DNA of 34,589 bases from Pseudomonas synxantha. GTDB lineage: Bacteria > Pseudomonadota > Gammaproteobacteria > Pseudomonadales > Pseudomonadaceae. The translations under genes and the position numbers were made by a program. The notes beneath the pieces were generated by a model. That model ran no database searches. It was not told the origin of the DNA and worked only from the letters and a program-made list of their open reading frames with translations. The stretch spans positions 1-34,589 of the forward strand of contig CAMCJM010000011.1 of NCBI GenBank assembly GCA_945874835.1. The letters are read 5' to 3'. Positions 1-34,589 of the stretch are shown piece by piece (position 1 is the stretch's first letter; each line of letters begins with the position of its first letter).

Positions 1-44
1 AGTCGCTGCGGCGGAAAAACACAGAGGAAGAAGCCGCATCGTGA
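1..44 (+). CDS. Possible C-terminal tail of IstB (IS21 helper ATPase), partial
   Basis: Frame 3 reads SLRRKNTEEEAAS and then TGA at 42-44. A short basic then acidic tail just inside the repeat-bearing end of an IS21 element is where istB ends. Only 13 residues are visible, so the assignment rests on position and on the repeats that follow, not on a domain. Confidence 0.33.
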   Translation, partial: SLRRKNTEEEAAS

Positions 45-137
45 CCGATGCGGTTAGAATTTAAACCCCGCGCAATCGGGTGGAGGCACCGGTCACGTTG
101 TTAGCGAAATGAGCGGTCACGTTCACCGAAATCCGCA
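1..137 (+). mobile_element. Right end of an IS21-family insertion sequence (partial)
   Basis: Two copies of CGGTCACGTT lie at 90-99 and 114-123, a 24-base period, each followed by a related CGAAAT-containing stretch ending near CCGCA. Repeated internal sites near each end, and TG...CA termini, are typical of IS21-family elements. The 3' end of a possible istB precedes them. The IS probably ends at about 137, but the exact junction with the receptor gene could be anywhere up to 171. The element type differs from the one at the other end of the window, although the repeat period is the same. Confidence 0.5.
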
Positions 138-171
138 CGTGCTGGGCACATTGGGCGCAGCTGGCGGCTAA

Positions 172-1494
172 GAAGATGAAATGCGCTTTGAGCGTGAACA
201 ATTCAGCCTGAGCCACACGGGGCGTTTTGCCTTGGGCACACTGGAAACAGCCGTCACGCGCAACAGCACCGAAACCCTGGGCCGGCTAGTCCCGGCGTCA
301 CTCACGACCATTCCCGGCATCACCGCCGGCGGCGCGCGGACACTTGAAGGCGAAAACACGATTTTCGACATCAAGTGGCTAACCGCCATCGGTGACCACA
401 ACCTCAGCATTGGCGGCCAGCACTGGAAAACGGTGGCCAACAACGGCCTCAATCCAGGTGATCTAGAGGCCACGATCAAAGCGGTTTTTATTGAGGACGA
501 ATGGCGTCTGCGCGATGACTTGGCGTTGACTCTGGGCGTGCGACGCGACGATCACAGCACCTTCGGCGGACACACCAGCCCGCGCACCTACCTGGTGTGG
601 AATACCAACGCCAACTGGACGCTAAAAGGCGGTATCAGCAAAGCATTTCGCGCCCCGGAAGTGGATCAGCTGATTAATGGCATTGCCGATATTCGCGGCC
701 AAGGTCGCAGCCCGGTGACCGGCGACCCCGCCCTGCAGCCGGAAACCAGCATCAGCAAAGAGTTTGGCGTTTACTTCGACAACCTTGAAAACTTCAATGC
801 CAACCTGACTGTGTTCCGCAACGACTTCAAAGACAAACTCGGTGAAATTCGCCGATGGAACTGTGAAGCACCGGTCGGCGACGGTACTGGCGGTACACGT
901 CAACCGGGCGCTTGCATCACCATTCCTGGCGGCCCGTGGTACGACAACTGGCGTCCTCGCGTGCAGTTCAACAACACCCAATTCACGCAATATGCCAACC
1001 TCGACGAAGTCACCACGCAGGGTGTCGAAGTGGCTGCTGGCTGGAGCTTTGCACCTAACTGGAAGCTATCGGGTAATTACACCTACACCGAAACCGAGCA
1101 AAAAAGCGGTGTAAGTGAAGGCTGGCCACTGAACGAAACGCCACGTGATCTGGCCAACCTTCGCCTTGACTGGAAGACCACTGAGCACCTCAACACCTGG
1201 CTGCGCGCTGAATACTCCGGCGAGCGTTTCCGCCGCACCAACAGCACGCCAAACCTGGCTTACGACGCGCTTGGTGACTACAAGGCTTACACGCTTTACC
1301 ACCTTGGCGGCAGCTACCAAGCCAGCGAGAACTTGAGCGTGAGCGCGAGTATTTACAACTTGCTGGACAGCAACTTCTCCGAATACAAGCGCCATACAAA
1401 TAACGCTGCGGGCACGCTGTTTACACACAGTAACGAGTACCAAAACGTCCAGGAAAGACGCCGGCTGTGGCTGTCCACCACCTACAACTTCTAA
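172..1494 (+). pseudogene. TonB-dependent siderophore receptor, N-terminally truncated
   Basis: This is the C-terminal beta-barrel of an outer-membrane TonB-dependent receptor, closest in feel to the FepA/PirA catecholate type. It has barrel features such as KAFRAPEVDQL, LQPETSISKEFGVYFDN, TTQGVEVAAGW, a late LRAEYSGERFRR and the terminal aromatic residue (TTYNF) used for outer-membrane insertion. Intact receptors are about 650-750 residues with a signal peptide, TonB box and plug. Only about 440 residues remain, and the frame meets a TAA at 169-171 just after IS21-type repeats. The first ATG (181) is internal to the barrel and has no credible ribosome site. I infer that an IS insertion removed the 5' half and that the product is non-functional. 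The genes downstream look like its former iron-uptake partners. Confidence 0.8.
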
Positions 1495-1508
1495 ATCAAA
1501 CCCTCAGC

Positions 1509-1534
1509 ATCCGGCCGCCTCACAGCGGCCGGAT
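1509..1534 (+). terminator. GC-rich hairpin after the receptor gene
   Basis: ATCCGGCCGC, a 6-base loop, then GCGGCCGGAT forms a perfect 10-bp stem 15 bases after the receptor stop. There is no immediate T-run, so it may be a weak or Rho-assisted terminator, or a processing or repeat hairpin. The AT-rich stretch after it (1540-1600) could hold a promoter for the PepSY gene, but I see no convincing -35/-10 pair. Confidence 0.35.
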
Positions 1535-1627
1535 ACGCGAATGTATATTGTTTGTAAATAATCCCGGCTCGCATTAAAAGCCCACTAAAATCTCGCCGCA
1601 TTCCCGCAACCGCCTCAAGACTCCTCT

Positions 1628-2227
1628 ATGCCCCACTCCTTCTGGCTCGGCACCTTGCGCCAATGGCACTGGATCAGCTCGGCCTTATGCCTGGCTGGCA
1701 TGCTGTTATTTGCCGTCACCGGCATCACCCTCAACCACGCCGCGCAGATCGAGGCCAAGGCGCAGGTCACCACTCACCTGGCGCAATTACCCGTGCCGTT
1801 GCAGGCCTCGCTTAACGACAAGATGCCGACACAGGGCCTGCCTTTGGCACTGCGCCAATGGCTGGAAGCGGAGCTTTCGATTCGCCTGGATGGCCGCGAC
1901 GCCGAGTGGTCGGATGGCGAGTTGTATATCGGCCTGCCGCGCCCGGGTGGCGATGCCTGGCTGAGCCTGGATATCGACTCCGGCGCACTGGAATACGAGT
2001 CCACCGACCGGGGCTGGATCGCCTACCTAAACGACCTGCACAAAGGCCGCAACACCGGCACGGCCTGGTTCTGGTTTATCGATGTATTTGCCGTGTTGTG
2101 CGTGGTGTTCAGCCTCAGCGGTTTACTGCTGCTGCAACGCTACGCCGGCAACCGCCCAAGCACCTGGCCGATGGTGGGCTTGGGGCTGGTACTGCCTGTG
2201 CTGTTGGCTCTGCTGTTTATTCACTAA
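1628..2227 (+). CDS. PepSY-associated transmembrane protein
   Basis: Small inner-membrane protein of 199 residues. It has an N-terminal membrane helix (about residues 13-36, WISSALCLAGMLLFAVTGITLNH), a roughly 100-residue periplasmic PepSY-like stretch, and two more helices (about 140-163 and 173-197). Proteins of this type accompany siderophore receptors and flavin reductases and are thought to take part in periplasmic ferric-siderophore reduction; that role is inferred here from family and neighbours. The upstream ribosome site is weak (AGACTCCTCT before the ATG). The next gene starts 10 bases after its stop, so the two are almost certainly co-transcribed. Confidence 0.8.
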   Translation: MPHSFWLGTLRQWHWISSALCLAGMLLFAVTGITLNHAAQIEAKAQVTTHLAQLPVPLQASLNDKMPTQGLPLALRQWLEAELSIRLDGRDAEWSDGELYIGLPRPGGDAWLSLDIDSGALEYESTDRGWIAYLNDLHKGRNTGTAWFWFIDVFAVLCVVFSLSGLLLLQRYAGNRPSTWPMVGLGLVLPVLLALLFIH

Positions 2228-2237
2228 GGACACTGTT

Positions 2238-2750
2238 ATGCCCAAACGCTTGCTGCTGCCCCTGTTCGCCCTGTTAAGCGCACCCGTTCTGGCTGCCGAG
2301 ATGCAGCTTGAAGTAGAGATTCCGCGCTTGCAGGTGGCTGAATACCACCGCCCTTACGTGGCCATCTGGCTGGAACAACCGGATCAGAAGCACGTCGCCA
2401 ACCTGGCCGTGTGGTACGACCAGAAGCTCAAGGATAAAGAAGGCGAAAAGTGGCTCAAGGACCTGCGCCAGTGGTGGCGACGCAGCGGCCGCAGCCTGCA
2501 AATGCCCATTGATGGCGTCAGCGGTGCAACCCGCGCCGTAGGGAAACAGCAACTGAGTTTCAACAGTGCCGATACACCACTCAAGCAACTCGCGCCCGGC
2601 GACTACAGCCTAGTGGTTGAGGCGGTGCGTGAAGTGGGCGGCCGCGAACTGCTGCGCTTGCCGTTCACCTGGCCGCCGCAGAAAACCGTCAGCCACAGCG
2701 CCCAGGGCAACAGCGAACTGGGTCAGATCAACCTGCAACTCAAGCCCTGA
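2238..2750 (+). CDS. DUF2271 periplasmic protein
   Basis: 170-residue protein with a clear signal peptide (MPKRLLLPLFALLSAPVLA, cleavage before AEMQ). The ORF track starts at 2082, but that extension overlaps the PepSY gene and lacks a signal sequence. The ATG at 2238 has AAGGA in front. Conserved-looking features include RPYVAIWLE, LAVWYD and DGVSGATR. The family occurs in an iron-uptake cluster with PepSY, DUF4198 and flavodoxin-reductase genes; its biochemical role is not known. Sits 10 bases after the PepSY gene and 23 bases before the DUF4198 gene. Confidence 0.82.
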   Translation: MPKRLLLPLFALLSAPVLAAEMQLEVEIPRLQVAEYHRPYVAIWLEQPDQKHVANLAVWYDQKLKDKEGEKWLKDLRQWWRRSGRSLQMPIDGVSGATRAVGKQQLSFNSADTPLKQLAPGDYSLVVEAVREVGGRELLRLPFTWPPQKTVSHSAQGNSELGQINLQLKP

Positions 2751-2773
2751 CACCTCACTTAAGGAAGCCTGCC

Positions 2774-3649
2774 ATGCACCCACTCGTAAAATGGACCGCC
2801 CTGACCCTGGCCATCTGCCTGCCGCTGTCCGCCCAAGCGCACCGCGCCTGGATGCTGCCATCGGCCACCGTATTGTCCGGTGAAGACCCGTGGATCACCG
2901 TGGATGCAGCCGTGTCCAATGACCTGTTCTACTTCGAGCACTTCCCCCTGCGCATTCAGGGCATCGGCAACCTCGACACCACGCCCGCTGGCGGCCCACC
3001 GGGCATGCGCCCACGCCCAGCCGCCGTGCTGCAACTGTTCGCCCCGGATGGCAGCGCCGCCAAAGCCGAGAACGGCAACATCGGCCGCTACCGCAGCACC
3101 TTTGATCTGCACCTCACGCAGAAAGGCACCTACAAACTGGCCATCGCCAACAGCGGCCTGTTTGCCAGCTGGAAAGAAGGCGAGGAAAACAAGCGCTGGA
3201 TGGGCAAGGCCGAAGATTTCGCCAAGCAGGTACCGGCCAACGCCGCCGAGATGAAAGTGGCGCAGAACAGCAGCCGCATGGAAGTCTTCGTCACCTCCGG
3301 CAACCCGACCACCAGCGTGCTGAAAACCACCGGTATGGGCCTGGAGCTAGCCCCTATCACTCACCCCAATGACCTGTTCGCCGGTGAAGCGGCTGAGTTC
3401 ACCCTGCTGCTCGACGGCAAACCGGCTGCTGGCGTGGAGGTCAACGTGATCCCCGGCGGCAACCGCTACCGCGACGGGCTGGGTGACATTAAAACCACCA
3501 GCGACGCCAACGGCAGCATCAGCATCACGTGGCCAAGCGCTGGCATGTATTGGCTGGAAGCCGAGTTGAGCAGCACAGAAGGCGTCGTAGCCCCGGCAAC
3601 CGAACGCCGCGCCAGCTACAGCGCCACTCTGGAAGTGCTCGCCCCCTGA
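2774..3649 (+). CDS. DUF4198 periplasmic protein
   Basis: 291 residues. The signal peptide (about residues 1-22, ending LSAQA) is followed by HRAWMLPS, a start typical of DUF4198/NikM-like proteins in which a histidine near the mature N-terminus may bind metal. The C-terminal part (about 200-290) reads like an immunoglobulin-like domain (GEAAEFTLLLDGKPAAGVEV). A good ribosome site, AAGGA, precedes the ATG. Proteins of this family are associated with metal transport; in this locus an accessory role in ferric-siderophore handling is the reasonable inference. Confidence 0.8.
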   Translation: MHPLVKWTALTLAICLPLSAQAHRAWMLPSATVLSGEDPWITVDAAVSNDLFYFEHFPLRIQGIGNLDTTPAGGPPGMRPRPAAVLQLFAPDGSAAKAENGNIGRYRSTFDLHLTQKGTYKLAIANSGLFASWKEGEENKRWMGKAEDFAKQVPANAAEMKVAQNSSRMEVFVTSGNPTTSVLKTTGMGLELAPITHPNDLFAGEAAEFTLLLDGKPAAGVEVNVIPGGNRYRDGLGDIKTTSDANGSISITWPSAGMYWLEAELSSTEGVVAPATERRASYSATLEVLAP

Positions 3650-3656
3650 TACACCC

Positions 3657-3716
3657 GTAGCCCGGATGTAATCCGGGGGATCAATTGCCGCCATCCCCGG
3701 ATTGCATCCGGGCTAC
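3657..3716. repeat. REP-type inverted repeat pair
   Basis: GTAGCCCGGATGTAATCCGGGG (3657-3678) is followed after 16 bases by CCCCGGATTGCATCCGGGCTAC (3695-3716). The arms are 22 bases with one mismatch. This is a pseudomonad-type repetitive extragenic palindrome arranged as an inverted pair. A single unit, identical to the right arm in reverse, lies at 10220-10241. The right arm runs into the predicted start of the flavoreductase. Confidence 0.85.
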
Positions 3717-5300
3717 GCCATCCAACCTAAAGCCGGTCTACTCGCATTGCTCGCCTTTCCCGCACTTCGCGCCCCTCTGCGTCACTGGCCACTGCCGAGC
3801 TGCCTGCTGCTGGCGGGCCTGTTGTTGTGGCTGCATCCGCCGCGCGAAATCAGCGCCGCCCTGATCGTCATCACCTACCTGGCCCTGTGCCTGCACTACG
3901 GCTGGCCACAGCGCCGCCCCCTGCTCGGCCAACCCGGCGAACTGCTGATCGGCTACGCCAGTCAGGGCGGTCAAGCCCAAGATCTCGCCGAGCGCAGCTG
4001 TGCGCAATTGCTGGCCAGTGGCGTGCCCGCGCGCTGCATCGCCCTCAATCAACTGAGCCTCGCCGAACTGCAAAGGCTTGATCGCCTGCTGCTGGTAGTC
4101 AGCACCTACGGCGACGGCGAAACCCCGGACAACGCCGCACGCTTCGAGCACAGCCTGCTTGAACAACCGCCACTGCCACAGTTGCGCTACGCCATCTTGG
4201 CCTTGGGCGACAGCAGCTACCCTCAGTTCTGCGCCTTTGGCCTGCGCCTGCAACAACGCCTGCACACACTCAAAGCGCAGCCGCTGTTCGACCTGCTGCA
4301 AGTCGATTGCCTGGACGCTGGCACCCTGCGCCACTGGCAACAACAGCTTGGCCACCTCAGCGGCAACAGTGATTTTGTCGATTGGCAACCGGCGCACTAT
4401 CGCCCTTGGCAACTGACCCAGCGCCAGTGCCTTAACCCCGGCAGCATCGGCGCACCGATCTATCACCTGCGCCTAAACAGCCCGGAGGCCGTGTACTGGC
4501 GCGCCGGCGATATCGTCGAAATCGGCCCACGCCATGCTTCGCAACGCGTCATCGACTGCCTGCAACATCTCGGTATTGATCCGCACCAGCGCCTGGCTGA
4601 CGGCCAATACCTAAGCGACGTGCTCAGTGCGCGCCACCTGCCCAGCAGCGGGCCAGATGCACAAGGCCTCGAATCCTGGCTGGCGGCACTGACGCCGCTG
4701 CCGCACCGCGAATACTCCATCGCCTCCAGCCACACCAGCGGCGCGCTTGATTTGTTGGTGCGCTTGCAGCACCAGGCGGACGGTCGCCCTGGATTGGGTT
4801 CAGGCTGGCTATGCCGACATGCCAACGTGAACAGCACGATCGACCTGCGCATCCGGCGCAACCCCGGTTTCCATGGCCCGGATGCCGCCACACCACTCAT
4901 CCTGATCGGCAGCGGCAGCGGCCTGGCCGGGCTGCGGGCGCACCTGCAAGAACGCGCTGCCTATACGCACACGCGCAACTGGCTGCTGTTTGGCGAACGT
5001 AACGCCGCCCACGACGCCTTGTTGATCGACGAGCTGAGCGCCTGGCAACACAGCGGCCACCTCGAACGCCTCGACCTCACCTACTCACGCGACGGTCACC
5101 CGCAGCGCTACGTACAAGATGCTCTGCGTGATGCCGCCAACACCCTGCACGCTTGGCTGGACGACGGCGCAGCCATTTACCTGTGCGGCAGCCTCGACGG
5201 CATGGGCCGCGATGTGGATGTTTGCCTGCGGCAACTGCTGGGGGATGATTACGTTGATGCGCTAAATCAGGCGGGACGTTATCGGCGGGATGTTTATTAG
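3702..5300 (+). CDS. Membrane-anchored flavodoxin / NADPH-flavin reductase (sulfite reductase alpha-like)
   Basis: Up to 532 residues. N-terminal membrane segments (about 28-66) are followed by a flavodoxin domain (about 82-215; YASQGGQAQDLAE, VSTYGDGETPDNA and LGDSSYPQFC bind FMN), a FAD-binding region (REYSIASS) and an NAD(P)-binding region (IGSGSGLAGLRAHL, YLCGSLDGMG). It ends RYRRDVY, with the terminal aromatic residue of the cytochrome P450 reductase/sulfite reductase family. No cysG or hemoprotein partner is present. The neighbours suggest an electron donor for iron-siderophore reduction at the inner membrane. The start is uncertain: the longest frame begins with TTG inside a REP arm, with no ribosome site, and another TTG lies at 3747. 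An 8-bp hairpin without T-tract follows the stop (5306-5329). Confidence 0.82.
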   Translation: MHPGYAIQPKAGLLALLAFPALRAPLRHWPLPSCLLLAGLLLWLHPPREISAALIVITYLALCLHYGWPQRRPLLGQPGELLIGYASQGGQAQDLAERSCAQLLASGVPARCIALNQLSLAELQRLDRLLLVVSTYGDGETPDNAARFEHSLLEQPPLPQLRYAILALGDSSYPQFCAFGLRLQQRLHTLKAQPLFDLLQVDCLDAGTLRHWQQQLGHLSGNSDFVDWQPAHYRPWQLTQRQCLNPGSIGAPIYHLRLNSPEAVYWRAGDIVEIGPRHASQRVIDCLQHLGIDPHQRLADGQYLSDVLSARHLPSSGPDAQGLESWLAALTPLPHREYSIASSHTSGALDLLVRLQHQADGRPGLGSGWLCRHANVNSTIDLRIRRNPGFHGPDAATPLILIGSGSGLAGLRAHLQERAAYTHTRNWLLFGERNAAHDALLIDELSAWQHSGHLERLDLTYSRDGHPQRYVQDALRDAANTLHAWLDDGAAIYLCGSLDGMGRDVDVCLRQLLGDDYVDALNQAGRYRRDVY

Positions 5301-5465
5301 CGTCACAACACGAATAATCTGTCGTGTTGCGTAACCGCAAACTTATTCGCGATTAATCTTGAACGTGCTGAAGGTATCGCGGTTAAAGACCCTCACAGAG
5401 AGCGAGGGGCCCAACCGACACGTCATCGCCAATGCAACGCCGGAGCAGCCTGGCATAACGCGAAC

Positions 5466-5481
5466 CCCCGCCGCAGCGGGG
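5466..5481 (-). terminator. Probable terminator of speC
   Basis: CCCCGC-CGCA-GCGGGG stem-loop 22 bases past the speC stop. On the minus strand the stem is followed by GGTTCGCGTT, a poor T-tract, so termination may be partial. Confidence 0.5.
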
Positions 5482-5502
5482 AGTTGTATGACGGTAATAG
5501 GC

Positions 5503-6666
5503 TTACAGGTAGAACGACTTCAGCGGCGGGAAGCCATTGAATTCCACCGCGCTGTAACTGGTGGTGTACGCACCGGTAGACAGCCAGTACAAGCGATCAC
5601 CGATGGCCAGGTTGAGCGGCAGGCCGTACTTGTAATGCTCATACATGATGTCGGCGCTGTCGCAGGTTGGGCCGGCGATCACCACCTCTTCCATCTCACC
5701 TTTTTTCTCGGTCCAGATCGGGAACTTGACTGACTCGTCCATGGTTTCGATCAGGCCGCTGAACTTGCCCACGTCCACATACACCCAGCGCTCCACAGCA
5801 GTGCGCGATTTACGCGCGACCAACACCACTTCGCTGACCAGAATGCCGGCGTTGGCGATCAGCGAACGGCCCGGCTCCAGAATGATTTCCGGCAGGTTGT
5901 CGCCAAAGTCTTCCTTGAGGAAGCGGATGATTTCCTCGGCGTAGGTTTCCAGGCTGTTGGTGCGGGTGATGTAGTTGGCCGGAAAGCCGCCGCCCATGTT
6001 GATCAGTTTGAGTTCGATGCCGTCTTCTTCTTTCAAGCGCTCGAAGATCACCTTTACCTTGGCAATCGCCGCATCCCACACCGAGATATCGCGCTGCTGC
6101 GAGCCGACGTGGAAAGAGATGCCATACGGCACCAAGCCGAGATCACGGGCGAGGATCAGCAGGTCCATGGCCATGTCGGTCTGGCAGCCGAATTTACGCG
6201 ACAGTGGCCAATCCGCCGTGGTCGAGCCCTCAGTGAGGATGCGCACATAGACCTTCGAACCCGGCGCGGCCTTGGCGATATTGCGCAAGTCGGCTTCCGA
6301 GTCGGTGGCGAACAGGCGCACGCCCTTCTCAAAGAAGTAACGAATGTCTTTGGATTTTTTAATGGTGTTGCCGTAGCTGATGCGCTCGGGGCCAACCCCA
6401 CGGTCCATCACCTTATCCAACTCATAGATCGAGGCGATGTCGAAGCTGGAACCCTTTTCCTTGAGCAGGTCGATGATTTCCACAGCCGGGTTGGCTTTGA
6501 CGGCGTAGTACACGCTGGCAAATTCAAAACCCGCGCGCAGGTCGTCGTAGGCCTTGCTGATGATCGAGGTGTCGATCACCACGAACGGGGTTTCCTGGGT
6601 ATCAGCGAAGGCTTTCATGCGCTGAAAAGTGGCGGGTGCGTAATAGTCTTCGACCTTGATCGACAT
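5503..6666 (-). CDS. speC: Ornithine decarboxylase, fold-type III PLP enzyme
   Basis: 387 residues, the usual length for the short pseudomonad ornithine decarboxylase. It makes putrescine from ornithine for polyamine synthesis; related members also accept lysine. YYAVKANP carries the PLP lysine, HVGSQ and GGGFP are cofactor contacts, EPGRSLIANAG is the C-terminal phosphate-binding region, and GPTCDSADIMY carries the active-site cysteine contributed across the dimer. The track starts at 6732, but the ATG at 6666 (MSIKVEDYY) has GGAG 8 bases upstream and matches the family start. In P. aeruginosa the same gene lies beside the chemotaxis transducer found here at 10360; here prfC, a DUF559 gene and a TatD gene lie between them. 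Confidence 0.95.
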   Translation of the reverse strand: MSIKVEDYYAPATFQRMKAFADTQETPFVVIDTSIISKAYDDLRAGFEFASVYYAVKANPAVEIIDLLKEKGSSFDIASIYELDKVMDRGVGPERISYGNTIKKSKDIRYFFEKGVRLFATDSEADLRNIAKAAPGSKVYVRILTEGSTTADWPLSRKFGCQTDMAMDLLILARDLGLVPYGISFHVGSQQRDISVWDAAIAKVKVIFERLKEEDGIELKLINMGGGFPANYITRTNSLETYAEEIIRFLKEDFGDNLPEIILEPGRSLIANAGILVSEVVLVARKSRTAVERWVYVDVGKFSGLIETMDESVKFPIWTEKKGEMEEVVIAGPTCDSADIMYEHYKYGLPLNLAIGDRLYWLSTGAYTTSYSAVEFNGFPPLKSFYL

Positions 6667-7147
6667 GCGTGAGCTCCAGTGGGCACAACCAGTTAAAACA
6701 CATTCAGCAGACAAGCACTGCAACGCAGTCACTCGCCCACCGTTCAGGGAGACCTGCGGTGTGCGCAGGCAGAACGTCTGATCAGTTTCCCCATTTTGGT
6801 TCGCCTACTTCCCAAGGCTGTGTCGCCGAGGATTGTCTATATAAAGGACAACCTCTCGTCGTCAGTACTTGAGCCGGATGGATCGTTGCCAGCATGGACG
6901 TTCGGGCGCGAACTTTAGGGCCATGGGGAGCCGAGATCAATCAAAAAATGCCGTGCTTTTGACCCCCTTTGTCGCCTTATTGATTGAACGTTTTATATTC
7001 AAAACAAAACGTTATGGAATGCTGCACAAGCCACGCTAAATCACTGTTTTGTCACGCTGACTACAGGTCGCCGCGCGGGCCGACGTTTACCGTTATAATC
7101 GACGCCTTTTTTGACAGACCGACTCTTCAGTCGACGGATTCCGCACA
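6667..7147. other. Divergent intergenic region speC / prfC
   Basis: 481 bases with no supported gene. It must hold the promoters for both flanking genes. The plus strand has a perfect TATAAT 49 bases before prfC. On the minus strand, TATATA with a CTGACG-like -35 at 16 bases is a weak candidate for speC (around 6837-6865). The stretch 6935-7045 is clearly AT-richer than its surroundings. Confidence 0.5.
7094..7099 (+). promoter_or_regulatory. Candidate prfC -10 box
   Basis: Perfect TATAAT, 49 bases before the prfC ATG. No recognisable -35 lies at 16-18 bases (CCGCGC-like), so activity would need an activator or another contact. Confidence 0.35.
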
Positions 7148-8731
<1,584 letters not shown>

Positions 8732-8740
8732 ACCGCACCA

Positions 8741-9046
8741 CCCTCTCCCCAACCCTCTCCCCAACCCTCTCCCGCCTGCGGGAGAGGGAGCCGAACGCGA
8801 CAAGCCGTCGATCTGCTGTCTATCTCACGTGCGTTGGCGACACGCAATTTTTCGTCATGCATCCCCTCCAAAATCGGCACGATCAACTCCCCTCGCCCGC
8901 CCGCGGGAGAGGGAGCCGAAGGCGACAAGCCGTCGATCTGCGATCAAACGTCCGGACTTTGGCTAAACCGCCAACTCCTCAAGCAACGCGGTCAGCTCCC
9001 CTCGCCCGCTTGCGGGAGAGGGGCTGGGGGAGAGGGTTGCTTTTGC
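8741..9046. repeat. Cluster of CCCTCTCCC palindromic repeats
   Basis: Three tandem AACCCTCTCCCC-like units lead into a near-perfect palindrome, CCCTCTCCCGC-CT-GCGGGAGAGGG (8765-8788). A 39-base direct repeat occurs at 8778-8816 and 8903-8941 with one mismatch; it contains GGGAGAGGGAGCCGAA and CAAGCCGTCGATCTGC. A third palindrome at 8999-9046 (CTCGCCCGCTTGCGGGAGAGGGG and a CTGGGGGAGAGGG tail) forms the 3' end of the DUF559 gene. This is a dispersed repeat family with the look of REP/BIME mosaics. Confidence 0.8.
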
Positions 9047-9378
9047 TCCACCCACAAACGTAATCGCTCAAGCACAGCATCCGTCTGCTGCAGCACTTCA
9101 TGGTTCCAAAAACGCAGCACAGTAAATCCCTGCTCTTTGAGCCAACAGTCGCGCCGCTGGTCATAAGCCAATTGCTCTGCATGCTGACCACCATCCAGCT
9201 CAATGATCAGACCTATCTCCAGGCACACGAAGTCCGCGATGTAATGGCCCAACGGCTTCTGCCGCTTGAACTTCAGCCCCATAAAGCGATGGGCGCGCAG
9301 TTGATGCCAAAGACACCGCTCTGCCTCGGTCATCTCACGCCGCAACGTTCTGGCACGCTCCCGTAACAGCCCGCCCAT
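8992..9378 (-). CDS. DUF559 (Vsr-like) endonuclease-domain protein
   Basis: 128 residues. The DUF559 core is complete: a basic helix with REMTEAERCLWHQLR, then FKRQKPLGHYIADFVC, LIIELDGGQHA and TVLRFWNHEVL. The Asp, Glu-x-Asp-Gly and His positions resemble the PD-(D/E)XK/Vsr nuclease active site, so DNA cleavage is plausible but unproven. The last ~14 residues (PSPPAPLPQAGEGS) are encoded by the CCCTCTCCC palindromic repeat and are not part of the domain. The gene stands alone, convergent with prfC and divergent from the TatD gene, with no methylase partner. Confidence 0.85.
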   Translation of the reverse strand: MGGLLRERARTLRREMTEAERCLWHQLRAHRFMGLKFKRQKPLGHYIADFVCLEIGLIIELDGGQHAEQLAYDQRRDCWLKEQGFTVLRFWNHEVLQQTDAVLERLRLWVEQKQPSPPAPLPQAGEGS

Positions 9379-9427
9379 AAGCTACCCTGCTCCCTGCAAA
9401 GACCACTGTTTGAGCAAACACTAGACC

Positions 9428-10246
9428 ATGCATCTGATCGACACCCACACCCACCTAGACTTCCCCGACTTCGACGCTGATCGCGGCGAATTGCTGGCCC
9501 GCTGCCGCGATCTGGGCGTGGAACGTTTGGTGGTGTTGGGCGTGCATCAGGCCAATTGGCAGCGCGTGTGGGATCTGGCACAGACCGAAGATGGCCTTTA
9601 CGCCGCCTTCGGCCTGCACCCGGTGTATCTGACAGAGCATCGCCCGGAGCACCTGAGCGAACTGCATGATTGGCTGACCCGCTGCGCCGGGCACCGCAAA
9701 CTCTGCGCCGTTGGCGAAATCGGCCTGGACTACTTTCTCGAAGCACTGGACCGCGAGCAGCAACAGACGCTGTTTGAAGCCCAACTCAGACTCGCCATCG
9801 AATTCGAACTGCCCGCACTGCTCCACGTGCGCCGCGCCCATGCCGCGACCATCGCCACGCTCAAGCGCTTAAAACTCGCCCGCGGCGGCATCATCCATGC
9901 TTTTGCTGGCAGCCTTGAAGAAGCCCGCGAATACCTCAAACTCGGTTTCAAATTGGGCCTGGGCGGCGCACCCACCTGGCCACAAGCCTTGCGCCTGCGC
10001 AAAGTGATCGCACAACTGCCGCTGGACGCCATCGTGCTGGAAACCGACGCCCCTGACATGGCCCCCGCCATGCATCCCTACCAGCGCAACAGCCCGGAAT
10101 ACTTGCCAGAGATTTGCACAGCCCTGGCCGAATTGCGCGGCATCAGCCCCGCCGAGCTGGCCAGCGCCAGCAGCCGCAATGCGGCGCAGATATTTGGCTG
10201 GGAGGCTGACACAACCACCGTAGCCCGGATGCAATCCGGGGGATAG
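9428..10246 (+). CDS. TatD-family metal-dependent hydrolase
   Basis: 272 residues, one TIM-barrel domain of the TatD/YcfH/YjjV group (3'-5' DNA exonuclease or deoxyribonuclease activity in characterised members). Metal-ligand motifs are all present: DTHTHLDF near the N-terminus, VGEIGLDY, LLHVRRAH, IIHAFAGS and LETDAPDM. The last residues, TVARMQSGG, are translated from a REP unit (10220-10241), so the natural C-terminus has been replaced or extended. The gene is divergent from DUF559 with a 49-base gap and no clear promoter. Confidence 0.92.
   Translation: MHLIDTHTHLDFPDFDADRGELLARCRDLGVERLVVLGVHQANWQRVWDLAQTEDGLYAAFGLHPVYLTEHRPEHLSELHDWLTRCAGHRKLCAVGEIGLDYFLEALDREQQQTLFEAQLRLAIEFELPALLHVRRAHAATIATLKRLKLARGGIIHAFAGSLEEAREYLKLGFKLGLGGAPTWPQALRLRKVIAQLPLDAIVLETDAPDMAPAMHPYQRNSPEYLPEICTALAELRGISPAELASASSRNAAQIFGWEADTTTVARMQSGG
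10220..10241 (+). repeat. REP unit inside the 3' end of the TatD gene
   Basis: GTAGCCCGGATGCAATCCGGGG is identical to the reverse complement of 3695-3716. It supplies the codons for VARMQSGG, with the stop TAG immediately after it. Confidence 0.85.
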
Positions 10247-10316
10247 CTAACGACTGACACCGCTCCCGGTTTTCATCCGCGATACTCCCTATCGGCAACC
10301 GACAGCGCAAAAGCAC

Positions 10317-10340
10317 AAAGCCCGCCAAATGGCGGGCTTT
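10317..10340 (-). terminator. Terminator of the chemotaxis transducer gene
   Basis: AAAGCCCGCC-AAAT-GGCGGGCTTT is a perfect 10-bp stem. Read on the minus strand, it is followed by TTTGTGCTTTT, a good Rho-independent terminator 20 bases past the stop of the transducer gene. It can also act on the TatD transcript from the other side, with a weaker T-tract. Confidence 0.8.
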
Positions 10341-10359
10341 GATGGTGTAGCGACAGCGG

Positions 10360-12390
10360 TCAGACGCGGAACGCACCAATCAGCTGTTTGAGCAGCGCAA
10401 CTTGGGCCGACAACTCACGGCTGGCTTGCTCGGTTTGGTTCGCGCCTTCGGCGGTTAGCTCACCGGCTTGGCTGATCTGCACGATGTTTTGATCGATGTC
10501 CTGCGCCACGGCGGTTTGCTCTTCAGCAGCGGTGGCGATCTGCTGGTTCTGGTCAACGATCATGCCCACAGCGCCCAGTATATTTTCCAACGCCTGCTGC
10601 ACTTTGGACGACTCGCTGACCGTGTTGTCCGCCATCTGGTGGCTGGTACCCATGGCTTTGACCGCCGCGCTCACGCCGCTTTGCAGCTTGGCAATCATGG
10701 ACTCGATTTCCTCGGTGGACTGCTGAGTGCGCTTAGCCAGGTTACGCACTTCATCGGCAACGACGGCAAAACCACGCCCCTGTTCACCGGCACGCGCGGC
10801 CTCAATGGCAGCGTTGAGCGCGAGCAGGTTGGTTTGCTCAGCAATGCCTTTGATTACGTCCAGCACCTGGCTGATCGAAGCGCTGTCGCTGGCCAATTTG
10901 TTGATCACTGAAACCGATTGGTCGATTTCACTGGCCAAGCGCTGGATGCTGCCAACCTGGGACTCAACCAGCACGCGGCCATTTTCAGTTTCATGGTTCA
11001 CGCTTTGCGCGCTGCCGACCGCTGCCGCTGCGCTGCTGGCCACTTCCTGAGCGGTGGCGGACATCTGATTCATGGCGGTGGCGACCTGATCGATCTGCCC
11101 ACGCTGGCCCGCCACGACATTGTTGCTCTCGCCCGATACGTGCTGCACACGATCCGCTTGACGCTCGACTTCTATAACTGTCTGGCCGACGCGCTCAATC
11201 AATTGGTGAATCTTGCTCACCGTCTCGTTAAACACCTCACCCAACTCACCCAACTCATCACGGCTTTGGGCTTTGAAGCTGACCGTCATGACGCCGGCAG
11301 CCACCTGATTCATCACCCGACCGAGACTTTTCAGGGTGCCTCGAATGGACACATAAAAGCCGCTGTACAGATACACAATCAGCAGAAACACCACTGCCAG
11401 CGCGGCGACCAGCAGCACCATTTGCGAACGATTCTCCAGCAGACGCACCTGCAGTTGCTGCTCAAGATACTCAAGCACAGCGCTGTTGAGTTGATAGGTT
11501 TGGTCCATCGCACGGCTGACGTCGGTATAGAACTGCCCCCAAGGCGTATCCAGCGAGTCGGCGATAACCACCTGATCTTCAAACATCACCGCACTGGTTT
11601 TGATTGTTTCAAGACTGTTTGCGGCCTGAGTGGCCAGGGTGGCGCGGGCTTGCGCGCTGCTGTTGAGCGTGGCTTGCAGGGTCAAACCGTACTCTGCGTG
11701 CAGCTTTTCCAGTTCCAGTAGCAACTCATCAAAAGCAGTACTGGCCGAGGAATTAAGAAAGCCCTGCGCCAGCGAATAAGCACCGATGGCTCGCCCTTCA
11801 CTCAGCGTTGCGGTGACCGTGGGCGTGGCAACAGTCACCAACTCAACCATCTGCCGGACAGCACCTTCGCGATCCTGGCTCAGCCCAGCTTGATTGGCCA
11901 CCAGCCTGATAAACACCTGCGACGAGCCCAGCAGCTTTTCTGCCAGGGCAATTTTGCCTTGCAGTGAGGTTTCATTCTTGATGGCTGCTAGCTCAGCGAT
12001 CAATTCATCACGTTTGCTGTTGAACTCGGTAATTTGCTCTGTTTCTCGCACGACCGGCGCAAGGCTCTGCATGGACGTAGCAAGAGTGTCATGCAGGCGG
12101 TTTAGGCGAGAATCCAAATCGCCACCCTGCCCGGACTGACCGACCATGGCATTGATTTCGGTGAGGTCGACGTAGTCTTCCAGATTGCGCCGCAGTTGCA
12201 GGCTCTCGCCGAGCAGGTCAATGCTCTCTAGGGCCGCTTGAGTGCTGATGAATTGCCGATAAGAATCGCGCACCAGGTAGAAATTGGTGACCAACATAGG
12301 CAGGAAGAACAGCACGCTGATCAGGCTGAATTTCATCCCGAAACTGAGGCGATTCATAAGCGCGATGGCCGGATACAACACGGTCTTCAC
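10360..12390 (-). CDS. Methyl-accepting chemotaxis protein
   Basis: 676 residues. TM1 is at about 20-40, then a large helical periplasmic region of roughly 280 residues, TM2 (about 326-348, [22 protein letters not shown]), HAMP, and a cytoplasmic signalling domain with the invariant tip [19 protein letters not shown] and [13 protein letters not shown]. The periplasmic part is about twice the size of a standard four-helix sensor, so a helical-bimodular or similar long sensor is likely; the ligand is unknown. The C-terminus GAFRV lacks a CheR/CheB-tethering pentapeptide. The start is GTG with GGAG 7 bases upstream. Position matches the transducer next to speC in P. aeruginosa (PA4520). Confidence 0.93.
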
Positions 12391-12607
12391 AGGGCGTCTC
12401 CAATTCTAATTATTATCGTAGTGGGTACAACACAGCCGCAGAGAATCTCAAACCACGGCATTTCTGTCTTCTCCTGCACGACCTACGGCGTGTGGATCAG
12501 CAGAGCAAATAAAGGCAGATTAGCGTGACCAAAACCCCACTAAATAGTTGAGGTCGGCACTATGTATACCTTTTATCGACCCCGCCCTCTGTAACTTAAG
12601 GTTAATG

Positions 12608-13492
12608 ATGCGAAGCAACCTGAAACTCGGCGTGGATCTGGGCGGTACAAAAATCGAAATCATCGCCCTGGATCAAGGCATTCAGCGCCTGCGGCGCCGC
12701 GTGCCCACGCCACAAGGGGACTATCAGCAGACCGTCACGGTTATTGCCAGCTTAGTTGAAGATTGCGAGCGCGAACTGGGCCAGCAAGGCTCCCTTGGCG
12801 TAGGCATTCCGGGCACACGCTCACCGGATCACGGGCGGATCAAGAATGCCAATTCACAATGCTTAATAGGCCAAGACCTGCAGGGCGATCTTGAGCAGCG
12901 CTTGCAGCGCCCCGTGCGCCTGGCCAACGATGCTGACTGTTTTGCCCTGTCAGAAGCGTGCGACTGTTCGAGGGCCGGGGCGCACAGTGTATTCGGGGGG
13001 ATTCTGGGGACTGGTGTGGGCGGTGGCCTGGTTATTGGCCAGCAGTTGCTCGGCGGGCCCAATGCCATAACTGGCGAATGGGACCACAACGCCCTGCCCT
13101 GGCGCCGCGAGGAAGACGGGCCGATACGTCGTTGCTATTGCGGCAAGGATGACTGCATCGAAACCTTTCTCAGTGGCCCGGGCTGGGTCGCGCGCAGTGC
13201 GCTGGGGCTGGATGCCAGCGCCATTGCTCGCGCGGCACAGCACGGCAATGAGCCTGCCCGGCAGGCGGTTTCGCGCTATTGCGATCAGCTGGCGCGGGGC
13301 TTGGCCTCCGTGATCAACCTGATCGACCCCTACGTCATCGTGCTCAGCGGCGGTTTGTCCAATACGCCTGAGCTGTATCAACAGGTGCTGCCACTGCTAC
13401 CCAAGTACGTGTTTTCAGACCAGGTCAATACGCGCCTGGTACAGGCTCGCCATGGCGACTCCAGCGGCGCTCGCGGGGCGGCCTGGCTGTGA
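12608..13492 (+). CDS. ROK-family sugar kinase (fructokinase-like)
   Basis: 294 residues. LGVDLGGTKIEI is the ATP-binding motif, ANDADCFALSEA carries the catalytic Asp, and CYCGKDDCIETFLSGPG is the zinc-binding cysteine motif and ROK signature. The EWDHN-LPW stretch before it resembles the GEWGHNPLPW of Mak/NagK-type fructokinases, with Asp in place of the usual Gly. The likely substrate is fructose or another hexose, but ROK specificity cannot be fixed by eye. Two adjacent ATGs (12605, 12608) follow AAGG; the second has better spacing. The track start at 12548 adds a non-homologous leader. Confidence 0.88.
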   Translation: MRSNLKLGVDLGGTKIEIIALDQGIQRLRRRVPTPQGDYQQTVTVIASLVEDCERELGQQGSLGVGIPGTRSPDHGRIKNANSQCLIGQDLQGDLEQRLQRPVRLANDADCFALSEACDCSRAGAHSVFGGILGTGVGGGLVIGQQLLGGPNAITGEWDHNALPWRREEDGPIRRCYCGKDDCIETFLSGPGWVARSALGLDASAIARAAQHGNEPARQAVSRYCDQLARGLASVINLIDPYVIVLSGGLSNTPELYQQVLPLLPKYVFSDQVNTRLVQARHGDSSGARGAAWL

Positions 13493-13502
13493 AATGACGA
13501 AC

Positions 13503-14339
13503 TCAGATGAGCAAAATCCACACCGCAAAGGCGGCATACCAGAATATCGCGGCACGCACTAAGAGCTGCCAAAGACTGTCCAGCGTACTCACGCCCGCTT
13601 CGCCAATCACCGGTTCTGGCGTTTCCCCCGCCGCACGCGCGCTGATGATGACCAACTGAGCCGCGCTGATGTCCCAGCTCAACAACTCGTGCAGCAACGC
13701 CCGGCTGACGCTGGCAAAGTTGCCGACCAAAGCAAAGCTGGAAGCCAGCACGCGCACGGGCAGCCAGTCAAAGCCATGCCGCAGTTGCACCGCGGCTTCG
13801 CGCAGGGCCGGCGCGGTGCTGTGTTCCACCGCCAAGGCAATCAAGCGATACGCCAGCGCCGCCATGGGCCCGAGCAATGCGTACCAAAAAATCACCGCAA
13901 AAAAACTCTGATAGGCCTGCCACACCAAATGCCCCTGCACGCCTTTGAGCAGGGAGGCTTCGTCCTCGGCCTCGACCGCCAAATCACGCCGCGCCACCAG
14001 ATACGCGGCTTCGGCATCACCGCGCCGCCAGCTATCACGGAACGGCCCCAACGCCGCTAGTACATCGCCGCGCCCCAGGCTGTAAATCACCACCAGCACA
14101 TGCACGGGCAGTAACAGCCAGCCGTAGATCAGAGGCTCTAACAGCCACAGCACCAGCCCCAACAGCAACACCGGCGCAAGCACCAGAGCGGCAAGCGCCA
14201 ACCACGGCTGATGCTCAGCCCTCGGCTTGCCTTCTACCGTCGCAAGCAGGCCTAGCCATACACCGTCGCGCTGAACCTTGTTGCGCAACGAGGAAAACTT
14301 CTCCACCCAAAGCACCAGCAGCAGCACCAGAAAATTCAT
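13503..14339 (-). CDS. ampE: AmpE, inner-membrane beta-lactamase regulation modulator
   Basis: 278 residues with an N-terminal helix (NFLVLLLVLWVE), a pair of helices at about 45-85, another region near 145-180 (FFAVIFWYALLGPMAAL) and a terminal helix (AIFWYAAFAVWILLI), matching AmpE. It overlaps ampD by ATGA (14336-14339), so translation is coupled. AmpE is proposed to sense or assist the muropeptide signalling that AmpD dampens; its exact activity is unclear. Confidence 0.93.
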   Translation of the reverse strand: MNFLVLLLVLWVEKFSSLRNKVQRDGVWLGLLATVEGKPRAEHQPWLALAALVLAPVLLLGLVLWLLEPLIYGWLLLPVHVLVVIYSLGRGDVLAALGPFRDSWRRGDAEAAYLVARRDLAVEAEDEASLLKGVQGHLVWQAYQSFFAVIFWYALLGPMAALAYRLIALAVEHSTAPALREAAVQLRHGFDWLPVRVLASSFALVGNFASVSRALLHELLSWDISAAQLVIISARAAGETPEPVIGEAGVSTLDSLWQLLVRAAIFWYAAFAVWILLI

Positions 14340-14893
14340 TTCGACTCCTTAACCAACGTCATGCGCACACGCGACCAGTCAAATTCTGGCCCCGGATCAG
14401 TTTTGCGCCCTGGGGCAATATCACTGTGACCACAAATCCGCTCCAGCGTAATGGCTGGATAAACCGCTTGCAGCTCACGCGTCAACGCAATCAATGCGGC
14501 ATATTGCGGCTCAGTAAAAGGCACATCATCGGTGCCTTCCAACTCAATGCCCACAGAGAAGTCATTGCAGTTGTCTCGCCCCTCAAAGCAGGACTGCCCC
14601 GCATGCCAGGCGCGCTCATTGCAGGAGACAAACTGGGTGACCCCACCGCCACGTTCAATCAAGAAATGCGCCGACACCGTCATGCTGGCGATACCGGCAA
14701 AATAGGGGTGCTCGTTGCCATCCAAATGATTCTGAAAAAAAGCCTGCACCTTCCCCGTGCCAAATTGGCCCGGCGGCAGGCTGATGTTATGGATAACCAG
14801 CAAAGACACTTCGCCCAGCGGACGCTGATTTAAGTTGGGGGACGGGCAGTGCTCAACACCTTCGCACCAGCCACTGGAGGGATCCAGCCGCAT
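14336..14893 (-). CDS. ampD: 1,6-anhydro-N-acetylmuramyl-L-alanine amidase AmpD
   Basis: 185 residues, the normal size for cytosolic AmpD, which cleaves 1,6-anhydro-muropeptides during cell-wall recycling and so keeps AmpR from inducing AmpC. Zinc ligands are His35 (VIHNISLP), His156 (CGHSDIAPGRKTDPG) and Asp166, with Lys164 and Glu117 (VGIELEG) as catalytic residues. No signal peptide, as expected for the cytoplasmic enzyme. First gene of the ampDE pair; the upstream 546-base spacer is full of repeats. Confidence 0.96.
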   Translation of the reverse strand: MRLDPSSGWCEGVEHCPSPNLNQRPLGEVSLLVIHNISLPPGQFGTGKVQAFFQNHLDGNEHPYFAGIASMTVSAHFLIERGGGVTQFVSCNERAWHAGQSCFEGRDNCNDFSVGIELEGTDDVPFTEPQYAALIALTRELQAVYPAITLERICGHSDIAPGRKTDPGPEFDWSRVRMTLVKESK

Positions 14894-14942
14894 AACAAGC
14901 TCCTTGAACGAGCCTTCACTCTAGAGCAGCGGCGCTTTAAGG

Positions 14943-15342
14943 CCAAGCGCCAACAGATCCGTAGGTTGGCCTTGAGCGCAGCGAAGCCCACCATAGGTTG
15001 CAACGCGTTATACCTGCTTGGCGGGTTACGCACCGCGTCACTTGCGCGGCAAATGTTCGGGGCGGCTGGCGGCGCTAACCCACCCTACCAATCTGCACAC
15101 CGCTTGCGTAGCGGTGGGTTAGTCGCGTGTGGCGATTGCCAAACTTCAACGTCGCCCGGCGCGGCGTAACCCACCATCCGCGCAACGTTTTATGCCTGCC
15201 TGGCCGGTTACGCGCCACGCCACCTGCGCGCTCAACTGTCGGGCTCGGCTGGCGGCACTAACCCTCCCTGCAAAGCTGCAGCGCCACCACAAGACCAAGC
15301 GCCAACAGATCCGTAGGTTGGCGTTGAGCGCAGCGAAGCCCA
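14943..15342. repeat. Repeat-filled spacer with 48-base direct repeats
   Basis: CCAAGCGCCAACAGATCCG plus the following GTAGGTTGGC and TTGAGCGCAGCGAAGCCCA occurs at 14943-14990 and 15295-15342 with one mismatch. Between the copies, two diverged ~65-base blocks run from GGTTACGC to TAACCCACC or TAACCCTCC (about 15023-15087 and 15208-15270), and shorter GTGGGTTA/TAACCCACC palindromes are present. The 546-base gap between ampD and the DUF1631 gene contains no believable ORF and is essentially a mosaic of intergenic repeats. Confidence 0.75.
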
Positions 15343-15378
15343 ACAACCGACCACGCATCTCGCTGCGTAAGCCCACAC

Positions 15379-15412
15379 AAAAACGCCGCCAAGGGATTAA
15401 CCGAGGCGGCGT
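15379..15412 (-). terminator. Terminator of the DUF1631 gene
   Basis: ACGCCGCC (15383-15390) pairs with GGCGGCGT (15405-15412). On the minus strand the stem is followed by TTTTG, giving a Rho-independent terminator 28 bases after the stop. Confidence 0.7.
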
Positions 15413-15439
15413 CATGTTTATGGCCGATAAGGCGACGGA

Positions 15440-17761
15440 TTACGCGCCTTTGAGTTTGCGTAAATTGCCGATCACCGACTCCAGCGCCCGATCAAACAAC
15501 AAGGCGTCATCAAGCAGGCGAATGGCGTTGCGGCGGAACTCTACCGCCAAGCCCATGCGCGTTTTCTCCAGCACCTTCATGCCCGTGCGGTTGACGAAAA
15601 TAAACTTGTCGGTGGGTTTGATCACCGCCGCCAGCTTGCAACGCATCTTGTGCTCGTCATCTTCCTGAAACTCGACCCAACTGCCGACATGCAGGTTGTC
15701 TACTTTCAATAGCGCTTCATCGTCATCCGGCAGACAGATCTCCGGTTCAGCCGGGCGCAACTCACCTGGCGCGAGCAGAATAATCTCTTCAACCACCTCG
15801 ACCATCGCCGGGGCTTCAACCGCCTCAGCCTCCGGCAGCACCAACAATGGTAACGTCAACTCGATAGCGGGCTGGGCACTGAGTGACGCAGATTCGTCCT
15901 CACTGCCTGCGACGGCAATAACGTCGATGGCCGGCTGCTCGGCGGCCATATTGCGCTTGAAACGCTGGAAAGCCTGCACATGCAGCGCCTCCAGTTGATT
16001 GAAAAAATCACCCATGGAGAACGGATCAAACGCCGCACTCGCCATGCCTTCGCGCAGCGCCTTGAGCAGCCCCGGCACCAGTTCCAGCAAACGCATGCGC
16101 GCCTCGGGCTCCTCGTGCGGCTCAACACTCCAGACCAAATCATCCATGGTCGCCAGCGCCGCTTGCCACTCCGGCGAGGTCACACCGTGCTTCAGGCATG
16201 TGAGCATTAACACCTTGCTCCACGCCTCCTGCAGCAAGCGCACCACCACCTCCGGCAGAGTTTTACCAAGCAGCCGCTCGTTCAACGCCTGCTCCACTTC
16301 ACGCCGGGCCATGGCGGCTTTTGCGCTGCCTTCCTCGGCGTCGCGGGTGCGTTGTTCGAGCAACTCGCTGCGCCGCCGTTCGTCGCCGGTAAAGGCGGTA
16401 AATTCGGCCAGCAATTCGGAAAAAATCAGCGGATCATCGACAAAGTCATTCAGCAGTCGCTGCACCACCTGCTCGATCTTCTGGTACAGGCTGTCACGCT
16501 GTGTATCGTCCTGCTCACCCCAACCCAAGGCCGCCGAGGCGATTTCATTGAGCAGGCGGCGTGCCGGATGGCTGCCACGGCTGAAGAAGGTTTTGTCGAT
16601 CACCGCCACTTTCAGCATCGGGATCTGCAAACGCCCGATCAACGCTTTCAGCGAGTCCGGCAGCGTGCGGTCATCGAGAATAAACTCAAAGAGCATCGAC
16701 ACCAGATTGATCACATCGTCATCAACCTCGCCCACCACGCGGGCTTTACCCGCCTTGGCACTGGCGCGCGTGAGCAGACCTTCCAGTTGCTCACGCAGGT
16801 CAAAATCGTCACTGACCTGCGCGGGCGCACGCTGCTGCATGTGCGACAGCAGGCGCATCAAATCATTGGTGGAAATCGGCAAGGCATCAGCCGGGCGATT
16901 GCGGCGTGGTGCCAACGTACCACGCGCCTCGGACAACAACGCCTGCAGCGCGCCAAACACTTCCTGCACGCCCTCATCGGCAAACTCTGCAGCAAAGCCA
17001 GCCTCGGCATCCTGACGCGCAGAACCCGCCGCCGCACTCGGCCGTGACGGATTACGCCGCACCGGTGCGCTTTGCAGTTCGGGCAAAACACCGGCCTCAA
17101 TCAGCGCTTGATTAGCCTCGCCATAGAGCTGATCGAGACCGCTGAGTACATATTTCTCATAGAGCTTGAGAATGATCAGCTTGACGCGAATCTCCACGCC
17201 CAAATCGCTGCAGGCATCCAGAAAGAACGCGCACAAACAGGTCGGCCCGAGCGGGTTGCTCTTGTCATCCAGCTTGCGACTGACCATCGCATTGACGCGC
17301 GTTGTCAGGTGGCTCAGCGCCGTGGCATCACGGCTCATCACCTTGGCCACCATCGACTCCAACGCCACCGACTCTTCCAGGGCATCGTTCTGCACCAGGC
17401 TCAACGAATCGAATGACACCGCATCCAGCGGCGCAGGCTTGCCAATCTCGTATTGATTGAGGGTGGCGAAAGCTTCAAAAACCTTCTGCAGAAAGCCGCG
17501 TTCGATGTTTTTGCGCTTTAACCGTAAATCGCGCATCGCCTCAAAAAAGGCATTCTGCTCAGCATTGCTGATCGCACGATCGGCCATTTCAAACAGCGTA
17601 TCGTCGGCATTATCAAACAATGCCTGCAACGATGCCTTGAGCTGTTGAGCCGCTTTGTCACGCACATTTGTTAGCGCCACAGGCAGTCTTCCTACCGGCG
17701 AAGTAGGTGATAGCTCAGGGCTCACCTTGCTCAGATGAACCACATTCGCATCAGTCTTCAT
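15440..17761 (-). CDS. DUF1631 family protein
   Basis: 773 residues, full length for the family, which corresponds to P. aeruginosa PA4523 in position. Entirely soluble and largely helical with no signal peptide. The N-terminal ~110 residues are charged (DRAISNAEQNAFFEAMRDLR, LKRKNIERGF). The C-terminal ~85 residues (WVEFQEDDEHKMRCKLA, KFIFVNRTGMKV) form a small beta-rich module reminiscent of PilZ-type folds, but the classical RxxxR/DxSxxG residues for c-di-GMP binding are not evident. Function unknown; old annotations as thymidine phosphorylase are not supported by anything visible. GGAG lies 7 bases before the ATG. Confidence 0.88.
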   Translation of the reverse strand: MKTDANVVHLSKVSPELSPTSPVGRLPVALTNVRDKAAQQLKASLQALFDNADDTLFEMADRAISNAEQNAFFEAMRDLRLKRKNIERGFLQKVFEAFATLNQYEIGKPAPLDAVSFDSLSLVQNDALEESVALESMVAKVMSRDATALSHLTTRVNAMVSRKLDDKSNPLGPTCLCAFFLDACSDLGVEIRVKLIILKLYEKYVLSGLDQLYGEANQALIEAGVLPELQSAPVRRNPSRPSAAAGSARQDAEAGFAAEFADEGVQEVFGALQALLSEARGTLAPRRNRPADALPISTNDLMRLLSHMQQRAPAQVSDDFDLREQLEGLLTRASAKAGKARVVGEVDDDVINLVSMLFEFILDDRTLPDSLKALIGRLQIPMLKVAVIDKTFFSRGSHPARRLLNEIASAALGWGEQDDTQRDSLYQKIEQVVQRLLNDFVDDPLIFSELLAEFTAFTGDERRRSELLEQRTRDAEEGSAKAAMARREVEQALNERLLGKTLPEVVVRLLQEAWSKVLMLTCLKHGVTSPEWQAALATMDDLVWSVEPHEEPEARMRLLELVPGLLKALREGMASAAFDPFSMGDFFNQLEALHVQAFQRFKRNMAAEQPAIDVIAVAGSEDESASLSAQPAIELTLPLLVLPEAEAVEAPAMVEVVEEIILLAPGELRPAEPEICLPDDDEALLKVDNLHVGSWVEFQEDDEHKMRCKLAAVIKPTDKFIFVNRTGMKVLEKTRMGLAVEFRRNAIRLLDDALLFDRALESVIGNLRKLKGA

Positions 17762-17875
17762 TGCGAGTCTCCTGCAGACTGCCCCTCTTGGGCGAACCGA
17801 TCTGCACAGCGATCAACTGAGCGTCATCCGTAACGTCAAAGGCCTGGCGTCAACAAATATCTTAAAAGTAAAGCC

Positions 17876-17903
17876 ATTATAGGGATGCACACGCACATAC
17901 CAA
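17876..17903 (-). promoter_or_regulatory. Candidate sigma-70 promoter for the DUF1631 gene
   Basis: On the minus strand: TTGGTA, 16-base spacer, TATAAT. The predicted start lies about 108 bases before the DUF1631 ATG. The -10 is perfect and the -35 has 4 of 6 consensus bases. Confidence 0.45.
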
Positions 17904-18072
17904 GCGGAATTTTCTCGCAGACATGACCCAGGTCACAGATGCAGCCCGGCAGCCTCCCAACGGTTAGCTGCACACGACCAAGCGCGCTTAATCAGCCACC
18001 CGCCTCGCATTATAGACAACCACAGCATAGCCAGCCTCACGCGCAAACACTGCGCAAATGCCCTGCAGTCCC

Positions 18073-18078
18073 TATAAT
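18073..18078 (+). promoter_or_regulatory. Candidate nadC -10 box
   Basis: Perfect TATAAT 28 bases before the nadC ATG, giving a short leader. The -35 position is poor (CTGCGC). The 345-base DUF1631/nadC spacer otherwise holds nothing I recognise. Confidence 0.4.
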
Positions 18079-18106
18079 CGGCGCATTCTGCTGACTGGAG
18101 CCTGCC

Positions 18107-18955
18107 ATGCCAAACCTTATCCTTGCCGACCTCGCCGCTGAAATCGAGGCCAATGTGCGCGTTGCACTGGCAGAGGACATCGGCAGCGGCGACATCACCG
18201 CCCAGCTCATCCCCGCCGAACGCCAGGCCCATGCCAAGGTCATCACCCGTGAAGCAGCGGTGATCTGTGGCACCGCTTGGGTCAATGAGGTATTCCGCCA
18301 ACTGGATGCTCAGGTAAAGGCGCACTGGCATGTACAGGATGGCCAGCGCGCCGAGCCCAACCAGGTGCTCTTCGAACTGCAAGGCCCGGCACGCGCCCTG
18401 CTCAGCGGCGAACGCAGCGCCCTGAACTTCCTGCAAACCCTCTCCGCCGTCGCCACCCGCTGCCAGCACTACGCCGACTTGGTAACAGGCACCACCGTAA
18501 AACTGCTCGACACCCGCAAAACCCTACCGGGGCTGCGCGTGGCGCAGAAGTACGCCGTGACCCAAGGCGGCTGCCACAACCACCGCATCGGCCTGTACGA
18601 CGCCTTCCTTATTAAAGAGAACCACATCGCCGCCTGTGGAGGCATCGCCCAAGCGGTAACCGCCGCGCACAAAATCGCCCCCGGCAAACCGGTGGAGATT
18701 GAAGTGGAAAGCTTGGAAGAACTGCGCCAAGCACTGGATGCAGGCGCAGACATCATCATGCTTGACGAACTGAACCTTGATGAAGTGCGCGAAGCCGTTG
18801 CCCTGACAGCTGGCCGCGCCAAACTCGAAGCCTCAGGCGGGGTAAACGAAACCACCCTGCGCGCGATTGCCGAAACGGGCGTGGACTACGTGTCGATTGG
18901 CACGTTGACCAAGGATGTAAAGGCGGTGGATTTGTCGATGCGGCTGAGTCTTTAG
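18107..18955 (+). CDS. nadC: Quinolinate phosphoribosyltransferase (nicotinate-nucleotide pyrophosphorylase)
   Basis: 282 residues, the family length. It converts quinolinate plus PRPP to nicotinate mononucleotide in de novo NAD synthesis. EDIGSGDIT near the N-terminus, [54 protein letters not shown] and the barrel strands EVEVES / IIMLDELN / LEASGGV are all intact. GGAG sits 6 bases before the ATG. In P. aeruginosa its neighbours are the DUF1631 gene and pilA; here an 11-kb glycan cluster separates it from pilA. Confidence 0.96.
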
Positions 18956-19090
18956 AGTCTCCTACACGGCACAGCGAGCCTGACACAGAGGAAGCAGCTC
19001 CATGACGAAGTGCTCAGTAAAACACCAATCATCTCTGGCATGATCCACATTCACACTCTAGCGGTTGAAGCGCAAAAGGATGACTCAAGC

Positions 19091-20398
19091 ATGAGCGAAC
19101 TAAGCAGACTGCGTGAACGTATTGCCGCTGGTACCGCAGTCGTTGGCATCTACGGCTTAGGCTATGTCGGCCTCCCACTGGCCTTACGTTTCAGCGAAGT
19201 AGGGATAAAAGTCATAGGCTTTGACATTGACCTGACTAAAATCGATGCCCTCAATGACGGGAAAAGCTATATCGAGCGCCTGACTGCGCAAAAAATCCAA
19301 CAGGCCCGTCAGCAGGGCTTCGAAGCCACCAGTGACTTTTCCCGTAGCAGCGAAGTCGATGCTCTTATCATCTGCGTTCCTACGCCGCCAAACGCACACC
19401 GCGAACCAGATCTGAGCTTCGTTACCAACACTGTACAAGCGATACTTCCGTACTTTCGAGCTGGCCAACTACTCAGCTTGGAAAGCACCACTTGGCCCGG
19501 CACTACGGAAGAGGTGCTCGCGCCCAGGCTCGGTGCGCTAGGATTCATACCCGGGCACGACTGCGCACAGGTGTTCTCACCAGAGCGAGAAGACCCAGGC
19601 AACCCGGACTATGGCACCCATGACATCCCCAAGGTGATCGGTGGCATGACGCCGAGCTGCTTGGAACTAGGTCAGGCACTCTACCAGCATGCTATTCGCA
19701 CCATGGTACCGGTCAGCAATACGCGCACGGCGGAAATGACCAAGCTGCTAGAAAATATCCACCGCGCGGTAAATATCGGCTTGGTCAACGAAATGAAGAT
19801 TGTCGCTGACAAGATGGGCATCGACATCCACGAAGTCATCCGCGCTGCTGCCACCAAGCCCTTCGGCTTCACCCCTTATAGCCCAGGCCCAGGACTAGGT
19901 GGGCACTGCATTCCTATCGATCCGTTCTACCTGACCTGGAAGGCCAAAGAGTACGGCATCAATACTCGCTTTATCGAGCTTGCCGGAGAAATCAACCACT
20001 ACATGCCGCACTGGGTCGTACAGAAAGTAGCCGACGCCCTCAACGACCACGGCAAGGCAGTCAAGGGCAGCCGCATTCTGGTGCTCGGCCTGGCCTACAA
20101 AAAGAACATCGATGATAGCCGCGAGTCCCCCGCTGTCGAAATCATGGAACTGTTGCAAGATAAAGGCGCGGAGGTCGACTACACAGACCCACATATCCCG
20201 ACATTTCCCAAGAAGCGCGATTACCATTTCGACCTGCAATCCGTCGAACTGAGTGCAGAGAACATCGCCCTATATGACTGCCTAGTACTCGCCACCGACC
20301 ACGACAGCTTCGACTATGAACTACTACAGAGCCGGGCACGACTGATCATCGATACGCGGGGACGGCTGACGCGACAGTGCAATGTAGTTCCAGCTTGA
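19091..20398 (+). CDS. wbpA: UDP-N-acetylglucosamine 6-dehydrogenase (WbpA type)
   Basis: 435 residues, matching WbpA (436). It would oxidise UDP-GlcNAc to UDP-GlcNAcA using NAD. The NAD fold [40 protein letters not shown], the helix [21 protein letters not shown] and the catalytic cysteine in [22 protein letters not shown] are all present. The ATG at 19091 fits the homologue length; the track GTG at 19010 adds 27 unrelated residues. The enzymes that normally follow in WbpA pathways (WbpB, WbpE, WbpD, WbpI) are not in the window, so the product must be used by genes elsewhere or directly as a uronic-acid donor. Confidence 0.9.
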
Positions 20399-20411
20399 GC
20401 CGATCAATTGC

Positions 20412-20439
20412 TAAGCCCGGCCTTGATCCGCCGGGCTTA
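20412..20439 (+). terminator. Hairpin after wbpA
   Basis: TAAGCCCGGC, 8-base loop, GCCGGGCTTA forms a perfect 10-bp stem 14 bases after the wbpA stop. No T-run follows (CCTTAAGTG), so termination may be incomplete and the GT4 gene downstream could be served by read-through. Confidence 0.5.
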
Positions 20440-20481
20440 CCTTAAGTGACAATCTCTTCCCCCCACTAACAAGCACCCCAA

Positions 20482-20739
20482 ATGTCAAAACACTTCCGAA
20501 CCGACATCGAGGGCCTGCGCGCCATCGCAGCTCTTCTAGTCATCGCTGCGCACTCCGCTATTCCAGGCCTTGCGGGTTGCTTCATCGGCGTCGACATATT
20601 CTTTGTCATTTCCGGCTACCTGATAGCCAGCATCCTGTTCAGGGAACTGGACAGTACGGACACCATTGCACTCTGGCGCTTCTACGCCAACCGCCTGCGG
20701 CGCACGCTTGATTACCATGGCCGCGCAGCACTTTCTTGA
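20482..20739 (+). pseudogene. Truncated acyltransferase-3 (OafA/YrhL) fragment
   Basis: Only the first ~73 residues of an acyltransferase-3 membrane protein are present: RTDIEGLRAIAALLVIAAHS with the conserved His, then FIGVDIFFVISGYLI, ending at FYANRLRR. Family members are 350-650 residues. After FYANRLRR the frame continues into 12 unrelated residues and stops at 20739. Neither other frame resumes the family before the GT4 gene at 20769. This is a 3'-deleted remnant of a sugar O-acetyltransferase and shows that the cluster has lost a modification step. Confidence 0.85.
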
Positions 20740-20768
20740 ACAGATGCAAAATTACAAAAGACCAACCA

Positions 20769-21941
20769 ATGACGCCACGCATCCTCCTGATCACCCGCAA
20801 TCTGCCCCCCTTGGTCGGCGGCATGGAGCGCCTGAACTGGCATATGGCTGATGAGCTGAGCAAACAGGCCGACGTTCATATCATCGGCCCCTCAGGAGCA
20901 GCCGCACTGAAACCCGAGGCAGCTGCCTTAAGCGAGGTGCCACTCAAGCCCCTACCACTCTTTCTGCTGCTTACTTTCTTTAAGGGGTTATGGATTACCC
21001 TGCGCTGGAAACCGGATGTCATCCTGGCAGGTAGCGGCCTCACCGCCCCTATCGCCTGGCTCTTAAGCAAATTGTGCGGAGCCCGCTCGGCAGCCTATCT
21101 GCACGGCTTCGACATCACCGTCAATCACTGCCTGTATCGCAGGCTATGGCGACCAATATTCAAGAAACTCGATCATATCGTCGTCAACAGCACGCCCACA
21201 CAGGCACTGGCCATCGCTGCAGGCGTCAACCCAAGCAACATCGACATTGTTTATCCCGGGGTCAGTCTGCCGGACGCGCCAAAACCGGCAGAAAGCATTG
21301 CAGCATTTAAGGAACAGTTCGGGCTAACAGGCAAAAAGATCCTGCTATCTGTGGGGCGCCTCACCACGCGCAAAGGATTGCGGGAATTTGTAGAACAGGC
21401 TTTGCCCGCCATCGTACAGGCTGAGCCTGATGCCATGCTGCTAGTGATTGGCGAAGCGCCTAAGAACTCCCTTGGTGCAGGCATCCAGACGGTGGAAAGC
21501 ATTCAGGATCAGGCAGAACAGTCAGGAGTCGCAGAGTACATCAAATTTCTCGGCGTCATCACTGACCAGGACTTATTGGCCACGGCCTACGAAGCTGCCG
21601 ATGTGCATGTGTTTCCCGTGCGCCATATCCCCGATGACCCGGAAGGCTTTGGCATGGTTGCCATTGAAGCTGCGGCACATGGATTACCGACAGTGGCTTT
21701 TGCTACTGGCGGGATAGTGGATGCAGTATCGGAAAACCTATCTGGCACACTGACTCCCTCGGAAGACTACGCCGCACTTTCGGAACAGATCATAAAAATA
21801 CTGCACACAGATACACACTCCCCCGGCTCGTGCAAAGACTTCGCGGCACAGTTTGCATGGGGGAAATTCGGAGAAAACCTTAGAGAAACACTGAGTTTTT
21901 ATCCGGCAGGGGTAAACAAGCCACCCCATTTGAAGGACTAA
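20769..21941 (+). CDS. Glycosyltransferase family 4
   Basis: 390 residues, GT-B fold. The N-terminal domain opens RILLITRNLPPLVGGMERLNWHMADEL. The C-terminal nucleotide-sugar domain has LLSVGRLTTRKGLREFVEQ and the retaining GT4 E-x7-E motif in DPEGFGMVAIEAAAHGLPTVA. The ATG at 20769 matches the family start; the track start at 20736 is TTG. The ribosome site is poor, perhaps because the deletion that removed the acyltransferase also removed the original leader. Its stop overlaps the stop of the convergent GT2 gene (21938-21941). Acceptor and donor unknown; wbpA upstream makes a UDP-uronic acid or further product a candidate donor. Confidence 0.88.
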   Translation: MTPRILLITRNLPPLVGGMERLNWHMADELSKQADVHIIGPSGAAALKPEAAALSEVPLKPLPLFLLLTFFKGLWITLRWKPDVILAGSGLTAPIAWLLSKLCGARSAAYLHGFDITVNHCLYRRLWRPIFKKLDHIVVNSTPTQALAIAAGVNPSNIDIVYPGVSLPDAPKPAESIAAFKEQFGLTGKKILLSVGRLTTRKGLREFVEQALPAIVQAEPDAMLLVIGEAPKNSLGAGIQTVESIQDQAEQSGVAEYIKFLGVITDQDLLATAYEAADVHVFPVRHIPDDPEGFGMVAIEAAAHGLPTVAFATGGIVDAVSENLSGTLTPSEDYAALSEQIIKILHTDTHSPGSCKDFAAQFAWGKFGENLRETLSFYPAGVNKPPHLKD

Positions 21942-22801
21942 CTTGGCGGAGGGGTTCCGCTGGTGGTGCCTCGAGCGATACCCCATGCCCGTTCCAGCGC
22001 ATACAACGGGAGAAGGCTACGCTGCCGTAGTGACCGAACCAGCGCACGCAGCACGAGCATAGAAACACGCACCACTGCCAACGCTCGCTGCTCGCTCACT
22101 CTTTCCGCAAGCACGTTGCTCAATAGCAAATGAGCCAACGCCGTGCGCTCTTCATAGAATGGCGATCCCCGCATAGCAGTCGCCGAACCCTCGTGCTCCA
22201 CCCATACGGCACCAACATGGGAAATATGTGCTCCCAGCCGATGCAAGTGCCAACCCAAAGCAATTTCCTCCCCATACATAAAAAACTGCTCATCAAAAAG
22301 GGAGGAAACGGACATACGATCAAGCGCGACAAGCATGCAACAACCCCGAGGCACTTCAAAAGTCCCGGGCCATCGACGACTCGTCAATAACGCAAGCCAG
22401 CGGTGATAGTAGACTCGCCCTAATGGCCGCCCGGCATGCATGAGCGAGGGGAAGGCAATGCAAACATCCGGAGCGGCATCCAACGCGGCATCCAATGCCG
22501 AGATCACCTCGCCTCCCGGTAAAGCATCGTTATTTATCAGCAATACGCGATCAGAAACACGGTGGCGAAGCCCAAGATTAACTCCCGCAGCGAAACCCAG
22601 ATTGGCGCCAGCATCTAAAATCCGCACGCGGTCATCATCAGCGAACGCCTCTACAAGCAACGCGCGAGTGACGCCATTGTCCGCGCTATTGTCGACAACC
22701 TGTGCGACTGGCACACCCTGCCCGAGTAGCGCCTTGACGCACGCGATCGTACGATGCGAGGAGCGATATTCAATCACCAGCGCCTGCAACCGCGTACTCA
22801 T
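21938..22801 (-). CDS. GT2 glycosyltransferase (rhamnosyltransferase-like)
   Basis: 287 residues, GT-A fold. VIEYRSSHRTIACVKALL and VVDNSADNG begin the nucleotide-binding domain, VLLINNDALPGGEVI carries the DxD-equivalent, and FDEQFFMYGEEIALGWHLHRLG is the acceptor/base region typical of WbbL-like rhamnosyltransferases. No transmembrane segments. Last gene of the minus-strand cluster; its ATG overlaps the upstream methyltransferase stop by ATGA. A product adding a deoxyhexose to a lipid-linked glycan is a family-based guess. Confidence 0.85.
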   Translation of the reverse strand: MSTRLQALVIEYRSSHRTIACVKALLGQGVPVAQVVDNSADNGVTRALLVEAFADDDRVRILDAGANLGFAAGVNLGLRHRVSDRVLLINNDALPGGEVISALDAALDAAPDVCIAFPSLMHAGRPLGRVYYHRWLALLTSRRWPGTFEVPRGCCMLVALDRMSVSSLFDEQFFMYGEEIALGWHLHRLGAHISHVGAVWVEHEGSATAMRGSPFYEERTALAHLLLSNVLAERVSEQRALAVVRVSMLVLRALVRSLRQRSLLPLYALERAWGIARGTTSGTPPPS

Positions 22802-23790
22802 CGTACCCCCCGTGTCGCCACAACCACCAACTCCTCTGCGGCGTATACCGACAAGCTTGCGGCCAAGTCGATCAATAACGCCAATGGTTCAACCACCCAG
22901 GCGTGGCGGCCCAGAGCAATCGCTCGCTCGCCGCTTGCACGCAGTCGCTTGGCGGAGCCACGGCCACGTTTCAGAAAACGTACCTCATCAAACCCCGCCT
23001 CACGCAAAAGGGATGCGAGCGCCGATGGAGACAGCATCACTAGATGCCTTGGTGTTTCGAGTGGTTGCCAGGCATCACCATACAAATGGTGCCCCATACC
23101 TGAAATATTCGGCGTAGCAATCCACAGGCGCCCTCCAGGGCGGAGCCGGCTATGGCAATCCGCAAGCAAAGCTCGAGGATCATGCACATGCTCCACAACG
23201 TGAGCCATCGTAATCACGTCGAACACGCCGGGTACATTACCGAGCGACGCATACACATTCACACGAGAAGACTGGCGCGCTACGCCTGCCGCTGTCGGAT
23301 CTGGCTCGACACCCTCTACGTCCCAGCCAGCCTCACCAGCACGCTGCAGAAACCCCCCACTCCCACAACCCAAGTCCAGCAAACGCCCACCTCCGCGCGG
23401 TAGATGGCGCAAGTGATAATCGAGTTGTTGCCGAAGCGGCCATGCCAATAAAGCAACCAGCACCATCCATGCCGCACCCGGCGTACCGATTCCATAACGG
23501 CGTGCAAGGTAATCACGAGCAACACTCTTGAGCAAACCCCGCCCCTCAAGCACCGCGTTCTCTGCAAGAGGGGGTTGGTGCGTATAGTAAGAACCATAGG
23601 CTTTCGGTAACGCCGCCGGAGTGGGGCGCGGATTCAGTAACAAACTGCCACAGCCCGTACAATCCACCATGGACCAAGTTCCCGGCACGCCCTCTTCGAA
23701 ATCGACCAACCCCGTGTATGCACTGAGCAAACGCTCGTCACCACAGACAGGGCACGCACTGAGACGCTCTAGATCACCGTCTACCCACAC
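22798..23790 (-). CDS. SAM-dependent methyltransferase with N-terminal zinc ribbon (copy 2)
   Basis: About 330 residues from a GTG at 23790, 4 bases beyond the stop of the upstream paralogue and preceded by AGGGAAAA. The track ATG at 23865 would overlap that gene by 71 bases and has no ribosome site. An N-terminal zinc ribbon (ACPVCGDE ... DCTGCGSLLLNPRPTP) is followed by a class I methyltransferase fold (LLDLGCGSGGFLQRAG, VEGVEPDP, ITMAHVVEHVHDP, LRPGGRLWIATPN). Family members of this layout methylate sugars or nucleotide-sugar intermediates. Clearly a tandem duplicate of the next gene upstream. Confidence 0.85.
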   Translation of the reverse strand: MWVDGDLERLSACPVCGDERLLSAYTGLVDFEEGVPGTWSMVDCTGCGSLLLNPRPTPAALPKAYGSYYTHQPPLAENAVLEGRGLLKSVARDYLARRYGIGTPGAAWMVLVALLAWPLRQQLDYHLRHLPRGGGRLLDLGCGSGGFLQRAGEAGWDVEGVEPDPTAAGVARQSSRVNVYASLGNVPGVFDVITMAHVVEHVHDPRALLADCHSRLRPGGRLWIATPNISGMGHHLYGDAWQPLETPRHLVMLSPSALASLLREAGFDEVRFLKRGRGSAKRLRASGERAIALGRHAWVVEPLALLIDLAASLSVYAAEELVVVATRGVR

Positions 23791-23794
23791 AGCT

Positions 23795-24838
23795 TTATTT
23801 TCCCTGCCTGGCAATGACAACGATCTCTTCGGAGAGAGCTGGAAACCATGACCCCAATACATCAATTACAAACGCGATAAGCGCGCCCCCGCCTGCAGGC
23901 CCTCCATTACGGCGGCGCGCATAATCCACTGATGGGAGGATTGAACTGCGCGCACCTCTTCCACGACGTATCAAGCGCACATCTTCATAGCCGGCAGCCT
24001 GGAGCATGGCAACAACCTGATAAGGTGGCGGCAAGAACAAGTGGCGCGGTGGATCCAGAGAAAACCAGTTGCGCCCGAACACAAGGTGACCGAACCCAGA
24101 GGGATTGGGCAGACTCATCCACAGCGTACCGCCCGGCCGCAGCCAAATGCGCATCCGACGCAACGCCTCATCAGGCGCATGCAAATGCTCGAAAACATGC
24201 GAAAGAGTAATTTGATCGAACAGCGCCTCCGGCGCGAACTCCTCAATCGAACAGCTCGCCACCTCAAGCCCCTCCTGCCGCGCCCCTGTTGCTGCGAGGG
24301 GATCAGGCTCAATACCCTGTACCACCCAACCCGCAGATCGAGCCCTCAGGAGGAAAGCACCATTACCGCACCCAACATCCAGCACACGACCGGGCTTGGT
24401 CGGTAAATGACGGAAGAAGTAGTCAAGCTGCTGACGAAGCGGCCATAACAAGGGGACAATCCAGCGACCTATCCAACTCGCAGGATATCGCGCGGTCCCA
24501 AAACGCGCATTAAGGTAGCCATTGGCCAATCGCCATACCCGCGAAGAACCATTGTCACGCGAGTTTGCATTCTCACCACTGACGTGGGTCACATAGTCAT
24601 CTGGATAGGCACGACCAATCGTTGCCGGGGTAGGCCGCGGGTTCAAGTGGAGCGAGCCGCACGCCGCACAAGCCAGATACCCCCAGCCCCCCGGCAAGCC
24701 CCCCAAAAGATCCTCAAGCCCCTCATGGCAGACCGCGAATCGCGTACCACCACACGCCAAACAGACCGTGACCTGCTCAAGATCTGCCTTGCTCCATTCA
24801 GCCCCACCTTCATCGCCACCTGCTTGACTCTCATGCAT
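23795..24838 (-). CDS. SAM-dependent methyltransferase with N-terminal zinc ribbon (copy 1)
   Basis: 347 residues from the ATG at 24838, which has GGAG 9 bases upstream; the track start at 24853 is TTG. Same architecture as copy 2: zinc ribbon (TVCLACGGT ... LACAACGSLHLNPRPTP), then VLDVGCGNGAFLLRA, VQGIEPDP, ITLSHVFEHLHAPDEAL and LRPGGTLWMSLPN. The paralogues share order and spacing of every motif but are well diverged, so the duplication is old or they were acquired separately. The start overlaps the flippase stop by 8 bases, implying coupling. Confidence 0.85.
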   Translation of the reverse strand: MHESQAGGDEGGAEWSKADLEQVTVCLACGGTRFAVCHEGLEDLLGGLPGGWGYLACAACGSLHLNPRPTPATIGRAYPDDYVTHVSGENANSRDNGSSRVWRLANGYLNARFGTARYPASWIGRWIVPLLWPLRQQLDYFFRHLPTKPGRVLDVGCGNGAFLLRARSAGWVVQGIEPDPLAATGARQEGLEVASCSIEEFAPEALFDQITLSHVFEHLHAPDEALRRMRIWLRPGGTLWMSLPNPSGFGHLVFGRNWFSLDPPRHLFLPPPYQVVAMLQAAGYEDVRLIRRGRGARSSILPSVDYARRRNGGPAGGGALIAFVIDVLGSWFPALSEEIVVIARQGK

Positions 24839-26099
24839 CACTGAAGCCTCCAACTGACCTCAACTCGTTTAGAGCGAGAATAAAAAATACTGCCATGGCA
24901 ATCGCAGCGCAGGCCTCGGCAAGAAGACAACCAAGCATTACACCTCCGATACCCAGTACCGGGTATGCCAGAAACGCTACCGCAGCCAGGATCGCAAGGC
25001 TGCCCATATCTAACAGCGCCCTTACCAACGGCAGTCCGACAGCAATTAATGCCGTGGCAGCCACTTGACGGAGCCCTATGAGCACAACCATACCTGCCAA
25101 CCCTTGCATCCATGTCCATGCGTCCGGATAGAGCTTGAAACTACCTGGGGGGTATAGCGCCAAACAGACATACAGCAGCACCATCAGCACCGCACCGATA
25201 ACCGCGACAGCAAGCAAGACCGCGATAAACGAACGCCTTAAGCGAACGACATCGCACTGCGCGACAGCCTCGACCCAGCGCGGCAGCATTGTGGCCGCCA
25301 ATGCCGTAGCTGGCATAGCTAATGCCGAACACACGCGGTACGCCATTGCGTAGTACCCCGCCTGTTGAAGCCCCATAATACGAACCACCAAGGGCTTATC
25401 GAGCTCACTTGAAGCTAGAGCGGCACCTCCCATTGCTGCGTACCGCCATGCGGCAATAAATGTACTCATAACAGGAAAAGTAGGTCGCCATTTCAACGCA
25501 GCGACCCGAGTAACCCAGATGAGCATGGCGAATGCAGACAAGGCACCTACCACGACGTGAATGAGCAAATAGCTCTCTAGCATGGATTCTGCGTTGACCA
25601 CGTGAATCATGCACAGCCCCGCAGATATCGCGCGAGCAACCGTCAGTACTGCCGGCAAGCCGGCAGCAATACTAATACGGCCAATTGAGTGCCCCCACAG
25701 CCCTGCCGACTGAACAAGCGAGGCAATCAACACTTCAACAACCATGAAAACAATTGTCACACCTAGAGATACCACTCCCCCCAGCCACCAATAGAGCAAC
25801 AAGGCTCCTGCGATAGCCAGCGCCGGACCAATGACGACCAGAGCGCCAAGCGCTTCACACCAAAGATCTCCATTCTTGATTGACGAATGCGCATCAGCAA
25901 AGAAAAGGTAGGGAATACCGAAGGGGGCTACCAATGAGCAAATCGCCGACACGGCAAGCAACGAAGCGAGCCAACCAAAGTCCTCGGCCGGGAGTTGCTG
26001 TACGAGCAGCCAGACCCACAAGGCCAAGGCGAAGACTCGCACACTCATCCACGCCCCGCCTGATAGCGTGTCTTTCGCAAGAGTAGCGAGTCTGGGCAT
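24831..26099 (-). CDS. Polysaccharide flippase (Wzx-like, MATE/MOP superfamily)
   Basis: 422 residues from the ATG at 26099, 5 bases after the upstream GT2 stop; the 50-residue extension in the track overlaps that gene and is not membrane-like. About 12 predicted helices with the N-terminal TLAKDTLSGGAWMSVRV typical of the family start and the mid-protein ASSELDKPLVVRIMGLQQAGYYAMAYRV (family: D-..-G...g.Y..A). It would flip a lipid-linked glycan to the periplasm. No Wzy polymerase or ligase is visible in the window. Confidence 0.85.
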   Translation of the reverse strand: MPRLATLAKDTLSGGAWMSVRVFALALWVWLLVQQLPAEDFGWLASLLAVSAICSLVAPFGIPYLFFADAHSSIKNGDLWCEALGALVVIGPALAIAGALLLYWWLGGVVSLGVTIVFMVVEVLIASLVQSAGLWGHSIGRISIAAGLPAVLTVARAISAGLCMIHVVNAESMLESYLLIHVVVGALSAFAMLIWVTRVAALKWRPTFPVMSTFIAAWRYAAMGGAALASSELDKPLVVRIMGLQQAGYYAMAYRVCSALAMPATALAATMLPRWVEAVAQCDVVRLRRSFIAVLLAVAVIGAVLMVLLYVCLALYPPGSFKLYPDAWTWMQGLAGMVVLIGLRQVAATALIAVGLPLVRALLDMGSLAILAAVAFLAYPVLGIGGVMLGCLLAEACAAIAMAVFFILALNELRSVGGFSDA

Positions 26100-26104
26100 C
26101 CAGG

Positions 26105-27007
26105 TCACAGAGCGCCCGACCGACCGAGCACGCCATCCCGAACACCTGCAACCATATTGCTTAACTGTGCCAGACGCTGTGGCCCAGCAAGTGCGAAAAC
26201 TACCGCAGTCAAACCCAGCTTGACTATCGCCCACGCTTTCCAAATACACGGAACGTGAGATCGACGGAGTAACAGCACCGCATTGCGAAAAAGGTAACGG
26301 TGCCTATGTGGCGAGCGCACAGGCCAAACCCGCCAACCGAACATCCATAACCGTGTAGTTCGATCTCCCATACGGTGCAGAAAAGAAGCCTCTGGCACGC
26401 CGTACAACCGATGACCAGAAGCCAGCAGGCGGAACGACCAGTCAGTATCAACATGGTCAATAAACAAACCTTCGTCCATCCCCCCTAAAGACAGCGCAAG
26501 GTCAAGGGCCATGAACGTGCCACTCCCATTGAGGCACTCACAGGACACCGGAGCACCATCAACGGGAATAACACGCGCCCAACGCCAGCCTACAACTCGA
26601 TGGAAACCATGCTGCACACCTGATACAGGGTCACGTAACAACGGCCCAACGGCCCCTACGGGATACCCGCTTTCCACCAGAACAGTGTGTGCATCAGCCA
26701 AGGCATTAGCCGAGCCTGGCAGCGGCTCGCTGTCCTGATCCAGCAGCAATACATGAGTGCAGTTGCCGCGGGCAGCCAGATATTCCATGCCGCAGTTCTG
26801 CGCAGTCGCCAATCCCAGGTTAGCACCAAGGCGCAACACTTCGACACCTGGGAAGTTTGCAACCGCCAGCTCTATAAACGTCCACTCGTCATCTGAAGTA
26901 CCGTTATCAACCACCAGCCGAAGCCAATCATCCGGTAGAGCCCGCAGTTGACTCAAAACAAGCGCGGGATCCGGATGGAATGTCACAGTGATCGATGCGC
27001 AGCGCAT
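26105..27007 (-). CDS. GT2 glycosyltransferase (WbbL/rhamnosyltransferase-like)
   Basis: 300 residues from the ATG at 27007 with GGAG 6 bases upstream; the GTG at 27019 used in the track lies on that ribosome site. ITVTFHPDPALVLSQL, LVVDNGTSDD and LGLATAQNCGMEY mark the GT-A nucleotide domain, VLLLDQDSEP the metal-binding DxD, and GLFIDHVDTDWSFRLLASGH the acceptor region typical of dTDP-rhamnosyltransferases. A hydrophobic stretch near residue 265-285 may sit on the membrane. First gene of a tightly packed five-gene unit (gaps of +5, -8, +4, -4). Confidence 0.87.
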   Translation of the reverse strand: MRCASITVTFHPDPALVLSQLRALPDDWLRLVVDNGTSDDEWTFIELAVANFPGVEVLRLGANLGLATAQNCGMEYLAARGNCTHVLLLDQDSEPLPGSANALADAHTVLVESGYPVGAVGPLLRDPVSGVQHGFHRVVGWRWARVIPVDGAPVSCECLNGSGTFMALDLALSLGGMDEGLFIDHVDTDWSFRLLASGHRLYGVPEASFLHRMGDRTTRLWMFGWRVWPVRSPHRHRYLFRNAVLLLRRSHVPCIWKAWAIVKLGLTAVVFALAGPQRLAQLSNMVAGVRDGVLGRSGAL

Positions 27008-27136
27008 TAATGTCTCCACAGGAAATGTGCCGCGCCTAATTTATTATCAAGATCAAGAATACGCAGCGAACACCCATGCACGATGAAACTCCCGCTAAAG
27101 CACGAATTCATTTTTTAAGTCGGATATCGACCTACA

Positions 27137-27988
27137 TCACTTCGTATCCTTGTACATCAACGCCGTGATCTGCTCCGAGATCAGCCCCATCAAGAACACC
27201 ATCACCGCCCCACTGTAAAGCAAGGCACTCATATTGGTGAAGCGACCAAAGCTGTACAGCGTATAGCCATACCAACCCGAGGCCAGCATGAACATGAGCA
27301 AAGCCACCGGGGCAAATATTTTCAACGGTGAATATAAAGTGCCGATCTTGAAGATGATGAGCAAAAAGCGCGAACCGTCGCGCAGCAGGCGAATATGGCT
27401 TTTGCCGATACGCTTAGCTGCATGAATCGGCATATAAGCCACCGAATAGCCCGCACGGAAAAAGGCCATGGTGCTGGTAGTCGGGTAGGAAAAGCCGTTG
27501 GGTAACAGATAAAGGAACTCGCGAAACTTATCCGCCCGTACAGCACGGAAGCCGGACGTCAGATCTTCAACCCGATGCCCCGTCATCCAACTTGCGAGGC
27601 GGTTGTACAGGCCGTTGGCAAGTCCTCGTCCCATGCTGGCTTGCGAACCTTTTTGACGCGCCCCCACGACCATGTCGTGTCCCTGCTCGATCAACGCCAA
27701 CAGGCGGGGAATATCCGCTGGATCATGCTGGCCGTCGGCATCCATAAACACGATGATCTCGCCACTGGCGGCACGCGCGCCACTTTTAATCGCCGCTCCA
27801 TTGCCTTTGCTGTAAGGGTGCAGCACCACTCTGGCCCCGGCTGCTTCAGCAACCGCTGCTGTGCTGTCAGAGGAACCATCATTGACCACAATCATTTCGG
27901 CATCCGGGTAGTACTGTCGAATGCCCGCCACGGTTGCACCGATGGCTAACGCTTCGTTTTTGGCGGGGAGGACGATGCTTATATTCAT
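27137..27988 (-). CDS. Polyprenyl-phosphate glycosyltransferase (DPM1/GtrB-like GT2)
   Basis: 283 residues. The catalytic GT2 domain (IVLPAKNEALAIGATV, VVNDGSSDSTA, KGNGAAIKSGAR, FMDADGQHDP, VGARQKGSQ, LTSGFRAVRADKF) is followed by two C-terminal helices (about 224-245 and 255-277). Enzymes of this layout load a single sugar from a nucleotide sugar onto undecaprenyl phosphate for use by a GT-C transferase on the periplasmic side. Its ATG overlaps the upstream GT-C gene by 4 bases, so the pair is translationally coupled and very probably works in sequence. The sugar cannot be read from the sequence. Confidence 0.9.
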   Translation of the reverse strand: MNISIVLPAKNEALAIGATVAGIRQYYPDAEMIVVNDGSSDSTAAVAEAAGARVVLHPYSKGNGAAIKSGARAASGEIIVFMDADGQHDPADIPRLLALIEQGHDMVVGARQKGSQASMGRGLANGLYNRLASWMTGHRVEDLTSGFRAVRADKFREFLYLLPNGFSYPTTSTMAFFRAGYSVAYMPIHAAKRIGKSHIRLLRDGSRFLLIIFKIGTLYSPLKIFAPVALLMFMLASGWYGYTLYSFGRFTNMSALLYSGAVMVFLMGLISEQITALMYKDTK

Positions 27989-29895
27989 GGTGCTTCCGTA
28001 GCAGGGCTCTCGGTTTTTATGGCCTCTTTCAGGGCGCTTTCCAGATTGGCTATATCTCGCTCATAGGAGATACGCGAACGCTTCAGCTTGCGCGAGTCCT
28101 GCTGTGCCAACACTTGGGCGGCTTGCTTGAGCAGGGCTAATGCCTCTTTTGGGTGTCCGCTAGACGCCACTTCTGCAACCATGGCAAAGGCTGCGTCGGC
28201 TTCCTGGTATCGGCTCATCGCCAGGCTGTAATACTCATAAGCTTGGGCAGTATCACCAAGATGCAGGTAAAGCCGGGCACGCAGGTAAGCCACCAAGCGA
28301 ATATACAAGGGAAATTGGTTGTAGACAGTGCTGCTATCCATCGCATCCAATAAATTCAAGGTGTAGCGAACATACTCTGGCGAGCCACTTTCCAGCACCG
28401 TTTCAACAATGGTACGCATGCCTTTCACAGTTTGTGCATCAAACTGCTGCACCTTGAGCCGCTCTCCGGCTTGAATAAAGTCCTCCCCTGAAGCCGCTCC
28501 TACATATATTTTTTGCAGCAGGAGACGGACAGTTAGCAGTGAGCTATGGGACAGTCGCTCACTTTGCGCTAGTAAATACTCGTTAGCTTTCTCGTACTGC
28601 CCATCATTCATGTAATAAGCCGCCATACTGTTGATGGCGCGCGGCGATTCAGTGGCACCCTGCATCCAGTACAGCTCCAGTTTTTCGGTATCACTCCAGA
28701 GCGATGCGCGCAACCAAGTCATGGAAGCCAAAATACCAAGTATGGCAACAGCAATGACTGGCAGCAGCTGGAAGCGACTACTCAAGATCACGCAGTAATA
28801 GGCCAGCGGTAGAAATAGAAACAGGGCGGCCAAATGGTTACGGTGCTCAAAATACAACTCCAACCCAACCACTGTGGATTCCATCAGGTGAGCCGCAAAG
28901 AAAAACAGAATAGCCAGACTGATCAGAGGTGCCTTTTTACGCAGCAGGAAGGCAAACACAACCAGTGCCAACAGAAAAATAATGGCAAAAAAAGTACTAA
29001 CCGGCTCAAACAAGCCTTTGGAGATAACATAACCATCCTGATACAAACCATTGCCTTCAATCCTGGGCACAAACAGATGCAGCAGATACTCGCAGACAAT
29101 GCGGGCTTCGGTTAGTAAGCGTTCAGGCTGATTGAAATTACGGCTGGGCCACGGACTGTCAGCAAAATCAATGTAGCGGGCCAGCAGAATGGCGATAGCA
29201 ACGGAGGGAAGCCAGAGAAATACTGCCCGCCACTGCCAGGCCGGCTTGCCATGCTTTGGCAGACAGAACTCAATAACCAGAATAAGCAACGGCAGCAAGG
29301 CACCGTTTTCCTTGCTGAGCAAGGCCAGAAGCGTGCCCGCACCAACGGCAAGGGTCATCAATAAATAGGCGCGCTTGGGCGTTTGATGTAGTTGCAAACG
29401 CGCATACAGATATAAAACAATTCCCGCCAGGCAGAACAACGTGGCCAGTTGCGCCATGCGCTGTACCACATACAGCGTGGTGGACACCATATAAGGGTGC
29501 AACACCCAGAATGCACAGGCCAATACAGCAATCCATTGTGCCTGACGCTCACTATCGAGCTTGAGATTGCGCATTAATAACAGCGTTGCCCAACACAGCA
29601 ACAAGCCGCACAGCATATGAATCAACAGATTGGTGTATTTGAACCAAGGCGCGTAACTTGGCCAGGTATTGTCATCCAACAAAAAACTGGCTAGCGATAG
29701 AGGGCGCCCTGTTGGGCCGGACCAGCCACTAAACACAAAAGCATGAAAAGTTTCCCAATTGATTACGCCACCGAAATCCTCCATCGCATCTAGGTTAGGA
29801 TGGTCGTCAAATAAGAAGCCTCCACTCAGGCCAGGCCAATAAACAAAGCAAGTGCTTAACAGCACTACAAATAATAAAAAACCCGGTCTAACCAT
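27985..29895 (-). CDS. GT-C membrane glycosyltransferase with C-terminal TPR-like domain (TMTC-like), candidate pilin glycosyltransferase
   Basis: 636 residues from the ATG at 29895; the track ATG at 29940 lies in the pilA terminator stem and is rejected. A first helix leads straight into GGFLFDDHPNL, the acidic loop motif of GT-C/TMTC-type protein O-glycosyltransferases (Asp30-Asp31). About ten further helices run to roughly residue 410, including HRNHLAALFLFLPL. The last ~210 residues are soluble helical repeats of TPR type (AAYYMNDGQYEKANEYLL, ARLYLHLGDTAQAYEYYSLA, GHPKEALALLKQAA). It uses polyprenyl-phosphate sugars by family analogy. Position directly after pilA and coupling to the DPM1-like gene suggest that PilA is the acceptor. 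It could instead act on lipid or another protein. AT-richer than the housekeeping genes. Confidence 0.72.
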   Translation of the reverse strand: MVRPGFLLFVVLLSTCFVYWPGLSGGFLFDDHPNLDAMEDFGGVINWETFHAFVFSGWSGPTGRPLSLASFLLDDNTWPSYAPWFKYTNLLIHMLCGLLLCWATLLLMRNLKLDSERQAQWIAVLACAFWVLHPYMVSTTLYVVQRMAQLATLFCLAGIVLYLYARLQLHQTPKRAYLLMTLAVGAGTLLALLSKENGALLPLLILVIEFCLPKHGKPAWQWRAVFLWLPSVAIAILLARYIDFADSPWPSRNFNQPERLLTEARIVCEYLLHLFVPRIEGNGLYQDGYVISKGLFEPVSTFFAIIFLLALVVFAFLLRKKAPLISLAILFFFAAHLMESTVVGLELYFEHRNHLAALFLFLPLAYYCVILSSRFQLLPVIAVAILGILASMTWLRASLWSDTEKLELYWMQGATESPRAINSMAAYYMNDGQYEKANEYLLAQSERLSHSSLLTVRLLLQKIYVGAASGEDFIQAGERLKVQQFDAQTVKGMRTIVETVLESGSPEYVRYTLNLLDAMDSSTVYNQFPLYIRLVAYLRARLYLHLGDTAQAYEYYSLAMSRYQEADAAFAMVAEVASSGHPKEALALLKQAAQVLAQQDSRKLKRSRISYERDIANLESALKEAIKTESPATEAP

Positions 29896-29906
29896 GACTA
29901 TATTCT

Positions 29907-29944
29907 TAATAATAAAAGGGCGATGCTTATAAATAAGCATCGCC
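29907..29944 (-). terminator. Strong Rho-independent terminator between pilA and the GT-C gene
   Basis: Minus strand: GGCGATGCTTAT-TT-ATAAGCATCGCC, a perfect 12-bp stem, followed by CTTTTATTATT. It starts 20 bases after the pilA stop. Downstream glycosylation genes lie beyond it on the same strand, so they would depend on read-through or on an unseen promoter. Confidence 0.88.
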
Positions 29945-29963
29945 TCATTTTTAAACTACGCTA

Positions 29964-30383
29964 TTAGCGGCAGTTCGAAGGAATGAACTTTGGATCGATG
30001 GAGCCACGTTTGCACTTCCAGCGGATGCCACCAGCATTAGTACTCGCGCTCAACATGAGGGTCGCACCTTCGGCCACTTTATTGTTATAAGTGATGGTGA
30101 TTTGGCCACCAGCAACACCAACACTAGTAACAGCATTACCTGTGATCGACGCACCGTCAGCCAGCCCAGCGGAGGCATTGCCCGCAGGAAAACGATTGTT
30201 GGTGGACAAGAACTCGGATACGGAAGCCTTAGCACCACCGGCAAGGCTCAGGCCTTCGGAAACGTGAGAACGCTTGGTGTAATCCTGGTAAGCCGGCAGC
30301 GCGATGGCAGCCAAAATACCGATGATCGCAACCACGATCATCAATTCAATCAGGGTAAAGCCTTTCTGCAGTTGAGCTTTCAT
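29964..30383 (-). CDS. pilA: Type IV major pilin PilA
   Basis: 139-residue prepilin from the ATG at 30383 (GGAG 8 bases upstream; the 24-residue track extension is not coding). The leader MKAQLQKG is cut by PilD before Phe, giving mature [24 protein letters not shown] with Glu5. Two cysteines, 124 and 138, close a D-region loop of 13 residues ([13 protein letters not shown]). The protein ends in Arg right after Cys138, so there is no C-terminal serine of the kind used by TfpO/PilO. Ser/Thr- and Gly-rich stretches ([31 protein letters not shown]) are possible glycan sites. It is the main structural subunit assembled by PilB/PilC and is transcribed away from them. Confidence 0.95.
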
Positions 30384-30405
30384 AGAAACATCTCCATTAG
30401 TGTGT

Positions 30406-30422
30406 GTAGGTCGACGACCTAC
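30406..30422 (-). promoter_or_regulatory. Palindrome at the predicted 5' end of the pilA mRNA
   Basis: GTAGGTCGTCGACCTAC on the minus strand: a 7-bp stem with a 3-base loop (perfect 8+1+8 palindrome). With the -12 element at 30433-30434, transcription should start at about 30422, so the transcript would begin with this hairpin, 22 bases before the coding start. It could protect the message from 5'-end decay or be a protein-binding operator. Confidence 0.6.
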
Positions 30423-30431
30423 ATATGACAA

Positions 30432-30447
30432 TGCAGCTCGCATGCCA
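30432..30447 (-). promoter_or_regulatory. Sigma-54 promoter of pilA
   Basis: Minus strand TGGCATGCGAGCTGCA: GG (-24) and GC (-12) with exactly 10 bases between, matching the RpoN consensus TGGCAC-N5-TTGCA. pilA is RpoN/PilR-dependent in P. aeruginosa. The -12 element lies 50 bases before the ATG. Confidence 0.8.
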
Positions 30448-30607
30448 ACTCCCAATGCACCTGCAATCTAGGCTTCTGGATAAAATCCACCAGACAGCCA
30501 TCATCACAACACCGACACTAACTGCCATTTTTTGTCACCTCGCACCCTCGCGTTTGGCACACCCTTGCCAACTAGGCTATAAGTAAGGCTAGCTTATGGA
30601 GCCTGCA

Positions 30608-32320
30608 ATGAACGACAGCGTGACCCTCACCGGCCTGGCCCGGCAAATGGTGTTAGCCGAACTGCTGGATGAAAAAACCGCCCAGCAGGCGCAAAGCCAA
30701 GCACAGCGCAACAAGCTCTCGCTCGTTACCTACCTGGTGCAGAACAAGCTGGTTAAAAGTCGCGTGCTGGCAGAGCTGGCCTCGGAGCAATTTGGCGTCT
30801 CCTTCGTTGATCTCAATGCCATCGACAAGGAAACCCAGCCTAAGGACCTCGTGAGCGAAAAGCTGGTGCGCCAGCACCGTGTTTTACCGCTGTGGCGGCG
30901 TGGCAATAAGCTGTTCTTAGCTGTATCAGACCCCACCAACCACCAAGCCGTCACCGACGTGCAATTCAGTACCGGCCTGAACACCGAAGCGATTTTGGTG
31001 GAGGACGATAAGCTGGGCGATGCCATTGACAAGTTCTTCGATTCTGCCGTCAGCGGCATGGAAGACCTAGGTGATGTCGATCTGGACGACCTGGACGGCC
31101 TGGACGCTCAAGCCGTTAGCGACGACACCCCCGATGGCGGCGAAGGCAACGCGACCGACGACGCACCGGTGGTGCGTTTTGTGAATAAAATGCTGCTTGA
31201 CGCGATAAAGAAGGGGTCATCCGACCTGCACTTTGAACCCTATGAAAAAGCCTACCGCGTGCGCTTTCGTACCGACGGTATCTTGCAGGAAATCGCCCGC
31301 CCGCCCATCCAGCTTTCCCCGCGTATTTCTGCGCGGCTTAAGGTGATGGCCGGTTTGGATATTTCCGAACGGCGCAAACCGCAGGACGGGCGCATTAAAA
31401 TGCGCATTTCCAAAAGCAAGTCCATCGATTTTCGCGTGAGCACCTGCCCCACCTTGTGGGGTGAAAAAATCGTAATGCGGATTCTGGACTCCGCCAGCGC
31501 ACAAATGGGCATTGATGCGCTTGGTTACGAAGAGTCGCAGAAGGAGCTGTATATGTCGGCGCTTAAACAACCGCAGGGGATGATTCTAGTAACCGGCCCC
31601 ACCGGCTCGGGCAAAACCGTGTCGCTTTACACCGGCCTCAACATTCTCAATACCGTGGATGTGAATATCTCCACCGCCGAAGACCCGGTGGAGATCAACC
31701 TAGAAGGCATCAACCAGGTTAACGTTAACCCCAAGCAGGGCATGGACTTTACCGCCGCGCTCAAGTCCTTCCTGCGTCAAGATCCGGACATCATCATGGT
31801 CGGTGAGATACGCGACCTAGATACAGCCTCCATTGCCATTAAAGCTGCGCAAACGGGCCACATGGTGATGTCTACCCTGCACACCAACAGCGCGGCAGAA
31901 ACCCTCACCCGCCTGCGCAACATGGGCGTACCGTCTTTTAACATCGCCACCTCGGTCAACCTGATCATCGCTCAGCGCCTCGCACGTAAGCTGTGCAACA
32001 GCTGCAAAAAGGAAGTACAGATCCCCCGTGAGGCGCTAACTGAGGAAGGTTTTCCCGAAGATCAGATCGGTAAATTCAAGCTTTACGCACCCATAGGCTG
32101 TGAAAACTGCAACGGTGGTTACAAAGGCCGTGTCGGGATTTATGAAGTGGTTAAAAACACGCCTGCCCTACAACGGATTATCATGGAGGAAGGCAACTCT
32201 ATTGACATATCTATACAGATGCGCAAAGACGGCTTTAACGACCTGCGAACCTCAGCCCTGCTGAAGGCCATGCAAGGCGTCACCAGCCTGGCAGAAGTGA
32301 ACCGCGTGACAAAGGACTAA
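30608..32320 (+). CDS. pilB: Type IV pilus extension ATPase PilB
   Basis: 570 residues from the ATG at 30608, preceded by GGAG at 6 bases and matching the MNDS start of P. aeruginosa PilB; the track ATG at 30596 overlaps that ribosome site. It powers pilus assembly at the inner-membrane base. The N-terminal domain (about 1-150) includes VRQHRVLPLWRRGNKLFLAVSDP, followed by an acidic linker (DLDDLDGLDAQ), GPTGSGKT (Walker A), IIMVGEIRDLDTA (Walker B), TLHTNSAAETLTRL, and the zinc-binding tetracysteine (CNSCKK ... CENCNGGYKGR). Stop is 3 bases before pilC. Confidence 0.97.
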   Translation: MNDSVTLTGLARQMVLAELLDEKTAQQAQSQAQRNKLSLVTYLVQNKLVKSRVLAELASEQFGVSFVDLNAIDKETQPKDLVSEKLVRQHRVLPLWRRGNKLFLAVSDPTNHQAVTDVQFSTGLNTEAILVEDDKLGDAIDKFFDSAVSGMEDLGDVDLDDLDGLDAQAVSDDTPDGGEGNATDDAPVVRFVNKMLLDAIKKGSSDLHFEPYEKAYRVRFRTDGILQEIARPPIQLSPRISARLKVMAGLDISERRKPQDGRIKMRISKSKSIDFRVSTCPTLWGEKIVMRILDSASAQMGIDALGYEESQKELYMSALKQPQGMILVTGPTGSGKTVSLYTGLNILNTVDVNISTAEDPVEINLEGINQVNVNPKQGMDFTAALKSFLRQDPDIIMVGEIRDLDTASIAIKAAQTGHMVMSTLHTNSAAETLTRLRNMGVPSFNIATSVNLIIAQRLARKLCNSCKKEVQIPREALTEEGFPEDQIGKFKLYAPIGCENCNGGYKGRVGIYEVVKNTPALQRIIMEEGNSIDISIQMRKDGFNDLRTSALLKAMQGVTSLAEVNRVTKD

Positions 32321-32323
32321 CCG

Positions 32324-33541
32324 ATGGCCGTTAAAGCAGCAAAAACCAGCACATTTGCCTGGGAAGGCACCAATAAGCAGGGTGCGAAGGTAAAGGGTGA
32401 GATAGGCGGCCAAAATCCTGCCCTAGTCAAAGCTCAATTGCGCAAGCAGGGCATCAACCCGACCAAGGTGCGTAAAAAATCCGTCTCACTTTTCAGTGCC
32501 GGCAAAAAAATTAAGCCCATCGATATTGCGTTGTTTGCACGGCAGATGGCCACCATGATGAAGGCCGGCGTGCCGTTGTTGCAGTCTTTCGACATTATCG
32601 CGGAGGGGCTGGACAACCCCAACATGCGCAAGCTAGTTGAGGACATTAAACAGCATGTGGCCGCCGGTAATAGTTTCGCCTCCTCCCTACGCACACGTCC
32701 CGTGTACTTTGATGATTTATTCTGCAACTTGGTAGACGCTGGCGAACAAGCCGGTGCACTGGAAGACTTGCTCGACCGGGTGGCCACCTACAAAGAAAAA
32801 ACCGAAGCGCTTAAAGCCAAAATCAAAAAAGCAATGAACTACCCAATTGCAGTAGTGGTAGTCGCAGTCATTGTTTCAGCTATCCTGCTTATTAAAGTGG
32901 TGCCGCAATTTGAGTCAGTTTTCGCCAACTTTGGGGCGGAACTCCCGGGCTTTACTCAATTTGTTATCGGTATTTCCCAAGGGTTACAGAAATGGTGGCT
33001 GATAATTTTAATTGTTTTTTTTGGTGTTTTCTTTGTACTTGGTGAAGCAAAGAAACGCTCTGAAGGCTTTAGAAACTGGATTGACCGAGTAGCACTAAAA
33101 GCCCCTGTGGTCGGCGATATTATCTATAAGTCTTCTGTAGCACGTTATGCGCGCACCTTGGCCACCACCTTTGCCGCGGGCGTACCTTTGGTTGAGGCGC
33201 TGGATTCGGTAGCAGGCGCAACCGGCAATATCGTCTTCAAAACCGCGGTACAAAAGATCAAGGGCGATGTCAGTTCTGGCATGCAATTGAACTTCTCCAT
33301 GCGCACCACCGGGGCATTCCCGTCTATGGCCATTCAGATGACCGCCATTGGCGAAGAATCCGGTGCGCTGGATATGATGCTGGACAAAGTGGCCAGCTAT
33401 TACGAAGCCGAAGTGGATAATGCGGTGGATGGCCTGACCAGCCTGATGGAACCGCTGATTATGTCGGTACTTGGGGTTCTGGTCGGTGGTTTGATCATTG
33501 CGATGTACCTGCCAATTTTCCAACTGGGTGCTGTTGTTTAA
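32324..33541 (+). CDS. pilC: Type IV pilus inner-membrane platform protein PilC
   Basis: 405 residues, GspF/PilC family, with two homologous cytoplasmic domains (FARQMATMMKAGVPLLQSFDI and YARTLATTFAAGVPLVEALDSV) and helices at about 172-193, 220-243 and 375-398. It couples PilB movement to pilin insertion. The stretch 32820-33080, covering the first helices and loop, is markedly AT-rich (ATTTTAATTGTTTTTTTTGG) compared with the rest of pilBCD. 3-base gaps on both sides fit a pilBCD operon. Confidence 0.96.
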   Translation: MAVKAAKTSTFAWEGTNKQGAKVKGEIGGQNPALVKAQLRKQGINPTKVRKKSVSLFSAGKKIKPIDIALFARQMATMMKAGVPLLQSFDIIAEGLDNPNMRKLVEDIKQHVAAGNSFASSLRTRPVYFDDLFCNLVDAGEQAGALEDLLDRVATYKEKTEALKAKIKKAMNYPIAVVVVAVIVSAILLIKVVPQFESVFANFGAELPGFTQFVIGISQGLQKWWLIILIVFFGVFFVLGEAKKRSEGFRNWIDRVALKAPVVGDIIYKSSVARYARTLATTFAAGVPLVEALDSVAGATGNIVFKTAVQKIKGDVSSGMQLNFSMRTTGAFPSMAIQMTAIGEESGALDMMLDKVASYYEAEVDNAVDGLTSLMEPLIMSVLGVLVGGLIIAMYLPIFQLGAVV

Positions 33542-33544
33542 ACC

Positions 33545-34414
33545 ATGCCTATTGTCGATTTTTTGGCCAGCCATGTGCTGGCCTCCGTTTTATGCGCCCT
33601 GCTGGTTGGCCTGTTAATAGGCAGCTTCCTCAACGTTGTGGTGTATCGCTTGCCGATTATGATGCAGCGCGATTGGCGTGAGCAGGCGCGGGAGATTTTG
33701 CAGTTGCCTGCTGAGCCTGAGGCGAACACCTTTAATCTGGTATTGCCCAACTCACAATGCCCGCACTGCGGCCATGAAATTCGGCCATGGGAAAACATCC
33801 CGCTGTTTAGCTACCTGTTTTTGCGCGGCAAGTGCTCCAACTGCAAAGCACCGATTAGCCTGCGCTACCCGGCGGTGGAATTGGCCTGCGGCCTGCTGTC
33901 GGCGTATGTGGCTTGGCATTTTGGCTTTACTTGGCAGGCGGGTGGCATGCTGGTGCTGACCTGGGGCTTGCTTGCAATGAGCCTGATTGATGTTGACCAC
34001 CAATTGCTGCCGGATTCACTGGTACTGCCACTGCTTTGGCTGGGCTTGATCGTCAACAGCGTTGGCTTGATCACCGACCTGGAAACAGCGCTATGGGGCG
34101 CGATAGCCGGTTATTTAAGCCTGTGGTCGGTGTATTGGCTGTTTAAGCTGGTCACGGGCAAGGAAGGTATGGGCCATGGCGACTTTAAACTGCTGGCGAT
34201 GCTCGGTGCCTGGGGCGGCTGGCAGGTTTTGCCGCTGACCATTTTGCTGTCTTCTCTGGTGGGGGCGGTGTTGGGCACCATCATGCTACGTATGCGCCAT
34301 GCAGAAACCAGCACGCCGATCCCCTTCGGGCCTTACCTGGCAATCGCCGGCTGGATTGCCTTGCTGTGGGGTGAGCAGATCACCACCCGCTACCTGCAGA
34401 TTGCAGGATTCTAA
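33545..34414 (+). CDS. pilD: Prepilin peptidase / N-methyltransferase PilD
   Basis: 289 residues. It cleaves and N-methylates prepilins such as PilA and also type II secretion pseudopilins. The cysteine tetrad is at 72, 75, 97 and 100 (CPHC / CSNC), the same numbers as in P. aeruginosa PilD. Catalytic aspartates are Asp149 (SLIDVDHQLLPD) and Asp213 (GMGHGDFKLLAMLGAWGG). About eight membrane helices. coaE normally follows immediately; here only 28 bases separate the stop from an IS21 end. Confidence 0.97.
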   Translation: MPIVDFLASHVLASVLCALLVGLLIGSFLNVVVYRLPIMMQRDWREQAREILQLPAEPEANTFNLVLPNSQCPHCGHEIRPWENIPLFSYLFLRGKCSNCKAPISLRYPAVELACGLLSAYVAWHFGFTWQAGGMLVLTWGLLAMSLIDVDHQLLPDSLVLPLLWLGLIVNSVGLITDLETALWGAIAGYLSLWSVYWLFKLVTGKEGMGHGDFKLLAMLGAWGGWQVLPLTILLSSLVGAVLGTIMLRMRHAETSTPIPFGPYLAIAGWIALLWGEQITTRYLQIAGF

Positions 34415-34442
34415 TCGGGTCGCCGGCCGCTGCGCTCAACGC

Positions 34443-34589
34443 TGTCAATCAGCATCCAAAACTTTCCAGGCAACAGCGTCCAAAAGTTTCCAGTTGCTCA
34501 GGTGCTTTTCACCGCCTTTTTGCGTTGCTTGAAGCGGAATGAGTCGTTGCCGGTTTCGAGGATGTCGCAGTGGTGAGTGATGCGGTCGA
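34443..34589 (-). mobile_element. IS21-family insertion sequence, istB-side end
   Basis: The element begins TGTCAATCAGC, in keeping with TG termini. It carries two 18-base repeats, GCATCCAAAACTTTCCAG (34452-34469) and GCGTCCAAAAGTTTCCAG (34476-34493), with a 24-base period and two mismatches, then the end of istB on the minus strand. It continues past the window. It has separated pilD from its usual downstream gene. Target duplication cannot be checked because the other end is not visible. Confidence 0.85.
34498..34589 (-). CDS. istB: IstB helper ATPase, C-terminal fragment
   Basis: Reverse strand reads DRITHHCDILETGNDSFRFK, then QRKKAVKST and TGA (34498-34500). LLDR-xTHHCDI-ETGNxSxRFK is the characteristic C-terminus of the IS21 IstB ATP-binding protein. 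The rest lies outside the window. Too short for the ORF track. Confidence 0.88.
   Translation of the reverse strand, partial: DRITHHCDILETGNDSFRFKQRKKAVKST

Follow-up and report, generated by a model that had tools for sequence, protein, structure and literature searches.

The window, by which we mean the whole 34,589-nt stretch of Pseudomonas synxantha DNA that was analyzed, contains a pilin gene, pilA, with a hairpin and two co-directional genes for putative glycosyltransferases behind it. The pilB gene is divergent from pilA. The features are collected in Table 1.

Table 1. Genes and control elements around pilA, in positions of the window.
Feature	Positions	Strand	Evidence or remark
pilB	30596–32320	+	Divergent from pilA
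Sigma54-type −24/−12 element of pilA, TGGCATGCGAGCTGCA	30432–30447	−	2 mismatches to TGGCACGNNNNTTGCA
pilA, type IVa major pilin, 139 aa	29964–30383	−	Pfam Pilin 7e-24, N_methyl 5e-10
Terminator hairpin	29919–29944	−	Perfect 11-bp stem, 4-nt loop
Imperfect U-tract, CTTTTATTATTA	29907–29918	−	Sequence, directly 3′ of the stem
ATT in place of the ATG of P. argentinensis (start moved or lost)	29908–29910	−	Alignment with P. argentinensis (L014)
TfpW-like GT-C membrane glycosyltransferase, 636 aa, TPR region at the C-terminus	27985–29895	−	Presumed pilin glycosyltransferase
GT2 polyprenyl-phosphate sugar synthase (DPM1/GtrB type)	27137–27988	−	Pfam PF00535, 2.6e-31

Read on the − strand from 29944 to 29919, the hairpin is GGCGATGCTTA-TTTA-TAAGCATCGCC, with a UUUA loop in the RNA. 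Its minimum free energy is −17.7 kcal/mol, compared with a mean of −4.2 for shuffled sequences (z = −6.3), and none of the 200 shuffles is equally stable. Chance would give no occurrence of the palindrome in the window, which contains it once. The hairpin begins 19 nt after the pilA stop codon (29966–29964), and the GT-C ATG at 29895 is found 23 nt beyond the stem and 11 nt beyond the U-rich tail. There is thus an intrinsic terminator directly 3′ of the pilin gene, with a weak U-tract (d = 10). The initial annotation had described a perfect 12-bp stem with a U-rich tract and a GT-C start nearby. All of this holds except for the length, which is 11 bp on the strand of pilA and the GT-C gene; a 12th pair, G–U (29918/29945), is present only in RNA of the opposite strand. 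A scan of positions 29700–30700 against Rfam gave no match up to E = 1, and thus no known riboswitch or leader in this region.

The sigma54-type element makes pilA a type IVa major pilin gene with a candidate sigma54 promoter, and the relatives described below in which pilA is linked to a glycosyltransferase gene have a similar element, about 60–90 nt before the pilA ATG. At each of the 110 loci that were compared, the highest-scoring sigma54-like site 5′ of pilA reaches at least 10, and the mean over the loci is 12.2 out of 13.8, against 9.4 for shuffles. Since the element in the window also scores 12.2, it is typical rather than exceptional, and the very strong promoter previously ascribed to this gene is not borne out. 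Does the GT-C gene have a promoter of its own? From pilA to the GT-C ATG, the best sigma70-like site scores no better than shuffles (P = 0.81), and no sigma54-like site was found on the − strand between the two genes. The single sigma70 scan match of the region, 29900–29871, extends into the GT-C gene. Judged by the sigma70 and sigma54 consensus, this is a co-directional accessory gene close behind pilA without its own promoter, which agrees with the earlier statement that no clear promoter follows the terminator.

Throughout Pseudomonadaceae there is a group of membrane proteins linked to pilA, and the GT-C protein is one of them. It matches no Pfam family at 0.001, and shows weak TPR matches. 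A two-sequence comparison with the L075 protein, which is most likely TfpW of P. aeruginosa PA7, gives 27% identity over 156 aa (E = 2e-10), and about 18% overall. In an alignment of 17 GT-C sequences that includes L075, 11 columns are invariant, among them a DD pair, an R, and a KE pair. The pairwise match and the shared invariant residues identify the GT-C protein, as far as sequence goes, as a distant relative of TfpW. A PDB sequence search with the protein alone gave nothing, and one with the alignment gave TPR proteins. TPR proteins also dominated the full-length fold search, and for this reason a model was made of the membrane domain by itself. The AlphaFold (AF2) model of this transmembrane domain has a pLDDT of 82 and a pTM of 0.87, and its best 12 PDB matches are all GT-C or GT-C-like (GPI-transamidase subunit U, Pmt4, STT3, PimE, and PglB), with modest scores (E of at least 3e-3, TM at most 0.51). 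The domain is thus predicted, at these modest scores, to have a GT-C fold.

The start of the GT2 gene overlaps the stop of the GT-C gene by 4 nt, and P. argentinensis (L014) and a MAG (L015) show the same overlap. In NCBIfam, the GT2 protein resembles AglJ and dolichyl-P-hexose transferases, below the cut-offs. In the MAG (G049 contig 58), the unit of pilA, terminator, GT-C, and GT2 is located away from pilB and beside a phosphoglucomutase-like gene, as if it had been relocated as one cassette. After the cassette in the window, positions 24831–27019 on the − strand encode a rhamnosyltransferase-like GT2 and a flippase-like membrane protein. These were considered as cassette members and rejected, as they are not conserved there in L014 and L015; they are probably a separate polysaccharide cluster.

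To place the hairpin among its relatives, pilB-anchored loci from 149 Pseudomonadaceae genomes, further loci, and L014 and L015 were assembled, and the 110 loci with a recognisable pilA were analyzed. At 34 of these, the gene behind pilA is pilin-glycosyltransferase-like, namely TfpW-like GT-C in 20 cases (a set defined as a single-linkage group) and TfpO/PglL-like in 14. An intrinsic terminator (d > 5) is present between the two genes at every one of the 34 loci. The stem sequences vary among the relatives, and the structure is kept. The distance from the stem to the next possible start has a median of 18–18.5 nt; it is 40 nt or less at 31 of the 34 loci, less than 30 nt in most relatives, and 9–25 nt in many. 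Such a short gap usually leaves no room for a separate promoter. As controls, 290 co-directional pairs of neighboring genes were taken from 20 relatives (800 kb in total); 25 of the pairs had a terminator, and 12 had a terminator with a start within 40 nt. The Fisher p of about 3e-36 was computed on 34/34 against 12/290, where the matched comparison is 31/34 against 12/290; because of these unmatched counts, the relatedness of the loci, and crude gene calling, it overstates the significance, but not the contrast.

Compared with terminators at loci where no long co-directional gene comes after pilA, the glycosyltransferase-linked terminators lie closer to the pilA stop codon (median +18 versus +54) and have richer U-tracts. 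They are not weaker than the terminators of pilA genes that lack a glycosyltransferase gene behind them (median d of 47 versus 37), so the sequences give no sign that these terminators are in general designed to leak. Other long genes are located just behind pilA and its terminator at L066, L068, and L021 and at L104, L099, and L139. They encode a sulfatase-fold membrane protein or a Wzy_C-only (O-antigen ligase-like) protein, and are possibly further kinds of pilin-modifying accessory genes. At L022, L023, and L025, the pilin gene is followed by a co-directional pilB, instead of a divergent one.

The terminator in the window is itself an exception to this pattern of linked terminators that are not weak. 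Its stem is identical to that of P. argentinensis at 26 of 26 positions, with pilA 81% and the GT-C gene 86% identical, but the tail is TTTTTATTTTTATG in P. argentinensis, and the terminator score (d'Aubenton-Carafa form) is 49 there. The value in the window is the lowest of all 34 glycosyltransferase-linked pilA terminators. The tail has a C instead of a U right after the stem. This plausibly allows more read-through, by analogy with P. aeruginosa, where the U-stretch was given cytosines at T2 and T3 in order to raise TfpY (PMC11841053, J Bacteriol 2025). The alignment of region 29893–29910 shows a further difference, in that the GT-C gene of P. argentinensis starts at an ATG following the U-tract, where the window has ATT. 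The next in-frame ATG, at 29895, has no recognisable Shine–Dalgarno sequence, so the protein level could be limited by translation as much as by termination. Another in-frame ATG, at 29940, was rejected as the GT-C start: it is located inside the stem, with an unpaired probability of 0.00 in the folded transcript, it also has no Shine–Dalgarno sequence in the window, and the matching ATG in L014 and L015 comes after the U-tract. One may speculate that the weak tail and the loss of the start codon offset each other.

We suggest, with a probability of roughly 0.8, that the hairpin is an intrinsic terminator that attenuates expression within a pilin-accessory cassette, and that partial read-through keeps the GT-C enzyme at a low level, coupled to the pilin. 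RNA polymerase would start at the sigma54 (−24/−12) promoter of pilA, and the majority of transcripts would stop at the hairpin, giving abundant pilA mRNA, while a minority would read through to give a pilA-GT-C-GT2 mRNA. The GT2 enzyme would then charge undecaprenyl phosphate with a sugar, which the TfpW-like GT-C protein would pass to the pilin in the periplasm. The outcome would be an enzyme that is scarce and in step with its substrate. We infer the partial read-through at this locus, the sugar-transfer activity, and the pilin as target. This is the valve that the initial annotation had put forward, and the comparison supports it. It is favored because there is no space for a promoter, because the terminator recurs at 34 of 34 loci, and because the same architecture has been published for P. 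aeruginosa (PMC11841053).

Could the GT-C gene instead be expressed independently? The terminator would then be complete and insulate pilA, and a weak GT-C promoter would overlap the hairpin or lie in the 3′ end of pilA. The tail does contain an isolated −10-like TATTAT (29914–29909), with 7/12 matches overall. We nevertheless regard this as quite unlikely, since the sigma70-like scores are at chance level, the gap between stem and start in most relatives is too short for a promoter, and any promoter upstream of the hairpin would meet the same terminator. It is also conceivable that the hairpin acts after transcription, either by marking a processing site or by shielding the 3′ end of pilA when both genes are on one transcript, the levels then being set by mRNA stability. 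A stable stem directly after the stop codon of pilA would protect the 3′ end once such a transcript is cut. We consider it very unlikely, since a stability element needs no U-tract, and U-tracts are found behind the hairpins of the relatives and are richer in the glycosyltransferase-linked cassettes. Furthermore, the published U-tract mutations used to raise the accessory protein were made for more read-through (PMC11841053).

Attenuation could also be twofold, if the hairpin remained folded next to the ribosome-binding region and lowered translation as well, the weak U-tract being offset by the change from ATG to ATT and the lack of a Shine–Dalgarno sequence. This we think unlikely. The attenuating terminator with partial read-through is the reading that we prefer, and it is an independent rediscovery of a known mechanism. 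It is not new, since a Rho-independent terminator after the pilin gene has already been described as common in the pilin-accessory cassettes of P. aeruginosa, with the proposed role of attenuating accessory gene expression; in that species, the levels of pilA and tfpY fall together (PMC11841053). A literature search found no paper with published term-seq data for pilA in Pseudomonas. What is added here is the recurrence of the terminator in Pseudomonadaceae cassettes with unrelated glycosyltransferases, together with the weak variant in the window. A control element known from the pilin cassettes of P. aeruginosa is thereby extended to pilin-glycosyltransferase cassettes throughout Pseudomonadaceae, which suggests an exchangeable cassette of which the terminator is a part. 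Cloning or moving pilin-modifying genes without the terminator would alter the ratio of enzyme to pilin.

How does the cassette compare with known systems? The combination of a GT2 polyprenyl-phosphate sugar synthase with a GT-C protein resembles the three-component Gtr systems, which consist of the GtrA flippase, the GtrB undP-sugar synthase, and a GT-C transferase (PMC11127046). No GtrA was seen in the genes adjacent to the GT-C/GT2 pair, and the acceptor is presumably the pilin rather than O-antigen. The GT-C protein resembles TfpW, the GT-C arabinosyltransferase of group IV pilins, in its position after pilA and a terminator, in its GT-C family, and in the invariant DD, R, and KE residues; it differs in its low overall identity and in being followed by its own GT2. 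The layout is that of the P. aeruginosa cassettes, in which pilA and a terminator are followed by tfpO, tfpW, tfpX, tfpY, or tfpZ, with the intrinsic terminator just behind the pilin gene and the accessory start a few nucleotides later (PMC11841053). Unlike in those cassettes, the accessory unit of the window is a pair of overlapping genes (TfpW-like GT-C and GT2), behind a terminator with a weaker tail than that of any of the 33 relatives in the comparison.
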